A DNA stretch of 64,000 nt from positions 1-64,000 of the forward strand of contig CADASN010000006.1 in the NCBI GenBank assembly GCA_902790635.1, read 5' to 3'. Numbering within the stretch: the stretch's first letter is position 1; each line of letters opens with the position of its first letter. Source of the DNA: an uncultured Bacteroidia bacterium (GTDB lineage Bacteria; Bacteroidota; Bacteroidia; Bacteroidales; UBA932). A program made the position numbers and the translations under genes. A model generated the notes under the pieces. That model was not told the origin of the DNA. It was given only the letters and a program-made list of their open reading frames with translations, and made no database searches. This document shows, one piece after another, positions 1 through 64,000 of this stretch.

Positions 1-80
1 TTCGTGCGGAAAGACTGAGGAAAGTCGTCTATGCTTTCCTCGCGGTGGCCGGTTTCGCGGCTCTTCTTGCGTAGGTTCAG

Positions 81-263
81 TTAGATCTCGAAGTCGAGGT
101 AGGCGCGCTGGACGGTGTAGGGGCGGACCTTCGTCCCGTCGGAGAGGTATGTGTAGTTGGCTTTCACGGTGGATCCGGACTTGATCTGTGCAGGCAAGTT
201 AATCAAATTGTACGACGATTGCAAGTCGTTGGTGGCATGAGCAAGCCATACTCCCAAAAACAA
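81..263 (-). pseudogene. RHS/YD-repeat protein fragment
   Basis: A 60-codon open frame whose second half (from SSYNLINLP through YTYLSDGTKVR) matches the pattern seen in Bacteroidota RHS proteins, where a YN-LNLP turn is followed by a YLYDADGTKLR-type strand. Only about one YD repeat is present, with no signal peptide, no long RHS shell and no toxin tip, so this is a remnant. It lies beside other broken mobile-gene pieces. The first 80 bases of the window show no gene. Assignment rests on motif resemblance only. Confidence 0.4.
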
Positions 264-270
264 AAAAAAG

Positions 271-313
271 AAAGGACGGGGACTCCTCTAAAGGGATTGT
301 CCTCGTCCTTTTT
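271..313. terminator. Bidirectional terminator-like hairpin
   Basis: AAAGGACGGGGAC pairs with GTCCTCGTCCTTT (one mismatch) around a 15-nt loop. It has an A-run on the left and a T-run on the right, so it could terminate transcripts from either side. It separates the RHS fragment from the primase-like fragment. Confidence 0.6.
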
Positions 314-428
314 GCTTGGTTTAGGTACCATCTGCAGTATCTTATTATATAGGTTCGAAATGAAATCCGGTTTTTCCGGGAATCGCAGGAGGGGGCATGT
401 AAGGAGGTAGTGACCCCACCAGGGCTTT

Positions 429-650
429 CTACTGACCAACTTTGGTTTTGGCAGAAACAATCACAAAGCAGGATATCGGTTTGCCGTCTTTGCCACGTTT
501 TGTCGTTTCCCGGAGGTTGTACCATCTCTTGAGTTCGGTAGCCTTCGCCTTGTAGTTAATGCCGAGTGTCCTGTACGCCTTCTCCAGCAGTTCCTTGATT
601 TCCGACCGCGGGATGGCGACACCTTTCTCCAGCTTCGGGTCAATTAAAAG
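429..650 (-). pseudogene. Primase/helicase C-terminal winged-helix fragment
   Basis: An open frame without its own start reads LIDPKLEKGVAIPRSEI, then KAYRTLGINYKAKATELKRW, and ends KTKVGQ-stop. The pattern (an IPRSEIKELLEKAY helix, GI-Y-AKAT-LK-WY, then a basic strand) resembles the C-terminal winged-helix tail of phage/ICE primase-helicase proteins in Bacteroidota. It begins exactly where the truncated integrase frame stops, which suggests a deletion joined two unrelated genes of a former mobile element. No start codon; presumably not expressed. Confidence 0.4.
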
Positions 651-1203
651 GAACGATAGTCTTCACCCTCTGGCAGTATCCGTTTGTGGTCACATAGTCC
701 AGGTATTGGTTCATAGATGCTTGATAGTCCAGGATGACAGCTTTGGTTATGGCACTCACTGGTTCCTTGGGGGAGATGATTTTATAGAATTTGTCCCGGG
801 CTATCTCATATTTGCGGTAGCTCTTGGCGGTCAGGTCCTTTCCTACACGCTTTGATAGGATGTGCATATAGTCGTTGAAGAGGTCCTCAATGGTATATAT
901 CTGGTATCCTCCTGTTTGGAAATACGTCTTCAGCGCATCTGCCGTCAAGGGTCTCCCCTCCATAAGGAATGTAGTAGCAATCTGGTTCAGCCTTGCTCTG
1001 ATACCATCCAGGTACTCTATCAAGTCTGTCCTTTTCTTGCCCTCTATCTGTTTTTTGAATTGATATGGGTATTCTTTCCTTGGTAACTGGATAAAACACC
1101 TCTTTGTATTCAAGATAATGACCAGCTCAATAGGTGCTAGTCCATCTCTGTTTTTCTTGCTCTCACGGCAATAGAATGAGACATTTGCTGTACTTCTAGA
1201 CAT
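640..1203 (-). pseudogene. Truncated tyrosine recombinase (integrase N-terminus)
   Basis: The 187-residue frame has an N-terminal Arm-DNA-binding region (residues about 1-90, Bacteroides transposon integrase style) followed by a SAM-like core-binding domain (about 105-185; LFNDYMHILSKRVGK, then SYRKYEIARDKFYKII). It ends abruptly after QRVKTIVPFN. Full-length relatives are about 400 residues and carry the catalytic R-H-R-H-Y domain after this point; none of it is present. Its position near a tRNA gene fits a decayed integrated element. Confidence 0.75.
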
Positions 1204-1503
1204 AATTTGTGACCAGTTTTATTTGCTGAATACACTGGTCGCATATATGGTCACAGATTTGGACTGTTTTTGGATAGATTGGGGAGATCTGTGCTTGGAT
1301 GATCGTTCTCGATCTAGCTACGGTAATCTCCACTAATCGTCTATCTATAAACAAAAAAACCCGCCGTAAGTATACGCCGAGTCTGTTATTATGATATTAT
1401 TCCTTGGTGCAGAGTAGCGGGAGTGGGTCACGATCCCACGACCTCCGTAGCTTCCGCTATTGATCCCCGGCCTTCGGCCGACCCTTTCGGGGGCCGAAAC
1501 CTG
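1204..1503. other. Intergenic region with hairpins and a tRNA-like remnant
   Basis: No gene is visible. On the minus strand around 1413-1468 there is a T-arm-like stem-loop (GTGGG-ATCGTGA-CCCAC) followed by an acceptor-like CCCGCT, but no D arm or anticodon arm and no canonical TTC in the loop. A GC-rich palindrome (CCCCGGCCTTCGGCCG and CCCTTTCGGGGG) sits at about 1472-1496. Possibly the scar of an integration event beside tRNA-Gln. Confidence 0.3.
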
Positions 1504-1574
1504 TTGAGATAGAAGGATTCGAACCCTCACTGACAGAGCCAGAATCTGTAGTGCTACCGTTACACCATATCTCA
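1504..1574 (-). tRNA. tRNA-Gln (anticodon CTG)
   Basis: Read on the minus strand, the acceptor arms TGAGATA and TATCTCA pair fully with discriminator A. The D arm region reads TGGTGTAACGGTAGCAC, the anticodon stem ACAGA/TCTGT encloses loop TTCTGGC (anticodon CTG), and the T arm reads GAGGGTTCGAATCCTTC. Length is 71 nt without CCA. Acceptor U1-A72 is typical of bacterial tRNA-Gln. Confidence 0.93.
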
Positions 1575-1690
1575 ATTGATGTCAATTCCCACGGGCCTCG
1601 CGGCTTTGGGACTGCAAATGTACAACACTTTTGCCAATTTGCAAAATTATTTTCAGTCGGGCCGCAAGTTTCTTGCTATAAGGCGTGGTT

Positions 1691-2200
1691 TCACTCCGCC
1701 GCAGGCTTGCTTTCCCGGATGGCCCGGTCGCGCCAGGGCGCGAAAAAGAAATACAGATAGTTATAGGCATCGATGGCCTTGGGCTTGATTTTGTTGCCGT
1801 ACCAGCGGGCCATAATCGTTTCGCCCGAGTCGTAGTGCATATCAATCCGGTAGGATGAGCCGCCGGAAATGGGCTCATTCCGGTCATAACCGTTCAGCTT
1901 GTAGACCTTGTTCGCGGCCAGCCAGTCCAGCAGGGGCTGCACCTCCTCGGCCGTAACCGGGTACTCCGCGTGAATCTCCGGCTCGCCGAAGCGGTTGCCT
2001 TCGCGCAGCGTGACCGATACCTTGGGCGCGGCGCCCGGTTCTGCAATCAATTCGCAGTAATTCTTGCTGACGCTGGCCGTCTCGAAACAGTAATACCTGC
2101 AATAGGTCAGTTTCCCTTTGGGGGCTTTGGCCTGACAGCCCAGGCCCAGAAATCCGATGGTCATGATGAAGAGGCTTATGCGGAACAGATGTTTACTCAT
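1691..2200 (-). CDS. Putative lipoprotein of unknown function
   Basis: 169 residues. The start was set at MSKHLF because a lipoprotein signal follows at once (hydrophobic FIMTIGFLGLG then Cys), while the longer upstream extension is low-complexity read-through. The mature part holds a Cys pair (YCRYYCFE) and a C-terminal half rich in aromatics, with a stretch reading like a small alpha+beta domain. I do not recognise a family. It is the last gene of a tight minus-strand run beginning at mutL, so it may be expressed with it. Likely anchored in the inner leaflet of the outer membrane or in the periplasm. Confidence 0.6.
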   Translation of the reverse strand: MSKHLFRISLFIMTIGFLGLGCQAKAPKGKLTYCRYYCFETASVSKNYCELIAEPGAAPKVSVTLREGNRFGEPEIHAEYPVTAEEVQPLLDWLAANKVYKLNGYDRNEPISGGSSYRIDMHYDSGETIMARWYGNKIKPKAIDAYNYLYFFFAPWRDRAIRESKPAAE

Positions 2201-2228
2201 TGCCTTGTACGCTTTGGAAAATGATGGC

Positions 2229-3020
2229 CTACAGGCCTTCGAAACGGATCTTATAGATGCGGGAGGTCGTGTCGTCGCCGACCCAGATGCAGCTGTGCTC
2301 GTGGTCCACATAGATACCCTCGCCGTTGTCCACGAACGGAATGGCCCAGGAGGCCAGCACCTCCCCTTCCAGGGTGCACAGGTTCAGGGTCCGCAGCTCG
2401 CTGTCGGCAATCCAGAGCACATCCTGGACAGGATCGTAGCATAGGTCGGCGATCTCCGTGGTGCCCGTCAGCTCGCGGCGGTCGGTGATGTCTCCGCCCA
2501 CCGTGAAATGCATCAGCCGGACAGGCCGCCGCTGGTTGCCGACCAGCAGGGTGCCGTCCTTGTACCAGGTGATCCCTTCAAGCCCGTCGTTGGTGCGCAG
2601 ACCGGCATCGGAGACGACTCCGAGCAGTTCGGAGGTTTTGTATTCCGGTGCAGCCAGGCGGCGGACCTCCTGTTTCCGCTCCACGACGTAATAGACATCT
2701 TTCGTAGCCGGGTCGATGGTCACGCCCTCGCAGTCCAGCCGTTTCTCGACATAGAACTCCGTGGTCGTCCCGTCCCAGCCGACACGATAGATACCCCGCT
2801 CGTCCGAGGCGGCCAGCAGGCCGTCCCCGTCAGGCGCGAGGCAGAGGCCGGACACCTCCGGCACCGTGGTCTCAATGTACGAACAGGAGACCATCCGGGG
2901 CATGTAGTCCGAAGAAACGGCGTGGCCGGGGGCGCTCCGCCGGTTCGCGTCGCGGGAGGATGCGGGGATGCAGATGGCCATTGCCAGCAGGATACCCAGG
3001 AGGGAAAGGAAATGTTTCAT
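2229..3020 (-). CDS. SdiA-regulated-like beta-propeller protein
   Basis: 263 residues with an N-terminal signal peptide (MKHFLSLLGILLAMAIC). The mature protein is made of repeated short strands with Asp/Gly turns (LAPDGDGLLAASDERG, CEGVTIDP, YYVVERKQEVRRL, LEGITWYKDGTLLVGN, DLCYDPVQDVLWIADS), the pattern of the SdiA-regulated/YjiK propeller family, whose members are secreted or periplasmic and of unclear biochemical role. Four bases separate it from tsaC upstream, so it is probably co-transcribed. Confidence 0.7.
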   Translation of the reverse strand: MKHFLSLLGILLAMAICIPASSRDANRRSAPGHAVSSDYMPRMVSCSYIETTVPEVSGLCLAPDGDGLLAASDERGIYRVGWDGTTTEFYVEKRLDCEGVTIDPATKDVYYVVERKQEVRRLAAPEYKTSELLGVVSDAGLRTNDGLEGITWYKDGTLLVGNQRRPVRLMHFTVGGDITDRRELTGTTEIADLCYDPVQDVLWIADSELRTLNLCTLEGEVLASWAIPFVDNGEGIYVDHEHSCIWVGDDTTSRIYKIRFEGL

Positions 3021-3023
3021 ATT

Positions 3024-3659
3024 TCAGGGTCTCAGGATTTCGACTTCACCACCCAGGCCGAGCTTGATGATCTGGGAGGAACGGCCCGTGGCGCCGGCAC
3101 CGAAAGGCTTCGGCACGACGTAGTCCACAGCGGATTTGATCTCTTCGGGAATCTCGGCGAAGCTCAGCGGCGTCGGTTCCCCGGAGATGTTGGCCGAGGT
3201 GCTGACGAGTGGGCGGCGCAGGCGGCGCACCAGTTCGCGGCAGAAGGCCCCGGCGGTCAGGTCCTTGCGCGGTGCCGTTTTCCGCGGCCCGTCCGCGGCC
3301 TCTTCCTCCTCCTCAGCCAGCGGGATGCGGATGCCGACGGAGCCGTCGGCGGCCACGGCGTTGGGAGCGAGGTACTGGGCACCCGGATAGATGATGGTCA
3401 TCGGCGCATCGTTGACCTCCACGAGATCGATGGCGATGGACGGGATCTGCTTGATGTATTTGGCGACCATGTCGAGGTCGCAGGCCAGCAGGACGAGGGA
3501 TTTGGCCTCGGAGCGGCGTTTGATCTCGAACACGCGGGCGACGGCCTTCTCGTTGGTGGCGTCGCAGCCGATGCCCCATACGGTATCGGTGGGATAGAGG
3601 ATCACCCCGCCTTCGCGGAGGACCTGCACGGCTTGCTGGATAACGGGAGTACTGTCCAT
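3024..3659 (-). CDS. tsaC: L-threonylcarbamoyladenylate synthase (TsaC/Sua5/YrdC family)
   Basis: 211 residues. This enzyme makes threonylcarbamoyl-AMP from Thr, bicarbonate and ATP, the first step of t6A37 modification of ANN-decoding tRNAs. Family marks are the N-terminal YPTDTVWGIGCDA motif, the KRRSEAKSLVLL stretch (KxR...K-p), the GSVGIRIP strand and STSANISGEP. Length fits the short YrdC-only form. An acidic/basic insert of about 22 residues (after RIPLA, EEEEEAADG to DLTAG) sits where relatives have a short loop. The gene is packed between the rhomboid gene and the propeller gene. Confidence 0.92.
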   Translation of the reverse strand: MDSTPVIQQAVQVLREGGVILYPTDTVWGIGCDATNEKAVARVFEIKRRSEAKSLVLLACDLDMVAKYIKQIPSIAIDLVEVNDAPMTIIYPGAQYLAPNAVAADGSVGIRIPLAEEEEEAADGPRKTAPRKDLTAGAFCRELVRRLRRPLVSTSANISGEPTPLSFAEIPEEIKSAVDYVVPKPFGAGATGRSSQIIKLGLGGEVEILRP

Positions 3660-3662
3660 GGC

Positions 3663-4373
3663 TCAGAGTCGGTTTTGGTCAAACAGGACGCCACGGGCCC
3701 GCCACCACAGGATCATCAGCCAGCCGATCAGCATGCCGCCCAGGTGGGCGAAATGCGCAATGCTGCCGGCGATGCCGGTCACGCCGGTGAGCAGCTCGAT
3801 GGCCGCGAACACGACAACCATCCACTTGGCGCTGAGCGTCACGGGCGGGAAGAGCAGGGTCATCTTGGACTCCGGGAAGAGCATCGCATAGCCCATCAGC
3901 ACACCGTAGATGGCACCGGAGGCACCTACGGTCGGGGTGTATTTGAGGGCCTCGATCTGCTGGACGGCAGCAGTACTGCCTTCTGCGGCCTTGTGCATGA
4001 AGGACTGCATCTGGAGATACTCCACGCCCAGGTGCAGGGCCACGGCGCCGAATCCGCAGACGAAGTAGAAAAGCAGGAACTTCCGGGGACCGATGATGCG
4101 CTCTACCACGCAGCCGAAGATCAGCAGCGTGTACATGTTGAAGAAGATATGCCAGAATCCGCCGTGCATGAACATATGCGTGACCACCTGCCACCAGTGG
4201 AAGAAAGGCGACGTCGGATAGAAAAGCGCGAAGGTCCCGACCATGAACTCTTCGTTGATCAGGGTCGCCACGAAGATGATCACGTTGATGATGATCAGGT
4301 TTTTGGTGACGGGAGGAAGCGAAGAGAGGAAGCCCCTTCTTTCGCCGCCGCCCGAGTAGTAGTTGTATGACAT
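3663..4373 (-). CDS. Rhomboid-family intramembrane serine protease
   Basis: 236 residues with about six membrane segments. The catalytic dyad is visible: Ser152 in GASGAIYG and His210 in HFAHLGG. The HxxxN motif (H75, N79) of the oxyanion site is also present. Rhomboids cleave transmembrane helices inside the inner membrane; the substrate cannot be inferred. The stop of mutL is 1 base from this start, so the two are surely co-transcribed. The N-terminus before the first membrane segment is short and Gly/Tyr rich. Confidence 0.92.
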   Translation of the reverse strand: MSYNYYSGGGERRGFLSSLPPVTKNLIIINVIIFVATLINEEFMVGTFALFYPTSPFFHWWQVVTHMFMHGGFWHIFFNMYTLLIFGCVVERIIGPRKFLLFYFVCGFGAVALHLGVEYLQMQSFMHKAAEGSTAAVQQIEALKYTPTVGASGAIYGVLMGYAMLFPESKMTLLFPPVTLSAKWMVVVFAAIELLTGVTGIAGSIAHFAHLGGMLIGWLMILWWRARGVLFDQNRL

Positions 4374-4374
4374 G

Positions 4375-6183
4375 TCAGAATTGTTTGTCTATTTCTGCCA
4401 GGGGGACGAGGTGCACGATGCGCCGTCCGCCCGGGGTAAGTTCTGCGTTGCTGCTCGCGAAGAGCGCGTCAATCAGGCGCTGCGCCTCCTGCGGGGAGAG
4501 AAGCGGATCCGCATGGGAAGCCCCCAGGGCGGCGAATTTCTCCGCCAGGCGCTGCTGCATCATCTCCGGCAGGGCCTGGCTGTCCTCGGAGAGGATGTAC
4601 ACCAGGTCGCCGACCAGTTGCGTGACTTTGCCGCTCTCGCAGCTGTAGCCTTCAGGAACGCCATTCACGACCACCGCATCCGTCCCCGACGGGACGATGT
4701 CGAAGCCCAGCCGGGCGAGCAGCGGGCCGTGCTCCTCAAAGAGGAGGCACTGCTGCGCACCCACCTCGACCTGCACGGGGAAGAGGGCCGTCTGCGTCAC
4801 ATGCGCCTCCTGCCCCAGGGCGCGGAGCGTCTGCTCGTAAAGGATGCGCTCCCGGGCGCGGCCGATGTGGATGACCATCAGGCCGGAGGCGACCGGAGTC
4901 AGGATGTATTTGCCCTGAAGGATGAGCACGCGCCCGGTCGGGAGGGTCTTCTCCTCGAACAGGCGGCCGTAATCCTCGCGTTTGTCTACGTGGCGGCTGT
5001 AGTCGTACGACGCGGCGGGCGCGGGACCGGTACCGGAGTCGCCGGAGGGTGAGACAGACGTGCCGCTGAAAGGGTTGTAGCCGGGATCCGTCTCGATGGT
5101 GGGCATCGAGACGCCCTTGTACTGGTCGAAACTGCGGCCCAGCTGGGGCAGGTCCACGGCTCCCTCGGTATTGAAATCAATGCTCGCGCCGAAACTGTTG
5201 CGCCCGAGCGTTTCCTTGACGCAAGCGTACAGGATCTGGAAAATGACGGCATCATCCTCGAACTTGACTTCCGTCTTGGTCGGGTGGATGTTGACGTCGA
5301 TGGCGTGCGGATCCGTCTCCAGGAAGATGAAATACGCGGGATTGAGCCCGTCGGGCATCATCTCTTCGTAGGCCTTCATCACCGCCTTGTGCAGATACGC
5401 GCTGCGGAAATAGCGGCCGTTGACGAAGAAATACTGGTTGCCGACGGTCTTGCGGGCGCTGTCCGGGCGGCCGACGAAGCCGCTGACGCGCACCACGGAA
5501 GTCTCCGCCGCCAGGTCCACGATATCCCCTGTCACATGGCTGCCCATCAGGTCCATCACGCGGAACTTCAGGGACTTGGCCTTCTTGAGAACATAGATCT
5601 CCCGGCCGTTGTGCGAGATGGAGAAGGAGATCCCGGGGCGGGTGAGCGCCACGCGGGTGAACTCCTCGAGGATGTGCTTGAATTCGACGTTGTCGGACTT
5701 GAGGAACTTGCGGCGGGCGGGTGTGTTGTAGAAGAGATTGCGCACCGCGAAATTGGACCCCGCCGGTGCGGCCACGGACGCAGTCTTTGTCTCGCCGAAG
5801 GCCCCGACGCGCACTTCCGTGCCCGTCTCGTCCTGCGCCCGCCGCGTGCGGAGTGTGATTTCCGCGACAGCGGCGATGCTTGCGAGCGCCTCCCCGCGGA
5901 AACCGTAGGTGAGGATCTGCTCCAGGTCCTCGGCCGAGGCGATCTTGGAGGTGGCGTGGCGCTCGAAGCAGAGCACGGCGTCCACCGGACTCATGCCGCA
6001 GCCGTTGTCGATGACCTGGATAAGCGTGCGGCCCGCATCCGTGATGACCACGGTCACCTGGGTCGCTCCGGCATCGACGGCATTCTCCATCAGCTCCTTG
6101 ACGACGGAAGCAGGCCGCTGGACCACTTCGCCCGCGGCAATCATGTTGGCGATCTGCGCCGGGAGAACCCTGAGCTTGCCCAT
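4375..6183 (-). CDS. mutL: DNA mismatch repair protein MutL
   Basis: 602 residues. The N-terminal GHKL ATPase (about 1-330) shows the expected motifs: E-to-N helix (ELMENAVDAGA), DNGCGM, and TYGFRGEALASIAAV. A Ser/Pro/Gly linker (about 345-400) precedes the C-terminal dimerisation domain. At the place where endonuclease-type MutL proteins have DQHAxHERILYE this one reads VIHIGRARERILYE, so the metal-binding Asp and His are missing. Acts with MutS in repairing replication mismatches. First of a tight minus-strand run (mutL, rhomboid, tsaC, propeller, lipoprotein). Confidence 0.95.
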   Translation of the reverse strand: MGKLRVLPAQIANMIAAGEVVQRPASVVKELMENAVDAGATQVTVVITDAGRTLIQVIDNGCGMSPVDAVLCFERHATSKIASAEDLEQILTYGFRGEALASIAAVAEITLRTRRAQDETGTEVRVGAFGETKTASVAAPAGSNFAVRNLFYNTPARRKFLKSDNVEFKHILEEFTRVALTRPGISFSISHNGREIYVLKKAKSLKFRVMDLMGSHVTGDIVDLAAETSVVRVSGFVGRPDSARKTVGNQYFFVNGRYFRSAYLHKAVMKAYEEMMPDGLNPAYFIFLETDPHAIDVNIHPTKTEVKFEDDAVIFQILYACVKETLGRNSFGASIDFNTEGAVDLPQLGRSFDQYKGVSMPTIETDPGYNPFSGTSVSPSGDSGTGPAPAASYDYSRHVDKREDYGRLFEEKTLPTGRVLILQGKYILTPVASGLMVIHIGRARERILYEQTLRALGQEAHVTQTALFPVQVEVGAQQCLLFEEHGPLLARLGFDIVPSGTDAVVVNGVPEGYSCESGKVTQLVGDLVYILSEDSQALPEMMQQRLAEKFAALGASHADPLLSPQEAQRLIDALFASSNAELTPGGRRIVHLVPLAEIDKQF

Positions 6184-6187
6184 CCCG

Positions 6188-6484
6188 TTACAGCAGAGAA
6201 TAGAACTTCGCGATGTACCAGAGCACCACGACGATCATCAGCAGGGAGATGATGCCGATGATGGTCTGTACCCGTTTCATCGGGGTGCGCGTCCGCGCTC
6301 CCTCGCGGAAAGCGCCCTTGATGTAGGAGCCGGGGACGTAGGTCCCCTCCTTTTTCTCCTTCTCCAGGGTGCCGTCCACGGCGCCGAAACGGCGTTTGCG
6401 TTCTTCCTCCGCCGGATCGTAGTAGATCGGCTTGTAATTGAAAACCCGGTGTTCGTTTTCACCGAAGAAATTAAAAAGTCCCAT
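6188..6484 (-). CDS. Small single-pass membrane protein, conserved in Bacteroidales
   Basis: 98 residues: a cytoplasmic N-terminal part beginning MGLFNFFGENEHRVFNYKP, rich in charged residues (EEERKRRFG), then a basic stretch (GARTRTPMKR) and one membrane helix at about 73-95 (TIIGIISLLMIVVVLWYIA). The same architecture is common upstream of mutL in Bacteroidales, often mislabelled as a riboflavin synthase subunit; nothing in it suggests an enzyme. It sits 4 bases upstream of mutL and has its own promoter box just before the start. Confidence 0.7.
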   Translation of the reverse strand: MGLFNFFGENEHRVFNYKPIYYDPAEEERKRRFGAVDGTLEKEKKEGTYVPGSYIKGAFREGARTRTPMKRVQTIIGIISLLMIVVVLWYIAKFYSLL

Positions 6485-6490
6485 AATTTA

Positions 6491-6498
6491 CAAATGTA
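6491..6498 (-). promoter_or_regulatory. TAnnTTTG promoter box (TACATTTG) for the mutL run
   Basis: On the minus strand TACATTTG lies 6 nt before the ATG at 6484. It matches the Bacteroidota -7 element and forms half of a divergent promoter pair with the box at 6511. Transcription would start almost at the start codon. Confidence 0.5.
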
Positions 6499-6510
6499 AC
6501 CATTTTTCTT

Positions 6511-6518
6511 TATTTTTG
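6511..6518 (+). promoter_or_regulatory. TAnnTTTG promoter box (TATTTTTG) for ispF
   Basis: TATTTTTG on the plus strand ends 5 nt before the ispF ATG at 6524. It matches the Bacteroidota -7 element and implies a leaderless or nearly leaderless transcript. Divergent from the mutL-run box. Confidence 0.5.
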
Positions 6519-6523
6519 TGATT

Positions 6524-7003
6524 ATGGAACTCAGGATTGGACAAGGATATGACGTGCACGCCCTCGCAGACGGGCTGCCGATGTGGCTGGGAGGTATCCG
6601 GATCCCTTCACAGACGGGCTTCGTGGCCCACTCCGACGGCGATGTGGCCATCCACGCACTGTGCGACGCACTGCTCGGCGCCCGCGCCCTCGGCGACATC
6701 GGGCACCTTTTCCCGGACACGGACGAACGCTGGAAAGGCGTGGACAGCAAGGAGCTGCTCGCCGCCGTACTGGATCTGCCGGAGCTCCGGGGCTGGTACG
6801 TCGTCAACACCGACATCACCATTGCCCTGCAGGCGCCCAAACTCGCCCCGCACATCGACGCGATGCGCGAGCAGCTTGCAGAAGTGATGGGGATCAGCCC
6901 GGCCCGGGTGAGCATCAAGGCCACGACCACGGAGCATCTGGGCTTCGTCGGCCGCCGGGAAGGTTGCGAAGTCTGGGCGGTCGTACTGATCGCAAGGGAC
7001 TAA
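6524..7003 (+). CDS. ispF: 2-C-methyl-D-erythritol 2,4-cyclodiphosphate synthase
   Basis: 159 residues, normal family length. IspF closes CDP-ME 2-phosphate into ME-cPP in the MEP isoprenoid pathway. Metal ligands are visible as D10 and H12 (GQGYDVHAL) and the His of HALCDALLGA; the CTE-terminal TTTEHLGFVGRREG block is also typical. I chose the ATG at 6524 over an in-frame GTG six bases upstream because the protein then begins MELRIGQGYD like its relatives. Its stop overlaps the convergent rsmE stop by 4 bases. Two more MEP genes (ispE, ispD) are elsewhere in the window. Confidence 0.95.
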   Translation: MELRIGQGYDVHALADGLPMWLGGIRIPSQTGFVAHSDGDVAIHALCDALLGARALGDIGHLFPDTDERWKGVDSKELLAAVLDLPELRGWYVVNTDITIALQAPKLAPHIDAMREQLAEVMGISPARVSIKATTTEHLGFVGRREGCEVWAVVLIARD

Positions 7004-7890
7004 CAGCAGGACAGATACACCGCCGTAGCAGCAGTCAGGGCAGCGGTCTCCGTGCGCAGGCGGCTGGGGCCGAGCTGCACCGGGATCCATCCGTGCTCCC
7101 GCGCCAGCGCCGCCTCTTCAGGAGAGAAATCTCCTTCCGGTCCGATCAGAATCACAATGCGATTCTGATCGGACCTATCCTCAAACCCCCACCGCTTCGC
7201 GGAGCCCCCTATGAAGGGGGCATGCCGATTCCGGCTTTCGCCTCCATCGGGTGCCTTCGTTGCTTCGACTTGCACACAAGTCTCGCTGACACTCCGGCAC
7301 GCGCCTGACGGCGCTTCGCTTCGCTCAAAAGCAAGCCTGGCAGCTGCCTCCGGCTGCAAAGCAGCACGAATCGATACCCGCTCGACATCGTCGAAGCAAT
7401 AGCAAATCAGTTTCAGCGCATCGGCCGGAGCGGCGGCGATGAAGTCGCGCACGGACTGCGGCTCCGCGATCTCCGGGAGGGCCGCCTTCAGCGACTGCTT
7501 GGTCGCGGACAGCGCCAGGCGTCGCAGGCGGTCCGTCTTGAGGACCTTGCGCTCGGAGCGATCCCCGATCACCGGGGCGATCACATCCACGCCGATCTCC
7601 GTCACCTTCTCGACGAACCACTCGTAGCGGTCGATGTTCTTGGTCGGGCAAACCGCCATCGTCAGATGGTAAGGATGCGCCCCGAAGCCGGGCACACGCT
7701 CCTCGATCCGCGCTTCCGCCCCCCGCGCATCAGCAATCTCCAACACGCAGCGGTACAACGTCCCCCGTCCGTCGATCACCGAGATCCCGTCGCCCGCCCG
7801 GTGCCGCAGCACGCGGACGAGATGCGCGGACTCGTCCGGATCCAGCCGGACCCGGGACTCCTGGATATCGTCAGCGAAAAATAATTCCAT
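7000..7890 (-). CDS. rsmE: 16S rRNA m3U1498 methyltransferase RsmE, with an internal insert
   Basis: 296 residues against roughly 235-250 in relatives. RsmE uses SAM to methylate U1498 of 16S rRNA. The N-terminal PUA-like part (MELFFADDI, HLVRVLRHRAGD) and the SPOUT domain (IVILIGPEGDFSPEEAALA, LGPSRLRTETAALTA) are intact. Between them lies about 50 residues (from LAFERSEAPSG to GFEDRSDQN) rich in Ser/Arg/Gly that relatives lack; the DNA there is made of palindromes. The frame stays open through the insert, so the protein may still be made. Overlaps ispF by 4 bases at the end. Confidence 0.93.
   Translation of the reverse strand: MELFFADDIQESRVRLDPDESAHLVRVLRHRAGDGISVIDGRGTLYRCVLEIADARGAEARIEERVPGFGAHPYHLTMAVCPTKNIDRYEWFVEKVTEIGVDVIAPVIGDRSERKVLKTDRLRRLALSATKQSLKAALPEIAEPQSVRDFIAAAPADALKLICYCFDDVERVSIRAALQPEAAARLAFERSEAPSGACRSVSETCVQVEATKAPDGGESRNRHAPFIGGSAKRWGFEDRSDQNRIVILIGPEGDFSPEEAALAREHGWIPVQLGPSRLRTETAALTAATAVYLSCC
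7139..7335. repeat. Palindromic sequence inserted in frame in rsmE
   Basis: The block starts with a perfect 15-bp inverted repeat, GGTCCGATCAGAATC at 7139 and its complement at 7161-7175, separated by 7 nt. Further hairpins follow, such as ACCGCTTCGCGG and GCCCCCTATGAAGGGGGC (about 7190-7220), and a GGCGCTTCGCTTCGCTC tract near 7312. The right arm copies, in inverse, the codons for the SAM-site strand VILIGP. This looks like an intergenic-type repeat that landed in a coding gene; right boundary is approximate. Confidence 0.6.
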
Positions 7891-7893
7891 ACG

Positions 7894-9255
7894 CTACTTG
7901 AACAAGGCTTTCACCAGCGCCGGCACATCCGCGACCTGGACGACGCGCAGCCCTTCCGGCTTGACTTCGACCTTGGCGAAAGACGACACGAACATCCGCT
8001 TGAATCCCAGCCGGGCGGCCTCCTGCACGCGGCGGTCGAGCTGCCCCACCGGGCGGATCTCGCCGCTCAGGCCCACTTCCCCGGCGAAGCAGACATCCGC
8101 CGGAATGGCGAAATCGAAATTCGACGACAGCACCGCGCAAATGACTGCCAGGTCGCAAGCCGGATCGCTCACCCGCAGGCCGCCGGCCATGTTGAGGAAG
8201 ACGTCCTTGGCACTCAGATGGAAGCCGGCGCGCTTCTCCAGCACGGCCAGCAGCATGTTGAGCCGGCGGACATCGAAGCCCGTGGCGGAGCGCTGCGCCG
8301 TGCCATACACGGCCGAACTGACCAGCGCCTGCACTTCGAAGAGCAGCGGACGCGTCCCGTCCAGCATCGCGGCGATGGCCACGCCGCTGAGGCCCTGCTC
8401 GTGCATCGGGATCAGCAGCTCGGACGGGTTGGCCACTTCACGCAGGCCCGCGCCCGTCATCTCGAAAACGGCCAGCTCCGCCGTGGAGCCGAAGCGGTTC
8501 TTGATGCTCCGCAGGATGCGGTAAGAGCCGCGGTTCTCGCCCTCGAACTGCAGGACCACGTCCACGATATGCTCGAGGATCTTCGGACCGGCGATATAGC
8601 CGTCCTTGGTGATATGGCCGATCAGGATCACCGGCACGCCGCTCTCCTTGGCGAAGCGCAGCAGCGCTGCGGCCACTTCCCGGATCTGGCTGACGGAGCC
8701 GGGAGCCGACTCCACGCTGTCGGTGTACATGGTCTGCACCGAGTCCACGATCATCAGGTCGGGCAGCATCGCGCGGGCCTCTTCGATCACGGTCTCGATC
8801 TGCGTCTCGCAGAAAATGGAGCAGTTGGAGTCGTCGCCGCCCAAGCGCCGGGCGCGCATGCCGACCTGCTTCGCGCTCTCCTCTCCCGTCACATAGAGCG
8901 TACGCAGATCCCTGCAGGACAGCGGGATCTGCAGGCTGAGCGTGGACTTGCCGATGCCCGGTTCCCCACCGATCAGCACCAGCGAACCGGGGACCATCCC
9001 GCCGCCCAGGATCCGGTCCACCTCCCCCATGCCGAGGGAGATCCGCGCATCCTGCGAATAATCGATCTCGCGCAAGCGCTGGGGCCGGCGCTCGGAGCGG
9101 GGCGCGGCAGCGCCGGATGCGGGACCCTTTTTCGGCTCCGCCGGAGCCTCTTTCATCGTGTTCCACTCGCCGCACGCCGGGCAGCGCCCCATCCACTTGG
9201 GGCTCTCATTTCCGCACGAAGTGCAATAGAATACCGTCTTTGCTTTCGTTGCCAT
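7894..9255 (-). CDS. radA: DNA repair protein RadA/Sms
   Basis: 453 residues, family-typical. Domains in order: N-terminal four-Cys zinc finger (YCTSCGNESPKWMGRCPACGEW, about 10-32), RecA-like ATPase with Walker A GEPGIGKST and the RadA signature KNRFGST, and a C-terminal Lon-protease-like domain without protease activity (DLAVICAVLSSN, GEVGLSGEIRPV). RadA drives branch migration of recombination intermediates. Four bases separate it from rsmE downstream and 6 bases from the phosphodiesterase upstream, so it belongs to the long minus-strand run. Confidence 0.96.
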   Translation of the reverse strand: MATKAKTVFYCTSCGNESPKWMGRCPACGEWNTMKEAPAEPKKGPASGAAAPRSERRPQRLREIDYSQDARISLGMGEVDRILGGGMVPGSLVLIGGEPGIGKSTLSLQIPLSCRDLRTLYVTGEESAKQVGMRARRLGGDDSNCSIFCETQIETVIEEARAMLPDLMIVDSVQTMYTDSVESAPGSVSQIREVAAALLRFAKESGVPVILIGHITKDGYIAGPKILEHIVDVVLQFEGENRGSYRILRSIKNRFGSTAELAVFEMTGAGLREVANPSELLIPMHEQGLSGVAIAAMLDGTRPLLFEVQALVSSAVYGTAQRSATGFDVRRLNMLLAVLEKRAGFHLSAKDVFLNMAGGLRVSDPACDLAVICAVLSSNFDFAIPADVCFAGEVGLSGEIRPVGQLDRRVQEAARLGFKRMFVSSFAKVEVKPEGLRVVQVADVPALVKALFK

Positions 9256-9261
9256 GGTCCG

Positions 9262-9756
9262 TCAGCTCCGCGGGAGTTCGAAAACTTCCATGTCCTTGAT
9301 CTCCCCGCCCTCGATCCGGAAACGCAGGGCGGTGCGCACGACATGCCAGCCCTGGATGCCGGCGGCGCCGGGGTTGATGTAGAGGAGCTGGTTCTTCTGG
9401 TCCTGCATCACTTTGAGGATGTGGGAATGGCCGCAGACAAACACGTCGGGCTTGTACCGGTCGATCAGTGCCTGGGCCCGGAGGTCGTAGTGCCCCGGGG
9501 TGCCGCCGATGTGGGTCATGAGGATCTTCTTCCCCTCCACCTCCAGATACTGGTGCGCGGGATACTCGCGGCGGATGTCCTGCCCGTCGCAGTTGCCGTG
9601 TACGCCGACGAGCGGCTTGAACGCCGCGATCTCGTCGGCAAAGGTGACCGTGCCGCCGAAGTCGCCGGCGTGCCAGATCACGTCCACCGGCCGGAAGAAA
9701 TCCCGGAAGCCTTCGCTGAAGACTCCGTGGGTGTCACTGATGAGGCCTACGTACAT
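9262..9756 (-). CDS. Metallophosphoesterase, YfcE/MJ0936 family
   Basis: 164 residues when started at MYVGLISDTHG; the open frame extends 56 codons further upstream but that part is Arg/Gly-rich shadow of galE. Metal-binding motifs are all seen: GLISDTHG, HAGDFGG, GVHGNCDG, THIG and VCGHSH, in the spacing of a calcineurin-like phosphodiesterase. Relatives hydrolyse phosphodiesters with Mn/Ni; the natural substrate is not known. Sits between galE and radA with very short gaps. Confidence 0.88.
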   Translation of the reverse strand: MYVGLISDTHGVFSEGFRDFFRPVDVIWHAGDFGGTVTFADEIAAFKPLVGVHGNCDGQDIRREYPAHQYLEVEGKKILMTHIGGTPGHYDLRAQALIDRYKPDVFVCGHSHILKVMQDQKNQLLYINPGAAGIQGWHVVRTALRFRIEGGEIKDMEVFELPRS

Positions 9757-9767
9757 ACGATTGCCGT

Positions 9768-10793
9768 TTAGACTTTGGAAGCCAGATACTTCTCCCACTC
9801 CCAGGCGGCCTTGAGGGTCTCGTCCAGCTTGCGTTCGGCCTTCCAGCCGAGCTCCGCCTCTGCGAGGGAAGGATCCGCCCAGATGGCCACCACGTCGCCG
9901 GGGCGGCGCGGGGCGAATTTCCAATTGAGCTTCACGTCATTGACGCGCTCGAAGGTGTTGATCAGCTCCATCACGGACACGGGACGTCCGGTGCCGATGT
10001 TGAAGATCTCATATTCTTCCTTCATCTTGTCCTCGCACATCCGGGTGACGGCGCAGACATGCGCCTTCGCCAGGTCCACGATGTCGATGAAGTCGCGCAG
10101 GCAGGTCCCGTCCGGCGTCGGGTAGTCATTTCCGAACACGGACAGGCACTCGCGCTTGCCGATCGCGGTCTGGGTGATGAATGGCACCAGGTTGTTGGGT
10201 ACGCCGCGCGGCAGTTCGCCGATCAGTGCGGTGGGATGGGCGCCGATGGGATTGAAATAGCGGAGCGCAATCCCCCGGACCCCCGGGTACGCCGCCACGC
10301 TGTCGCGCAGGATGTCCTCGCACATCGTCTTCGTGTTGCCGTAAGGCGATTTGGCCGGCTGGCGGGGACTCTGCTCCGTGACCGGCAGGTCCTCCGTCTC
10401 GCCGTAAACCGTCGCGGACGAGGAGAAAAGGACGTTGCAGCCCTTCGTGTGCTTCGCCGCATCCAGGATGTTGATGAACGAGAGGAGGTTGTTGCGATAG
10501 TACATCAGCGGCTGCGCCACAGACTCGCCCACGGCCTTGAAGGCCGCGAAATGGATCACCGCGTCGATGGGGTATTTCTCGAAAAGGGAATAGACGGCGG
10601 ACTTGTCGCAGAAATCCATCGGGATCAGCGGCATCTCCTTGCCGAGAATGGCGCAGACGCCCTTGTAGTTGGTCTCGTCGCAGTTGGAGAAGTTGTCGGC
10701 GATGACCACGTCATAGCCGGCCTGGGCAAGCTCCACGGTCACGTGGCTGCCGATGAATCCGGCACCGCCGGAGACAAGTACGGTTTTGCTCAT
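9768..10793 (-). CDS. galE: UDP-glucose 4-epimerase
   Basis: 341 residues, standard length for GalE. The NAD-binding Rossmann motif GGAGFIGSH is at the N-terminus; the catalytic SSSATVYG...SPYGNTK set (Ser and YxxxK) is present, as are GIALRYFNPIGAHP and the C-terminal DVVAIWADP typical of the family. Interconverts UDP-glucose and UDP-galactose for cell-surface polysaccharides. Lies in the minus-strand run with the CYTH gene 19 bases upstream. Confidence 0.95.
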   Translation of the reverse strand: MSKTVLVSGGAGFIGSHVTVELAQAGYDVVIADNFSNCDETNYKGVCAILGKEMPLIPMDFCDKSAVYSLFEKYPIDAVIHFAAFKAVGESVAQPLMYYRNNLLSFINILDAAKHTKGCNVLFSSSATVYGETEDLPVTEQSPRQPAKSPYGNTKTMCEDILRDSVAAYPGVRGIALRYFNPIGAHPTALIGELPRGVPNNLVPFITQTAIGKRECLSVFGNDYPTPDGTCLRDFIDIVDLAKAHVCAVTRMCEDKMKEEYEIFNIGTGRPVSVMELINTFERVNDVKLNWKFAPRRPGDVVAIWADPSLAEAELGWKAERKLDETLKAAWEWEKYLASKV

Positions 10794-10812
10794 ATCTGTT
10801 GATGCTTACAGG

Positions 10813-11289
10813 CTAAGGTTTCCAATCTTTATAAGGATGCCGGATCAGGCAGGAATTGTAGTAGCGGCGGTCGCCGGTCACTTCGGCGCCCAGCCAGGCA
10901 GGCCGCTCGAATGCCTCGTCTTCGGAGGACAGCTCGATCTCCGCCACCACCAGTCCTTCGTTGTCGCCGTGGAACTCGTCCACCTCCCAGGTGTGGCGCC
11001 CGTCCGTCGAGGGCACCAGGTAGCGGGTCTTGTCGATCATCCCCGGCTCGCAGAGGCGAAGCAGCAGTCCGGCCTCCTCCGCCGGGATCTCTTTCTCCCA
11101 TTCGAAGCGCGTCAGGCCCTGCGCAGGGCCCTTGACGGTGAGGTAGCCCTTGTCGTCGCGGACCCGCACCCGGACCGTGCGTCCGGGCACGCTGCTCAGG
11201 AATCCCTGCTTGATGCGACTGGCGCCGGAGACCTCCCCATGGAAGTCTCCGGCGACCAGGAATTTGCGTTCTATCTCGCGCCAGGCCAT
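10813..11289 (-). CDS. CYTH domain protein (inorganic triphosphatase-like)
   Basis: 158 residues. The N-terminal EIERKFLVAG is the signature ExExK of CYTH proteins, followed by alternating basic and acidic strands (RVRVRDDKGYLTVKG, FEWEKEIPAEE, KTRYLVP, WEVDEFHGDNEGLVVAEIEL) that line the triphosphate tunnel. Bacterial members cleave triphosphates such as PPPi; the exact substrate is not known. Cytoplasmic. Located four bases from the outer-membrane protein gene, which precedes it in the same direction. Confidence 0.88.
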   Translation of the reverse strand: MAWREIERKFLVAGDFHGEVSGASRIKQGFLSSVPGRTVRVRVRDDKGYLTVKGPAQGLTRFEWEKEIPAEEAGLLLRLCEPGMIDKTRYLVPSTDGRHTWEVDEFHGDNEGLVVAEIELSSEDEAFERPAWLGAEVTGDRRYYNSCLIRHPYKDWKP

Positions 11290-11292
11290 CCC

Positions 11293-12030
11293 TTAGCGGC
11301 CCAGGATGATGCCGAAGGTGAAGGTATGCGCGTCACTCAGGGTTTCAGGGAATAGCGGAGTCAGGCTGTAGTTGGCGAAGACGCCGACGATGCCCCAGTA
11401 GAAGCCACCTTCGACCGTAGCCCGGAAGCGGTTGAACATCGGGGTCACATCCTGGCGGTACTTCGGGGAGCGGTACTTGGTGTAACCGTTGATCAGGTAC
11501 TCCGCGCTCGCGCCGACGAACACCCGGGCCTTGCCGTAATGGAGCGTCATCCGGAGCGGAACACCCAGATAAGTGCCGTGGATCTTGGACTTGCGGCCGT
11601 CGTAGTTCGGCGCCTCGGCCTTGATGGGATACGGGAGATACGGACCTGTCGCTCCCGCCCTCCGGAACGTGAGCTGGGAATTCCGCAGCGTGTAGTCCAT
11701 GAACGTCCAGCGAAGCCCGAGGCTGACATCCAGGGGGCCGTCCGAGCTGGAGAAATGGATTGCTGTCATCTCCAGGCCATAGAGGAAATTGTTGCCGATC
11801 TGGGTATCCAGGAATTCGGGCGTGTTGATGCCTGACCATTCACCCTTATAATTGAGATTCGTAAGCGTGGACCAGCCGAAATACATCGGGAAGGCCACGT
11901 GCAGGTGGGTCTCGATCTTGGAGTCCTCCCGGGAGAGGGAGAAGTCGTTCAGATCGGCAATCTGGTCTTGTGCTGCGGCAGCCGCGGCAAACGCCGTCAG
12001 GGCGGCCAGGAATATCATGATCTTTTTCAT
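11293..12030 (-). CDS. PorT-like outer-membrane beta-barrel protein
   Basis: 245 residues from MKKIMIFLAALTAFAAAAAAQ, a clear signal peptide; the open frame reaches 26 codons further up but a promoter box sits between. The mature part has alternating polar/aromatic strands (FGWSTLTNLNYKGEW, VSLGLRWTFMDYTL, GVPLRMTLHYGKARVFVGASAEYLING, FANYSLTPLFP) and ends GIILGR, consistent with an 8-stranded barrel of the PorT/OMP_b-brl_2 type. The function is not known. It may form its own transcription unit with the CYTH and galE genes. Confidence 0.7.
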   Translation of the reverse strand: MKKIMIFLAALTAFAAAAAAQDQIADLNDFSLSREDSKIETHLHVAFPMYFGWSTLTNLNYKGEWSGINTPEFLDTQIGNNFLYGLEMTAIHFSSSDGPLDVSLGLRWTFMDYTLRNSQLTFRRAGATGPYLPYPIKAEAPNYDGRKSKIHGTYLGVPLRMTLHYGKARVFVGASAEYLINGYTKYRSPKYRQDVTPMFNRFRATVEGGFYWGIVGVFANYSLTPLFPETLSDAHTFTFGIILGR

Positions 12031-12034
12031 ATCA

Positions 12035-12042
12035 CAAATATA
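12035..12042 (-). promoter_or_regulatory. TAnnTTTG promoter box (TATATTTG)
   Basis: On the minus strand TATATTTG lies 4 nt from the ATG of the barrel gene at 12030. It matches the Bacteroidota -7 element and marks a likely new transcription start after the efflux operon. Confidence 0.45.
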
Positions 12043-12050
12043 ATGAAAAA

Positions 12051-13376
12051 TCAGAACTCCAACTCCTGCCCCCGGTAGAAATCCAGTAACTTGGTCTGAT
12101 ACAGGCACTGGAAACGTGCCTGGATGTGCTCGGACTCGGCACGGAGCCAGCTGTTGCGGGCATCGTTGTACTCGGCGATGCCGGCCTTGCCGACCTTGTA
12201 TTTCTCCTCGGTCAGTTCGTAGTGCTGCCGGGCGCTCGCCGCCGATTCGCGGCTGCCGGCGTAGCGGGCCTGGGCCGTGACGGCGTTGTAGTAGGCCTGC
12301 TGGATCTCCTTGTAGAGGTCTTTCTTAACGCTTTCAAGCTGGATCTGCTGTCCCTTGAAACTCAGTTCGGCCGTACGGACGCGGTTGCGGATGGAGAATC
12401 CCTGGAAGATGGGGATGTTCAGCGACAGGCCGACGTACTGGCTGAAATTGTTCTTGAGCTGCTGCCCGAACGGCGCCGCCTGCACCTTGGAGTTGGTGTA
12501 GAAATTGGTCCCCAGGCCGCCGCTGAGCGAGAGGCTCGGCAGGTACGCACCCTTGGCGCGGGCGATATTGAGTTCCGCATAGTCCATATTGAGCTTCGCG
12601 GCCTCCACGGCCGGCTTGATGGCGACGGCATCTTCGTAGATGGCTTCCGGCCGCATCAGCAGGATGGTCGAAGGATCGCCCACTTCCGGCGTGACGATGG
12701 AGAAACCCTCCGGCGAGGGAAGCTCCAGCAGTTGGGTCAGCTCCAGCAGCGAGATGCGCAGATTGCCTTCGGCCTGGATCTCGGACTGGCGGCTCTGGGC
12801 CAGCGTGGCCTGCTGGGCGGAGACCTCCGCGGCGCTGACCTTGCCGGCATTCAGCCGCTCCCGGATCTGCTCCAGCAGCTGCTCATCGTGTGCCGCCTGC
12901 TCCTTCGCCACGCGCAGCAGCTCCTGGTTGTAGAGGATCTGCACATACGCCTGCGCCACGGCCACGCGGATGTTGTCGCGCGCCTTCTCCAGGTCGGCCG
13001 TCGCCGCAGCGAGATTCAACTTGCTGAGTTTGATCCCGTTGGTGATGTCGAAGCCCTGGAAGATGGGCAGGTTGCCGCCCAGCGAGAAGGAGGTGGAGGT
13101 GGTGTTGGAGTTGGAATAGGTGTTGTCCGCCGTCAGGCCTCGGCCGAACGAGAGGTTCTCCGATGCGGAGGCGTTGAAGGTCGGCAGCCGGCGGCCTTCC
13201 GCCGTGTTGAGATCCACCTCTCGCTGCTCCACGGTCAGGGCGCTCTGCTGCACGGTCAGGTTGTGCTCCAGGGCGTAGTTGATGCAGTCCAGGAGGCTCC
13301 AGGGGGCCTGCTGGGCCCGGGCGGGGATGCCGCCCAGCAGCACCGCAGCCGCAATCAGAAAACTAATTCTTCTCAT
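12051..13376 (-). CDS. TolC-family outer-membrane efflux protein
   Basis: 441 residues with signal peptide (MRRISFLIAAAVLLGGIPARAQQ). Two homologous OEP repeats are visible, each with long amphipathic helices (for example LEKARDNIRVAVAQAYVQILYNQELL and the later KKDLYKEIQQAYYNAVTAQARY), forming the tunnel and barrel of a TolC trimer. The start overlaps the stop of the adaptor gene by 14 bases. This is the outer-membrane channel of the tripartite system encoded upstream. Confidence 0.92.
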   Translation of the reverse strand: MRRISFLIAAAVLLGGIPARAQQAPWSLLDCINYALEHNLTVQQSALTVEQREVDLNTAEGRRLPTFNASASENLSFGRGLTADNTYSNSNTTSTSFSLGGNLPIFQGFDITNGIKLSKLNLAAATADLEKARDNIRVAVAQAYVQILYNQELLRVAKEQAAHDEQLLEQIRERLNAGKVSAAEVSAQQATLAQSRQSEIQAEGNLRISLLELTQLLELPSPEGFSIVTPEVGDPSTILLMRPEAIYEDAVAIKPAVEAAKLNMDYAELNIARAKGAYLPSLSLSGGLGTNFYTNSKVQAAPFGQQLKNNFSQYVGLSLNIPIFQGFSIRNRVRTAELSFKGQQIQLESVKKDLYKEIQQAYYNAVTAQARYAGSRESAASARQHYELTEEKYKVGKAGIAEYNDARNSWLRAESEHIQARFQCLYQTKLLDFYRGQELEF

Positions 13377-14472
13377 CTTCTTCCGTGTTGATGACCCGCG
13401 GTCCGCGGACCAGGTCGCCCTGGCTCAGGCCGCTCTTGATCTCGATATTCACGCCGTCGCTCAGGCCGGTCGTGACCTGCACGCGCTCGTAGGTGCCGGC
13501 AGCGTTCTTGCGATAGACGAAGGTGTCGTCCCCGTCGAACTCCAGGGCGCTCTCCGGGATGGACAGCACCTGGCTGGCCGTCTCCAGGACGATTTCCGCA
13601 TTGGCGCTGTAGCCGGAGCGGATCATGTGGTCGGACGCCACCTTCACGGCCGCCTTGATCTCGAACTGGTTGGCGCCGTTGTTCTCGGTCGCCTTCGGGG
13701 AGATGTATTCCAGCGCCGCCTCGGAACTGTAGTCGGGAAGCGCACCGATGCTGATGACCATCGGCATGCCTTCCACCAGCGAACCCACCTCGGTCTCGTC
13801 GATGTTGCCGTCGAAGATAAGGTCGGCCATGTTGGCGACGGTGGCGACGGTGGTACCATCGTTCATCGTATTGGCCTGGATCACGGAATTGCCCACCTTG
13901 ACCGGGATGTCGAGGATGAGGCCCGTGATGGTGGAACGGACCAGGGTCGAGCTGCCGGTGGTGTTGCGCGAGGACACGCCGTCGCGAATCACCTCGAGGG
14001 ACTCTTTCGCGGCCGCAGCCTCCTCCTGTGCCTGATTGTAGGACTGGAGCACCTGGTCGTATTCCTCGTCGCTGACGAGCTTCTTGTCATAGAGGGCTTT
14101 CTCGCGTTCGTAGTTGGTCCGGGCCTGCTTGAGGTTGATCTCCGCCAGGCGGACGCGCGACTGGGCGCTGCTCAGGGAGTTCATGTCCGGGATGACGCGG
14201 AGCTTGGCGATGACCTCGCCCTCCTTGACCTGCTGGCCGGCCTCCTTGTAGAGTTCGGCGATGATGCCGTTGATCTGCGGCTTGACATTGACTTCGTTGC
14301 GCGGAGCGATCTTGCCCGTGACCACGGTGGTGCGGTGGATGTCCGCCAGGGTGGCTTCCAGCTCCTGATACTGCACCTTGTCAGGGCGGGAGTTCTTGAA
14401 CAGGAACACGAAGGTCCCGATGAAGATCACCGCGATCAGCGCGAAAATGATGTACTTGACTACTCTTTTCAT
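13363..14472 (-). CDS. Efflux periplasmic adaptor (HlyD/MacA type)
   Basis: 369 residues with one N-terminal membrane helix (YIIFALIAVIFIGTFVFLF). The order is typical of adaptors: lipoyl half-motif (VVTGKIAPRNEVNVKPQINGII), coiled-coil hairpin about 90-190 (SAQSRVRLAEINLKQARTNY, YNQAQEEAAAAKESLEVI), second lipoyl half, then beta-barrel strands and a C-terminal domain ending near LVRGPRVI. It links the inner-membrane MacB-like permeases to the TolC protein. Confidence 0.93.
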   Translation of the reverse strand: MKRVVKYIIFALIAVIFIGTFVFLFKNSRPDKVQYQELEATLADIHRTTVVTGKIAPRNEVNVKPQINGIIAELYKEAGQQVKEGEVIAKLRVIPDMNSLSSAQSRVRLAEINLKQARTNYEREKALYDKKLVSDEEYDQVLQSYNQAQEEAAAAKESLEVIRDGVSSRNTTGSSTLVRSTITGLILDIPVKVGNSVIQANTMNDGTTVATVANMADLIFDGNIDETEVGSLVEGMPMVISIGALPDYSSEAALEYISPKATENNGANQFEIKAAVKVASDHMIRSGYSANAEIVLETASQVLSIPESALEFDGDDTFVYRKNAAGTYERVQVTTGLSDGVNIEIKSGLSQGDLVRGPRVINTEEDEKN

Positions 14473-14490
14473 TATCTGTGTTTTTATTTG

Positions 14491-15738
14491 TTATTCGTCT
14501 CTCATGGCATCCACCGGCTTGATGGCCATCGCGCGGGAGGCCGGTGCCAGGCCCGCGACCACCCCCAGCGCCGTCAGCAGCAGGGCCGCGACGATCGCCG
14601 TCCAGAAACCGATCTGGAAGCTGGCGGCCGGATTGTCCGGGTTCATCCGCACGATCGTCTCCAGCAAGCGCAGCAACTGCACGGCGAACACGATGCCGAA
14701 CGAACCCGCCACCAGGGTCAGGGCGATGCTCTCGAGGATGATCTGCGAGAGGATGTCGCGCGGCGTGGCGCCGATGGCGCGGCGGATGCCGATCTCCGTG
14801 GTGCGCTCCTTGACCGTGACCATCATGATGTTGCTCACGCCGATCACACCCGCGAGGATGGTCCCCAGGCCCACCAGCCAGATCAGGAAGTTCACCCCCC
14901 GGAAAAGGTTGTCCACCAGGGAGAACATCTGCTCGGTGTTGATGAGCACGAGTGCCTGTTTGTCCCCGGGATCGAACTGGTGCTGCCGGGCCATCAGCTG
15001 GCGCATCCGGGGCTCCAGTTCGGACATCCGGATGCCGGATTTGGCGGCCGTGCAGATGAGGTCCACGTTGGCACCCCGGTTGTAGATCTTCTGGGCCAGG
15101 GGCAGGGGGACGAACACCGTCTGGTCCGCCCGGCCGCCGATGCTGATATTGCCGCTGCTGTAGTCCACGCCCACGATCTGGTAGAAGACCGGACCGACCT
15201 GGATGAATTCCCCGCAGGGATCACCCCCGTCCGGGAACAGGTCGTTGTAGATCCGCTTTCCGATCACGCAGACCTTGCGCTCCTGCAAGATGTCGGTCTC
15301 GTTGAGGTAGCGTCCGTATTTGATGCGGGGCTCCTCGATACGGTCATAGTCGGCATAGATGCCCCGCACACTGACGGAGGAGGTGTTGGTACCGAAGATG
15401 GCCTCGCGCCCGCCGGTATTGATGACCGGAGTCACCGTCTCCAATTCGGGCATCATCTGCCTGAGCCGCTCCACATCCCCATAGTTGAGCCGCCAGTAAC
15501 GGCCCTCCTTGAAACCTTTGTAAGGCAGGGATGTCTGCGAAGAAATCAGGATGCCGGTGTTGGTGGCAAAACCCTCGAAATTACTGAATATAAGCTGCTT
15601 GAGACCTTGTCCGCCACCCATCAGGAAGAGCAGCATGAAGATGCCCCAGAACACGCCGAAGCCGGTGAGCAGGCTCCTGCTCTTGTTGCGGACCAGCGAG
15701 TCCGCAATCTCCCGGAAACTGTCTACATCGAATCTCAT
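14491..15738 (-). CDS. MacB-type ABC transporter permease
   Basis: 415 residues: an N-terminal membrane helix (SLLTGFGVFWGIFMLLFLMG), a large MacB periplasmic core domain (about 45-270), then the FtsX-like domain with three membrane helices (NFLIWLVGLGTILAGVIGVSNIMM, the TEIGIRRAIGA coupling motif, and LLLTALGVVAGLAPA). It lacks a fused ATPase; the ATPase is the separate gene upstream. Overlaps the other permease gene by 4 bases, suggesting a heterodimeric transporter. Confidence 0.92.
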   Translation of the reverse strand: MRFDVDSFREIADSLVRNKSRSLLTGFGVFWGIFMLLFLMGGGQGLKQLIFSNFEGFATNTGILISSQTSLPYKGFKEGRYWRLNYGDVERLRQMMPELETVTPVINTGGREAIFGTNTSSVSVRGIYADYDRIEEPRIKYGRYLNETDILQERKVCVIGKRIYNDLFPDGGDPCGEFIQVGPVFYQIVGVDYSSGNISIGGRADQTVFVPLPLAQKIYNRGANVDLICTAAKSGIRMSELEPRMRQLMARQHQFDPGDKQALVLINTEQMFSLVDNLFRGVNFLIWLVGLGTILAGVIGVSNIMMVTVKERTTEIGIRRAIGATPRDILSQIILESIALTLVAGSFGIVFAVQLLRLLETIVRMNPDNPAASFQIGFWTAIVAALLLTALGVVAGLAPASRAMAIKPVDAMRDE

Positions 15739-17056
15739 TCTGCGCGGAGGGCTTCTATGGGTCTGACTTGGGCCGCCTTGCGGGCCGGGAACAAGCCGGC
15801 GAAGGTACCGGCGACGATGAGCACGACCGTGGCTCCGATGGCCACGTCGAGCCCCACGGTCGGGTTGACGAGCATCGCGATCTGCTCATCCATCACGGAC
15901 ACGGTGGACTGCCCCACCGTCTTGTCCAGGATCATGCAGGCCACCATCCCGAGCAGCATCCCGACATAGCCGAAGAAGGCCGTGATGCTCACGCTCTCCG
16001 CCAGGATCAGCTTCATGATGCTCCAGGGGCTGGCGCCGATGGCCTTGCGGATACCGAATTCGTGCGTACGCTCCTTGACCGTGATGAGCATGATGTTGCT
16101 CACGCCCACGATACCGCCCAGCAAGGTGAGCAATCCGATGATCCAGAGCGCGGTACTGAGGATCCGGCGGCCTTTGTTCATCTGGAGGTTCTGCGTGAAG
16201 CGGTTCCAGATCCAGATGGCCCGCCGGTCATCCGGTGCGGCGCGGTGCCGCAGGTTGACGGCCGCCCGGTACCGCTCCTCGAAGGCTTCATTGGCCTCTT
16301 CGGAGTCGAGTCCGTGGAAGGTGAAGGTCAGGTCGTCGATCTCCTTGCCCTTGCCGTAGATGATCTTGACGGTCGTGTAGGGCGCGTAGAAGAGGTTGCT
16401 GTCGCTCATGCGGTCGGACTTGGTGATGCCGACCACGCGGAAAGAGAAAGTCCCGATCTTGACATACTTTCCAATCAGCTGACGCACATCCACGGTGATG
16501 CCGTTCGAGGAGCCGAAACCCAGGGTGGCGAAACGGGCGCCCGTGTCCCGGGAGCCGCCGCCCAGCAGGGTCTCGGCCTGGTTTTCCGGCAGGACGACAA
16601 CTTTGCGGTTCTCGCGGATGTCCTTGTCGTTGATGAAGCGGCCGTAGCGGACCTCGATCTTGTCCATCTCCTGCCGGGCAGGATAATTGCCCTCGATGTA
16701 GCCCGCAAAATGTTTCTTTCCGTAGTTGACGGTCACGCTCGTGCCCACGGTAGAGATCACCCGGTCCACGTGGTCGGCGAACAAATCGCTTTCGGTCAGC
16801 GCCACGTCGCCGTCCTCCAGCGCGATACGACGGCCTTCCTTGAGTCCGTCATAGGGCTTGGACGTCCTGCCGCCGCCGATCTGCATGGTATTGGTGGCGA
16901 TGTCCTCGCCGCCCGTCAGGAAAGCGTTCATCAGGCCATTGCCCGCACCCAGCAGGACGATGAGCATGAAGATGCCCCAGGACACCGCAAAGCCCGTGAG
17001 GCAGGTGCGGAGTTTGTTGCGCCGGACGCTCTCCCAGATCTCAGTGAAAACGTCTC

Positions 17057-17060
<4 letters not shown>
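15735..17060 (-). CDS. MacB-type ABC transporter permease (second subunit)
   Basis: 441 residues with the same plan as its neighbour: N-terminal helix (CLTGFAVSWGIFMLIVLLGAG), MacB periplasmic core (about 45-300), and a C-terminal FtsX domain (IIGLLTLLGGIVGVSNIMLITV, HEFGIRKAIGAS, VVLIVAGTFAGLFPARKAAQ). The two permeases are clearly paralogous. Start overlaps the ATPase stop by 4 bases. Probably exports a small molecule or peptide; substrate cannot be read from sequence. Confidence 0.92.
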
Positions 17061-17779
<719 letters not shown>

Positions 17780-17806
17780 ATAGTGTCTTATTGAACTATT
17801 ACACTG

Positions 17807-17814
17807 CAAAGGTA
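17807..17814 (-). promoter_or_regulatory. TAnnTTTG promoter box (TACCTTTG) of the export operon
   Basis: TACCTTTG on the minus strand, 27 nt before the ATPase ATG, with a CTTG-like -33 element about 20 nt upstream (near 17835). It matches the Bacteroidota sigma consensus. Confidence 0.5.
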
Positions 17815-18262
17815 CATATCTTTTTGATTCCTGCAAGTGTTTTTTAAAAACTTTTGCATTTTTCTCCCCCTTTCCGGGATTCGGTAGCACAAATATAGCA
17901 CAGATTTATTGTTTTGCAATAAATTTATGCTGAATTTTAATTAAAATTTATCATTTTCGCACTTATTCGATCACACATCACATACATGAACGTACGAATC
18001 AGACGCGCGAACGCGGCGTTTGTTAATCACAATTAGTATGCCGCTGGACACAGGAAAGTGCCCGTCGGTCCATGACTTGGACCATTATGCACGGGAAGGG
18101 GTGGGATTTGCTCTGCCGGGGGCGCGGGGGACCTGTTTTGCCCTTGGCAGCCAGTAATTTTACCTGCTAGGGGCAGTAGGGGCCTGTTTTGCCCCTGGCA
18201 GCTGTGCTTTTCGTATTGGGCCGAACCGGTTCTCTAACCCTATGGACAGTTTTCACGGGAAC
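17815..18262. other. Intergenic region upstream of the export operon
   Basis: No gene. From 17891 to about 18000 the sequence is AT-rich; then a GC-rich stretch holds a hairpin (GGTCCA at 18068 with TGGACC, nested in CCCGT/ACGGG) and the 94-bp dispersed repeat at 18113. It ends at the inferred left boundary of the integrative element. Confidence 0.5.
18113..18206 (-). repeat. Dispersed 94-bp intergenic repeat, copy 1
   Basis: Read on the minus strand this is about 90% identical to 27111-27204. Each copy contains two tandem units built on CTGCCAGGGGCAAAACAGG separated by CCCCTAGCAGGTAAAAT. The units themselves are partly palindromic (GGGGC / GCCCC). No coding capacity. The two copies are inverted relative to each other and 9 kb apart. 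Confidence 0.85.
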
Positions 18263-18268
18263 AAAAAA

Positions 18269-18290
18269 GACAACTTCAAAGGAAGTTGTC
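18269..18290. terminator. Terminator-like hairpin at the element left end
   Basis: GACAACTTC pairs with GAAGTTGTC around AAAG. It has an A-run on its left and TTTCT on its right, so it could end transcripts in both directions. It adjoins the inferred left core. Confidence 0.55.
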
Positions 18291-18689
18291 TTTCTGTGCA
18301 ATATCCTTGACAATTATCGAACTATTGTTGAGGAGTATTGCAAGGTTGCGGATGTGCTATTATGGGTACTACTTTAGTACATCAGTAATAGGGGCGTAAA
18401 CGCAGAAATCCAAAGGAAATAACCTACGTTGAACGCGTTGAGGTTACCGTTGTAATCCTTATGATGGTAAGCCACCTATACCCTCCACCCGCCACCGCCC
18501 ATGGGGTTTTTCTTCAAGTGTAATCCCCCTCATTTCCTCTCAAAATAGTAACCTTAGTAGGCGTACCCATTGTTCGGAACGAGAAGTTTAACCAAGTTTT
18601 TGACATAAAAAGTTTCTACTACTCTTATTAAACTTACTAAACGTACTATTTATTGTATAGATGGAGCAGGCACGGAAACGCCTGATAAG
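18291..18689. other. Non-coding left part of the element, possible origin region
   Basis: No convincing gene in 400 bases. A short palindrome GTACT-ACTTT-AGTAC at 18366-18380 lies inside a weaker GATGT/ACATC pair, followed by GTTGAACGC repeats near 18430-18450. The region precedes the replication-like gene and could hold an origin or promoter, but no known origin is recognised. Confidence 0.3.
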
Positions 18690-18869
18690 ATGATGAATAA
18701 TTACAAAAGACAATACCGTCAGATAGACGATGAAACCAAAATGAAGATAAGTCAAACAAGCAGAAACAAGCCAAAAAGTGAACAACACAAATTGCACATA
18801 AGCCAAGGCATGGAAGAATATTGGAGAACGGTTCCGAACCGTCCCGATGATAATGATAACGAAGTTTAA
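18690..18869 (+). CDS. Small NUMOD3-like protein
   Basis: 59 residues starting MMNNYKRQYRQIDDETK; a second ATG follows directly. The core DETKMKISQTSRNKPKSEQHK and HISQGMEEYW has the K-IS-x-N-KSEQHK-IS-G pattern of NUMOD3-like DNA-binding motifs found in homing nucleases and in small ORFs beside Bacteroidota mobile genes. It ends in acidic DDNDNEV. It lies 11 bases upstream of the replication-like gene, so the two are probably co-expressed. Function unknown. Confidence 0.55.
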   Translation: MMNNYKRQYRQIDDETKMKISQTSRNKPKSEQHKLHISQGMEEYWRTVPNRPDDNDNEV

Positions 18870-18880
18870 CCCTTAAATTG

Positions 18881-19741
18881 ATGCGATACGATGATGAAGT
18901 TTTAATAGATGAATTGAAGATATGCTATGTAGCAGGTAACGATGAATTAAGCCACCTCGAAGCGGTTGAGGTAGGCGAATATGCTGATATGTTTGGGTAT
19001 CGGCTATATCGAATGGTTAATGACAGGTTCCGCTGCTTTTATGATGTGGTGCAAGATGGCAACCCTGTGGCACAATTGAAATTTGGACATTACACCGACA
19101 GAGACGATGCAACCACCTATGTCTATTACAAAGTCCTCAACCCTATCCTATACGATGCTGCGAAACTACGCAAGGCGTTAGAACTACCAACCAAGATGGG
19201 GATGGTGTTTAACAACTACACGGCTATTGATTTGGCTTATGATAGTCCACAGAACTTGCCTACTTTGATAAAGAAGATGATGCGTGACAAGGACGTTACC
19301 ACCATCATCAATGGCAAAGCCGTGCGTGACAGAAAGAGTGTGTTGGATGGCGTGTTGTTTATGTATTCAAGCACCCTAAACCGCCTCAACAATCCAACGA
19401 TAACCATCAAGCAGAAGAAAGCAGCCAACAACAAGAACGATGGCATCACCGTGCAGGCGTACAATAAGAAAGCCGAGATACTGCAAAGCAGCAAGAAGCA
19501 ATACATATTGGACTATCATGGCAATCCCACGCGTTTATACCGCCTTGAAGTCCGCCTCCATAATCAGGAACTAAAGGACTACTTTGCTACCAATCACATA
19601 ATACCAACCACCGACATCCTATACGATGGTGAACTGTTGAGGGAGTTGTTTTTTCACCACCTTGGGACAGTCATCAGGTTTACTCGTGGACGCACTAAAA
19701 TCCAATGGAAGGAACTACTTGGATGCAATGGCAGGGGATAA
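18881..19741 (+). CDS. Putative replication initiator-like protein of a mobile element
   Basis: 286 residues from MRYDDEVLIDELK; an in-frame TTG one codon earlier was not chosen. No catalytic motif can be named with certainty, but the layout (about 95-160 with FNNYTAIDLAYDS and the basic INGKAVRDRKSVLDGV, then TVQAYNKKAEI and TRLYRLEVRLHNQELKDYF) resembles phage/plasmid rolling-circle initiators of the pII/Rep_trans kind, where a Tyr and acidic ligands lie in strands like YRLEVRL. Its place in a small element with recombinases supports this. It could instead be a different DNA-processing protein. Confidence 0.4.
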   Translation: MRYDDEVLIDELKICYVAGNDELSHLEAVEVGEYADMFGYRLYRMVNDRFRCFYDVVQDGNPVAQLKFGHYTDRDDATTYVYYKVLNPILYDAAKLRKALELPTKMGMVFNNYTAIDLAYDSPQNLPTLIKKMMRDKDVTTIINGKAVRDRKSVLDGVLFMYSSTLNRLNNPTITIKQKKAANNKNDGITVQAYNKKAEILQSSKKQYILDYHGNPTRLYRLEVRLHNQELKDYFATNHIIPTTDILYDGELLRELFFHHLGTVIRFTRGRTKIQWKELLGCNGRG

Positions 19742-19853
19742 TATAACAATCCCCCTCATTACAACATATATTTTATAAGAATCAGATATTTATAAGATGA
19801 AAGAAAGACAATGTATCAAAACTATCATCGTATCAATTTAACATATAAAAAGA

Positions 19854-19884
19854 GGTGATACACCAGTGGATGATGTATCACCTT
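19854..19884. terminator. Bidirectional terminator between convergent genes
   Basis: AGGTGATACA pairs perfectly with TGTATCACCT around an 11-nt loop, with AAAAAG on the left and TTACATTTT on the right. It sits between the convergent replication-like gene and lipoprotein gene. Confidence 0.8.
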
Positions 19885-19895
19885 TACATTTTAAT

Positions 19896-20396
19896 TTAAT
19901 AGTGTACTTGCTGTTGTGGGAACAAGTTTTGGAAACACTTATTGATGGCTTTCTTTATGTCATCCGCTTCTGTTTCTCCCATCCCAGCTGCCGTTGTAGT
20001 TGCAAGCACTTCCATCGTCTTAGCGTCTAAAAATTGGAGAGTAACTTCAGTAGAATATCCCATGATATTGGCGTGCCTTCCGCTTTCCCCATAGGAAATA
20101 ATCATTGTTTCTTCTATTGTATCCTGATTGATTGAAGGGAGGCGAACAAAACCATGCTTCATCATATTGCCAACAATAACATCTGCGGGATTTGCCGTCT
20201 TAGTGGTCTGAGAACCATATACGCCATATTGATTCCCATAAACACCTCCTGAACTCGCGGTGATTGTGGATGCGTCAGTGACATAAAAGAATTTGTACTT
20301 ATCGAATGACGAATTTTGAGTTACCGAAGTATATTTGGAGATTGAGCACCCAGACAGGATACAGATGGAGGTAAGAATAATGACTAATCGTTTCAT
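19896..20396 (-). CDS. Putative lipoprotein
   Basis: 166 residues with a lipobox signal (MKRLVIILTSICILSGCS). The mature part has a Gly/Tyr-rich stretch (SSGGVYGNQYGVYGSQ), then a beta-rich half (TMIISYGESGR, STEVTLQFLDAKTMEVLATTTA) and a short C-terminal helix (ADDIKKAINKCFQNLF). The pattern resembles DUF4136-like or other small Bacteroidota lipoproteins; no function is assigned. AT-rich like the rest of the element, so it is likely cargo. A TATATTTG box lies at 20421-20428 on its strand. Confidence 0.6.
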   Translation of the reverse strand: MKRLVIILTSICILSGCSISKYTSVTQNSSFDKYKFFYVTDASTITASSGGVYGNQYGVYGSQTTKTANPADVIVGNMMKHGFVRLPSINQDTIEETMIISYGESGRHANIMGYSTEVTLQFLDAKTMEVLATTTAAGMGETEADDIKKAINKCFQNLFPQQQVHY

Positions 20397-20420
20397 AACC
20401 GCATTACATTATGTTTGTTA

Positions 20421-20428
20421 CAAATATA
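20421..20428 (-). promoter_or_regulatory. TAnnTTTG promoter box (TATATTTG) of the lipoprotein gene
   Basis: TATATTTG on the minus strand, 24 nt before the lipoprotein ATG. No clear -33 TTTG at the usual distance. Confidence 0.4.
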
Positions 20429-20434
20429 ATAGTT

Positions 20435-21871
20435 TTATGCCAATCCGCCTTTTTCTTTTCGATTACTCCAGCTTGTTTTGAGTTTCCTGCTACGCAGTTC
20501 ATGGGTATCCTCAAACCAATCACATAAATCTAACCAGCCATTCTTTTGCGCAACCTTATATGCACCACTTGCGTGGATTTTGAACTCGGTTCTTGATGTG
20601 TACTTCCTTGCTTCTTCAAGAGTGTTATCAAACATCCACCTCTTATTATGTGCCTGCCGCTTTTTGTTCAGCCACGAATAACTCTTTATCCAGCCATTTT
20701 TATTGGCGATTACATATGCTCTATTAAATTTATTCGCAAACTCCGTCTTGCTCCTGCATTCAGATGCAGCACGGTAGCAGTTATCGTAGTTATCCCAATA
20801 CCCATTTGGCTTTTGCATCTCTTCAAACCATATATAACTATCAAGCCACCCATTGCTTCTTGCAACCTCGTATGCGCCTGAACTCAGTTTTGCAAAATCG
20901 CTTCTCGTTTTATACTTCTTGGCTTCTTGGTAGCAGGTTCTTTTTGACCATTTGTTTTTGAATAACAAACCTATTCCACCAGTTTTTGCTCTATTTAGAA
21001 TGTTCCATCCATCATTGCGGTATAATTCCAAGTAATAACCTTCCTTCTCTGTCCCTTCTTTTAACGTAAGATTATCTTCAAGTATCCTCATTGGCGGTGT
21101 CGGCAATCCATGTTCTTTGGAAAACAATACAACGGCATCAGATTCCGTGAAGATATGTTCAAAATCCCGTTCTTGAATTCTCCGCATTAAAGTTCTACCA
21201 ACATAAACAGAATGGTAATCCTCGAATTCGTAAGCATAAACGCAATCTATTTTGTCATTCGTAAAATCTATCCTATCGTCCTTTAACCAAGTGAACTCGT
21301 CAAGCCATCCTTTGATTCTTGCTTTGCCATATGCGGTTCCGCAGCAATCGTGAAATTCGCCTCTACTTTTGTACTTTTTTGATTCTTCTCTAACGCGTTC
21401 TTTCGTCCAATAGTTAAAAGGATTTTGAGGCGATTCAAACCAAGCATAATCGTCAAGCCATCCATGATTCAAAGCCGCTTGATATGCACCAACATTTCCC
21501 CTTGCAAATCTCAATCTTGTTTTATACTTCTTTGCAATCTCAAAGCATTCTTCATAAGAATAAGGCGAATGTTGCTTAATTGTAAACCAGTAATAATCCT
21601 TTATCCAACCATTTTGTCTCGCTTTACCATATGCGCTTCCATTCCCTTTTTGGAAGTCTGACGAGCATGTGTAGTTCTTGGCTATCTCATATACTTCATC
21701 GTAAGTGTATGGCGCATGTTGCTTCCTTACGAACCATGTGTAATCCTTTATCCAATCAGACTTTCTTGCTACGTTATAAGCACTCCCATTCAACTTCTGC
21801 ATTTCAGTAGAACTTGAACATTGCTTTGCTAGTTCATAGCACTTGTCGTAATCGTAAATCTTCCGAGACAT
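20435..21871 (-). CDS. GIY-YIG nuclease-like protein inside seven repeats
   Basis: 478 residues. Four repeats of about 47 residues (near 1-190) and three more (near 320-465) share the pattern Y-C-E-AKKYKTRSDF-(n)-GAY-VARSNGWLDSYIWF. Between them (about 205-305) is a GIY-YIG-like domain: CVYAYEFEDYHSVYVGRT, followed by the basic RRIQERDFEHIF and a later KEGYYLELYRNDGWNILNRAKTG with the expected E and N. The repeats are of the sort attached to phage homing nucleases and probably bind DNA. A likely free-standing homing or element-maintenance nuclease. AT-rich, and an AGGAGA stretch precedes the start. Confidence 0.7.
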   Translation of the reverse strand: MSRKIYDYDKCYELAKQCSSSTEMQKLNGSAYNVARKSDWIKDYTWFVRKQHAPYTYDEVYEIAKNYTCSSDFQKGNGSAYGKARQNGWIKDYYWFTIKQHSPYSYEECFEIAKKYKTRLRFARGNVGAYQAALNHGWLDDYAWFESPQNPFNYWTKERVREESKKYKSRGEFHDCCGTAYGKARIKGWLDEFTWLKDDRIDFTNDKIDCVYAYEFEDYHSVYVGRTLMRRIQERDFEHIFTESDAVVLFSKEHGLPTPPMRILEDNLTLKEGTEKEGYYLELYRNDGWNILNRAKTGGIGLLFKNKWSKRTCYQEAKKYKTRSDFAKLSSGAYEVARSNGWLDSYIWFEEMQKPNGYWDNYDNCYRAASECRSKTEFANKFNRAYVIANKNGWIKSYSWLNKKRQAHNKRWMFDNTLEEARKYTSRTEFKIHASGAYKVAQKNGWLDLCDWFEDTHELRSRKLKTSWSNRKEKGGLA

Positions 21872-21908
21872 TCTCCTTTTGGATTATATAGGTTATTTAA
21901 CCGTCTTT

Positions 21909-22148
21909 CTAACTCTTTGAAAGGCGTGCGGAAGTAATGATTATGCCTCGCCTGATGACGCATCTCCCGTTGTTAAACGGCTTATCTTCTGTAATGTTGA
22001 GGTTTTTTAAATAGGGGTATCCCACACCTATTTCCTCTTTCGACCAGTGGTCGCAAAGTGCTTTTAAATTTCCATAATAGTAGTGCCTCCCATCCTTTTC
22101 AAGGTGAACGATGGCACGTTCCTGTTTCTTTTTATCTTCCATAACCAT
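21909..22148 (-). CDS. Small conserved protein of Bacteroidota mobile elements
   Basis: 79 residues starting MVMEDKKKQERAIVHLE; an ATG two codons later is equally possible. The pattern AIVHLEKDGRHYYYGNLKALCD, then IGVGYPYLKN and NGRCVIRRGIIITSARL looks like a small folded domain with helix-turn-helix-like spacing. I know similar short proteins next to recombinases in Bacteroidota but no function. It is divergent from the resolvase and could regulate it. Confidence 0.5.
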   Translation of the reverse strand: MVMEDKKKQERAIVHLEKDGRHYYYGNLKALCDHWSKEEIGVGYPYLKNLNITEDKPFNNGRCVIRRGIIITSARLSKS

Positions 22149-22206
22149 CAAAGGTATATCAAATGTTGCTAATTTTCAATAAATGCAATAAATTTTTATC
22201 CAAAAA

Positions 22207-22238
22207 CTTGCATATATTAAATAATAGCATTAAATTTG
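22207..22238 (+). promoter_or_regulatory. Promoter of the resolvase gene
   Basis: CTTG at 22207-22210, a 20-bp spacer and TAAATTTG at 22231-22238 match the Bacteroidota promoter. The leader to the resolvase ATG is about 65 nt. Confidence 0.55.
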
Positions 22239-22309
22239 TATCAAGATAAGAAAGAGACGATAAGGGGTGACAGTTTTTGATAGTTAAAAAACATTAATAT
22301 TAATCATCT

Positions 22310-22939
22310 ATGGATAAGGTTGTGATTTTGGCAAGAGTGTCAACCGACAAGCAGGAATACCAGCGGCAGGTGAACGAACTGACTGACTATTGCAATCGCG
22401 TTGGTTGGGAGGTGGAGGCTACGTTCTGTAACAAGGTGTCAGGTGCGAAGTCCATAGAGGAACGTACCGAGATACAAGAACTCATTGAGTACGTCAAGAC
22501 GCATGAGATTAACCGCGTGGTGTGCCTCGAAATCAGCCGCCTTGGGAGGAATACCCTCGAAGCGTTGAAAGTAATTCAGCACCTCAACGAGAACGGTGTC
22601 AGCCTTTACGTTAAGAATTATAATTTGGAAACCCTCACCGATGGCAAGGTGAACCCCGTTACAAGCCTCATCTGCACCATCCTTTTGGAGATAGCCAGTA
22701 TGGAACGCCTTACCATTAAGGAACATATGACCAGTGGACGCAATCAATACATTGCCAGGTGCCGCAGAGAGGGTATCAAAATGGGGCGTCCTGCCACCTA
22801 TCGCAAGTCCACTGAAGCCTACAGGCAGCAGTATTCCAAGGAAATCAGCCTCCTGAAGAAAGGCATCAGCCTGCGTAATATCAGCGCCATCTGCGGAACG
22901 AGTGTGAACACATTAAGAAGGTTAAAAAACATCATTTAA
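22310..22939 (+). CDS. Serine resolvase/invertase
   Basis: 209 residues. The resolvase domain (1-140) has the nucleophile S11 in LARVSTDKQEYQRQ, then EISRLGRN with the catalytic Arg and a long dimer helix (SLICTILLEIASMERLTIKEHMTSG). The basic GIKMGRPATYRKS linker leads to a C-terminal helix-turn-helix (LLKKGISLRNISAICGTSVNTLRRL). Proteins of this type resolve multimers or invert DNA. It probably serves the element together with the large recombinase downstream. AT-rich leader, no close neighbour on its strand. Confidence 0.92.
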   Translation: MDKVVILARVSTDKQEYQRQVNELTDYCNRVGWEVEATFCNKVSGAKSIEERTEIQELIEYVKTHEINRVVCLEISRLGRNTLEALKVIQHLNENGVSLYVKNYNLETLTDGKVNPVTSLICTILLEIASMERLTIKEHMTSGRNQYIARCRREGIKMGRPATYRKSTEAYRQQYSKEISLLKKGISLRNISAICGTSVNTLRRLKNII

Positions 22940-22961
22940 TAACTAGCAATTATTAAAATAA

Positions 22962-22993
22962 TTTGTTTTTCTCAAAACTTTTGTGTATGTTTG
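22962..22993 (+). promoter_or_regulatory. Promoter upstream of the structured leader and large recombinase
   Basis: TTTG at 22962-22965, a 20-bp spacer and TATGTTTG at 22986-22993 form a near-ideal Bacteroidota promoter. Transcription would begin near 23000, over 220 nt before the first small ORF. Confidence 0.65.
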
Positions 22994-22999
22994 CTCATG

Positions 23000-23205
23000 G
23001 ATACACCCACAGTGGTGTATCTGCCAGTATCTTGGCAAAAATAAGCCGCAAGGCACTCTAAAAATTTTACATCAAAAAATCTTATACCAGTTAAGTGACA
23101 TTAGTCACAAGGGGTGGCGGTATCCCCTGCCGAACCGAAGTCTCCCATTATGCCAAGTGTTGGCGTGGGAGAGGTGAAGATGCCGATATAACCGCAGTGA
23201 TGCGG
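23000..23205 (+). ncRNA. Hairpin-rich leader or structured RNA upstream of the large recombinase
   Basis: Six stems lie in a row just after the promoter: GATACACC/GGTGTATC (23000-23021), TGCCA/TGGCA (23022-23037), TGAC/GTCA near 23096-23107, GGGG/CCCC near 23111-23127, TCTCCCA/TGGGAGA with an inner GCCAA/TTGGC (23141-23172), and CCGCA-GTGA-TGCGG (23192-23205). The region has no open frame. It may be a regulatory leader, an independent RNA or a single-strand origin; I cannot match it to a known class. Confidence 0.5.
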
Positions 23206-23225
23206 ATAGTAATCATAACCCTAAA

Positions 23226-23351
23226 ATGAAAACGGACTATGATGACTTTTTTAAACGTGTCGGTATTACCGATGATGATGAAAAGAAGATAGTGTTAGAT
23301 TTTGTAGAAACACTATTCAATATAACAATTGAAACAATTAATAATGAATAA
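23226..23351 (+). CDS. Small acidic protein preceding the recombinase
   Basis: 41 residues, MKTDYDDFFKRVGITDDDEKK then a hydrophobic/acidic helix VLDFVETLFNITIE. It begins after the structured leader and ends 14 bases before the large recombinase start, so translation may be coupled. Too short to classify; could be a leader peptide or a recombination accessory factor. Confidence 0.4.
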   Translation: MKTDYDDFFKRVGITDDDEKKIVLDFVETLFNITIETINNE

Positions 23352-23365
23352 AATAATTAAAAGCG

Positions 23366-24904
23366 ATGATAGAATTCAGATTAAAAAGAGATGGTAAAGA
23401 GTGCGTGATTTGGACGCGTGTATCAACAAAGTATCAGCAGGACAATGGCGGTAGCCTTGAGACACAGAAGGAAACCTGCGAAGAATATGCAAAGAGGTAT
23501 GGCTACCATGTAGCCGCCTATTTTGGTGGCAAGCACGAAAGTGCCAAGACACCAGGCAAGATGGTGACTGAAATGTATAACTACGTCAGAAGGAATAAAA
23601 ACATATCAACTATCTTGGTATCAGAGTTTGACAGGTTTTCACGTGCTTCGTGGCAGGCGTGCAAAATGCTTGACGAAATGCGTGAATTAGGTATCATTGT
23701 CATTGCCACCAAGTATGGACTTAACACGGAAACGAAGGAAGGGATGCTTATGGCAAAGAACACCTTAAACATGGCGGAATGGGACAACCAAAACAGAACC
23801 GACAAGTTTACCGATGGCAGGGAAAAATGTATCAAGGCAGGGGCGTGGATACAGAAACCTCCATTTGGCTATTATAAAGAAGGTAAAAGCCGTGATACGT
23901 GGTGCTACCTCAACGAAAAAGGAAAGTTACTCCGATATGCTTTCAAATGGAAGTTGGCAGGATTATCCAATAGTGAGATTTTGGACAAGTTGTCCGCACT
24001 CGGCTTACATATCACCAAGCAAGTCCTACACCGTGTGTTAACCAGTCCGTTTTACGCAGGTAAGATTTGCCATCAGTACACCCATTATGAAATGGTGGAC
24101 GGGCAGATAGAACCAGCTGTAACGTACATTGATTATCTGCGTGTGCAGGAGATTATGTCGGGGAGGACAGGCAAGTACACACAGAACAAGCATAATCCCA
24201 GTTTTCCCCTTACGAAGCATGTCTTATGTATCTATGATGATACCCCTTTTACCGCTTATACCAAGGAGAAGAAGTCCAAGGATACGGTACACTACTATGA
24301 CTACTACAAGTGCAACAAGGCGGGGTGCAAAACTAATGTGACTGCGAAGGAAATGCACGAGAAGTACGAAATGTTGTTAAACCGATATAGTGTTCCAGAG
24401 GAACTCTTATCAAACTTTGCATCATTGATTAAAGAGTCTTTCCGAAAAGTCTCTGACGAACTCGTCTCCCAGCGTACATTGTTAAAGAAGAAGATGACGG
24501 AGATAGACAACGACATCAAGAATGTACGTGTGCGATACGCGACAGGCAAGATAGATGAAGAAACTTATGAGACGGCCATGATGGAATTCAATAACCGCAA
24601 GGACTTGGTGATACTCGAACTTGATAAAAGCAACCTCAATTTATCGAACTACGAGAAGCAGATACCAACGGTTATTGCAACAGCCTCAAATATAAGCGGT
24701 TTATGGCACAACGCCACCCTTGAAAACAAGCGAAAAATCCAAAATTTAGTCTTTCCTAACGGTATCTTTTGGGACAAGCAAATTAGCGATTATCGAACCA
24801 TTTCAAGGAACGGTTTCTTCGATTTAATGGATAGATTTTCAGTCCGTTATGGAAATAAAAAAGAGGCAGCATCTTCGGATGCTGTCTCATTGTGCGGCAG
24901 GTGA
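23366..24904 (+). CDS. Large serine recombinase (integrase)
   Basis: 512 residues. Resolvase domain with nucleophile S20 (IWTRVSTKYQQ) and SEFDRFSRASW; then the Recombinase domain (about 165-265: KPPFGYYKEG, LAGLSNSEILDKL, HRVLTSPFYAGKI), a zinc-ribbon-like segment (LCIYDDTPF to YYKCNKAGCKTN) and a coiled coil (about 370-440). This layout is that of phage/ICE integrases of the large serine family, which recombine attP with attB without a tyrosine step. The last 15 or so residues (KEAASSDAVSLCGR) are encoded by the tRNA-Leu terminator and 3' end, so the native C-terminus was fixed by the integration site. Confidence 0.93.
   Translation: MIEFRLKRDGKECVIWTRVSTKYQQDNGGSLETQKETCEEYAKRYGYHVAAYFGGKHESAKTPGKMVTEMYNYVRRNKNISTILVSEFDRFSRASWQACKMLDEMRELGIIVIATKYGLNTETKEGMLMAKNTLNMAEWDNQNRTDKFTDGREKCIKAGAWIQKPPFGYYKEGKSRDTWCYLNEKGKLLRYAFKWKLAGLSNSEILDKLSALGLHITKQVLHRVLTSPFYAGKICHQYTHYEMVDGQIEPAVTYIDYLRVQEIMSGRTGKYTQNKHNPSFPLTKHVLCIYDDTPFTAYTKEKKSKDTVHYYDYYKCNKAGCKTNVTAKEMHEKYEMLLNRYSVPEELLSNFASLIKESFRKVSDELVSQRTLLKKKMTEIDNDIKNVRVRYATGKIDEETYETAMMEFNNRKDLVILELDKSNLNLSNYEKQIPTVIATASNISGLWHNATLENKRKIQNLVFPNGIFWDKQISDYRTISRNGFFDLMDRFSVRYGNKKEAASSDAVSLCGR
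24863..24888 (-). terminator. Intrinsic terminator of tRNA-Leu(GAG)
   Basis: On the minus strand GAGACAGCATC pairs with GATGCTGCCTC (one G-U) around CGAA and is followed by TTTTTT. It overlaps the end of the recombinase frame and the inferred right core. Confidence 0.8.
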
Positions 24905-24976
24905 GACTCGAACTCACACAGGCCAAACGCCCACTACCCCCTCAAAGTAGCGTGTCTACCATTTCACCACTGCCGC
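24893..24976 (-). tRNA. tRNA-Leu (anticodon GAG)
   Basis: Acceptor GCGGCAG/CTGCCGC with discriminator A; D-arm AAATGGTAGACAC; anticodon stem CTACT/GGTAG around TTGAGGG (anticodon GAG); long variable arm typical of class II tRNAs; T arm GTGAGTTCGAGTCTCAC. 84 nt, no encoded CCA. Its 3' end overlaps the recombinase frame by 12 nt. Confidence 0.95.
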
Positions 24977-24993
24977 ATTCTACTTTGGGACTG

Positions 24994-25001
24994 CAAAATT
25001 A
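24994..25001 (-). promoter_or_regulatory. TAnnTTTG promoter box (TAATTTTG) of tRNA-Leu(GAG)
   Basis: TAATTTTG on the minus strand ends 17 nt before the mature tRNA 5' end, the right distance for a short leader. Confidence 0.5.
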
Positions 25002-25033
25002 GGGATATTTCTGAAAATCGCAAAAATTTTTCT

Positions 25034-25041
25034 TAAATTTG
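25034..25041 (+). promoter_or_regulatory. TAnnTTTG promoter box (TAAATTTG) of the hemerythrin/LuxR gene
   Basis: TAAATTTG lies 7 nt before the ATG at 25049, implying a nearly leaderless mRNA. Confidence 0.45.
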
Positions 25042-25048
25042 TCTTGAT

Positions 25049-25987
25049 ATGGACAAGTTTTCGAGTCACATGAAAGTTGCGGACCTCGTCGAAGCCAATT
25101 ATCGGCTGCTCGGCGTGTTGGCCCGTGTGGGAATTGACGGAAGTTTCGGGGAGAAAACTGTTTCTGAGGTCTGCAGCCAGTGCGGTCTGGATGCGGATAC
25201 GGTCATCCTGCTGTGCAAGGTATATACTTTCCCGGATTTCCGGCCGACGATGGAGATGCTGCGCAGCAGTCACGTCGGGGACGTGCTCCGCTACCTGCAC
25301 CAGTCGCACGATTACTATCTCAACCGTGCGCTCGTGGAGATGGAAGCGTCCATCTCGCGGCTTCTTTCGCCCTGCTCGCAGCGGCAGCAGGATGTGGTCT
25401 GGAATTTCTTCCGGGGTTATAAGGTCGAGTTGAAGAACCATTTCGGCTTCGAGGAGGAAGAGGTCATCCCTTATGTGCAGGGGCTGATCATCGGCCAGCA
25501 CCGGAGCGGCTTCTCGATCGACCGTTTCGAGGAGAACCATTCCAACATCGACGAGAAGCTTTCCGACTTCAAGAACCTGGTGATGAAGTCGCTGCCGCAG
25601 GAATGCGACACCGCTGCGCGGATCTCGCTGCTGATATCGGTGTTCGCCCTCCAGGAGGATCTCAAGTGCCATACCTGGATCGAGGACAACGTCCTTGTGC
25701 CGATGGTGCGTCTGCTGGAGAATCCGCGCCGCGTCCGCGACGAGGAGCGGCCGTCCGATGCGCTGTCCGAGGAGCGTTCCGAGCTTTCCGACCGGGAGAA
25801 GGAGATCCTGGTGAGCGTGGCGCAGGGCCTGCTCAACAAGGAGATCGCGGACAAGCATCACATTTCGATCAATACCGTGATCACGCACCGCAAGAACATC
25901 ACCCGCAAGACCGGGATCAAGACGGTTCCGGGCCTGACGGTGTACGCAATCCTCAACAACCTGATTGATATCAATACGATCGAGTAG
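25049..25987 (+). CDS. Hemerythrin-domain LuxR-type transcription regulator
   Basis: 312 residues in three parts. Residues 8-60 resemble the ScdA/RIC N-terminal (DUF542-like) helices (KVADLVEANYRLLGVLARVGID, VCSQCGLDADTVILLC). Residues about 75-215 form a hemerythrin-like four-helix bundle with candidate iron ligands in YLHQSHDYYL, KNHFGFEEEEV, EENHSNIDEK and KCHTWIEDN. The C-terminal 65 residues are a LuxR HTH (LSDREKEILVSVAQGLLNKEIADKHHISINTVITHR, not written as one motif here). It is likely a cytoplasmic sensor of oxygen, NO or peroxide. Followed after 4 bases by queH. Confidence 0.85.
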   Translation: MDKFSSHMKVADLVEANYRLLGVLARVGIDGSFGEKTVSEVCSQCGLDADTVILLCKVYTFPDFRPTMEMLRSSHVGDVLRYLHQSHDYYLNRALVEMEASISRLLSPCSQRQQDVVWNFFRGYKVELKNHFGFEEEEVIPYVQGLIIGQHRSGFSIDRFEENHSNIDEKLSDFKNLVMKSLPQECDTAARISLLISVFALQEDLKCHTWIEDNVLVPMVRLLENPRRVRDEERPSDALSEERSELSDREKEILVSVAQGLLNKEIADKHHISINTVITHRKNITRKTGIKTVPGLTVYAILNNLIDINTIE

Positions 25988-25991
25988 GGCC

Positions 25992-26696
25992 ATGGTGAAG
26001 GTAGAAGCGCCTGGCGGGGCGAAGGAAATCCTGCTGCACGCATGTTGTGCGCCGTGTTCCGGGGCCGTTCTGGAGTGCCTCCGGGACAGCGGGATTCGTC
26101 CGGTGGTCTTCTTCAGCAATTCGAATATCGCGCCCCGCGGGGAGTATGACCTGCGCCTGGCGGAGCTCCGGCGCTATGGTGACGTGATGGGGGTGGAGGT
26201 GGTCGAGGACGAATACGACCACGCGGCCTGGCTGGAGGCGGTGCGCGGGCTTGAACGGGAGCCGGAGCGCGGCCGCCGCTGCGAGGCGTGTTTCCGTTTC
26301 CGGCTGGGCCGGGCGGCAGAATATGCCGGAAGCCGCGGCCTGCCGGTCCTCGCCACGACCCTGGCTTCTTCCCGCTGGAAGGATCTCGATCAGGTCAATG
26401 CTGCCGGGGAGGTTGCTTGCAGCCGAAGGACTGCCACCTTTAGCGGGAGCAGCGAACTGCCTCCGGAAACGTCCGGCTGCGCCGGACCCCTCCCATCTGT
26501 CGATGGACCCCTCCCTCTTACGATGCCGAGGGTGGCACGGTTTCCAGAGGCAGTTGCTGCTCCCGCCCAGCAATCAGTATTCTTTTGGCCGCAGAACTGG
26601 AGGAAAGGCGGATTGCAGCCAAGACGAAATGAGATCATCCGGGAGCAATGCTTCTATAACCAGACCTGGTGCGGCTGTGAATTTTCAAGAAGGTAA
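25992..26696 (+). CDS. queH: Epoxyqueuosine reductase QueH, with an internal insert
   Basis: 234 residues, about 45 more than Bacteroides relatives. QueH reduces epoxyqueuosine to queuosine in tRNA wobble position. Conserved Cys and motifs are present: LHACCAPCSG, RRCEACFRFRLG, ATTLASSRWKDLDQVNAAGE, FFWPQNWRKGGLQPRRNE and the terminal YNQTWCGCEFS. Between AAGEVACS and QQSVFFWPQNW the frame runs through about 45 Pro/Ser/Ala-rich residues encoded by a palindromic element. The start was placed at the ATG 4 bases after the regulator stop. Confidence 0.9.
   Translation: MVKVEAPGGAKEILLHACCAPCSGAVLECLRDSGIRPVVFFSNSNIAPRGEYDLRLAELRRYGDVMGVEVVEDEYDHAAWLEAVRGLEREPERGRRCEACFRFRLGRAAEYAGSRGLPVLATTLASSRWKDLDQVNAAGEVACSRRTATFSGSSELPPETSGCAGPLPSVDGPLPLTMPRVARFPEAVAAPAQQSVFFWPQNWRKGGLQPRRNEIIREQCFYNQTWCGCEFSRR
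26443..26566. repeat. MITE-like palindrome inserted in frame in queH
   Basis: GCGGGAGCAGC-GAACTGCCTC-GGAAAC at 26443-26470 is the inverse of GTTTCC-GAGGCAGTT-GCTGCTCCCGC at 26540-26566 (two small differences). The middle holds GTCCGGC-TGC-GCCGGAC at 26471-26487. The inserted DNA keeps the queH frame open from both sides. Confidence 0.65.
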
Positions 26697-26720
26697 AAAC
26701 CATTTTTAATCATATTCATT

Positions 26721-26897
26721 ATGCTTACAACTCTTATCTACATCCTGGGTATCGTCGCCGCAGTGTGGTGCGTACTGGACATCTTCAAACACAACAAGCT
26801 GGAGCCCCTCTACAAGATCCTCCTCTCCATCGCCGTCCTGGCCTTCAGCTGGGTGGGCCTGGCCGTGTACTACTTCCTGATCCGCAACAAAATCTAG
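26721..26897 (+). CDS. Small membrane protein, PLDc_N-like
   Basis: 58 residues, MLTTLIYILGIVAAVWCVLD then IFKHNKLEPLYKIL and SIAVLAFSWVGLAVYYF-LIRNKI. Two membrane helices with a short charged loop follow the pattern of the phospholipase D N-terminal (PLDc_N) mini-domain. Standalone members are common in Bacteroidota and of unknown role, perhaps in envelope lipid metabolism. It lies downstream of queH in the same direction. Confidence 0.6.
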   Translation: MLTTLIYILGIVAAVWCVLDIFKHNKLEPLYKILLSIAVLAFSWVGLAVYYFLIRNKI

Positions 26898-26925
26898 CAG
26901 GTCCGGATCGAATCCTCCGCATAAG

Positions 26926-27026
26926 GAAGCTGACTAAAAAGAGAATCTTCTGCAGGTTGCACCTGCCTCAGAATGACACGAGTCTGTCATGCTGAGCGAA
27001 GTGAAGGCATCTTTTTAGTCAGCTTC
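26926..27026. repeat. MITE-like element with 17-bp terminal inverted repeats
   Basis: GAAGCTGACTAAAAAGA at 26926-26942 and its exact complement at 27010-27026. Inside are nested stems GCAGGT/ACCTGC and TCAGAATGACA with TGTCATGCTGA, the latter carrying the widespread TCATGCTGAGCGAAGTGAAG motif. The right end runs into T7, so it may also act as a terminator for the upstream genes. Confidence 0.75.
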
Positions 27027-27110
27027 TTTTTTGTCTCCGCAAGTCGGCGAAAACCCGTTCATTGGGTTGAAGAATCTGGCTCTCAAACCAGTTCGGCCCA
27101 ATACGAAAAG

Positions 27111-27204
27111 CACAGCTGCCAGGGGCAAAACAGGCCCCTACGGCCCCTAGCAGGTAAAATAACTGGCTGCCAGGGGCAAAACAGGCCCCCAGCGCCCCTG
27201 ACAA
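27111..27204 (+). repeat. Dispersed 94-bp intergenic repeat, copy 2
   Basis: About 90% identical to the complement of 18113-18206, with the same two tandem CTGCCAGGGGCAAAACAGG units. A further partial unit (CGCCAGGGGCGTATAGCGC) follows at about 27219-27238 and falls inside the end of the small FeoB-associated gene. Confidence 0.85.
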
Positions 27205-27208
27205 CCGT

Positions 27209-27418
27209 TTATTTGTATCGCCAGGGGCGTATAGCGCGAAGGCTTTTTCCACCCGGATCCGGCTTGCAGTGCGGGCAAGTGGGGCCGCCCGCGCAGCCAC
27301 TGCAGCCTGAAGAGCCGCAGCTGCAGCCGCCGGAGCGGCCGGCACGCAGGTAGGCGCGCAGCGCGAAGAAGAGCGCTACGGCCACCAGCAGCAGGACGAT
27401 CAGGGTCGGCAGGTTCAT
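27209..27418 (-). CDS. FeoB-associated Cys-rich membrane protein
   Basis: 69 residues: a membrane helix (TLIVLLLVAVALFFALRAYL), then a Gly/Cys-rich tail (GGCSCGSSGCSGCAGGPTCPHC). This is the small protein regularly encoded right after feoB in Bacteroidota. Here it starts 5 bases after the feoB stop. The last ten or so codons (LRAIRPWRYK) come from repeat sequence, so the C-terminus may be an accidental extension. Confidence 0.8.
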   Translation of the reverse strand: MNLPTLIVLLLVAVALFFALRAYLRAGRSGGCSCGSSGCSGCAGGPTCPHCKPDPGGKSLRAIRPWRYK

Positions 27419-27422
27419 AAGC

Positions 27423-29771
27423 TTACATCATCCACAATCCGGCAATCCAATAGGCCAGCAGCGCAACGATCCACGCCACCACGCACTGGAACAGCACCAT
27501 GGCCACAGCCCATTTGCCGCCAAGCTCGCGCTTGACCGCGGCGATGGCGGCCACGCAGGGCGTGTACAGCAGGCAGAAAGCCAGCATCGGCACGGCAGTC
27601 AGAGCCGTCATCGAAGCCGTCACATCCAGCACTCCCAGCGTCGCGACCACACTCTCCTTCGCGAGGAATCCGGTCACCAGCGCCGTCACGATCCGCCAGT
27701 CTCCCAGCCCGAGCGGGCGGAAAAGCGGAGCCAGCAGGCCGGCGATTCCCGCCAGCATGCTGTCCTCGGCGGGCACGAGTTGCAGGCGCCAGTCGAAACT
27801 CTGCAGGACCCAGATGACGATCGAAGCGATGAAGATCACGGTAAACGCCCGCTGCAGGAAGTCCTTGGTCTTGTCCCAGAGGAGGTGTCCCACATTTTTC
27901 GCGCCCGGCAGGCGATAGTTCGGCAGCTCCATCACGAACGGAGCCGGCTCGCTCCGGTTCGGCAGCAGCTTGGCGATCAGCGCCAGCAGGACGCCGACCA
28001 GGATGGCCGACAGGTAGAGGATCACCAGCACCAGTCCCCCGTGACCCGGGAAAAAGGCACTCGTGAAGAAAGCGTAGATCGGAATCTTCGCCGAGCAGCT
28101 CATATACGGCGTCAGCAGGATGGTCATCCGGCGGTCACGCGACGAGGGCAGCGTCCGGGTGGCCATCACGGCGGGCACGGAGCAGCCGAAGCCGATCAGC
28201 AGCGGCACGATGCTGCGCCCGCTCAGGCCGATCTTGCGCAGGATCTTGTCCGTCACGAAGGCCACGCGAGCCATGTACCCGCTGTCTTCCAGCATTGACA
28301 GGAAGAAGAAAAGAATGATGATGATCGGCACGAAACTGACCACGGTACCCACGCCTCCGAACACGCCGTCCACGACCAGCGACCGGACGGCATCGCTGAC
28401 GCCCCAGTTCGCGAGGCCGACATTGACCACGCCGGCCAGCCACTGGATCCCCTGGTCCAGCAGGTCCTGCAGCGGAGCGCCCAGCACATCGATCGAGAGC
28501 CAGATGACCAGGGACATCACCGCGATGAAAATGGGAATGGCCGTCCACTTGCCCGTCAGGATCCGGTCGATCCGGCGGCTGCGGCGGTATTCCTTGCTCT
28601 CGCGCGGTTTGACGACCGTCTGCGCGCAGAGTTTCCGGATGAATGCGAAGCGCATGTCGGCCATCGCCGCATTGCGGTCCATGCCGCGTTCCTGCTCCAT
28701 CTGGACGATGATGTGCTCCACCATCTCCTTCTCGTTCTGCTGCAGGCCCAGCGCCCGCTCCACTGCGGCGTCGCCCTCCACCAGCCGGCTCGCTGCGAAC
28801 CGCAGCGGAATGCCTGCCCGCTCCGCATGGTCCTCGATCAGGTGCATGATCCCGTGCAGGCAGCGGTGAACCGCCCCGCCGTGGTCATCCTTGTCGCAGA
28901 AATCCTGACGCGCGGGCCGCTCCTGGTACCGCGCCACGTGGACCGCGTGCTCGACGAGCTCGTCAATGCCTTCATTGCGCGAAGCGGAAATCGGCAGGAC
29001 CGGCAGGCCAAGGATCTCCTCCATCTCGTTGACGCGGATGGAGCCGCCGTTGTTGCGGACCTCGTCCATCATGTTGAGTGCCAGCACCATCGGGATGTTC
29101 AGCTCCATCAGCTGCATGGTTAGGTAGAGGTTGCGTTCGATGTTGCCCGCATCCACGATGTTGATGATGCCGAAGGGCTTTTCATGCAGGATGAAATCGC
29201 GGGAAACGATCTCTTCGGAGGTATAGGGCGAGAGCGAATAGATGCCCGGCAGGTCGGTAACGAGCGTGTCGGCATGGCCGCGGATCACGCCGTCCTTGCG
29301 GTCCACCGTCACGCCCGGGAAGTTGCCGACATGCTGGTTGGCACCGGTCAGCTGGTTGAAGAGCGTGGTCTTGCCGCAGTTCTGGTTGCCCGCCAGGGCA
29401 AAAGTGAGCATCGTCCCGTCCGGGAGCGGATGCTCGTGGGTCTTGTCGTGGTATTTGCCGGCTTCGCCGAAGCCCGGGTGGGCGTCGGGATCGACGGAAT
29501 GGACGGATGTGTCTTCCGCCAGGCCGGAGGCCGGCTCCGGCAGGTCCTCTGTCGGTTCGATGCCGATCTGTGCGGCATCCGCGAGGCGCAGCGTCAGGGC
29601 GTAGCCGTTGATGAGCAATTCCATCGGGTCGCCGAGCGGGGCGTATTTGACAAGTTTGACGTGGGCCCCGGGGATGAGACCCATATCCAGGAAATGCTGG
29701 CGCAGGGTGCCTGTGCCGCCAACAGTCAGGATGACGGCATGGCCGCCGACCGGAAGTTCTCGAAGTGTCAT
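27423..29771 (-). CDS. feoB: FeoA-FeoB fusion, ferrous iron transporter
   Basis: 782 residues. Residues 1-72 form an SH3-like FeoA domain (LRELPVGGHAVI, HFLDMGLIPGAHV). The G domain from about 125 has GNQNCGKTTLFNQL, TVDRKDGV, DLPGIYSL and NMMDE. About eleven membrane helices follow with the two Gate motifs (VIWLSIDVLGAPLQDLL..., VSFVPIIIILFF; and SCSVPAVMATRTL, CLLYTPCVAAIAAV). Imports Fe2+ across the inner membrane. Fusion of FeoA and FeoB is the usual Bacteroidota form. No iron box was identified upstream. Confidence 0.96.
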   Translation of the reverse strand: MTLRELPVGGHAVILTVGGTGTLRQHFLDMGLIPGAHVKLVKYAPLGDPMELLINGYALTLRLADAAQIGIEPTEDLPEPASGLAEDTSVHSVDPDAHPGFGEAGKYHDKTHEHPLPDGTMLTFALAGNQNCGKTTLFNQLTGANQHVGNFPGVTVDRKDGVIRGHADTLVTDLPGIYSLSPYTSEEIVSRDFILHEKPFGIINIVDAGNIERNLYLTMQLMELNIPMVLALNMMDEVRNNGGSIRVNEMEEILGLPVLPISASRNEGIDELVEHAVHVARYQERPARQDFCDKDDHGGAVHRCLHGIMHLIEDHAERAGIPLRFAASRLVEGDAAVERALGLQQNEKEMVEHIIVQMEQERGMDRNAAMADMRFAFIRKLCAQTVVKPRESKEYRRSRRIDRILTGKWTAIPIFIAVMSLVIWLSIDVLGAPLQDLLDQGIQWLAGVVNVGLANWGVSDAVRSLVVDGVFGGVGTVVSFVPIIIILFFFLSMLEDSGYMARVAFVTDKILRKIGLSGRSIVPLLIGFGCSVPAVMATRTLPSSRDRRMTILLTPYMSCSAKIPIYAFFTSAFFPGHGGLVLVILYLSAILVGVLLALIAKLLPNRSEPAPFVMELPNYRLPGAKNVGHLLWDKTKDFLQRAFTVIFIASIVIWVLQSFDWRLQLVPAEDSMLAGIAGLLAPLFRPLGLGDWRIVTALVTGFLAKESVVATLGVLDVTASMTALTAVPMLAFCLLYTPCVAAIAAVKRELGGKWAVAMVLFQCVVAWIVALLAYWIAGLWMM

Positions 29772-29882
29772 CGTTTGCCTTTAATCCAATTTGCAAAGAT
29801 GGTACTTCTGCGCGGTTATTTCAATCCCTATTAATGGGGATTTGGTCCGGCGGGCGGAGTCTTCCAGACGGGCGGACGGAAA

Positions 29883-30809
29883 TTATTTTTCGGACAGGTT
29901 TGCCGAAAAACCAATTTCCGCTCCGCTGTCCGCCGCCGAACTTAAAAAGGCGCCCGTTTGGATAGAGGCTTCGCGGAGCGCTTCGATCTCCGGGAAGCGG
30001 GAGATCAGTTCGGGGATGAAGCGCCAGGGTACGGCGGAGAAGTTCTTGAGCCCCATGCCGACAAGCTCGAGCACCTCGCGGATGCGAACCCGGCGCCAGG
30101 AGCGGTTCGGGTCGCAGGCCTTGACCACGGTGGCGATGCACTTGAGCTGCAGCTTCTTGTCGCGGCTGAGGCGACGGCCGCCGCGGTCGTGGACCGCCCG
30201 TGCCGCCGGCACCACGCCGCAGTACAGCTTGTGCCAGTGCAGCCGGTGGATCCAGTTGTCATCCTCGCCGTATTGCTTGAAGGCCGGCGAGAAACCGCCG
30301 ACGGTCTCGATGGCCTTGCGGCTCACCAGCCAGTGCGCCGCCATCACGAAGGGCACCTCCACGACCAGTTGGTCGTTGTGGTATCCGCGGATCGCGGCGT
30401 CGATGTATTTGCCGCATTTCTTGTCGAAGCGCTTGTCCCGCCGCCCGCCTGCATTCAGCTGCATCGGGCTGAGGATCCCCCATTCGGGCTTGTGGGCCGC
30501 GAGGAGCTTCTCCAGCGTGTCCTTCTCCAGCCAGGCATCCTGGTTGAGCAGGTAGGCGAAGCCGTAGCCTTCGTCCAGGGCGATGCGCAGGCCGAGGTTG
30601 TTGGCAGCGCCGAATCCGAGATTCTCCCCCGTCTCGATGATCCGGGTGCCCGGGAAATCGGTGCGGATCAGCGGGAGGGTGCCGTCCGTGGAGCCGTTGT
30701 CGATCACGACGACATCTGCCGGAAACGTGGACTTCTCCACGCTCCGCAGGCAGCGCTGGATCCATTTCAACGCATTGTAGGTCACGATGATGACGAGGAC
30801 GTTAGCCAT
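29883..30809 (-). CDS. Glycosyltransferase family 2 (rhamnosyltransferase-like)
   Basis: 308 residues. GT-A fold with ANVLVIIVTYNALKWI at the N-terminus, VVIDNGSTDGT, GFGAANNLGLRIA, YLLNQDAWLEKDTL (donor-site acidic residues) and YGEDDNWIHRLH. Transfers a sugar from a nucleotide donor in surface glycan assembly. Its ATG overlaps the stop of the second GT2 gene by 8 bases, so the two form an operon. Confidence 0.85.
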   Translation of the reverse strand: MANVLVIIVTYNALKWIQRCLRSVEKSTFPADVVVIDNGSTDGTLPLIRTDFPGTRIIETGENLGFGAANNLGLRIALDEGYGFAYLLNQDAWLEKDTLEKLLAAHKPEWGILSPMQLNAGGRRDKRFDKKCGKYIDAAIRGYHNDQLVVEVPFVMAAHWLVSRKAIETVGGFSPAFKQYGEDDNWIHRLHWHKLYCGVVPAARAVHDRGGRRLSRDKKLQLKCIATVVKACDPNRSWRRVRIREVLELVGMGLKNFSAVPWRFIPELISRFPEIEALREASIQTGAFLSSAADSGAEIGFSANLSEK

Positions 30810-31752
30810 GGTAGTAGCGAAGGAAAAGCTGTTTCGGGGTCTCCCGGGTGAAGATGCTGCGCGAGATGTTGCGGAAGGTCTCCCAGGCGATGCGGTTCGC
30901 CTCCGAGGGGTCGCGGCGCAGGCGCAGCGCGGCCTTGGCGCGCTTGCTGCTCTCCGCGAGCCAGACGGGCAGCGCGAGCAGGAAATATTTCACGCGGCTT
31001 CCGCCGCTGAAGAACAGGAGCGACCCGCGTACGGCGGCCGGACGGATGGCCGGGGACATGCGCGTGGCCGTAGTGCGCCACTTGTGCACGATCGTCACGG
31101 CGCGGTCCACGTAGACGCCGTAGCCCTTTTTCCGCGCCAGCGTGGAAAGGGCGATGTCCTCCGGGGTGAAGAAATAGGTCTCGTCGAACCAGCCCAGCTC
31201 CCGGAACACCTCCGTCCGGATCAGGAAAGCGGCGCCGGTGATGTTGGAACTGCGGAAGACTTCGCCGAAGAGCGGCGTTTTCCCGACGGTGTCGTCGATC
31301 GGCTCCCGGTGCAGGTGCCACTGCTGCAGCACATAGAAACGGGCGGGGTAAGGCGGGCGGCCGCAGAGCTGGAGGGAGCCGTCGGCGTTGAGCAGGCGCG
31401 GACTGACGATCGCCGCGTCGGGTGGAAGCCGGTCGAGATCGCGCACCAGCGCCCCGATCACGTCTTCGTGCATCTCCGTGTCGTCATTGACCACGAAGCA
31501 ATAGCGCCCGCGCGCCTGCCGGAGGGCCAGGTTGTTGTTCTCGCTGAAGCCGCGGATCTCGTCGCTGACCACCCAGCGCACCCAGGGGAAATCGGCCTGC
31601 GCCCTCGCAAGATTCTCCGGACTGAAGCGGTAGGCCACGACGAAGCACTCGCAGGGCACGGTCGTATGCGCCTGCAGCCCCTCCAGGCAGGGGTACAGGT
31701 TGTCCAGGCGGTTCATGCAGACAATGACGATACTGACCAACGGTGCTTCCAT
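30802..31752 (-). CDS. Glycosyltransferase family 2
   Basis: 316 residues starting MEAPLVSIVIVCMN; the much longer open frame upstream is antisense to the next gene and was rejected. Motifs: VVSDEIRGFSENNNLALRQA, YCFVVNDDTEMH (DDxE metal site), SSNITGAAFLIR, FTPEDIALSTLA. C-terminal helices near 240-300 could lie on the membrane. First gene of the GT2 pair, with a promoter box 5 nt upstream. Confidence 0.85.
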   Translation of the reverse strand: MEAPLVSIVIVCMNRLDNLYPCLEGLQAHTTVPCECFVVAYRFSPENLARAQADFPWVRWVVSDEIRGFSENNNLALRQARGRYCFVVNDDTEMHEDVIGALVRDLDRLPPDAAIVSPRLLNADGSLQLCGRPPYPARFYVLQQWHLHREPIDDTVGKTPLFGEVFRSSNITGAAFLIRTEVFRELGWFDETYFFTPEDIALSTLARKKGYGVYVDRAVTIVHKWRTTATRMSPAIRPAAVRGSLLFFSGGSRVKYFLLALPVWLAESSKRAKAALRLRRDPSEANRIAWETFRNISRSIFTRETPKQLFLRYYHG

Positions 31753-31757
31753 CAGCA

Positions 31758-31765
31758 CAAATATA
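31758..31765 (-). promoter_or_regulatory. TAnnTTTG promoter box (TATATTTG) of the GT2 pair
   Basis: TATATTTG on the minus strand lies 5 nt before the ATG at 31752, implying a leaderless transcript. Confidence 0.45.
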
Positions 31766-31831
31766 AGGATTATTTCCCATTGCTGCTTCTCCGCGGGACG
31801 AATCATCCGGCAGGCCGGGAGCGGCGGGTAC

Positions 31832-31862
31832 TTGGCCGGGCTCCGGATAATTATTATATTTG
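31832..31862 (+). promoter_or_regulatory. Promoter of the DUF616-like glycosyltransferase gene
   Basis: TTGG at 31832-31835 and TATATTTG at 31855-31862, 19 bp apart; the ATG is 10 nt further. Confidence 0.5.
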
Positions 31863-31872
31863 CCAGACCAAT

Positions 31873-32562
31873 ATGGACAGGATAGCGATCTATACGTGCA
31901 TCATCGGCGGCTACGACGAGCTGCAGCAGCCCCGCGTGCTGGAGGAGGGCTTCGATTTCATCTGCTATGTGGGCCCAGGGGAGAAGACGCAGGAGCGCAT
32001 CGGCGTGTGGGAAATCCGGGAACTGCCGGAGAGCCTGGGCGAGCCGGCGCTCGACGCCCGCTGGCCCAAGATGCACCCGCACCTGCTCCTGCCGGAGTAC
32101 GAGTACAGCGTCTGGATCGACGGCAACATCGCCCTGCTGGACGGCACGCTCTACCGCGCGGCACACATCAAGGCCGCGGCGGGCGTGAAGTACAGCGGCG
32201 TGACGCATCCCGACCGGGACTGCTCGTATGAGGAAGCACGCAAGTGCTTCGACATGAAGTACCTGACGGCTTTCGGCCTGCTCCGGGTGTGGCTGTTCCT
32301 GGCCCTGCACGGCCTGCCGCGCCATGCAGGCCTCAATGAGAACAACATCATCTTCCGGCGCCACGGCGATCCGGACGTCGTGGCCCTGGATGAGCTGTGG
32401 TGGGACCGGGTGCTGCACCTGAGCCGCCGCGACCAGCTCTCGCTGATGTGGTGCCTGCGCCGCACCGGCCTCCCGCGGGACTACCTGCTGCCCCCCGGCC
32501 AGAACGCCCGCAACCACCCGGGATTCCGCTATCTGCTGCATCCCGGAAAAAAGAATGCATAA
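31873..32562 (+). CDS. DUF616/TOD1-like glycosyltransferase
   Basis: 229 residues from MDRIAIYTCIIGGYDEL. The pattern IAIYTCIIGGYDELQQP, DFICYVGPGE, ARWPKMHPHLLLPEYEYSVWIDGNI (a DxN sugar-nucleotide site) and HAGLNENNIIFRR is that of the DUF616 glycosyltransferase-like family. An upstream 362-codon stretch in the same frame is antisense shadow. Stands alone between the divergent GT2 pair and rpsP. Confidence 0.75.
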   Translation: MDRIAIYTCIIGGYDELQQPRVLEEGFDFICYVGPGEKTQERIGVWEIRELPESLGEPALDARWPKMHPHLLLPEYEYSVWIDGNIALLDGTLYRAAHIKAAAGVKYSGVTHPDRDCSYEEARKCFDMKYLTAFGLLRVWLFLALHGLPRHAGLNENNIIFRRHGDPDVVALDELWWDRVLHLSRRDQLSLMWCLRRTGLPRDYLLPPGQNARNHPGFRYLLHPGKKNA

Positions 32563-32565
32563 ATA

Positions 32566-32597
32566 TTTGTGTATTCGGAGGTTTTGCCTTATCTTTG
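32566..32597 (+). promoter_or_regulatory. Promoter of rpsP-rimM
   Basis: TTTG at 32566-32569, a 20-bp spacer and TATCTTTG at 32590-32597: the best consensus promoter in the window. Leader to ATG is about 50 nt. Confidence 0.7.
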
Positions 32598-32654
32598 CCG
32601 TCCGCTCCTCGAGAAGGAGCCATTCAGGTTTAATTTTAAAACAACAGATTCACA

Positions 32655-33194
32655 ATGGCTGTTAAGATTCGTTTACAGCGCCACGGTAAGAAGAATTTCG
32701 CATTCTTCCACATTGTAGTGGCAGATTCGCGCTCCCCGCGCGATGGTCGTTTCATCGAGCAACTCGGCTCCTACAACCCCAACACCAACCCGGCTACGAT
32801 TATCGTCAACTTCGAGCGTGCCCTGGCTTGGCTGAAGGTGGGTGCCGAACCGACCCTCACCGCCCGCCGCATCCTCTCCTATGAGGGTGTGATGCTTCGC
32901 CACCACCTCGACGGCGGTGTCGCCAAGGGTGCCCTGACCCAGGCTGAGGCCGACAAGAAGTGGAACGATTGGAAGGCACAGCGTGACGCCAAGATCGAGG
33001 CCAAGAAGTCCGGCATCAAAGCCGCTGACATCGAAGCCCGCAAGGCTGCCAAGGCTGAGGAAGCCAAGGTCAACGAGGCCCGCGCCGAGGCGCTCGCCAA
33101 GAAGGCCGCTGAGCTCGCCGCCCAGAAGGCTGCCGAGGCTGCCGCCGCCGAGGCTCCGGCCGAAGAGGCTGCAGAGGCACCTGCCGAGGCGTAA
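32655..33194 (+). CDS. rpsP: 30S ribosomal protein S16
   Basis: 179 residues. The first 80 or so are the normal S16 core ([53 protein letters not shown]). The remaining roughly 95 form an Ala/Glu/Lys-rich helix-prone extension ([22 protein letters not shown], and Ala-rich repeats at the end) that is usual in Bacteroidota. The stop overlaps the rimM start (TAATG). Confidence 0.97.
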
Positions 33195-33682
33195 TGCTCC
33201 AGATCGCCAAGATCCTCAAATCCAACGGCACCGATGGCGGCCTCCTCATCGGAGTGCGCGACATCGAAGTCGGGCAGATCGACCTTCAGGAACCGGTGTT
33301 CATCGAATTCGATGGACTGCCGGTTCCCTTTTTTATCCAGTCCCTCCAGCAGCGCGGCACGTCCAAGGCCATCATCCATCTCAACGACATCGACTCCCTG
33401 GCGGATGCCGAGGAGGTCGTCGGACGCGCCCTGTATATCGAGGGCGAATGGGAAGAAGAGGAGGAGCTGGATTTCACCGGCTGGACCCTGCTGAACCGCG
33501 GCGAGCGGGTCGGCACCGTCACCGGCATGGAGCCCATCCCCGGCAATCTCTGCCTGTATGTCAAGCCATCCTCCGGCAACCCGGCCGGCGAATCCCTCGT
33601 CCCGCTCCACGAAGACCTGATCCTGTCGATGGATCCGGACAGCCGCACCCTCGACCTGAACCTGCCCGACGGCCTGCTCTGA
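33194..33682 (+). CDS. rimM: 16S rRNA processing/ribosome maturation factor RimM
   Basis: 162 residues, normal length. N-terminal RimM domain with IAKILKSNGTDGGLLIGV and FIEFDGLPVPFFIQSL, then a PRC-barrel domain (DFTGWTLLNRGERVGTVTGM, LVPLHEDLILSMD). Helps maturation of the 30S head with S16/S19. Start overlaps the rpsP stop by one base, so translation is coupled. Confidence 0.92.
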   Translation: MLQIAKILKSNGTDGGLLIGVRDIEVGQIDLQEPVFIEFDGLPVPFFIQSLQQRGTSKAIIHLNDIDSLADAEEVVGRALYIEGEWEEEEELDFTGWTLLNRGERVGTVTGMEPIPGNLCLYVKPSSGNPAGESLVPLHEDLILSMDPDSRTLDLNLPDGLL

Positions 33683-33695
33683 GGATGACCGGCAA

Positions 33696-36041
33696 TTATC
33701 TATAGGGTATCTTGAAATAGTTTCCCAGCCGGACATCCATCTCGTCCGGCTCGAAGGGCACGAACCCGCTCCAGTGGTAGAAAGTGTACTCGCCGAAGAA
33801 CACGCGCCCGTCGGGGGTTTCGTAGAAATCGATGCGCACCTGCGGGAAATCTTCCGCTAGCTGCCGGGCCAGCGAGAGCATCTGGTCGAAATGCGCCGGC
33901 TTCTCCGGCGGCCGGGCCGCGTTGGGGTGGCCGTTGCGCACATCCAGGTGATTCCACGATGTGTCGAAGAAGTCGAATTTCGTCTCCTCAGCGGGGTTGT
34001 CGCGGTCCGTCGCCACGAAAAGGAAGCGCGGCTCTCCCCCGAAGCAGAAGATCTTGTAGTCCGCCAGCCCGGCACCCAGATAAGCCTCGGCGATGATCCG
34101 CGGCGGCACGCCCTTGTAGGCCCATTCGCGGTCCCGCCGCCAGTATTCGCCCTTCAGGGCGGCGGAGAGTTTCGCACAGGCGGACGCCCGGTCGAAGGAG
34201 GCCTTGTCCGTGCAGATGAGGGTGCTGCCGCTGTCGTGTGTGCATTTCAGCACGAACTGCTCCGGGAGCGCCTCCCAGTCGATCTGCTCCGGCCGCTCCC
34301 AGACGCCGAGCGTCGGGACGACGTGCTCCGCGCCGATACGTTCCGCGACGCAAGGCTTCACCGCCGCCTTGTCCACCAACGTGTGGTAACGGGGATTGCG
34401 GTCGCGCAGCTTCTGCCACTGGATCTTCGCGTTGAAGCCGACGGGGCCGCTCACAGACAGCGGCCGGTCGAACACGACCTGGTATTTGGCCCGCAGGAAG
34501 GGCCCGTCCGGCAGCCATTTCCCGATCTTGCGGAGGATCAGGCCGCGTTCTCCGGCCGTCAGCAGGATGTACCAGGTATAGTGCGCGACGGTGAGCCACC
34601 CGTACAACGTCCCGAGCAGCAGGCGCCAGAAGGGAGCCATCGTCGTCAAGTGCAGCACGATGGATACCGTCATGGACAGGCATCCCGTCCCCAGGAACAT
34701 CCCCAGCAAGCGCAGGAAAGGCCGCACCGGGAACGCAGCCAGCCGCTGCGCGAACACGATGCGCTGCGCCAGGACGGCCAGATAGACTGCGATGAAGATG
34801 ACATAGGCCACGGCCGGGCCGGCGCCCAGCTTGAACGCCAGCCACACCAGCGGCAGGCCCAGATAGGAAGTCAGGCCGGTGACCAGGTAATAGTGCTTAA
34901 CCTTGCCCGTGGCCTGCACCAGCGTCAGCAGCGGATTGCCCACCAGGTCCACCAGCAGGCCGACCAGCGTCAGGCGCAGGAAATCCGCGGCATGCGGCGG
35001 CACCTTGTCGGGGCCCAGCCACAGGTCCAGCAGCCACTCCGCCTCGCCCATCACCGGGATGAGAAAGATCATGATCACCAGCCAGGAATACTTTGCTCCC
35101 TTGCGGACCAGCTCGAAACAATAAGCCCGCTCGCCGGCCGCCCACGACTTGGTGATCTGGGGGTTCACGGCCGTCAGGAAATTGGACACGAACTGCTTGA
35201 CGATATTCTCCACCTGCAGGGCCACCCCGCGCGCGGCATTCACCGTCACACCGAAGAACAGGTTGGTCACCTGGTTGACGCCCTGCGTGTTGAAGACATA
35301 GGCACTGGAGCCGAAGAAGCTCCAGCCCGCGAAGGCAGTCATCTCCCGCACCAGCGCGCCGTCCCAGGCCAGCGGGCCGCGGCTTTCCGCGAAATGCCTC
35401 CGGCAATAGAAGCCATAGGCGAGCCGCACCAGCACGGCCACCGCCAGCATCAGTACGGCATAGCTGACCAGCTTGTCCGCCGGCGAGATGTAGAGCAGCA
35501 GCGCGACACCCAGTTTGAGCAGCGCTTCGCCGAGGCTGATCACGGCAAAGGCCGACATGCGCTCGTGGGCGATGATCGTCGCGTTGTAGGGCACCGAGAG
35601 CAGGCTCACCACCAGCACGCCCAGCGAGCAATGGAGCACCCACCGGGCAGCCTCCATGCGTCCGTCCGGAATGTCCAGCCGGTGGCCGAGCCACCAGGCT
35701 CCGGCCGTCTCCACGAGCACGACGAGCAGCAGGGCCAGCCCCAGCTGGATGATGATCCCCGTCGAGAAAATGCGGCGCAGACGCACCGGATCGTCCTCGT
35801 CCATGTGCGTGGCCAGGTAGCGGCTGATCGCCGCGGACAGCGAGGTCGTCAGGAAGGTGAACACGGTCACCACCCCACCCACGACATTATAGACACCATA
35901 GTCGTCGATACCCAGCGTCCTGAGCACCACACGCGAGGTGAACAGGCCGATGAGCATCAGCAGGAACATGCGGAAATAGAGCAGAAGGGTATTGCGAGCG
36001 ATCCTCCTGCTGTTCTCCGAGAGTTGTCCTGCGGCAGGCAT
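33696..36041 (-). CDS. Polysaccharide flippase fused to a TupA-like ATP-grasp domain
   Basis: 781 residues in one uninterrupted frame. Residues about 1-480 have 13-14 membrane helices of the MATE/Wzx-like polysaccharide export family (RNTLLLYFRMFLLMLIGLFTSRVV, SAAISRYLATHMDEDD). From about 495 the sequence is soluble and matches TupA-like ATP-grasp domains: NAKIQWQKLRDRNPRYHTLVDK, FVLKCTHDSGST, RIIAEAYLGA, DYKIFCFGG, and the C-terminal RIDFYETPDGRVFFGEYTFYHWSG with the metal-binding acid. It probably couples glycan modification to export. Its start overlaps the ispE stop. Confidence 0.85.
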   Translation of the reverse strand: MPAAGQLSENSRRIARNTLLLYFRMFLLMLIGLFTSRVVLRTLGIDDYGVYNVVGGVVTVFTFLTTSLSAAISRYLATHMDEDDPVRLRRIFSTGIIIQLGLALLLVVLVETAGAWWLGHRLDIPDGRMEAARWVLHCSLGVLVVSLLSVPYNATIIAHERMSAFAVISLGEALLKLGVALLLYISPADKLVSYAVLMLAVAVLVRLAYGFYCRRHFAESRGPLAWDGALVREMTAFAGWSFFGSSAYVFNTQGVNQVTNLFFGVTVNAARGVALQVENIVKQFVSNFLTAVNPQITKSWAAGERAYCFELVRKGAKYSWLVIMIFLIPVMGEAEWLLDLWLGPDKVPPHAADFLRLTLVGLLVDLVGNPLLTLVQATGKVKHYYLVTGLTSYLGLPLVWLAFKLGAGPAVAYVIFIAVYLAVLAQRIVFAQRLAAFPVRPFLRLLGMFLGTGCLSMTVSIVLHLTTMAPFWRLLLGTLYGWLTVAHYTWYILLTAGERGLILRKIGKWLPDGPFLRAKYQVVFDRPLSVSGPVGFNAKIQWQKLRDRNPRYHTLVDKAAVKPCVAERIGAEHVVPTLGVWERPEQIDWEALPEQFVLKCTHDSGSTLICTDKASFDRASACAKLSAALKGEYWRRDREWAYKGVPPRIIAEAYLGAGLADYKIFCFGGEPRFLFVATDRDNPAEETKFDFFDTSWNHLDVRNGHPNAARPPEKPAHFDQMLSLARQLAEDFPQVRIDFYETPDGRVFFGEYTFYHWSGFVPFEPDEMDVRLGNYFKIPYR

Positions 36042-36796
36042 TACTTTCTGAATAAGCCGAATACGGCTGAGCCGGAGCCGGACATCGAGGCATAGACCGC
36101 CCCTTCGGCATAGAAGCGCTCCTTGAGCCGCTCCACCTCCGGGTGGATCGGGAACACGGAAGCCTCGAAATCATTGAACAGCACGTCCGGCCACATCTCC
36201 ACCGGGTAGCGGAGCGCTTCGCGGAGCGGAGGCAGGGCGAGCCGTTCGCGCGGCGTCACGCGCGAATAAGCCTCACTCGTGCTCACGCGCACCCCTTCAG
36301 GCACCTCAACGCGGAGTTCGTAGGGCGACAGGTCGATCTCGTACTCGGAAAGGACATCCCCCCGTCCCTCGCCGAACATCGGACGGTTGTAGATGAAGAA
36401 AGAGCAGTCAGATCCCAGGCAGGCGGCATAGTCCGCCAGCTGCCAGTCTTCGAGGCCCAGGTGGAACATCTCCGTCAGGGCCATCAGCGTGAAAGCGGCG
36501 TCCGCGGAGCCGCCGCCGAGGCCGGCACCCACGGCGGAGCGCTTCTCCAGGCGGATCTCCACCGGCGGCAGGTCGAAATCCGACTTGAGCAGGTGGTATG
36601 CACGCAGGGTCAGGTCGTCATCCCAGGTCACATTGTCGGAGGCGACGAAGCGAAGCGTGTCCGACGGCACGATCTCGAGCGAGTCCGACATCCCGAAATA
36701 CGGGACGAACAGCGTCTCGATATCATGGTAACCGTCCGGGCGGCGTCTCAGGACACTGAGTCCGAGGTTGATCTTGACATTAGGGAAGACTTGCAT
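36041..36796 (-). CDS. ispE: 4-diphosphocytidyl-2-C-methyl-D-erythritol kinase
   Basis: 251 residues, slightly short of most IspE (about 270-290) but complete. Motifs of the GHMP kinase family: PNVKINLGLSVLRRRPDGYH, AVGAGLGGGSADAAFTLM (ATP loop), LGSDCSFFIYN, and the C-terminal SMSGSGSAVFGLF. Phosphorylates CDP-ME in the MEP pathway. Overlaps sufD by 17 bases upstream and the flippase by one base downstream. Iron-sulfur enzymes IspG and IspH work later in the same pathway, which may explain the link to suf genes. Confidence 0.93.
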   Translation of the reverse strand: MQVFPNVKINLGLSVLRRRPDGYHDIETLFVPYFGMSDSLEIVPSDTLRFVASDNVTWDDDLTLRAYHLLKSDFDLPPVEIRLEKRSAVGAGLGGGSADAAFTLMALTEMFHLGLEDWQLADYAACLGSDCSFFIYNRPMFGEGRGDVLSEYEIDLSPYELRVEVPEGVRVSTSEAYSRVTPRERLALPPLREALRYPVEMWPDVLFNDFEASVFPIHPEVERLKERFYAEGAVYASMSGSGSAVFGLFRK

Positions 36797-37376
36797 GGAT
36801 CTCTTCAGCTATTTCGGCGGGCAGGCGGCGGAGCACCGGAGCGAGGAAGGCCTGCATCTGGAGATGCCGGGCTTCCGCCTCGGGGATGCCGCGCGAACGC
36901 AGGTAAAACAATTCGTCAGGATTCAGATAGCCGGTCGTGGCGCCATGCGAACACTGCACGTCGTCGGCATAGATCTCCAGCTGCGGCCGGGTCTCCACCC
37001 GGGCCGTGTCGCTGAGCAGCAGGGTATGGTTCTCCTGATACGCCTCCGTCTTCTGGGCGTCCGGAGCCACGTAGATGAGACCGTCGAAGGCGGCGCGGGC
37101 CGTCCCGCCGACAATCCCCTTGAAGAGCTGGCGCGAGCTGCAGCCGCCCGTCGCATGACGGACGAGCACCCGCAGGTCCACCCGCTCCGCCCCGGGACAA
37201 AGATACACGCCGGCCAGGTCCAACCGGGCACCGGGGCCGGCCAGATCCACCTCCATCGACAGCCCGGCGTCCGTGCCGGGCGGGATCACCAGGGTCATGG
37301 ACAACTCCTCCCCGGCGTCCAGCCGGAGAAATTGCGGCGCACAGTCGCGTCCGATGACATAGATTCTGCTATCCAT
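36780..37376 (-). CDS. sufD: SufD-like Fe-S assembly protein, short form
   Basis: 198 residues from MDSRIYVIGRDC, less than half of usual SufD (about 430). The retained part is the C-terminal SufBD beta-helix core: FKGIVGGTARAAFDGLIYVA, KTEAYQENHTLLLS, RVETRPQLEIYADDVQCSHGATTG (with the conserved Cys and His), DELFYLRSRGIPEAEA. It likely pairs with SufB in the SufBC2D scaffold. The N-terminal helical domain is absent. Start overlaps the sufC stop. Confidence 0.85.
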   Translation of the reverse strand: MDSRIYVIGRDCAPQFLRLDAGEELSMTLVIPPGTDAGLSMEVDLAGPGARLDLAGVYLCPGAERVDLRVLVRHATGGCSSRQLFKGIVGGTARAAFDGLIYVAPDAQKTEAYQENHTLLLSDTARVETRPQLEIYADDVQCSHGATTGYLNPDELFYLRSRGIPEAEARHLQMQAFLAPVLRRLPAEIAEEIHASLP

Positions 37377-38121
37377 GGATGCTCTCGTAGCCTTCTTTTT
37401 CAATCCGGTCCACCAGCTCCCGGCCGCCCGTGAGCACGATGCGGCCGTCCTTGAGCACGTGGACGATGTCGGGAACGATGTATTCCAGCAGGCGCTGGTA
37501 GTGGGTGATCACGATGGCGGCGTTCTCCGGAGTCCGGAGCTTCTGCACGCCCTCGGCCACGATCCGCAGGGCATCCACGTCGAGGCCGGAATCCGTCTCG
37601 TCGAGGATGCTGAGGGTCGGCTCGAGCATCGCCATCTGGAACACTTCATTGCGCTTCTTCTCTCCGCCGGAGAAGCCGACATTGACCTCCCGCTTGGCAA
37701 ACTCGCCTTTCATCTGCACGAGCGCCATCTTCTCTTTCAGCAACTTGAGGTATTCGCCCGGGGTCAGCTCCGGGAGCCCCTGCGCCTTGCGCCGGGCGGC
37801 CACCGCCGATTTCATGAAATTGGTGATGCTGACGCCGGGGATCTCCACCGGATACTGGAAACTCAGGAAAAGCCCCGCCCACGAACGCTCCTCCGGGCTG
37901 AGGGCGAGCAGGTCACGCCCGTCGTACAGGACGCTGCCGGCGGTGACCGTGTAGTTGGGGCGTCCGGCCAGGACGGCGCCGAGCGTGCTCTTGCCGGCTC
38001 CGTTGGGTCCCATCACGGCATGTACTTCGCCGCGGCGGATGGTCAGGTCCACCCCCTTGAGGATCTCCTTCCCCTCCACGGAGGCATGCAGATTCTTGAT
38101 TTCCAGTAAGACTTTATTCAT
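37369..38121 (-). CDS. sufC: Fe-S cluster assembly ATPase SufC
   Basis: 250 residues. ABC ATPase with Walker A GPNGAGKST, the SufC-specific FLSFQYPVEIPGVS, signature FSGGEKKRNEVFQM and Walker B LSILDETDSGLDVDAL. Cytoplasmic; powers cluster assembly on the SufB-SufD scaffold. Overlaps pnuC upstream by 8 bases and sufD downstream by 8. Confidence 0.96.
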   Translation of the reverse strand: MNKVLLEIKNLHASVEGKEILKGVDLTIRRGEVHAVMGPNGAGKSTLGAVLAGRPNYTVTAGSVLYDGRDLLALSPEERSWAGLFLSFQYPVEIPGVSITNFMKSAVAARRKAQGLPELTPGEYLKLLKEKMALVQMKGEFAKREVNVGFSGGEKKRNEVFQMAMLEPTLSILDETDSGLDVDALRIVAEGVQKLRTPENAAIVITHYQRLLEYIVPDIVHVLKDGRIVLTGGRELVDRIEKEGYESIHG

Positions 38122-38719
38122 GTTTGTTGTACAGTTTTTTCCACGAGATGAGGGACCAGATGCCGTTGGCCAGGTAGAGCAGGCTTACGATCGGCATCAG
38201 ATAGAGTCCGGAGATGATGTAGAGGACGATGTTGGCGGCGTTGACGACCAGCCACACGATCCAGCACTCCCAGCACTTCTGGGCGCTGAGGTACTGGGCC
38301 AGCAGCGTGAACATCAGCAGGTAGGAGTCGAGCCAGGGAGAGGGATCCGCCTGGAACACGTCCGGCCACTTGACGGGCAGCCAGTCCAGGCACATGGCCC
38401 AGACGGCGCCGAACACGCAGACGATCAGGATGAGCCCGGGCCATTGCTCCTTCGTGATGCGGCCGACCTTGAGGCGGCCCTCGTCGGAAGCGCTGCGCTC
38501 ATTCTCCCGGGGATGCGTCCAGCGCCAGTGCCCGAAGGCATTGATGGCGAAGGACACCGGCTGCAGCAGCATCGCGCTGTAGAGATGCTGCCGCCAGAAC
38601 AGGACAAACAGGAACACGTTGTACACGTATCCCACCCAGAAGTTATACTTCGAGTTGCGTCCCGCGAGGACGACGCAGGACAGGCCCAGGGCAGCCGATA
38701 TGATTTCGATCCAACTCAT
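38114..38719 (-). CDS. pnuC: PnuC-like nicotinamide mononucleotide/riboside transporter
   Basis: 201 residues with about seven membrane helices (for example [54 protein letters not shown], and the final [12 protein letters not shown]). The WxxW/NxW-type aromatic signatures ([13 protein letters not shown] and [13 protein letters not shown]) match PnuC. It is inserted between sufB and sufC with overlaps on both sides, an unusual place for a vitamin transporter. Substrate (nicotinamide riboside, thiamine or other) is not certain. Confidence 0.88.
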
Positions 38720-40167
38720 CCTACGGCACCTTCAAGTGAGACGGAAAGGAGTTTCTGCGCCTCCACGGCGAATTCCATCGGGAGGCGGGAGAGGACTTCG
38801 CGGGCATAGCCGCCCACGATGAGCGCGACGGCGTCCTCCGGGGCGATGCCGCGCTGGGTGCAGTAGAAGAGCTGGTCTTCGCTGATCTTGGAGGTCGTGG
38901 CCTCATGCTCCACGACGGCGTGCGGGTTCTGGCTGCGGATCACCGGGAAGGTATGCGCGCCGCAGCTGCTGCCGATCAGCAGCGAGTCGCACTGCGAATA
39001 ATTGCGGGCGCCCTCCGCCGCAGGCCCCATCTGCACGAGACCGCGGTAACTGTTCTCGCTGTGGCCGGCGGAAATGCCTTTGGACACCACCCGGCTGCGC
39101 GTGCCGCGCCCGAGGTGGATCATCTTGGTGCCCGTGTCGGCCTGCTGGTAATTGTTGGTCATCGCGACGCTGTAGAACTCGGAGGAGGAGTAATCCCCCT
39201 TGAGGATGGTGCTGGGGTATTTCCAGGTAATGGCGGAGCCGGTCTCCACCTGGGTCCAGCTCAGGTGCGAGCCGCTGCCCTTGCAGATGCCGCGCTTGGT
39301 CACCAGGTTGAGGATGCCGCCGCGTCCCTGCGCATCGCCGGGATACCAGTTCTGGACGGTGCTGTATTTGACGTCCGCGTCCTTCTCCACGATGATCTCC
39401 ACCACGGCGGCATGCAGCTGGTTCTCATCGCGCATCGGGGCCGTGCAGCCCTCCATGTAGCTCACCTGGGAGCCTTCGTCCGCGATGATCAGCGTACGCT
39501 CGAACTGGCCGGTGCCGGAGGCGTTGATCCGGAAATAGCTGGACAGGTCCATCGGGCACTTGACCCCCTTGGGAATGTAGCAGAAGGAGCCGTCGGAGAA
39601 GACGGCGGAGTTGAGGGCCGCGTAGAAATTGTCCCCCACGGGGACGACCGAAGCCAGATGCCGTCGCACCAGGTCGGGATGCTCGCGGACCGCCTCGGAG
39701 AAGGAGCAGAAGATGATGCCCTGCTCTGCGAGGGTCTTGCGGAAGGTCGTGGTCACGCTCACGGAGTCGAAGACCGCGTCCACCGCCACCTCGCCCTTCG
39801 GCTTGACCCCGGCCAGCACTTCCCGCTCGCGCAGGGGAATGCCCAGCTTGTCGAAAGTCTCCATCAGGGCCGGGTCGATCGTGTCCGGACGGTCTTCGTC
39901 ACGCTTGGGGGCAGCCCAATAGATAATATCCTGGAAGTCAATCCGCGGCAGCTTGAGATGGCCCCACTGCGGCGGAGTCATCCGCTGCCACTTGCGGAAA
40001 GCGTCGAGGCGGAAATCCAGCAGCCACTCCGGCTCCTGCTTCTTGGCGGAGATGAGCCGGATGATATCTTCGTTCAGCCCTTTGGGCACATATTCCTGGT
40101 CGACTTCGGTCACGAAGCCTTCCTTGTACTCCTGGGCGGAGGAGAGGTCTTTGATCAGTTCGTCCAT
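38716..40167 (-). CDS. sufB: Fe-S cluster assembly scaffold SufB
   Basis: 483 residues, standard. Motifs include [69 protein letters not shown], and the C-terminal [18 protein letters not shown]. Forms the SufBC2D complex that builds [4Fe-4S]/[2Fe-2S] clusters. First gene of the six-gene overlapping run (sufB-pnuC-sufC-sufD-ispE-flippase), with a consensus promoter upstream. Confidence 0.97.
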
Positions 40168-40175
40168 TGAAATGT

Positions 40176-40207
40176 CAAAGATAACGATTCTATCCTAAAT
40201 CCGCAAG
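40176..40207 (-). promoter_or_regulatory. Promoter of the suf operon
   Basis: On the minus strand CTTG at 40207-40204, 20 bp, then TATCTTTG at 40183-40176; the sufB ATG lies 8 nt further. Confidence 0.6.
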
Positions 40208-40260
40208 CGGTGCACTTTGGCAGGGGATTTGTTGTAGGATGGGACCAAAAACATGCAGAC

Positions 40261-41253
40261 ATGAATCGACTTCACCTCCCGGTCCTGACGGCCGTCATCC
40301 TGCTGCTGTGCGCAGCCGGTGCCGCCCGGGCCCAATCCATCTGCTTCTGGACCGACGATGCCGACGTCGTCCCGGTCCGCATCTATGTCGATCAGGAATA
40401 CATCGGCGACGTGACCGCCGCCTTCTCCCAACAACCGGTTCTGGACACCGAGGGCACCCTAAGCGTGGACACTACGCCCCAGCGCCACGAACTCACCGCC
40501 GTGGACAAGTACGGACGCGTCTATAAAGGCTGGTCCGGCCATGTCAATCCCCGCGAAGGAGAGATCCTGTACCTGCGCATCCGGGGCGGACGCTTCCGCG
40601 AAGTGGACCGTGCGGACTACAATTTCGTCTTCCTGGACTGGGCGCCGCTCTTCCTGTACACCCGCCCCCACCGCCACTACCATCTCCCCGACCTCAGCCC
40701 GCTGGAGGACAACGGGCCGCTGATCGGGATGGCCGTAGCCGCCGTGGGCGCATCGGCCGCGATGGGCGTGGCCACCGCCAAGAACTGGGACCAGCCGGAC
40801 AGCCGCTTCCCGTATTTCGCCATCGGGCTGGGCACGGAGTATTTCTCCACCCTGAAGAACTGGCGCAACGTGGTGCAGATGAAAGCCCGCTTCGGCGGAC
40901 TGGGCGGCCTGTCCCTGCTGGCCGACGCCGGTTTCTCTTATTTCCCGTATACGGGCATTTCCTCCTACGGCGCCGGGTACGAGGAGCTGCGCCTGCGCGG
41001 CGACACCGCTTTCACCTGGAGCATCGGAGCGACGCTGGACTACGGCGGATTCAACTTCGGCGTCCGCTACAAACCGGCGTTCGGGACCTCGGACGACACC
41101 TTCCTGATGGGCCGCGTGGCCTATGACTGGTGGGTCTCGAAGCACTTCGGGCTCGACTTCCATGCCGGATTCGGCGTGGGCGGCTACGGCACGGAAGGCT
41201 TGATGGATCACTACGATTTCCCGTTCGGGATCGGCTTCCTGGTCAGGCTGTAG
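40261..41253 (+). CDS. Outer-membrane beta-barrel protein with N-terminal PEGA-like part
   Basis: 330 residues from MNRLHLPVLTAVILLLCAAGAARA (signal peptide); an earlier ATG 17 codons upstream lies before the signal and was not chosen. Residues about 25-110 look like a small beta domain (VVPVRIYVDQEYIGDVTAA, GTLSVDTTPQRHELTAVDKYGRVYKGWSG). From about 170 on there are alternating strands rich in Gly/Tyr/Phe ending LVRL, typical of a barrel. No family recognised. Divergent from sufB and followed after 3 bases by the symporter. Confidence 0.65.
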   Translation: MNRLHLPVLTAVILLLCAAGAARAQSICFWTDDADVVPVRIYVDQEYIGDVTAAFSQQPVLDTEGTLSVDTTPQRHELTAVDKYGRVYKGWSGHVNPREGEILYLRIRGGRFREVDRADYNFVFLDWAPLFLYTRPHRHYHLPDLSPLEDNGPLIGMAVAAVGASAAMGVATAKNWDQPDSRFPYFAIGLGTEYFSTLKNWRNVVQMKARFGGLGGLSLLADAGFSYFPYTGISSYGAGYEELRLRGDTAFTWSIGATLDYGGFNFGVRYKPAFGTSDDTFLMGRVAYDWWVSKHFGLDFHAGFGVGGYGTEGLMDHYDFPFGIGFLVRL

Positions 41254-41256
41254 CGG

Positions 41257-42771
41257 ATGTCCCCGGTCGTTCTCCTGCTTGCCGTCGCACTCTACCTCGC
41301 CGCCGTCATCGGCGTCGGGTGGCGGATCGCGCGGCAGCCGCAGGGGAGCGCCGACTTTTTCCGCGGCGGGCGGAAGTCCCCCTGGTGGGCCGTGGCCGTG
41401 GCGATGGTCAGTACCTCCATCTCGGGGATCACTTTCGTGTCCGTGCCCGGCATGGTCGAGGCCTCGCAATGGTCCTACCTGCAGATGGCCGTGGGCTTCG
41501 TCGCCGGCTATGCCGTCATCGCTTACGTGCTGCTGCCGCTCTACTACCGCCTCAACCTGAGCAGCCTCTACACTTGGCTGGAGGAGCGCTTCGGCGCCTG
41601 GAGCCACCGCGCCGGTGCGGCTTTTTTCCTGCTCTCCAAAGTGCTCATCTGCGGGGTGCGCATGTACCTGACGGCCATCGTGCTGCAATTGGTGGTCTTC
41701 GATCCGCTGGGCATCCCCTTCGCGGTCAACGTGGCCGCCACGATGCTCTGCGTCTGGCTCTACACCTTCCGCGGCGGGGTGCGTTCGCTGGTCTGGACCG
41801 ACATGATCCAGACGCTGGCGCTGATCACCGTGGTGGTGCTCTGCCTGGTGCAGATCGGACGCGTGATGGGGATGGACTTCGGGGCGATGTGCGGAAGCAT
41901 CCCGGATTCCGGGATGAGCCGGATCTGGTTCTTCGACGACTGGCGGGACAAGCGCTTCTTCTGGAAGCAGTTCTTCGCCGGGATGTTTACCACCATCGCG
42001 ATGACGGGCCTGGATCAGGACATGATGCAGAAGAACTTGTCCTGCAGGACCTTGCGTGAGAGCCAGCGGAATATGATGAGCTACGGGGCCGCCTTCATCC
42101 CCGTGAACCTGCTCTTCCTCGCCCTGGGCGTGCTGCTTTACCGCTTCGCCGCCTCGTCCGGCTTGTCCGTCGCGCAGCCGGATGACCTGTTCCCGGCGAT
42201 CGCCTGCGGGCGGGATGCCGCCGGGCAGGCCTGGATGCCGCCCGTGGTCAGCCTGCTGTTCGTGCTGGGGCTGACCGCCTCCGCATTCAGCAGCTCCGGC
42301 TCCGCCCTCAACGCGCTGACCACCACCTTCACCCTGGACTTCCTGCATGCCGACAAGCGGCAGGACGAAGCGGGACTGCTGCGCACCCGGCGGCGGGTGC
42401 ATGCCGCGACCGCCGTCGTGCTCGGGCTCGTGATCCTGGGCTTCGGCGCTATCCGCGACGGGAGTGTGATCAACGCCATCTATACCGTCGCGGGCTACAC
42501 CTACGGTCCCCTGCTGGGGCTCTTCTTCTTCGGCATCCTGACGCGGCGGCGCGTGCGCGACCGCTGGGTCCCCGTGATCTGCCTGCTGTCTCCTGTACTA
42601 TGCTACATCCTGTCCGCCCACAGTGCCGAATGGCTGGGCGGCTACCGGATCGGTTTCGAACTGCTGCTGATCAATGCCGGCCTCACCTGGCTCGGCCTGT
42701 GGCTGAGCGGGACCGGACTGGGGAAAATGGAGTCCGCGATGATCAGATCCGGATCATCAGCCCGGCGTTGA
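41257..42771 (+). CDS. Sodium:solute symporter (SSS family)
   Basis: 504 residues with about 13 membrane helices. SSS signatures include FFRGGRKSPWWAVAVAMVSTSISGITFV, the TM7-8 block GLDQDMMQKNLSCRTL and the TM10 ASAFSSSGSALNALTTTF. The family imports sugars, amino acids or vitamins with Na+; the substrate is not clear. It follows the barrel gene by 3 bases; its last 29 bases overlap the convergent TonB receptor gene. Confidence 0.92.
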   Translation: MSPVVLLLAVALYLAAVIGVGWRIARQPQGSADFFRGGRKSPWWAVAVAMVSTSISGITFVSVPGMVEASQWSYLQMAVGFVAGYAVIAYVLLPLYYRLNLSSLYTWLEERFGAWSHRAGAAFFLLSKVLICGVRMYLTAIVLQLVVFDPLGIPFAVNVAATMLCVWLYTFRGGVRSLVWTDMIQTLALITVVVLCLVQIGRVMGMDFGAMCGSIPDSGMSRIWFFDDWRDKRFFWKQFFAGMFTTIAMTGLDQDMMQKNLSCRTLRESQRNMMSYGAAFIPVNLLFLALGVLLYRFAASSGLSVAQPDDLFPAIACGRDAAGQAWMPPVVSLLFVLGLTASAFSSSGSALNALTTTFTLDFLHADKRQDEAGLLRTRRRVHAATAVVLGLVILGFGAIRDGSVINAIYTVAGYTYGPLLGLFFFGILTRRRVRDRWVPVICLLSPVLCYILSAHSAEWLGGYRIGFELLLINAGLTWLGLWLSGTGLGKMESAMIRSGSSARR

Positions 42772-44641
42772 GCCAGAGACCGGGCATCAACAAGCCTCCG
42801 TAGTCGAAATAGACCGTATTGGCGAGATTCTCCGCTTCGACATACAAGCGCAGCGAGCCCTGCCGGATCCAGCCCGTCTCGAATCCCAGGTTGGCATTCA
42901 GCAGGAAGTACGGCTTGTAGGGCTGCGTCGTGTGGTCGGCGGCCGCATAATTGCCGGCCCGGTCGTAGAGCGTACCGCTGAGCTCCAGCTCGAGCCGGTC
43001 GGTCCAGGGAGAGAGTAACAAATTGAGCGAAAACTTGTTGCGCATGAAATCCAACGCATACTCCGAGATGAGCCCGGCGCTCCCCTTGCTGGACCAGAGA
43101 TGTCCGTAGAGCAGCGTAACACCGCGAAGCCAGGTCTCGCTCCGGTACTCTGCCCGCAGGTCTCCGCCCCAAGTATCCAGCCGGGTCAGCTGCATGCACT
43201 GCCAGTCGGCGTCTGCAGACTCCCGCACCCAGTCGATCACATTCCGGCTGCGCCGGTAGAAGCCCGTTGCGCCCAGCGTGAACGACCCCGCTCCCCAGAC
43301 AGCTCCCGCCTTGAGCGTCAGCGCCTTTTCCGGATGCAGGTCCGGGTTGCCCTTGTGGCCGGGCGCCGTATAATAGAGGTCCGTGAAGGTGGGCAGCCGC
43401 ATGGATTGGGACACACCCGCATCCAGATGCCAGTTCCGGGACGGGCGCCAGTCCAGGTGCGCATTCCACAGCGGCGCAGCCCCGTAAGGAGACAGCGCGA
43501 TGCCGGCGGAAGCCTGGATGCCCAGCCGCTCGCCGTCCCAGCTATGCCGCAGGAAGATGTCTCCCGCATGCCGGATTTTCATCTTCGTGTAGCTCCGGTC
43601 ATAGCCCGGCACCTGCAACCGCTGCGCAGGCACGGCTCCGGCCTGGATCGCATCGCCCAGGACCGTGCTGAGGAGGTAGTTGCAGGCATAGTCGGCCACC
43701 AGGCTGGTCGTGCCGGCGCTCCAGCGGAGAGCCGCCGTCGCATGCGCGCCGTAATTGTCGGTCTGGTGGTGGTTGTAGGGCACTTTCGCTTCGCTGCCGC
43801 GGATCAGCTGGAAGCAGTCGAAATTCTTGCGGTAGGACACCCACGCGGCCAGGGACCAGGGGCCCGCCGTCTTCATCCAGCGCAGCGAGGCCAGTGCCGT
43901 GGAGGTCCGTTCGTACTGCTCCGGATAGGCCAGCGAATAGAATCCGGCTGCGCCGAAATCCCGCTTCTGCCAGCCCGCCTGCGCATCGAAGGTGCCCGCT
44001 TTCCCCGCCTCAAAGAGGATGCGGCCGTAGGCGTTGTAGTTCGTGAAATCCGTACACGGCCGGTAGCCGTCGCTCCGCCGCAGCGAGCCCGCGCCAAACA
44101 GCGTGAGCCGTTCGCCAGCGGTACGCAGGGCGCCGCTCAGGTTGGCGTAGGCGTAGCCGTGGCTCCCGCCGGTCAGGTTGGCGCGCAGGTAGTTGCCGTC
44201 GCTCATCCGGGTCCGCACATTCACCGCGCCGGTCAGGCCGGTATTGCCGCCGATGCCCTCGATCAGGTCCATGCCGCCGATGATGTCGGAGTCCACCGGC
44301 AGGCTGTGGCTCTGGTGGCCCGTCCGCGCGTCCGTGAAATCGACGCCGTTCAGCTGGATCATCGTCTGGTCGGGGCTGCCGCCCCGGATCCCGATGTCGG
44401 TCTGGACGCTCTTGCCTCCGCGTTCGCGGATGTCGATGGAAGGGCAGAGCCGCAGCAGCTGCTCCAGCGTCCGCGCCTGGGCGGCCGGGATGCGCGAAGC
44501 CGTCACCAGTTCGTCCTGCGTGGTCAGGGCCTGCAGTGCCGTACGGCGCTCCGAAGAGACCACCACCAGGTTTAGGGTATCCTGCGCCGGGAGTGGAGCT
44601 GCCGTCAGGAAGCCCCAAAACAATAATGCACTGATTGTCAT
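42743..44641 (-). CDS. TonB-dependent outer-membrane receptor
   Basis: 632 residues with signal peptide (MTISALLFWGFLTAAPLPAQ). Plug domain about 45-160 (EQLLRLCPSIDIRERGGKSVQTD, GIRGGSPDQTMIQLNGVDF, GMDLIEGIGGNTGLTGAVNV), then the 22-strand barrel, ending LWLNAGLMIRI with no TonB-dependent C-terminal oddity. A TonB box-like LNLVVVSS precedes the plug. It may import a siderophore, cobalamin or glycan; the neighbouring symporter could take the product across the inner membrane, but that is inference. Confidence 0.92.
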   Translation of the reverse strand: MTISALLFWGFLTAAPLPAQDTLNLVVVSSERRTALQALTTQDELVTASRIPAAQARTLEQLLRLCPSIDIRERGGKSVQTDIGIRGGSPDQTMIQLNGVDFTDARTGHQSHSLPVDSDIIGGMDLIEGIGGNTGLTGAVNVRTRMSDGNYLRANLTGGSHGYAYANLSGALRTAGERLTLFGAGSLRRSDGYRPCTDFTNYNAYGRILFEAGKAGTFDAQAGWQKRDFGAAGFYSLAYPEQYERTSTALASLRWMKTAGPWSLAAWVSYRKNFDCFQLIRGSEAKVPYNHHQTDNYGAHATAALRWSAGTTSLVADYACNYLLSTVLGDAIQAGAVPAQRLQVPGYDRSYTKMKIRHAGDIFLRHSWDGERLGIQASAGIALSPYGAAPLWNAHLDWRPSRNWHLDAGVSQSMRLPTFTDLYYTAPGHKGNPDLHPEKALTLKAGAVWGAGSFTLGATGFYRRSRNVIDWVRESADADWQCMQLTRLDTWGGDLRAEYRSETWLRGVTLLYGHLWSSKGSAGLISEYALDFMRNKFSLNLLLSPWTDRLELELSGTLYDRAGNYAAADHTTQPYKPYFLLNANLGFETGWIRQGSLRLYVEAENLANTVYFDYGGLLMPGLWLNAGLMIRI

Positions 44642-44650
44642 TCCTTTTCC

Positions 44651-46117
44651 TTACTCCTTGTAGAGTCCCTCCCGGGAGAGGAGGTGGCCCAGGTTGGCGA
44701 TGCCGTAGGCCGTCACCGCCTGAACGACGGCAGAGTGCTCCAGATATACGGGAATGAGTTTGTCATACAGGTCGTCCTCCGTGTGCCAGATGTCCCGGTA
44801 GTTGAAATCGTAGCCGAACACGTCGCTCTCGCGGAAAGAGATGGCCGGCACGCCGTTCATGGCGAAATAGGCGTGGTCGGAGCCTCCGGCGCTGGTCGGA
44901 CGGGGGCGTGCCTCCTCCTGCTTCATGACGGTGAACGGGATCTCCGGGTTGTAATCCGCGAGCGGTTTGCAAGCCTCCACGAAATCATCGTACATCGCCG
45001 GCGGGACGGTGATGGAACTCGCCGCCAGCGGACCGCCGTCGCGGTTGAAATAATTGGAAATCTTGTCCCAGGGCACGGTCTTGTTCAGCACGAAATACTT
45101 CGATCCCAGCAGGCCGTATTCTTCGGCCGTCCAGATGCAGAACATGATGGAGCGCTTGGGTTTCGCACCGGCTGCGGCGAGCAGGCGGGCGGCCTCCATC
45201 GTTACGCAGACGCCCTGTCCGTCGTCCGTGGAGCCGGTGGCGATGTCGTAGGCATCCAGGTGGCTGCCCATCAGCACATACTCATCCGGATATTTCGTCC
45301 CCTTGATGACGGCGAGGATGTTGTGGTACTTCATCGGGCCCGGGAAGAAATGGTTGCGGATATCGAACTCCAGCTGGAAGTCCTGCCGGTCCACCACTTT
45401 CTGCCGGATCAGGGCGAACTGGTGCTCGTCGAGCAGGATGTCGCAGGCCGTCGGCAGCGTGTCCATCGTCAGATTGAAGCACATGGCCCGGTTGTAGAGC
45501 ACCTGCATCGGGAGCTTGGCCGGACGGATGAAGCCGAGCACGCCGGCATCGACCATCTGCCGGTACATCGGGACCTGAACCTCTTTGTTGCCTTCGGCCA
45601 GCTGCGCGGCGCGCGTGGAGTCCGCCTTGGCGCTGGCATCGAGGGCCAGTCCGCTGGTCGGACCGGTCTCGATCAGCACCCAGGCGCCTTTCAGAGCGCC
45701 TTTGACGCGGTCGAACTCCCGCTGGTTCTTAGGCTCCAGCAGCACGCGTCCCTTCTGGGGACCGCGGGTGCCCGCGGTGTAGGCGGGCGTCCCGAAATGC
45801 AGCACCATGCCGTCCTCCGACAGCATGCGGCCGGACCAGGGCCCCCGGTCGAAGCCGACTCCGATCTCGACAGCCTCCTGGACCGTCACTTCCAGGCCCC
45901 AGGAGCGGAACTGCTGCACGACCCAGTCTTCAGCGTGGTGCAACATGTGGGTGCCGACAAGCCGCCCGCCGATGTTGCGGGCGATGTAGTCGGCATGCTC
46001 CATGGTACGGTTGTCCGTGCGGCCCATTTCGAGCACGGCCTTGACGGTCTTGTCCTGCGCGTTCACGGCCAGGGAGACGGTCAGGAACAGCATGAGGAGG
46101 GAAAAGCTATGTTTCAT
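44651..46117 (-). CDS. M28-family metallopeptidase with PA domain
   Basis: 488 residues with a signal peptide (MKHSFSLLMLFLTVSLAVNAQ). An inserted PA-type domain lies near 135-260. The two-zinc site reads GSHLDAYDIATGSTDDGQGV (His, Asp), CIWTAEEYGLLGS (Glu-Glu) and later TSAGGSDHAYFAMNGVPAISF (Asp, His). This is the layout of secreted aminopeptidase/carboxypeptidase-Q proteins. Likely periplasmic. Ends 9 bases before the TonB receptor gene and is in the same direction. Confidence 0.88.
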   Translation of the reverse strand: MKHSFSLLMLFLTVSLAVNAQDKTVKAVLEMGRTDNRTMEHADYIARNIGGRLVGTHMLHHAEDWVVQQFRSWGLEVTVQEAVEIGVGFDRGPWSGRMLSEDGMVLHFGTPAYTAGTRGPQKGRVLLEPKNQREFDRVKGALKGAWVLIETGPTSGLALDASAKADSTRAAQLAEGNKEVQVPMYRQMVDAGVLGFIRPAKLPMQVLYNRAMCFNLTMDTLPTACDILLDEHQFALIRQKVVDRQDFQLEFDIRNHFFPGPMKYHNILAVIKGTKYPDEYVLMGSHLDAYDIATGSTDDGQGVCVTMEAARLLAAAGAKPKRSIMFCIWTAEEYGLLGSKYFVLNKTVPWDKISNYFNRDGGPLAASSITVPPAMYDDFVEACKPLADYNPEIPFTVMKQEEARPRPTSAGGSDHAYFAMNGVPAISFRESDVFGYDFNYRDIWHTEDDLYDKLIPVYLEHSAVVQAVTAYGIANLGHLLSREGLYKE

Positions 46118-46129
46118 GATTCTAACGGT

Positions 46130-46879
46130 TTATTCTTGGATGGTGACGGACATGAACCCGGAACTCAGCGCGGCTTCCAGGATGAGGATGCGACGGTCGT
46201 CGCCGCAGGAGCGCCAGATATGGAGTTCGTTGCCGCTCCCGTTCTCCATCAGGCCGCGTTCGGTGAGTTTCACCACGAACTCCTCGGACTCCCGGTCAGG
46301 GACCTTGTCCGGGTCCGGCCCGGCGCAGGAGAGCGTAGCGGCAAAGGACTTGCCGCCCATCAGGACATGCATCTGAATGGGAGCGTCCGAAGGGGAGAGC
46401 TTGCGGAAGCGCACGTCGTGCAGCAGCGAGAGCAGGTCCATGGTGCGCCCGTCCAGCGGGAACGTGGTCCGGACGCTGTCCTGCGGACTGGTGACCGCCA
46501 GGGATTCGATGGTGCGGCTGTCCGCATCATAGTCGTATTCGAAGACCCCGGCGAATTTCTTCTTCGTGAACGGGTTGACAAAATGCACCGGCGCCAGATC
46601 CCGCCGGTCCAGCCAGGTCTCGGCGACATAGTCCGACCCCAGGAACAGGCGGAAGACGGGGGTCGTCTTGATAGAGGCTTTGGAGTGATAGACTTCCTCG
46701 TCATCCCACTCCCCCTTTTCGAACGAGATGGAGGCCGTGGCCACCTTCGTGTTGAGGGCACCCATTTTGTACCGGACTGCGTATTTGACCGTCCCCAGCG
46801 CCTCCGGCGCAAGGCTCCGGGCGCCGCAGACAGCCCCGGACGCAAACAGGACGGACAGGATGAGCAGGAATCTTTTCAT
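46130..46879 (-). CDS. DUF3108 family secreted protein
   Basis: 249 residues from MKRFLLILSVLFASGAVCGA (signal peptide). Strands such as VKYAVRYKMGALNTKVATASISF, FRLFLGSDYVAETWLDRRDLAPVHFV, FEYDYDADSRTIESL and TMDLLSLLHDVRFRKL fit DUF3108, a periplasmic beta-rich family of unknown function. Lies 12 bases upstream of the M28 gene and 1 base from the DUF4421 gene start region; probably one operon. Confidence 0.8.
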   Translation of the reverse strand: MKRFLLILSVLFASGAVCGARSLAPEALGTVKYAVRYKMGALNTKVATASISFEKGEWDDEEVYHSKASIKTTPVFRLFLGSDYVAETWLDRRDLAPVHFVNPFTKKKFAGVFEYDYDADSRTIESLAVTSPQDSVRTTFPLDGRTMDLLSLLHDVRFRKLSPSDAPIQMHVLMGGKSFAATLSCAGPDPDKVPDRESEEFVVKLTERGLMENGSGNELHIWRSCGDDRRILILEAALSSGFMSVTIQE

Positions 46880-46880
46880 C

Positions 46881-48119
46881 TCAGAAACGGACATTGAATT
46901 GGACCCGGGTCGTGACGTTGTAGAAACTGCCCCGGGCGACGGTCTTATAGAGCCAGTTGTCGTACGAATCCAGGCTGGTGGTTTCCACTCCCTTGAACCC
47001 GAATCGTTCGAAGTCAGCCGTCAGGCAGATGAAGTACCGCTTCCAGGAGTAGATGAAACCGGCATGGGCGGACAAGGTCAGCGCCGGCTTGAAGAAACTG
47101 TATTCCCGGGACGGAGCCCCCTCCCAGGCTTTTTCCAGCCGGTAGTCGTATATCACGGCGTCCAGGTCTTTTTCATCCGGGAGATGACCGAACTCTTTCT
47201 GGTACATCTTTACTGCCTCATCCGGGTTCGGGTAGCCGTACTGCGTCACGAAGAGGTGGTTGTACAGCGTAACACGCGGCACGAAGGTCAGGTTGAAGGT
47301 CAGGTTGCGGAATCCGTCGAGGCCATCACCGCCGGGATCCCGGTGGTAAGGGACCCAGTTGAAGGAGTAGCCGCCGCCGAGGGACAGGGCGCCGGTCCGG
47401 AGCACTCCGATATGATCCGGGAAATCCAGCACGATGGCGTCCGTCCGTTTGTAACCATATTCGCCCTGGGAATAGCAGACCGAAGCGAGCCAGCTGCCGC
47501 CGGAACGGCGCTGGACGACATTGCGGCCGGTCGTGGCCAGGTAGGAAAAACGCTCCGGATTGAAGAAATAGAACCCGTCCACGACGAGATGCCGCATCTG
47601 CCCGGGCTCCCCGCTCTCCAGCGTCATTTCGAAATCCGGGATCTCGGGAATCCGGTAAACCCCCGCCATGTATTCGTGGATGCGGTAATACTGGAAACTG
47701 ATGCCGAACCGGGGCCGGACGAAAGAGAAATTGTTGTATTTGTTGCGCTGGGTACCGTTGCGGGCGAGCTCGACCGTGTAGCCGAAAGCCAGGGATCCGT
47801 AGCTGAGCCCGAGTCCGGCTTTCTCGAACAGCCGCCGGGCCAGGTGGGTGTCGACGGTGGAAAAACCCTGGAAGTCTCCCGTCCCCTCCTTGTAGGAGAT
47901 ATCCCGGTGCAGATTGATCCCGGTCCAGATCAGGTCCGCCGTCGGGGAGACGACTCCGGGCATGTCCAGTTTAAAGACATAGGTCGTGTCATAGACTTTG
48001 TTGAGCCTCGTCAACATGTTGCCCAATTTACGGATAAGTCCGTCTTCCTGCGCCTGCAGGGCGGGGCAGGTGCAGAAAAGCAGGGCCGTCAGGACGGCAA
48101 GGCGAGAAAAAGCCTTCAT
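46881..48119 (-). CDS. DUF4421-like outer-membrane protein
   Basis: 412 residues from MKAFSRLAVLTALLFCTCPALQAQ (signal peptide); the upstream extension was rejected. The mature part has many alternating strands (FKLDMPGVVSPTADLIWTGI, YGSLAFGYTVELA, GGGYSFNWVPYHR, VTTRVQFNVRF at the end), fitting a DUF4421-type barrel protein. Function not known. Its stop is 1 base from the DUF3108 start. A TATATTTG box lies 21 nt before the start. Confidence 0.75.
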   Translation of the reverse strand: MKAFSRLAVLTALLFCTCPALQAQEDGLIRKLGNMLTRLNKVYDTTYVFKLDMPGVVSPTADLIWTGINLHRDISYKEGTGDFQGFSTVDTHLARRLFEKAGLGLSYGSLAFGYTVELARNGTQRNKYNNFSFVRPRFGISFQYYRIHEYMAGVYRIPEIPDFEMTLESGEPGQMRHLVVDGFYFFNPERFSYLATTGRNVVQRRSGGSWLASVCYSQGEYGYKRTDAIVLDFPDHIGVLRTGALSLGGGYSFNWVPYHRDPGGDGLDGFRNLTFNLTFVPRVTLYNHLFVTQYGYPNPDEAVKMYQKEFGHLPDEKDLDAVIYDYRLEKAWEGAPSREYSFFKPALTLSAHAGFIYSWKRYFICLTADFERFGFKGVETTSLDSYDNWLYKTVARGSFYNVTTRVQFNVRF

Positions 48120-48140
48120 CGCAAGTCGGGAATGAATATG

Positions 48141-48148
48141 CAAATATA
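48141..48148 (-). promoter_or_regulatory. TAnnTTTG promoter box (TATATTTG) of the DUF4421 gene
   Basis: TATATTTG on the minus strand, 21 nt before the start at 48119. No clear -33 TTTG. Overlaps the region of the divergent M13 peptidase promoter. Confidence 0.4.
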
Positions 48149-48164
48149 AGCTTTTGCGGGCTGA

Positions 48165-48197
48165 TTTGCGATATGTACATGATAATTTGTACATTTG
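48165..48197 (+). promoter_or_regulatory. Promoter of the M13 peptidase gene
   Basis: TTTG at 48165-48168, a 21-bp spacer and TACATTTG at 48190-48197; the ATG is at 48215. Confidence 0.6.
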
Positions 48198-48214
48198 CAA
48201 ATCAAACTGAGACA

Positions 48215-50035
48215 ATGACCAGATACCTGTTTATTCTTCTTACAGCATCGGCATTGATGTTTGCCGGATGCAGGAAAGAGCCGGTCAGCGCTACTGACCC
48301 GCTGCCGATGCCCGCCGACATGGAGACCGGCAAAGACCTTTCCGTCAAGCCCGGAGACAGTTTTTACGATTACTGCAACGGTTCCTGGCTCAAGGCTACC
48401 CCCATTCCCGCCACGGGCGCCGTCGGCGGCATATATGAGCAGACGGATGCCATGAAGCAGCGCGTGGAAGAGCTGAAGTCCAAGGCCCCCGATATCGCCC
48501 GCTTCTATGAGCTGAAGGATGCTCCGTCGGGACAACCGGAGCTTACCGAGGCTTTTGTCCAGACCCTGTCAGCCCGTTTCCCCACGCCAGCCACCAGGGA
48601 AGAAGCTTTCATCACCATAGGCAAGATGATCGCTGAAGGATGTCCTATGTGGGGGAATCCGCTAATGCCGGTCTGGTGTCTGGTCTGGAAAGATGGACGT
48701 CTGTTTGGTGCAATCCTTCCGGATGTTACTTCTGGTCTGCAACCGCCGCCGACACCCCCTACCGAATGGGACCCGTCCAGCTTCGTACGCCTTTCCGAGA
48801 CGAAGGCCGACCGCTGTTCGGCCGAATCGCTCATCATCCAGGGTATGGGACAGGACCCTTCCCTGTTCGTGACCGACCCGAACTGGGCACCCTACTGGGA
48901 ACAAATAGATAAGCTCTCGCTGGAGGAACTGCTCGATTGCATCCAGCAAGGATGGGCTGAATATCAGAAGTTCGGGATGGCGGAACTCAAGGAGGAGACA
49001 CGCATTGCTTCTACCTTCTCCAACGCATACACCCTGTCCTATCATTTTGCGCAGCACTTCCTGACGCCTGAATTCAAGGAAAAATACCTTGGTATCACCC
49101 GGGAAATACAGGCTTCGCTGCGCAACCGCATCCAGAATGTGGAATGGATGAGCGAAACCACCAAAGCCAACGCCCTGGAGAAGCTGGATTTCTGCGGCCT
49201 CAACGTGGCGTATCCTGACCAGTGGTATATGGACTGCGTGACCAAGCTCACCGACTGCAAGACCCTCGCGGAAGCTGTTTACCGCGGCAACCGCGACATC
49301 GCCCTGCTGAAAAGCCATCTGATAGGAGGGACCGATGTGTTCAGCTACTTCCTTACCCAGTCCCTCTTGTCAAACAGCGGCCTGACCCCGTGCGACTTGA
49401 CGCTGCCCAACGCCATGTACTCCCCCGCATACAACTGCGTCTTAATCTATCCGGCCTTCCTGCTTCCGCCCACCATGCCAGAGAATGTGAGCATGGCCTA
49501 TGAATATGCCATGTTCATCATCATCGGCCATGAATTCACCCACGGTTTCGACAGCGCCGGCTCACAGTATGACAAGTTCGGCAACAAAGACAACTGGTGG
49601 ACGATAGCGGACAAGATGAGTTTCGAAGACCGCCGGGATTTGCTTGTGCAGTGCTACGACCATCTGCAGATCGATCCTGCACGCGCTCCCGGCGTCTATT
49701 CGGATGGGGACGGCACCCAGGCGGAAAACATTGCCGACCTGGGAGGATTCCTTACGGCCATGGACGCCTACAAGCGGCATCTGGATGCTGACGGCTATAC
49801 CGGGGAAAACTTCAACGAACAGCTGCGCAAATTCTACGAGAGCTATGCCTATATGTGGCGGGTACAGTACAGTGACGCGAAGTTCGCCACCTTCCCCAAG
49901 AAGGATGTACACTCGCACGCACGCCTCCGGGTGAATGGTGTCGTCATGAACACCGACCTGTGGTATGAGCTCTACGACGTTGACCGCAATAATATGCTAT
50001 ACCTGCCTCCCGAGCGGAGAACCAAGATCTGGTAG
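48215..50035 (+). CDS. M13-family zinc metallopeptidase lipoprotein (PepO/neprilysin-like)
   Basis: 606 residues. A lipobox signal (MTRYLFILLTASALMFAGC) makes it a lipoprotein. The M13 core is complete: NAMYSPAYNC (NAFY-like), IGHEFTHGFDSAGSQYD (HExxH) and AENIADLGGF (the third zinc ligand Glu, and Asp), plus the C-terminal HARLRVNGVVMNTDLWYELYDV. It is shorter than the usual 670-690 residues, mostly in the N-terminal region. Cleaves peptides at the cell envelope. Divergent from the DUF4421 gene. Base composition is somewhat less GC-rich than the housekeeping genes. Confidence 0.92.
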   Translation: MTRYLFILLTASALMFAGCRKEPVSATDPLPMPADMETGKDLSVKPGDSFYDYCNGSWLKATPIPATGAVGGIYEQTDAMKQRVEELKSKAPDIARFYELKDAPSGQPELTEAFVQTLSARFPTPATREEAFITIGKMIAEGCPMWGNPLMPVWCLVWKDGRLFGAILPDVTSGLQPPPTPPTEWDPSSFVRLSETKADRCSAESLIIQGMGQDPSLFVTDPNWAPYWEQIDKLSLEELLDCIQQGWAEYQKFGMAELKEETRIASTFSNAYTLSYHFAQHFLTPEFKEKYLGITREIQASLRNRIQNVEWMSETTKANALEKLDFCGLNVAYPDQWYMDCVTKLTDCKTLAEAVYRGNRDIALLKSHLIGGTDVFSYFLTQSLLSNSGLTPCDLTLPNAMYSPAYNCVLIYPAFLLPPTMPENVSMAYEYAMFIIIGHEFTHGFDSAGSQYDKFGNKDNWWTIADKMSFEDRRDLLVQCYDHLQIDPARAPGVYSDGDGTQAENIADLGGFLTAMDAYKRHLDADGYTGENFNEQLRKFYESYAYMWRVQYSDAKFATFPKKDVHSHARLRVNGVVMNTDLWYELYDVDRNNMLYLPPERRTKIW

Positions 50036-50070
50036 TCCCGGGCAGGTTTCCGGAAAAAAACGACAAGACT

Positions 50071-51252
50071 ATGTACAACGGTGTAAAAGGGATGAAAATC
50101 AGACTTGAAAGACCGGAAGATTACCGTGCGGTTGAGATTCTCACCCGCGAGGCTTTTTGGAATGTGTATCGTCCCGGATGCACGGAGCACTTTGTGTTGC
50201 ATTGTTATAGGGGCAATCCGGACTTCATTCCGGAACTGGACTTTGTGATGGAGGAGAATGGCCTGTTGATAGGCCACGTAATGTTCTCCAAGGCGGAACT
50301 GCTGCTGCCTGACGGTACGCGAAAGCCGTCCTGGACCTTCGGCCCCATCTGCATCCATCCGGACTATAAACGCAAAGGATATGGTCTAAAACTATTGAGT
50401 TTTGCGTTGGACAGGGCTCGCGAAACGGGGGTCGGGTTTCTTTGTATGGAGGGTAACATCGATTTCTACAGTCATGCCGGATTCTCGCTGGCAAGCGGCT
50501 TCGGTATCCACTATCACGACTTTCCCAAAGAGGATCCGGTTCCCTTCTTTCTGGCTCAGGAGCTGATTCCCGGTTGGCTTAAGACCAACGGTATAGAAGA
50601 AGCAACATACTGTCCCCCCAAGGGATATTTCGTTGCGGATGAGAATCCGGAGGCATTTGAAGCCTTTGAGGCTACCTTTCCTGTAAAGGAGAAGAAGCGC
50701 CTTCCCGGACAACTGTTTTACGACGGAGTGATGGAAACAGGCCGCATCATTCTCCGCCCCTGGCGTGACAGCGATGCTCCTGCGTTATTTAAGTGGGCAT
50801 CAGATCCAGATGTAGGCCCCCGGGCCGGCTGGGCTCCGCATCAGAACGTCGAGGAGAGTCTGGAGGTTATCCGGACGGTCTTTTGCGATGCCACCAACAC
50901 CTGGGCCATAGAGCTGAAGGAGGCCGGAGAAGCTATTGGAGCAATGGGCTACGGCCCGTCTTGCGAGTGCAAGCTGCCGGCCCGTGACGGCGAGCCTCTT
51001 ATCGGCTATTGGATAGCAAAGCCCTATTGGAACAGAGGTATTTGCACAGAAGCGCTGGGGTTGATGATTGAGCATATCCGGTGTATGACCGATATCAAAT
51101 CCCTTATATCCGGACACTATATCGACAACCCGGCCAGCGGGCGCGTAATGGAGAAGTGCGGATTCATCCCCACCGGAGAAACCGTAATCGATGAAACCCA
51201 GTATCAGGGTGCCGACCGGCCCATCAGAGTGATGCGGCTGACAGTTAGATAA
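50071..51252 (+). CDS. Tandem GNAT acetyltransferase
   Basis: 393 residues with two acetyltransferase domains. The first (about 8-210) is YhbS-like with IRLERPEDYRAVEILTREAF and FGPICIHPDYKRKGYGLKLL (acetyl-CoA loop). The second (about 225-393) is RimJ/RimL-like: GRIILRPWRDSDAPALFKW, IGYWIAKPYWNRGICTEALG, NPASGRVMEKCGF. A second ATG at 50092 could be the real start. Substrates unknown. Both domains keep the pyrophosphate loop, so both may be active. Confidence 0.85.
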   Translation: MYNGVKGMKIRLERPEDYRAVEILTREAFWNVYRPGCTEHFVLHCYRGNPDFIPELDFVMEENGLLIGHVMFSKAELLLPDGTRKPSWTFGPICIHPDYKRKGYGLKLLSFALDRARETGVGFLCMEGNIDFYSHAGFSLASGFGIHYHDFPKEDPVPFFLAQELIPGWLKTNGIEEATYCPPKGYFVADENPEAFEAFEATFPVKEKKRLPGQLFYDGVMETGRIILRPWRDSDAPALFKWASDPDVGPRAGWAPHQNVEESLEVIRTVFCDATNTWAIELKEAGEAIGAMGYGPSCECKLPARDGEPLIGYWIAKPYWNRGICTEALGLMIEHIRCMTDIKSLISGHYIDNPASGRVMEKCGFIPTGETVIDETQYQGADRPIRVMRLTVR

Positions 51253-51387
51253 GATGGAAGATTTCAGACCACGGTCTGATTTTAGGTCAACGGTGCTTTA
51301 TCGGGTGGTCAAGTTATTTAGCCAAATCTCGCAAAAATGTTTGGTTTTGGCTAAAAATTTTCATTGCATTTGTAAAAACATGACACC

Positions 51388-51522
51388 ATGCTGATAGGAA
51401 GAATAGCAGAACAAGAGATGCTCCGTGAGGCCCTTCGAAAAGACCAGTCTATGGGCTACGCCGTTCCCAACTACGGCAACGTGTACAGCTGCTCCATGAC
51501 GGAGTTTTTATTCAGCAAGTGA
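51388..51522 (+). pseudogene. Remnant of an AAA/DUF4143-type ATPase
   Basis: A 44-codon frame begins MLIGRIAEQEMLREAL, the usual first turn of Bacteroidota ATPases of the MLVGR-E-L type, and ends YGNVYSCSMTEFLFSK, like their last strand (TTYGL-N-YS--TMDDLF). Everything between, including Walker A and B, is missing. Internal deletion is the simplest reading. Confidence 0.45.
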
Positions 51523-51534
51523 CCGAAAAAAGAG

Positions 51535-51542
51535 TATCTTTG
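51535..51542 (+). promoter_or_regulatory. TAnnTTTG promoter box (TATCTTTG)
   Basis: TATCTTTG ends 8 nt before the ATG at 51551 of the membrane-anchored protein gene. Confidence 0.5.
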
Positions 51543-51550
51543 TATCCGTT

Positions 51551-52750
51551 ATGGAAAAGAAAACCAAAAGAAGATTTGACTGGAGCAGGCTTTTTGTGAC
51601 CGTCCTGGGTACTGCCATCGGCGTAGCGCTCACCTTTATCGTAAGCGGAATACTGGAGCGCCGTAGCAAGGCGCAAGCCCAGCGGCTCACGGCCATCATG
51701 GTTATTCACGACATAGACAATTCCGTCGAGATTATGAAAAACATGAAGGCGGAAGAAGAACGGAATGGCGAATTGCTGCGCTCAGCCCTGAAACAAAGGG
51801 ACCATCTGGAAGGGATGCCGTTCGACTCGCTTTACAGCGTCCTGAGCATTCTGGCTGCTTCCCATTCGGATTTCAACTTCGATACATCCAAGGAGAAGAT
51901 TTTCAACAGCGACCTGGACACCTGGCAGAATCTGGGCAACATGGCGTTTCTGGACAATGCCCAGAATTTTTATCATTACAGAAAAAGGGCTCAGGATGAC
52001 ATGAACGAGTCAACGGTGTGGGAGAGACCCCTTCCCAACGAAGAGTACATGCAATTAATCATGGGTTCCGGATGGGTGACGGAGGAAGAGTTTGCTGCCA
52101 TCTTACAGCCGTTCCTGGAAGAGAAACTCCACGAAAACAGGGTTGTCTACTACATCAATGTTTCTTCTAGCCGACTGGACTATCTGACGCAACTGATTGA
52201 CTATTGGACCGGGTTGAATGATGAGAACAAGTTCCTGATGGGCATCTCGGACCGGGAGTTGGAAGACTATGTCAACAATATCAACAAGAAGGGTGTTTTC
52301 TTGAACCGGTCGAGACTGCTGGGCCATTGGGTTTTGAATGTAGGGGATCAAACCAACGAATATGACTTCCACTCAGACCGCGGTTATGACTTTTCCAGTG
52401 ACTACGCGCCTGCTTTCGTAAAGTCGATGTTCTTTTCCGGCAAGCTGAAGATTAGGTTCTCCTATCGTGGAAAATGGGCTTTCCAGGGTGATTCGCTGGT
52501 TTTGACCCCCGACTTCAATACGACGGATGTGATCGTGGATCCGAGCGCCCTGGTGCCGGAAGAAAACATGCAGGACAGCCTGGACGCCTGGGTAATCCGA
52601 TATCGGGAGCAGTCGATAAACAACTTCAAGGAAAAGGCAGACAAAGGGGAAAAATATACCGTCAAACCTCTCCTGGACTCTTCCCACGACAAAATGGAAT
52701 GGACCGAACCCGACGGGAAGGTGCGTTACCTGAAGCGAAAGGAAGAATAA
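51551..52750 (+). CDS. Membrane-anchored protein of unknown function
   Basis: 399 residues. A basic cytoplasmic start (MEKKTKRRFDW) precedes one membrane helix (LFVTVLGTAIGVALTFIVSGIL). The rest is mostly helical and charged; about residues 40-75 could be a coiled coil (DNSVEIMKNMKAEEERNGEL). The C-terminal third (LKIRFSYRGKWAFQGDSLVLTPDF) looks beta-rich. I do not recognise a family; similar single-pass proteins exist in Bacteroidales. The lipoprotein gene follows after 27 bases. Confidence 0.6.
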   Translation: MEKKTKRRFDWSRLFVTVLGTAIGVALTFIVSGILERRSKAQAQRLTAIMVIHDIDNSVEIMKNMKAEEERNGELLRSALKQRDHLEGMPFDSLYSVLSILAASHSDFNFDTSKEKIFNSDLDTWQNLGNMAFLDNAQNFYHYRKRAQDDMNESTVWERPLPNEEYMQLIMGSGWVTEEEFAAILQPFLEEKLHENRVVYYINVSSSRLDYLTQLIDYWTGLNDENKFLMGISDRELEDYVNNINKKGVFLNRSRLLGHWVLNVGDQTNEYDFHSDRGYDFSSDYAPAFVKSMFFSGKLKIRFSYRGKWAFQGDSLVLTPDFNTTDVIVDPSALVPEENMQDSLDAWVIRYREQSINNFKEKADKGEKYTVKPLLDSSHDKMEWTEPDGKVRYLKRKEE

Positions 52751-52762
52751 TGGCCGTTGTTT

Positions 52763-52770
52763 TATCTTTG
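52763..52770 (+). promoter_or_regulatory. TAnnTTTG promoter box (TATCTTTG)
   Basis: TATCTTTG lies 7 nt before the ATG at 52778; a -33 element is weak. Suggests a separate, nearly leaderless transcript. Confidence 0.45.
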
Positions 52771-52777
52771 TTTTGAT

Positions 52778-53848
52778 ATGATAAAGATTACTAGCCACGC
52801 AGCCCTATGCTGCATAATGCTGGTGGCGGGCCTGGCCGCATGCACCAGCCGGCAACCATCCGCCCTGAAGTATCGCTTTGCCTCGCAGGAAGAAGGACAG
52901 CAGTTGAAATTGGTTAACACCTCCTATTTCGAGGCTTTGACGCAGAACGATATTGATTGGAAGTTGCAATCTTCCGGCCAGTCGTTGGAAGAATTCAAGG
53001 CCGTTGCCGCAGAGCAGATAAGGGAGTTTTCCGAAGAGGAAAAGAAAGCCATCAGCAAGGTCATGGACTTCATTGAAGGCCGCGCGGCCGAGTTGGGCTT
53101 CCGCCTGCCTGTGTCCGGAGAAATAATCTTTATCAAAACCGACATGGGGGATGAGGGGCACATGGGCGGATATACGCAAAAGAACGAGATTTACCTCAGT
53201 GCCGATGAAGCCGAGTATATGGCCCGCGCATTTCAGGCAGATCCGGAATTTGACGCCGACTACCTGGAATACCTCATCCATTTCGGCCGCGGGCTCATAT
53301 CCCACGAAGTCTTCCATTGCCTGACCAGAAATAATGCTGAGTTCCGGGAGGCGATGTATGGCCTGATTGGCTTCAAGGTGATGGACCATGATGTGGCGTT
53401 CGGGCCCACCGTCCGCAACCTGCTGCTGCAGAACCCGGACGTAGAGCATAATGACTGCTGGGGAGAGTTTACTATCGATGGGCAGAAACGCCGCTGCGCC
53501 CTGGTTGCCGTTTATCCCGGCACCTACGCAGAGGCTGCCGCGGATGACCCCGACGCAAACTTCTATGCCTGTATGCAAAGCGTTCTGGTGCCGCTTGACG
53601 CTCCTGATACCATGATCCCGATTGAGGATGTGCCCGGTTTCTATGATGTGATGGGCCGTAACACCGACTACATCTGTGTGCCGGAAGAATGCCTGGCCGA
53701 GAACTTTTCCTTCCTGATTTCCTACGGCTTCTTCGGCCGCTACGACCTCACCCCCGACACCCGCAAAGTCCTATTCGTCCCCTACATCACCCCGGCTCTC
53801 ATCCGTAACATTCATGCTACGCTTCTGGAACACTTCCCCGGGCGTTAG
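52778..53848 (+). CDS. Putative zincin-like lipoprotein
   Basis: 356 residues with a lipobox signal (MIKITSHAALCCIMLVAGLAAC). Residues 176-180 read HEVFH, an HExxH zinc motif, within GRGLISHEVFHCLTRNN and followed by EAMYGLIGFKVM as a candidate for the third ligand. Helical N-terminal part about 45-110. No named peptidase family recognised; activity is a guess from the motif. Confidence 0.6.
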   Translation: MIKITSHAALCCIMLVAGLAACTSRQPSALKYRFASQEEGQQLKLVNTSYFEALTQNDIDWKLQSSGQSLEEFKAVAAEQIREFSEEEKKAISKVMDFIEGRAAELGFRLPVSGEIIFIKTDMGDEGHMGGYTQKNEIYLSADEAEYMARAFQADPEFDADYLEYLIHFGRGLISHEVFHCLTRNNAEFREAMYGLIGFKVMDHDVAFGPTVRNLLLQNPDVEHNDCWGEFTIDGQKRRCALVAVYPGTYAEAAADDPDANFYACMQSVLVPLDAPDTMIPIEDVPGFYDVMGRNTDYICVPEECLAENFSFLISYGFFGRYDLTPDTRKVLFVPYITPALIRNIHATLLEHFPGR

Positions 53849-53908
53849 ATGTTTTCGTATTCTTAGAAGAAAAAATGCCGCCCAGAGTGGCTATGAGTAG
53901 CAGTGGAA

Positions 53909-55042
53909 TTAATATTGCTCCATTGCTAAATATCTGGACAGGAACACATTATATACGGAATACGAAGTTCGGTCTTCCTCGGTTGTGGCTAGAACAAGTT
54001 CTTTGTCAATAAGGGCTTTTATATTCCTTAACGCCGTTGGTCCTGAGGTGATGCCATATTTTGATAGGAATGCAGAAGACGTTATCTGCAAAACGCTGTC
54101 TTCCTTTGCAATCGCGCTGAGCATCTTCCATTGAGCACGTGTAATCAGCCGTCGGATTTCCCTGAATCTCTCCCGCTCGCCGTCAAGAATTGCCTGTATG
54201 GCCTTAAGCACGATATCCCTATCGACTTTGCTATCGGATAGTGAGAATACTTCATTGCAAAGACGTTGTGTGTAATATGTGTGTACCCGGGTCCATTCCA
54301 GGATATAGTCAATAGATTCGCTGTCGATGTTTTTTCCGGCTGATTCGAACTTCTCCCGAATAAATGCGCCATAAACCTTCACGGGCAGCTTCGTCAGATA
54401 GCAAAAGGATGTGCTCTCGTAAAAAGGCTTCTTGGCGTTGGTGAACATATCGGTCATCGTGTGCTTCTTGCTACCACAGTAGATGAATCGGACATTGTGC
54501 AGATGCTGGATATGTTTCCTAAGGATTGCCTCCATGTTAATACCTTCGTATTCCTGTATTTGCTGGAACTCGTCAATGGCAAAGACAATCATCTGCGGAT
54601 AGCTCTCGAGATAACCCAGAACATCTTTTAATGTGTTTTGTTGTTGATTCTCATCGGCAAAAGAAAAAGAGACTTGAGGCGAACCAGTCATTGGGTCTAA
54701 CCCAAGTAATGGCCTGACACTTTTTAAGGACTTGAAGAAGGCGGATATCCGATGCTGTTTCTTTAGTTTGGATACAACCGCATCAGAAAGGGCCTTTATG
54801 AATTCTTCTAGGGAGAGCGTGTCACTGATATCTGCATAGATGGTTTCATAAGGTAGTTGTCGTTCTTTTATCTCTTCAAACACGCGGAATATTAATCCGG
54901 TCTTACCCAACCTGCGAGGTGAGATAAGTGTGGTATTGCGCCCGTTTGTGATATTGCGGAGGATTTCTTCCGACTCTTTTTCCCGGTCGCAAAAGTACTT
55001 CTTTGATTTGAAGGGTTCCAGTATAAAAGGATTCTCAAGCAT
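53909..55042 (-). CDS. AAA+ ATPase of the archaeal-ATPase type
   Basis: 377 residues. N-terminal PFILEPFKSKKYFCDREKE, Walker A as ISPRRLGKTGLI, Walker B as MIVFAIDEFQQI, sensor region RFIYCGSKKHT and a C-terminal winged helix (SSAFLSKYGITSGPTALRNIKAL). Such stand-alone ATPases are frequent and of unknown role in Bacteroidota, often near mobile DNA. AT-richer than its neighbours. A strong promoter with a palindrome in its spacer lies upstream. Confidence 0.8.
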   Translation of the reverse strand: MLENPFILEPFKSKKYFCDREKESEEILRNITNGRNTTLISPRRLGKTGLIFRVFEEIKERQLPYETIYADISDTLSLEEFIKALSDAVVSKLKKQHRISAFFKSLKSVRPLLGLDPMTGSPQVSFSFADENQQQNTLKDVLGYLESYPQMIVFAIDEFQQIQEYEGINMEAILRKHIQHLHNVRFIYCGSKKHTMTDMFTNAKKPFYESTSFCYLTKLPVKVYGAFIREKFESAGKNIDSESIDYILEWTRVHTYYTQRLCNEVFSLSDSKVDRDIVLKAIQAILDGERERFREIRRLITRAQWKMLSAIAKEDSVLQITSSAFLSKYGITSGPTALRNIKALIDKELVLATTEEDRTSYSVYNVFLSRYLAMEQY

Positions 55043-55058
55043 AGGTCTCTTGTTTTTG

Positions 55059-55089
55059 CAAATATAATTAACATAATGTTAATAACAAA
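55059..55089 (-). promoter_or_regulatory. Promoter with operator-like palindrome for the AAA ATPase
   Basis: TTTG at 55089-55086 and TATATTTG at 55066-55059 on the minus strand, 19 bp apart. The spacer is filled by ATTAACAT-A-ATGTTAAT (55067-55083), a perfect 8-bp inverted repeat that could bind a repressor. Confidence 0.6.
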
Positions 55090-55191
55090 TTGTTTTCGCA
55101 AAAACCATGGTTAAATCTGCCGTAAGGAGACTAAAAGTGACCGTGAAAATGTCGTTTATTTGTATTCGATAAATCGGGAAATTGCATGTCT

Positions 55192-55257
55192 TGCCCGACC
55201 TGATCGGGCATCTCTAACAGGGTGATTAGCAAAGAGATTCCCGGTCAGGCCGGGAAT
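55192..55257. repeat. Double-hairpin intergenic repeat
   Basis: TGCCCGA-CCTGA-TCGGGCA at 55192-55210 and ATTCCCGG-TCAGG-CCGGGAAT at 55237-55257. This pair of small stems is of the kind dispersed in intergenic DNA of many bacteria. No coding frame. Confidence 0.6.
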
Positions 55258-55316
55258 GACGGATGTCTGGAAGAAAAATGTGACCAAATGCGACCAAATT
55301 TTGGGGATACAAAAAA

Positions 55317-55362
55317 CAAGACTTTGTAAAGTGTTTGAAAATCAACAACTTACAAAGTCTTG
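55317..55362 (-). terminator. Intrinsic terminator of tRNA-Leu(UAA)
   Basis: CAAGACTTTGTAA and TTACAAAGTCTTG form a perfect 13-bp stem with a 20-nt loop; on the minus strand it is followed by TTTTTT. Confidence 0.8.
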
Positions 55363-55416
55363 TTGTGCCTCGGGCGGGACTCGAACCCGCACGGCCGTTT
55401 CGGGCCAAGGGATTTT

Positions 55417-56141
55417 CTTGCCACTATGGCTTTCGCCACCATTCACTGTTTGTGGTCCGGACTATTCCTTCACCATGGATCTGAGATCTTTAGGTGTGTC
55501 GTGTCTAGTCTCTGCACCTTCCTCCCGTAGGAGGCTTGGCTCAAGATTACCATCGGCATGACCCGTTAAGGTTTCCTTGAATTTACGACATTCTACATCG
55601 TTCTTTTCAGAACGCGCACTCATTCGTGCTCTTCCTCGATAATTACTTGTAAGTGCATGGCAATTGGGGCAAAGTAATTGGAGATTCTCAAGTCGATTAT
55701 CTGAATTTAATCCATTTATATGATGAATCTCCAATGGAATTGGCTTATCCTGCCATGTATCAAGACCACATTTTTCACATCGGCATATCCCTGTAGTTCT
55801 TTTATAATGCTCGCGAAGCCTCCACGAACATTTATATGAAGAATTCTCTATAAAGATATCTTGATCTGAAAAACCACTCTTGGGTTTGAAAGCAAGGCCA
55901 ACATTCCAGCCTTGACCTGTAAAATGGGAACTATCCATTCCGTTATCGATTATTAATCGCTTAATAGTTCGATAGTTTCCACCAATAGGTTTAAGCCCTA
56001 ATTGTCGCAAAACACCGGCAACGGATTTGTTATCTGCAACCGCTTGTTTTACATCATCAATCGTGTAGCCTACTCTGCTCATATTGCAAAGTTAAGCTTT
56101 ACTCTCACGTTTTACAAATAATTATGTCAAAGAACTAGCAT
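55417..56141 (-). other. Group I intron (IC3-like) in tRNA-Leu(UAA)
   Basis: 725 bp. The exon before it ends in U and the intron ends in G, as group I rules require. Core motifs on the minus strand: P3 TGTCGT (55590-55585) with ACGACA (55502-55497), AAATTCAAGGAAACC (55584-55570, P4/P5), GAGCCAAGCC (55542-55533), GCAGAGACTAGAC (55515-55503, P7 5' side), GGAATAGTCC (55468-55459, P7 3' side) and GTGGCGAAAGCCA (55439-55427, P9). The order and sequence closely resemble the Azoarcus/Anabaena tRNA introns. An HNH reading frame fills 55462-56082. Confidence 0.9.
55462..56082 (-). CDS. HNH homing endonuclease encoded in the intron
   Basis: 206 residues. N-terminal helices (VGYTIDDVKQAVADNKSV, RTIKRLIIDNG) may bind DNA. 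The HNH domain (about 98-155) has CEKCGL and CPNCH as zinc Cys pairs, with PLEIHHINGLNSDNRLENLQLL as the catalytic HH...N block. The last 40 residues (KFKETLTGHADGNLEPSLLR onward) are coded by the intron core itself, and the TAG stop lies inside P7. Expected to cut intronless tRNA-Leu genes and promote intron spread; activity not shown. Confidence 0.88.
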   Translation of the reverse strand: MSRVGYTIDDVKQAVADNKSVAGVLRQLGLKPIGGNYRTIKRLIIDNGMDSSHFTGQGWNVGLAFKPKSGFSDQDIFIENSSYKCSWRLREHYKRTTGICRCEKCGLDTWQDKPIPLEIHHINGLNSDNRLENLQLLCPNCHALTSNYRGRARMSARSEKNDVECRKFKETLTGHADGNLEPSLLREEGAETRHDTPKDLRSMVKE

Positions 56142-56182
56142 AAGTCCCTCGTGTCTACCATTCCACCACCAAGGCGTGGTTG

Positions 56183-56190
56183 CAAAGGTA
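56183..56190 (-). promoter_or_regulatory. TAnnTTTG promoter box (TACCTTTG) of tRNA-Leu(UAA)
   Basis: TACCTTTG on the minus strand ends 7 nt before the tRNA 5' end; TTGG lies 18 bp upstream as a possible -33. Confidence 0.5.
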
Positions 56191-56223
56191 GTTATTTTTT
56201 GCCAACTACCAATGCACCGGAAA

Positions 56224-57738
56224 CTACTGCGGACGCGGGCCGCCGGGACGGCCGCCGCCCATGCCGAAGAAGCCGCGCTGTTCGGTCTTGGCGTTCGGGT
56301 CGATGGCCTTGGCAACGATCTCGGCGATCTTGCGGGCGCCCTGCTGGGTCGGATGGATGCCATCCGCCTGATAGAGAGCATCCTGGCCGGTGAAGGCCGT
56401 ATGGAGATCGATGATCTCCAGCTTGTTCTTCTTTGCGGCAGCTTCGATGGCGGGGATCTCCTCCCCGGCAATCAGCTGCTCATTGATGGTCCAGCTGTCC
56501 TTGATGGCGGGAATCGGCGTGCAGAGCAGGATCCGCGGCTTCGAAGGCAGGGCCTTCAGCGCATCGATCATCTTCTGCAGGTCGGCGGCGAAAGCCTTCC
56601 GGTCCTTCCAGTTGTGCGACTTGGTGTCGTTGGTGCCCAGCTTGATCACGACCACGTCCGGCTGGAACGCCAGCGCATCCTGCCAGGCCAGTTCGTTCGT
56701 GTACGGCAGGTCGCCGGTCGTCATCAGCGTACGGGCGGATACGCCCAGGTTCTTCACGAAATAGCCGTCTCCCAGCATCGTCTGCATCTGGGCGGGATAG
56801 CCGTTGGTGCTGCGCAGGTCGATGCCGTGGCCGTCCGTGATGCTGTCGCCGATGCAGGCCACGCGGACGGCGTCCTGCCGGGGCGCCTTCAGGTTCTCCA
56901 GCCAGGCCGAGAGGTCGGAGACCATCTGGTCATGGTAGGCGAAGAACGGCATGTAGCCGTAGCCATGCCCGCCGGTCGGATAGATGTGGATCGAGCAGCT
57001 GTTGCCGGCATTGCGCATCGCGGTGTAGTAGGCGATCGCGTTCGGCACGGGCGGCACGAGGTTGTCGTCGCTCGAGAGCACGAGGAAGGCGGGCGGGGTG
57101 ATGTGGCTGCGCACCTGGCGCTCATTGCTGTACAGCGCCACCAGCGCCGGGTCCTTCTGTCCCTCTTCGCCGAGCAGGCCATCCAGGGAGCCCTGGTGCG
57201 TGCCGCGTCCCATCGTGATCACCGGATAGACCAGGATCTGGAAATCGGGACGCAGCTCATAGGGTGTGTGCGTAGCAATCGTGGAGGCGAGGTGACCGCC
57301 GGCGGAGGAGCCCATGATGCCGATGTCGCGGGGATTCAGTTTCCACACGGCAGCACTGTCGCGCACGATGCGCATGGCCGTCTCGACGTCCGTGATGGGC
57401 AGGGTCCGGTCCCCGTGGGGGATGCGGTAGTTCACGAGCATGAATGCGATGCCACGCTCATTGAAAAACGGTGCCCAGGCCGATCCTTCATGGGTATTGG
57501 ACAGCACGGCATAGCCGCCGCCCGGGCAGTCGACGACCGCGCGTCCGGTCGGCTCCTGAGGCAGATATACCACCATCTGCGCCGCCCCGTCGGGGGTCAG
57601 GTCCAGCGTGAACTGACGCGCCGGCACGGCCAGCCCTTCGAGGACGGGCGCCTGGCCGAAGCCGAAACCCGGCTGTGCGCCGGCGGTCAGCGCAACCGCC
57701 AGCAGCAGGGAGATGAATACAAACTTTTTCATATCCAT
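56224..57738 (-). CDS. Two-domain secreted esterase (alpha/beta hydrolase plus SGNH hydrolase)
   Basis: 504 residues with signal peptide (MKKFVFISLLLAVALTAGAQ; an ATG two codons earlier is the formal start). The first domain (about 35-285) is an esterase-lipase: CPGGGYAVLS, GIMGSSAGGHLAST (nucleophile Ser) and YPTGGHGYGY. The second (about 300-490) is SGNH: VACIGDSITDGHG, LGVSARTL, VIKLGTNDTKS, DGIHPTQQG. The pairing suggests deacetylation of a polysaccharide such as xylan. It follows rodA with almost no gap. Confidence 0.88.
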   Translation of the reverse strand: MDMKKFVFISLLLAVALTAGAQPGFGFGQAPVLEGLAVPARQFTLDLTPDGAAQMVVYLPQEPTGRAVVDCPGGGYAVLSNTHEGSAWAPFFNERGIAFMLVNYRIPHGDRTLPITDVETAMRIVRDSAAVWKLNPRDIGIMGSSAGGHLASTIATHTPYELRPDFQILVYPVITMGRGTHQGSLDGLLGEEGQKDPALVALYSNERQVRSHITPPAFLVLSSDDNLVPPVPNAIAYYTAMRNAGNSCSIHIYPTGGHGYGYMPFFAYHDQMVSDLSAWLENLKAPRQDAVRVACIGDSITDGHGIDLRSTNGYPAQMQTMLGDGYFVKNLGVSARTLMTTGDLPYTNELAWQDALAFQPDVVVIKLGTNDTKSHNWKDRKAFAADLQKMIDALKALPSKPRILLCTPIPAIKDSWTINEQLIAGEEIPAIEAAAKKNKLEIIDLHTAFTGQDALYQADGIHPTQQGARKIAEIVAKAIDPNAKTEQRGFFGMGGGRPGGPRPQ

Positions 57739-57742
57739 AAAA

Positions 57743-59056
57743 TTAGAAATATTTCTTCTCCTGGCGGTCCAGGGCGATGAAAATGAAGATCATCACCGAG
57801 AACGCCCACAACGACGACCCGCCGTAGCTGAGCAGCGGCAGCGGGATGCCGATCACCGGCATCAGTCCGATGGTCATGCCGATATTGATGAACAGGTGCA
57901 TGAAAAGGCACGCCGCCAGACAATAGCCGTAGATCCGGGTGAAGGCCTCCCGGCTCTTGTCCGCATCCGAGATGATGCGCCAGATCATGACGACATAGAG
58001 CAGGATCACAAGCAGGCAGCCGAAGAATCCCCATTCTTCGCCCACCGTGCAGAAAATGAAATCCGTACTTTGCTCCGGCACGAAGCCGTAAGTGGTCTGC
58101 GTCCCCTGGAGGAAACCCTTGCCGAACATCCCGCCGGAGCCGATGGCAATCATCGACTGACGCACGTTGTAGCCCACGCCCGAAGGATCCTCCTTGAGGC
58201 CGAGCAGCACCTCGATGCGCTTGCGCTGGTGGTCCTGCAGGACGTTTTCGAAGATGAACCCGGTGGCGAGCACCATCACCACGCCTGCGGCGAAAGCCAG
58301 CAGCGTGCGCCGCAGCGCGAGCCGCCGGTAGTTGATCGCTTCGCGGCGGGAGTGGCGCAACACCCGGACGTAGAAAGCCACGCAGACGGCGAACAGCACG
58401 GCGATGGACACCCAGGTGTGCGTGACCAGGGTCAGGATGAACAGCAGGATCGCCATCCCCATCAGGAGCAGCCACCAGCCCGACAGCCCCTCCCGGTACA
58501 AGACGAACAGGAAGCCGACATACACCAGCGCGGAGCCCGTCTCGCTCTCTCCCAAGATCGCCAGCATGGGCAGGGCGATGATCGCCGCTACCGCCAGGGC
58601 GTCCTTCCGCCGGGCCAGGCGGAAATTCGGATTGCTCATCACCATGGCCAGGAGCAGCGAGGTCGTGATCTTCGAGATCTCGGCAGGCTGGAACTTGACC
58701 GGTCCCAGTTCAAACCACGAATGCGAGCCCTTCACGTCCTTGCTGACGAAGATGACCAGCACCAGCAGGAACAGCACAAAGACATAGGCATACGGCGAAA
58801 TGACCTCCCACAGACGCGGATTGATCACGAACAGGATGAGGATGTCCAGCACGAAGGCCGTCAGGATCCAGACGAACTGCTTGCCGCTGCGCGCCGACCA
58901 GTCGATGATGGACGCCGGCTCCATCGAATGGATGGAGGCGTAGATGTTGATCCAGCCGATCAGGACCAGCAGCAGGTAGCAGCCTACCAGATACCAGTCC
59001 ACGGTCTTGCCCAGACCCCTGTCGAAAGAACCCGGAGTGCCGTCAATTCCTCTCAT
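57743..59056 (-). CDS. rodA: Rod-shape peptidoglycan polymerase RodA
   Basis: 437 residues, about ten membrane helices of the SEDS family: WYLVGCYLLLVLIGWINIYAS, KFQPAEISKITTSLLLAMV, GESETGSALVYVGFLFVLY, QSTDFIFCTVGEEWGFFG and a final GGSSLWAFSVMIFIFIALD. Polymerises lipid II during elongation with PBP2. Overlaps mrdA by 14 bases; last of the mre-mrd run before the esterase. Confidence 0.95.
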   Translation of the reverse strand: MRGIDGTPGSFDRGLGKTVDWYLVGCYLLLVLIGWINIYASIHSMEPASIIDWSARSGKQFVWILTAFVLDILILFVINPRLWEVISPYAYVFVLFLLVLVIFVSKDVKGSHSWFELGPVKFQPAEISKITTSLLLAMVMSNPNFRLARRKDALAVAAIIALPMLAILGESETGSALVYVGFLFVLYREGLSGWWLLLMGMAILLFILTLVTHTWVSIAVLFAVCVAFYVRVLRHSRREAINYRRLALRRTLLAFAAGVVMVLATGFIFENVLQDHQRKRIEVLLGLKEDPSGVGYNVRQSMIAIGSGGMFGKGFLQGTQTTYGFVPEQSTDFIFCTVGEEWGFFGCLLVILLYVVMIWRIISDADKSREAFTRIYGYCLAACLFMHLFINIGMTIGLMPVIGIPLPLLSYGGSSLWAFSVMIFIFIALDRQEKKYF

Positions 59057-60881
59057 CCCTGAAGAATCTGGTGTTCAACAGACGGTCTTCCAAGTACTTG
59101 CGCTCCTGGGAGATCTCCCCGGTGAGGTACTTCTCCAGCATCAGCGAAGCCACCGGGAGCGCCCAGGTGGCGCCAAATCCGGCGTTCTCGACATACGCGG
59201 CCACGGCAATCTTGGGATTGTCCTTGGGCGCGAAACAGATAAAGACGGAATTGTCCTTGCCGTGCGGGTTCTGGGCCGTGCCGGTCTTGCCGCACACGTC
59301 CAGACCCGGGATCCGGGCGGCGAAGGCGGTGCCTCCCGCCGAGCCTCCGCCGTTGACGGCCATGTACATCCCTTCGACCGCCGTCTTGAAATGGGTCGTG
59401 TCCACCATCGTGTACTGGCGCTCCTTGTATTTCGGATCGATCTCGATCCCGTCGGAGTCTTTGACGATGTGGGGGATGTAGTAGTAGCCGCGGTTGGCCA
59501 TCGTGGCCGCCAGGTTCGCGATCTGAAGCGGCGTAGCGCCGATCTCACCCTGCCCGATGGACAGCGAGATGATGGTCTGGAAGCGCCAGCGGCCAGCCCC
59601 GTACACCTTGTCGTAGAAAGCGGAGGTCGGGATGTTCCCGCCCAGTTCGGAGGGAAAATCGCTGCCCAGCTTGCGGCCGAAACCGAAACTCAGCACATGC
59701 TCGCGCCAGGCGTCGAAGGCTTCAGCAGTGGTCTTGTATCGCTTGTTGTCCAGGATGTTACGGAAGACGTAGCAGAAATAGCCGTTGCACGAAGTGGCGA
59801 TGGCGCTCAGCAGGTTGAGCGGCGAGGCATGACCGTGGCAGCCGAGCCGGTGGTTCCCGCCGTACGGGAAACCGTGGGCGCAGGGGTAGCTGTTGGATGG
59901 CACCAGCGTACCCTCCTGCAGGCCGATCAGTCCGTTGACGAGCTTGAAGACGGAGCCGGGCGGGTAGGAAGCCATCACCGTGCGGTTGAACATCGGTTTG
60001 CGCGGATTGCGCGCGATCTCGGCGTAATGCTTGCCGATGTCGCTGAGCACGTCCACGTCGATACCCGGACTGGACACCATCGCCAGGATCTCGCCGGTGG
60101 ACGGCTCGATCGCCACAACGGAGCCCACTTTCCCCTCCATCAGCTGCTGTCCGTACTGCTGGAGATGGGCGTCGATCGTGGAGACGACATCCTTGCCGGG
60201 CTCGGCTTCCTTGTCCTCCTGCCCGTCCATATAGGGCGACTGGATGCGGTTGCGCGAGTCGCGCAGGTAGATGTGGTAGCCCTTGACGCCGCGCAGCTTC
60301 TCCTCCATCGCGGCTTCCAGGCCGGTCTTGCCGACATAGTCGCCGGAGCGGTACTCCGGGTGCTTCTGGATGTAGTCCGCATCCACCTCGGAGATGTAGC
60401 CGAGCAGGTTGCCGCCGGCGTTGAAGGGGTATTGGCGCACGCTGCGCACCTCGGCCTTGAAGCCGGGGAAACGGTACGCCTCCTCGGCGAACTTGATGTA
60501 GTTCTCGGGCGTGATGTGCTTGATGAACGAGAGCGTCTGCCAGCCGATGCGCGTACGGTACTGGCGGTAGTAGGCCATCCGCTCGCGGATGAAATCGACA
60601 CTCGTCCCCAGCGCGTTCGCCAGGGCGAGCGTGTCGAAGGGCTGCACGTCGCGCGGGGTCACGGAGATGTCGTAGCAGACTTCATTGCCGACCAGGATCT
60701 CCCCGTTGCGGTCGTAGATCACGCCGCGGGGCGGGTAGATGTAGTTGTACACCATCGAGTTGTTGGACGCATCGACCTTGTACTTGTCGTTGACGATCTG
60801 GATATAGAACAACTTCCCCAGCAGGATGGCCGCCACGGCCACCAGCCCGATCTGCAGCTTGTTTTTCCGGGTTATTTCCAT
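59043..60881 (-). CDS. mrdA: Penicillin-binding protein 2
   Basis: 612 residues: membrane helix (LQIGLVAVAAILLGKLFYIQIV), pedestal domain, then transpeptidase with SVFK (in ASYPPGSVFKLVNG), the SCN-like SCNGYFCY and KTGTAQNP. Crosslinks peptidoglycan during rod elongation with RodA. Overlaps mreD upstream by 10 bases. Confidence 0.95.
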   Translation of the reverse strand: MEITRKNKLQIGLVAVAAILLGKLFYIQIVNDKYKVDASNNSMVYNYIYPPRGVIYDRNGEILVGNEVCYDISVTPRDVQPFDTLALANALGTSVDFIRERMAYYRQYRTRIGWQTLSFIKHITPENYIKFAEEAYRFPGFKAEVRSVRQYPFNAGGNLLGYISEVDADYIQKHPEYRSGDYVGKTGLEAAMEEKLRGVKGYHIYLRDSRNRIQSPYMDGQEDKEAEPGKDVVSTIDAHLQQYGQQLMEGKVGSVVAIEPSTGEILAMVSSPGIDVDVLSDIGKHYAEIARNPRKPMFNRTVMASYPPGSVFKLVNGLIGLQEGTLVPSNSYPCAHGFPYGGNHRLGCHGHASPLNLLSAIATSCNGYFCYVFRNILDNKRYKTTAEAFDAWREHVLSFGFGRKLGSDFPSELGGNIPTSAFYDKVYGAGRWRFQTIISLSIGQGEIGATPLQIANLAATMANRGYYYIPHIVKDSDGIEIDPKYKERQYTMVDTTHFKTAVEGMYMAVNGGGSAGGTAFAARIPGLDVCGKTGTAQNPHGKDNSVFICFAPKDNPKIAVAAYVENAGFGATWALPVASLMLEKYLTGEISQERKYLEDRLLNTRFFRDERN

Positions 60882-61387
60882 CGCTCGCCGGATTCGTTAA
60901 GCATCACCAGGGCGACCAGCACGGACAGCGCCGAACTGGCCAGCAGGGAGAGGACGAACTTCAGCGCGCAGAACCAGAACGGCCGGGTGCCGGCGTTGTC
61001 CACCCAGATGAAAAGGACGAGGAAAACCGCCGTCAGCAGCAGGATGGCGGGCACGAATTTCTGCCAGCCCTGCCGCTCGAACGACAGTTCTTCGCCCCGC
61101 GCGAAAATCTCCGAGCCGAACACCAGGGAGATCACCGGCCGGCGCAGCAGGGCCACCGGCACCAGCGCGAAGGACGTGAGCCCCAGCTGCCCGCTCACGA
61201 TGAAATCGAGCGCCAGCCCGGTCAGGAAGGCGGTCAGCATCATACGGATTGTACCCCGCTCCTGCGGCAGGCACAGCAGCATCGCGGGCAGGAAGACCAG
61301 GGTCAGGTGCTGCGAGAACGGGAAGAAGTTCCACAGGATGGCCTGCGCCAGGAAAAGCAGGATGTATTTGAGTGTCGTCCTCCTCAT
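60872..61387 (-). CDS. mreD: Rod-shape determining protein MreD
   Basis: 171 residues with five to six membrane helices (YILLFLAQAILWNFFPF, LTLVFLPAMLLCLPQ, MLTAFLTGLALDFIVSG, ILLLTAVFLVLFIWVD, FVLSLLASSALSVLVALVML). Sequence is weakly conserved in this family; the call rests on topology plus its place between mreC and mrdA. Confidence 0.85.
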   Translation of the reverse strand: MRRTTLKYILLFLAQAILWNFFPFSQHLTLVFLPAMLLCLPQERGTIRMMLTAFLTGLALDFIVSGQLGLTSFALVPVALLRRPVISLVFGSEIFARGEELSFERQGWQKFVPAILLLTAVFLVLFIWVDNAGTRPFWFCALKFVLSLLASSALSVLVALVMLNESGERWK

Positions 61388-62217
61388 GGCCGGCCCTCCC
61401 CTGCGGCCTCCAGGGCCATCATCTCACTGCGTTCAAGATTCTCCACCACGGTCACGTAGCGGACCGTGGAGAAATCCTGGAAGAGGTGCACGTCCACCTG
61501 CCGCGTGGAGCCGTCCACCAGGCGGGTGCCGCCCGTGACGCCGATGGGCAGGTCCGGCGGGAAAATCGAAGAGTAGCCGCTCGTCCGGACCGTATCGCCC
61601 GGCTCGATGTTGAAGTGCGGCGGAATGTTGCGGACCACGGCCACGCCGGATGTGCGGCCGTCCCAGGAGAGCGGGGCGACGATCTCGGTCCGCCCGACGC
61701 GGGCGCCGACGCTCATCTGCGGATTCATCAGGGTCAGCCCGTAGGAATAATGCCGGTCCACGGCCTCCACGATTCCGACCACCCCGCGGTCCGAGATGAT
61801 CCCGCTCTGGGGCCGGATCCCGTCCTCAGAACCTTTGTTGAGGATGATGTAGTTGTGCGTCAGGTTGCGGCTCATCTTGACGACGGTCGCCGGCGTGTAA
61901 CGGTAGCCCGCCGCCTCGCGCGCCGCCATCCGCGCCAGCTCTTCCTGGTCGGCTTCCAGCCGCTCATAGGCCCGCAGGCGCTCCTGCAGCGCGGCGTTCT
62001 CCGCCTGCAGCTCCTGATTGAGCCGCTCCAGCTGGAAATGGCTGCGTATCGTCTCGCTGCCGCCCCAGAGCAGGGCCATGGTCCGGTGCGAAGCCCGGTT
62101 CAGCCAGATGTTCTGCAGGGTGGAACTGGCGTGCAACATGCCAAGTGCAGCAACCTCCAACAGTATGAAGATTGCCGCACCTGCCAGGAATGACACCGGT
62201 TTCTGTCCGCGGGGCAT
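61384..62217 (-). CDS. mreC: Rod-shape determining protein MreC
   Basis: 277 residues. One membrane helix (FLAGAAIFILLEVAALGML), coiled coil (about 55-95; FQLERLNQELQAENAALQERL), and the beta-rich periplasmic part with RNLTHNYIILNKGSEDGIRPQSGI and GVVGIVEAVDRHYSYGLTL. Links MreB filaments to the wall synthases. Directly follows mreB with no gap. Confidence 0.93.
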   Translation of the reverse strand: MPRGQKPVSFLAGAAIFILLEVAALGMLHASSTLQNIWLNRASHRTMALLWGGSETIRSHFQLERLNQELQAENAALQERLRAYERLEADQEELARMAAREAAGYRYTPATVVKMSRNLTHNYIILNKGSEDGIRPQSGIISDRGVVGIVEAVDRHYSYGLTLMNPQMSVGARVGRTEIVAPLSWDGRTSGVAVVRNIPPHFNIEPGDTVRTSGYSSIFPPDLPIGVTGGTRLVDGSTRQVDVHLFQDFSTVRYVTVVENLERSEMMALEAAGEGRP

Positions 62218-63246
62218 CTATCGCATCAGGAAGGAGTAGCGGTCCGTGTGCTTGAGGGCATCGCACGTGCCGCGCGCCACTGCGTGGAGCGGATCGTCGG
62301 CGACGTGGAACTTGATGTTGACCTTGTCCTGGAAGCGTCTCGCCAGGCCGCGGAGCAGGGCGCCGCCGCCGGAGAGATAGATGCCGTTCTCCACGATATC
62401 GGCGTAGAGCTCCGGCGGAGTGTTCTCCAGGACATGGAGGATGGAGGTCTCGACCTTGGCGATGGACTTGTCCAGGCAGTGGGCGATCTCCTGGTGGGAG
62501 ATCGTAGCTTCGACGGGATGCGCCGTCATCAGGTTCGGTCCGCGCACGATGAAGGGCTCCGGCTCTTCCTCTTCGGTCAGGTCGGGAATCACCGCGCCCA
62601 CGGCCATTTTGATCTTCTCGGCCGTGATCTCGCCCACCTTGATGTTGTGCTGCTGGCGGAGATAGTACTGGATGTCGCTCGTGAACACGTCACCGGCCGT
62701 ACGGATGCTGTCCTGGACCACCAGGCCGCCCAGCGAGATCACGGCGATCTCGGTGGTGCCGCCACCGATGTCCACGACCATGTTGCCCTGCGGGGCCACC
62801 ACGTTCAGGCCGATACCGAGGGCCGCAGCCATCGGTTCGAAGATGAGATAGACGTCCCGGCCGCCGGCGTGCTCGGTGGAGTCGCGCACGGCGCGGATCT
62901 CCACTTCCGTGGAGCCGGAAGGGATGCCTACCACCACCTTGAGGTTGGGGGTGAAGAGCTGGTGCCTGCGTCCGCCCGCCTGCTTGATGAAGCCGCGGAT
63001 CATCATCTCCGCAGCATTGAAGTCGGCGATCACGCCGTCCCGCAGCGGCCGGACGGTCTTGACGCCCGGACTGGTCCTTTCGTGCATCAGTTTGGCCTGG
63101 GTGCCGAGGGCGATGCACTTGCCCGTATTATTGTCGATGGCCACGATGCTCGGCTCGTCCAGCACGATCTGGTCATTCTGGTAAATGACGGTGTTGGCGG
63201 TGCCGAGGTCGATAGCCAGTTCCTGATTCAAGAATGAGAAGGCCAT
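62218..63246 (-). CDS. mreB: Rod-shape determining protein MreB
   Basis: 342 residues from MAFSFLNQELAIDLGTANT; an ATG nine codons upstream lies close to the promoter and was not chosen. Actin-like motifs: LAIDLGTANTVIY (phosphate 1), MVVDIGGGTTEIAVISLGG (phosphate 2) and GIYLSGGGALLRGLARR (adenosine). Organises elongation synthases. First of the run mreB-mreC-mreD-mrdA-rodA-esterase. Confidence 0.97.
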   Translation of the reverse strand: MAFSFLNQELAIDLGTANTVIYQNDQIVLDEPSIVAIDNNTGKCIALGTQAKLMHERTSPGVKTVRPLRDGVIADFNAAEMMIRGFIKQAGGRRHQLFTPNLKVVVGIPSGSTEVEIRAVRDSTEHAGGRDVYLIFEPMAAALGIGLNVVAPQGNMVVDIGGGTTEIAVISLGGLVVQDSIRTAGDVFTSDIQYYLRQQHNIKVGEITAEKIKMAVGAVIPDLTEEEEPEPFIVRGPNLMTAHPVEATISHQEIAHCLDKSIAKVETSILHVLENTPPELYADIVENGIYLSGGGALLRGLARRFQDKVNIKFHVADDPLHAVARGTCDALKHTDRYSFLMR

Positions 63247-63272
63247 ATCTTTTCCTGTTTCTGATTGAATCA

Positions 63273-63280
63273 CAAAATTA
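63273..63280 (-). promoter_or_regulatory. TAnnTTTG promoter box (TAATTTTG) of the mre operon
   Basis: TAATTTTG on the minus strand, 26 nt before the mreB start; half of a divergent pair with the ispD box. Confidence 0.45.
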
Positions 63281-63292
63281 AATAAAAATCCG

Positions 63293-63300
63293 TAATTTTG
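63293..63300 (+). promoter_or_regulatory. TAnnTTTG promoter box (TAATTTTG) of ispD
   Basis: TAATTTTG on the plus strand, 19 nt before the ispD ATG at 63320. Confidence 0.45.
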
Positions 63301-63319
63301 TGGAAAGAACCTGTTGATT

Positions 63320-64000
63320 ATGCGCAGAAATATTTACGGAATTTTCGTAGCCGGCGGCAGCGGCACCCGGATGGGCGGCGAGCTGCCCAAGCAGTTTCTG
63401 CTGCTGGACGGACGCCCGATCCTCCAATGCACCATCGAGCGCTTCCTCGAGGCCGAGCCCGCCATGAAGGTCATCACGGTCCTGCCCAGGGGCCATTTCG
63501 AGACCTGGAAAGACCTCTGCGCCATCTATTCCTTCCATTGCCCCCAGACGCTCGTGGCCGGCGGGCTGACGCGTTTCCATTCCGTGCAGAACGCCCTCCG
63601 GAAAGTGCCCGAAGGCGCCATCGTCTCCATCCATGACGGCGTGCGCCCCCTGCTCACCCCCGCGCTGATCCGCCGGATGCTCGACCGCATGGAAGACGAC
63701 GGCTGCCGCGCGCTGCTGCCCGTCGTGCCGGTCGTGGATACACTGCGCTCCACGGACCCAGGCACGCCGGATCCCGACCGCTCCCGGACCGTCGCCGTCC
63801 AGACGCCGCAGATCTTCCGCTCCGAAGACATCAAGGCGGCCTACACCCAGGCCTATGAGCTGTCGTTCACGGATGACGCGTCCGTAGCCGCACGCAAAGG
63901 AATACCGCTCACCTTCGAGGAAGGAGAGCGGTTCAATCTGAAGATCACGACGCCCGAGGACCTCGTCCTCGCGGAAGCGATCCTTACACGCCAGAAATCG
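63320..64000 (+). CDS. ispD: 2-C-methyl-D-erythritol 4-phosphate cytidylyltransferase (partial)
   Basis: 227 residues up to the window edge, where the frame is still open. Nucleotidyltransferase motifs: IYGIFVAGGSGTRMGGELPKQF, AGGLTRFHSVQNAL, VSIHDGVRPLLTP, RTVAVQTPQIF and FTDDASVAARKG. Makes CDP-ME from MEP and CTP. Length so far is already close to full, so only a few residues are missing. Divergent from mreB. Confidence 0.95.
   Translation, partial: MRRNIYGIFVAGGSGTRMGGELPKQFLLLDGRPILQCTIERFLEAEPAMKVITVLPRGHFETWKDLCAIYSFHCPQTLVAGGLTRFHSVQNALRKVPEGAIVSIHDGVRPLLTPALIRRMLDRMEDDGCRALLPVVPVVDTLRSTDPGTPDPDRSRTVAVQTPQIFRSEDIKAAYTQAYELSFTDDASVAARKGIPLTFEEGERFNLKITTPEDLVLAEAILTRQKS

Follow-up and report, generated by a model that had tools for sequence, protein, structure and literature searches.

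The tRNA-Leu(UAA) gene of an uncultured Bacteroidales bacterium is split between U34 and A35 by a group I intron of the tRNA type, and the intron carries an HNH endonuclease gene that begins in the P1 loop and reads through nearly the whole ribozyme core. We think it likely that this is a mobile intron whose RNA splices tRNA-Leu(UAA), whose HNH protein homes, and which phages carry; introns of the same kind are present in the tRNA-Leu(UAA) genes of phages.

A tRNA-Leu(UAA) gene split between U34 and A35

All parts of the split gene lie on the minus strand of the window, by which we mean the whole 64,000-nt stretch of DNA analyzed. The 34-nt 5′ exon (56142–56175) ends in ...GGGACTT at U34, the 725-nt intron (55417–56141) starts after U34 and ends in ...GGCAAG with a terminal G, and the 51-nt 3′ exon (55366–55416) starts with AAAATCCC at A35; joined, the two exons form an 85-nt tRNA-Leu(UAA). 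ARAGORN and Rfam at gathering thresholds both miss this gene in the window, where they find only two other tRNAs. A preliminary description, made by reading the sequence, had placed the split between U34 and A35 with an 85-nt joined product, and the exon and intron coordinates and the empty sites in relatives show this to be correct to the base. The exon-terminal U and intron-terminal G that it reported are likewise both present, and the U pairs with a G of the guide.

The same description suggested a comparison with close relatives, and this yielded intronless tRNA-Leu(UAA) genes. With the joined 85-nt tRNA as the BLAST query, matches were found in 169 of 199 confamilial genomes; we fetched the best 30 of the matched loci, one being the window itself, and ARAGORN identified an intact tRNA-Leu(UAA) in all 29 of the others. 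Six of these empty sites are in congeners (G129, G171, G149, G157, G139, and G041). The predicted joined sequence, GGGACTTAAAATCCC, is present exactly in 28 of the 29, the sole exception (L214) differing in one stem pair.

Downstream of the tRNA, at 55280–55301 of the window, is the string GTGACCAAATGCGACCAAATTT, found once in the genome; L032 and L035 have a nearly identical string on the downstream side of tRNA-Leu(UAA). It is perhaps the scar of an integrated element.

A covarying ribozyme core

A covariance search of the intron, as the preliminary description had proposed, gives a match to Rfam model RF00028 at 55442–55660 (minus strand) with an E-value of 4.2e-10 and a score of 45.2 bits, which falls short of the gathering score of 50. 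Among the confamilial genomes, RF00028 reaches E 0.001 in 14 of 199 and the gathering cut-off in 9 of 199; two weak matches from this family search (L043 and L044) are by eye not tRNA introns and were dropped.

We built a 59-pair structure model spanning P1 to P10, including the P3/P7 pseudoknot, on 42 bare introns (211–249 nt) from relatives, chosen from 47 distinct bare introns with five omitted for longer P1 loops or as a near-copy. In these, 97.2% of model positions are paired and 19 pairs are changed on both sides; shuffled controls give a mean of 9.6 such pairs (0 of 500 as high), and slid controls give 3–7. The pairs of P7, P4, and P1 are invariant across the 42 introns, and are thus conserved and silent as to covariation. 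RNAalifold, unaided, recovers pairs of P1, P2, P3, P4, P5, P6, P8, and P9, and its prediction for the 42 introns lacks those of P7, P9.0, and P10. The relatives thus share a conserved group I core, P3 to P9 with the P3/P7 pseudoknot, that is backed by covariation.

Of the 59 pairs, 56 are retained in the window intron; the missing ones are two of the three in P10 and a distal one in P8. Its internal guide sequence GAGU (55618–55621) pairs with ACUU of the 5′ exon to form P1, with a U-G pair at the splice site; P3 is formed by UGUCGU (55585–55590) and ACGACA (55497–55502), and P7 by GCAGAGACU (55507–55515) and AUAGUCC (55459–55465), all on the minus strand. The earlier assignment to a group I intron of the tRNA type in a Bacteroidota genome is thus borne out by the RF00028 E-value, the covariation, and the 56 retained pairs. 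Introns of subgroup IC3 lack P5abc and P7.1/P7.2 and have tRNA hosts; the window intron likewise has no P5abc and no P7.1/P7.2 and sits in a tRNA, and on this anatomy it may belong to IC3. Its position, U34/A35 of tRNA-Leu(UAA), is the classic cyanobacterial and plastid intron site.

Occurrence of the intron and dependence on splicing

The core pattern is present in 48 of 151 sampled congeners, and in 22 of the 63 that are of high quality. Horizontal spread had been proposed for this intron, and such patchy occupancy, together with the empty sites in relatives, agrees with that proposal and also fits repeated loss. A search of named genomes with an 18-nt core string found at least 117 loci. 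Among the 117 listed, 83 are tRNA-Leu(UAA) genes split after U34, of which 82 are assigned to Bacteroidota (68 to Bacteroidales) and one is labelled only Bacterium; by intron length, 22 of the 83 are full, 11 intermediate, and 50 bare. Another 17 are other tRNAs, in contigs labelled Omnitrophota or DPANN archaea, including L067, which was printed as tRNA-Leu(CAA) and is probably a mis-joined tRNA-Asn. The remaining 17 have no tRNA that the script could resolve, most being cut by a contig end.

Across the phylum, RF00028 matches occur in 30 of 395 genomes. We read 29 of these loci, with anticodons assigned by eye, and found six tRNA-Leu(UAA), two tRNA-Asn-like, two with anticodon CAU, eight tRNA-Arg(UCU)-like, and some others in rRNA. 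The tRNA-Leu(UAA) introns among them (L284, L288, L291, L293, L294, and L295) belong to other families or classes of the phylum. The introns in tRNA-Arg(UCU)-like genes, also read by eye, are L277, L280 to L282, L285 to L287, and L301, and some genomes have several matches.

Two carriers, G084 (99% complete) and G014 (100%), have 37 tRNA matches each, and no tRNA-Leu(UAA) is found among their 17 tRNA matches of at least 81 nt, all of which are Leu (TAG, GAG, CAG, or CAA), Ser, or Tyr. Since these near-complete carriers show no other UAA gene, UUA decoding should depend on splicing, and splicing should be essential in carriers, as far as gene content indicates. The window genome has no second UAA gene among its 36 tRNA matches either, which is weak evidence because the genome is 83% complete (in 39 contigs) and has no Leu(UAG) match.

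These data bear on the alternative of a pseudogene or an assembly chimera, with the cell relying on another tRNA. An unseen second copy is possible in the incomplete and fragmented window genome, yet the two near-complete carriers show none; the same split gene is found in 83 of the 117 listed named loci with exons that fold as a tRNA, and compensatory changes maintain the ribozyme. This recurrence and the covarying ribozyme rule the alternative out for practical purposes, and we consider it extremely improbable. A sole-looking tRNA-Leu(UAA) gene thus carries a group I intron that is common in a large Bacteroidales genus, yet ARAGORN misses the window copy, and a tRNA-Leu(UAA) absent from a Bacteroidota genome is not necessarily an assembly gap.

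The HNH gene reads through the ribozyme core

The HNH gene (55462–56082, minus strand) codes for 206 aa. Its frame opens within the P1 loop, after the 5′ splice site and before the guide, and passes through P2, P3, P4, P5, P6, the 5′ strand of P7, and P8 to reach the AUAGUCC strand of P7, whose UAG serves as the stop codon. Besides lying within the intron, the gene is thus read through nearly the whole ribozyme core. An unlinked HNH gene beside the tRNA is ruled out, as the frame starts within the intron and ends in P7.

The frame scores 24.5 bits against Pfam HNH (cut-off 21.4), with the domain at residues 102–143 (55654–55779, minus strand) and the HNH histidine, asparagine, and CxxC residues conserved; residues 4–172 match the phage HNH endonucleases of PHROG 10822 at E 1.6e-43. 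Residues 153–206 (55465–55626, minus strand) are encoded by the ribozyme core, overlapping P2 to P8 and P7, and are predicted to be almost wholly disordered, with AlphaFold pLDDT under 50 in residues 153–198 and 202–206.

Upstream of the gene is a promoter-like site of the Bacteroidetes type, TTTG-N20-TAACTTTG (56087–56118, minus strand), 4 nt before the ATG. The string TTTG-N17-22-TANNTTTG, the Bacteroidetes promoter consensus, has both boxes exact upstream of the ATG in 10 of 25 full-length introns, compared with 0.4% of shuffles, and in all ten the ATG follows by 4–8 nt; the second box is present in 13 of the 25 (in two of them elsewhere in the loop), compared with 8.2% of shuffles. The site is probably used as the promoter of the HNH gene.

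Of the 276 pairs among 24 Bacteroidales HNH genes, 12 have a usable dS; in these, dN/dS is 0.035–0.21 with a median of 0.087, and the window gene compared with L150 gives 0.04, with dS at 2.0. Most of the 276 pairs are close to dS saturation, and these figures are rough. Rough as they are, the values are low and point to purifying selection on the gene. The earlier suggestion that the HNH protein helps the intron to spread is made plausible by this selection, with the cutting itself presumed. Near-full copies of the gene are in the minority: matches of this kind to the window protein occur in 15 of 151 congeners, six of them with at least one stop within the matched stretch, many further congeners match only its core-encoded tail, and several introns of intermediate length (for example L083, L105, and L117) retain HNH fragments. 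The state of the intron, full or not, changes 19 times on a quick, weak tree of the cores.

It is possible, although we doubt it, that the intron splices while the HNH gene of the window is a passenger, with inheritance now vertical and punctuated by occasional loss. The 50 bare introns among the 83 listed named tRNA-Leu loci show that the intron can be maintained when the gene is absent, the window protein has a tail predicted to be disordered, the zinc and helix-turn-helix part at the C terminus of the phage proteins described below is missing from the Bacteroidales copies, and loss could explain the patchy presence. Against this reading stand the low dN/dS values of the 12 usable pairs and of the window against L150, the conserved HNH residues and CxxC pairs, and the presence of two intron types with different cores at one site in one genus. 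We therefore continue to favor an intron mobilized by its HNH protein.

Phages carry the same intron

Several phages have introns of this kind in their own tRNA-Leu(UAA) genes. By eye, a bare intron is present in the 735-kb phage LR756501 and in the cultured phage Atu_ph07; in the 595-kb phage LR756511 the P6 loop of the intron holds an HNH gene belonging to the same family. Further tRNA-Leu(UAA) introns were found in IMG/VR, by script in L051/L052 and L055/L056 (two same-core pairs) and L058, and by eye in L053, L215, and L220; on another contig (L062/L218) the intron is in a tRNA of unclear identity. A Klebsiella phage record (OU509535) has the intron in a tRNA with anticodon CAU, and four more Klebsiella records match. 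The same core also splits phage family A DNA polymerase genes, with both halves identified by Pfam in L063, the first half in L050, and a reading by eye in L059. Core matches occur in 76 phage records, many of them Staphylococcus phages, and five plasmid records (four Bradyrhizobium, one Pontibacillus) match part of the core.

A 2014 review of bacterial group I introns states that all introns so far observed in phages are in protein genes, despite the many phage tRNA genes (PMC3984707), and the phage tRNA introns described here contrast with that statement. The word "intron" is absent from the main texts of the papers on Atu_ph07 and on huge phages. Phage tRNA genes with introns, including that of a cultured phage, make phage-to-host transfer of the ribozyme testable.

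Some other arrangements were also seen. In the crAss-like phage cr111_1 (L255, 2438–3020), an HNH gene lies directly after a tRNA-Leu and is followed by an apparent second tRNA 3′ end; we did not see an intron within this segment. Introns of the same type are present in tRNA-Asn or tRNA-Thr genes of L064, L065, L096, L108, L154, and L160, whose contigs are archaeal by label only (Pacearchaeota, Woesearchaeota, and Nanoarchaeota); L064 is flanked by genes for FtsZ and a tRNA methyl transferase family protein, and L154 by one for a methionyl-tRNA synthetase family protein. The Omnitrophota-type tRNA-Asn/Thr introns of L070, L110, L133, L137, and L061 have a different short HNH gene, which also reads into the core. 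A 2018 survey counts 39 of 39 archaeal group I introns in rRNA, and the tRNAscan-SE 2.0 paper ascribes a missing fMet or Ile2 gene in 36 genomes to group I introns.

A ribozyme core between two predicted domains of a phage protein

In the phage copy L215, the HNH frame passes through the core into the P8 loop and there encodes a zinc (CxxC) and helix-turn-helix-like domain; L053, L055, L058, and L218 have the same architecture. The core-encoded residues 153–203 are the only longer stretch with pLDDT under 50 in the L215 model, and the core of the phage copies is thus predicted to encode a disordered linker between two domains. No such zinc and helix-turn-helix part follows at the C terminus of the Bacteroidales copies, and one phage copy (L220), with its gene in the P1 loop and no P8 part, resembles them. 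A Foldseek search of the phage HNH model against the PDB found nothing at E 0.001 or better, with I-HmuI at E 4.0.

The phage intron protein matches PHROG 10822 over residues 12–275. Four phage relatives (L231, L235, L237, and L225) have the same two protein parts joined by a different linker, and the core pattern is absent from their fetched flanks. Because these core-free relatives keep both parts with another linker, the ribozyme appears to sit in the linker of a two-domain protein gene. A further phage relative of the HNH gene (L230, 3001–3600) has a loose core-like pattern directly after it, perhaps another intron.

We tentatively suggest, on a case that is close to evenly balanced, that the ribozyme became nested in the linker of its own endonuclease and that phage vectors seeded the unit, perhaps more than once, into tRNA-Leu(UAA) genes of Bacteroidales, with loss there first of the C-terminal domain and later of the entire gene. 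If this is true, tRNA genes that phages and hosts share in sequence would serve generally as a route by which ribozymes are exchanged. In the titles and abstract openings of the open PMC literature, which covers few subscription journals and no preprints, we found no report of a core between two protein domains, nor of a Bacteroidota tRNA split by a group I intron.

A second intron type and the direction of transfer

In a midpoint-rooted tree with 22 phage relatives, which omits L076 with its short frame, the 24 Bacteroidales HNH proteins group together in a single clade (100/100). A second type of intron, with a different core, occupies the same tRNA-Leu(UAA) site in 7 of 151 congeners. The tRNA-Leu(UAA) 3′ exon is present in all six of its loci that were fetched and the 5′ exon was found by pattern in five; in the sixth the 5′ exon was identified by eye, as was G177. 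The three HNH proteins from introns of this type group in a separate clade (100/98), to which phage L251 is closest by path, and none of 200 bootstrap trees joins the HNH proteins of the two types. In an AU test excluding L339 and L341, a single clade of all Bacteroidales intron HNH proteins has p 0.103, so one origin of these proteins is not rejected; an initial rejection (AU p 0.00015) was withdrawn since the tested group omitted L341, which lies inside that clade.

L339 (from G631) and L341 (from G677) have a bare second-type intron in tRNA-Leu(UAA) and a free-standing HNH gene adjoining the tRNA gene, just downstream in L339 and adjacent on the other strand in L341. This fits endonucleases acting in trans.

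A quick, unrooted tree of the ribozyme cores (126 rows and 197 columns, omitting L067 and L284) places the tRNA-Leu introns apart from the tRNA-Asn/Thr introns and mixes phage and Bacteroidota copies, at low support. That relatives sit in phage tRNA genes suggests that phages help to spread the intron, and phage-to-host transfer is our best reading of these sequences.

In a different ancestry, the tRNA-Leu(UAA) intron of cyanobacteria or plastids would have given rise to this one, through old vertical descent or direct transfer between bacteria, with phages acquiring their copies from bacteria. We find this unlikely: the insertion site is that of the classic intron, and tRNA-Leu(UAA) introns are indeed found elsewhere in the phylum, in other families and classes, whereas the Bacteroidales HNH proteins fall among phage HNH proteins and phage DNA polymerase genes, too, are split by this ribozyme core. 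Transfer from phages to hosts remains our preferred direction.

A model for splicing and spread

For splicing, promoter use, DNA cutting, and phage transfer with its direction, we infer the following scheme. In the folded pre-tRNA, the guide GAGU would base-pair with the last nucleotides of the 5′ exon, placing a U-G pair at the splice site; guanosine would attack, and the ribozyme would ligate U34 to A35, restoring a tRNA that reads UUA. The HNH protein would probably be made from a separate short-leader mRNA, with its promoter inside the P1 loop, and would cleave the anticodon arm of tRNA-Leu(UAA) alleles that lack the intron, with repair then copying the intron in. Phages whose own tRNA-Leu(UAA) genes contain this kind of intron would be the likely carriers between hosts, the protein belonging to a family of phage HNH endonucleases. 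Many copies lack the HNH gene and persist as bare introns.

Comparison with known systems

The cyanobacterial and plastid tRNA-Leu(UAA) intron is a group I (IC3) intron with a small core that lacks P5abc, a U-G pair at the 5′ splice site, and a terminal G. The intron described here is like it in anatomy, sharing the host tRNA, the U34/A35 site, the small core, the U-G pair, and the terminal G, and differs in its Bacteroidales host and in the P1-loop HNH gene that is read through the core.

The tRNA-fMet intron of Synechocystis PCC 6803 has a PD-(D/E)XK endonuclease gene in P1 that overlaps 61 nt of P1/P2 (Table 1 of PMC3073962). The two introns are alike in having a tRNA host and an endonuclease gene in P1 that overlaps the core; here, however, the overlap is ~160 nt (55462–55621), from the guide to P7, and the enzyme is of the HNH type. 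Overlap of the end of an endonuclease gene with the ribozyme core is termed core creep, as in the phage td intron with I-TevI (PMC3073962), where the endonuclease frame similarly reaches into the core. Core creep extends one end of a gene, whereas the phage copies described here have the core between two predicted folded domains. The proteins themselves resemble the phage HNH endonucleases of PHROG 10822, which both the window protein (residues 4–172) and the phage intron protein (residues 12–275) match, and they differ from the relatives without a nearby core (L231, L235, L237, and L225) in the linker.
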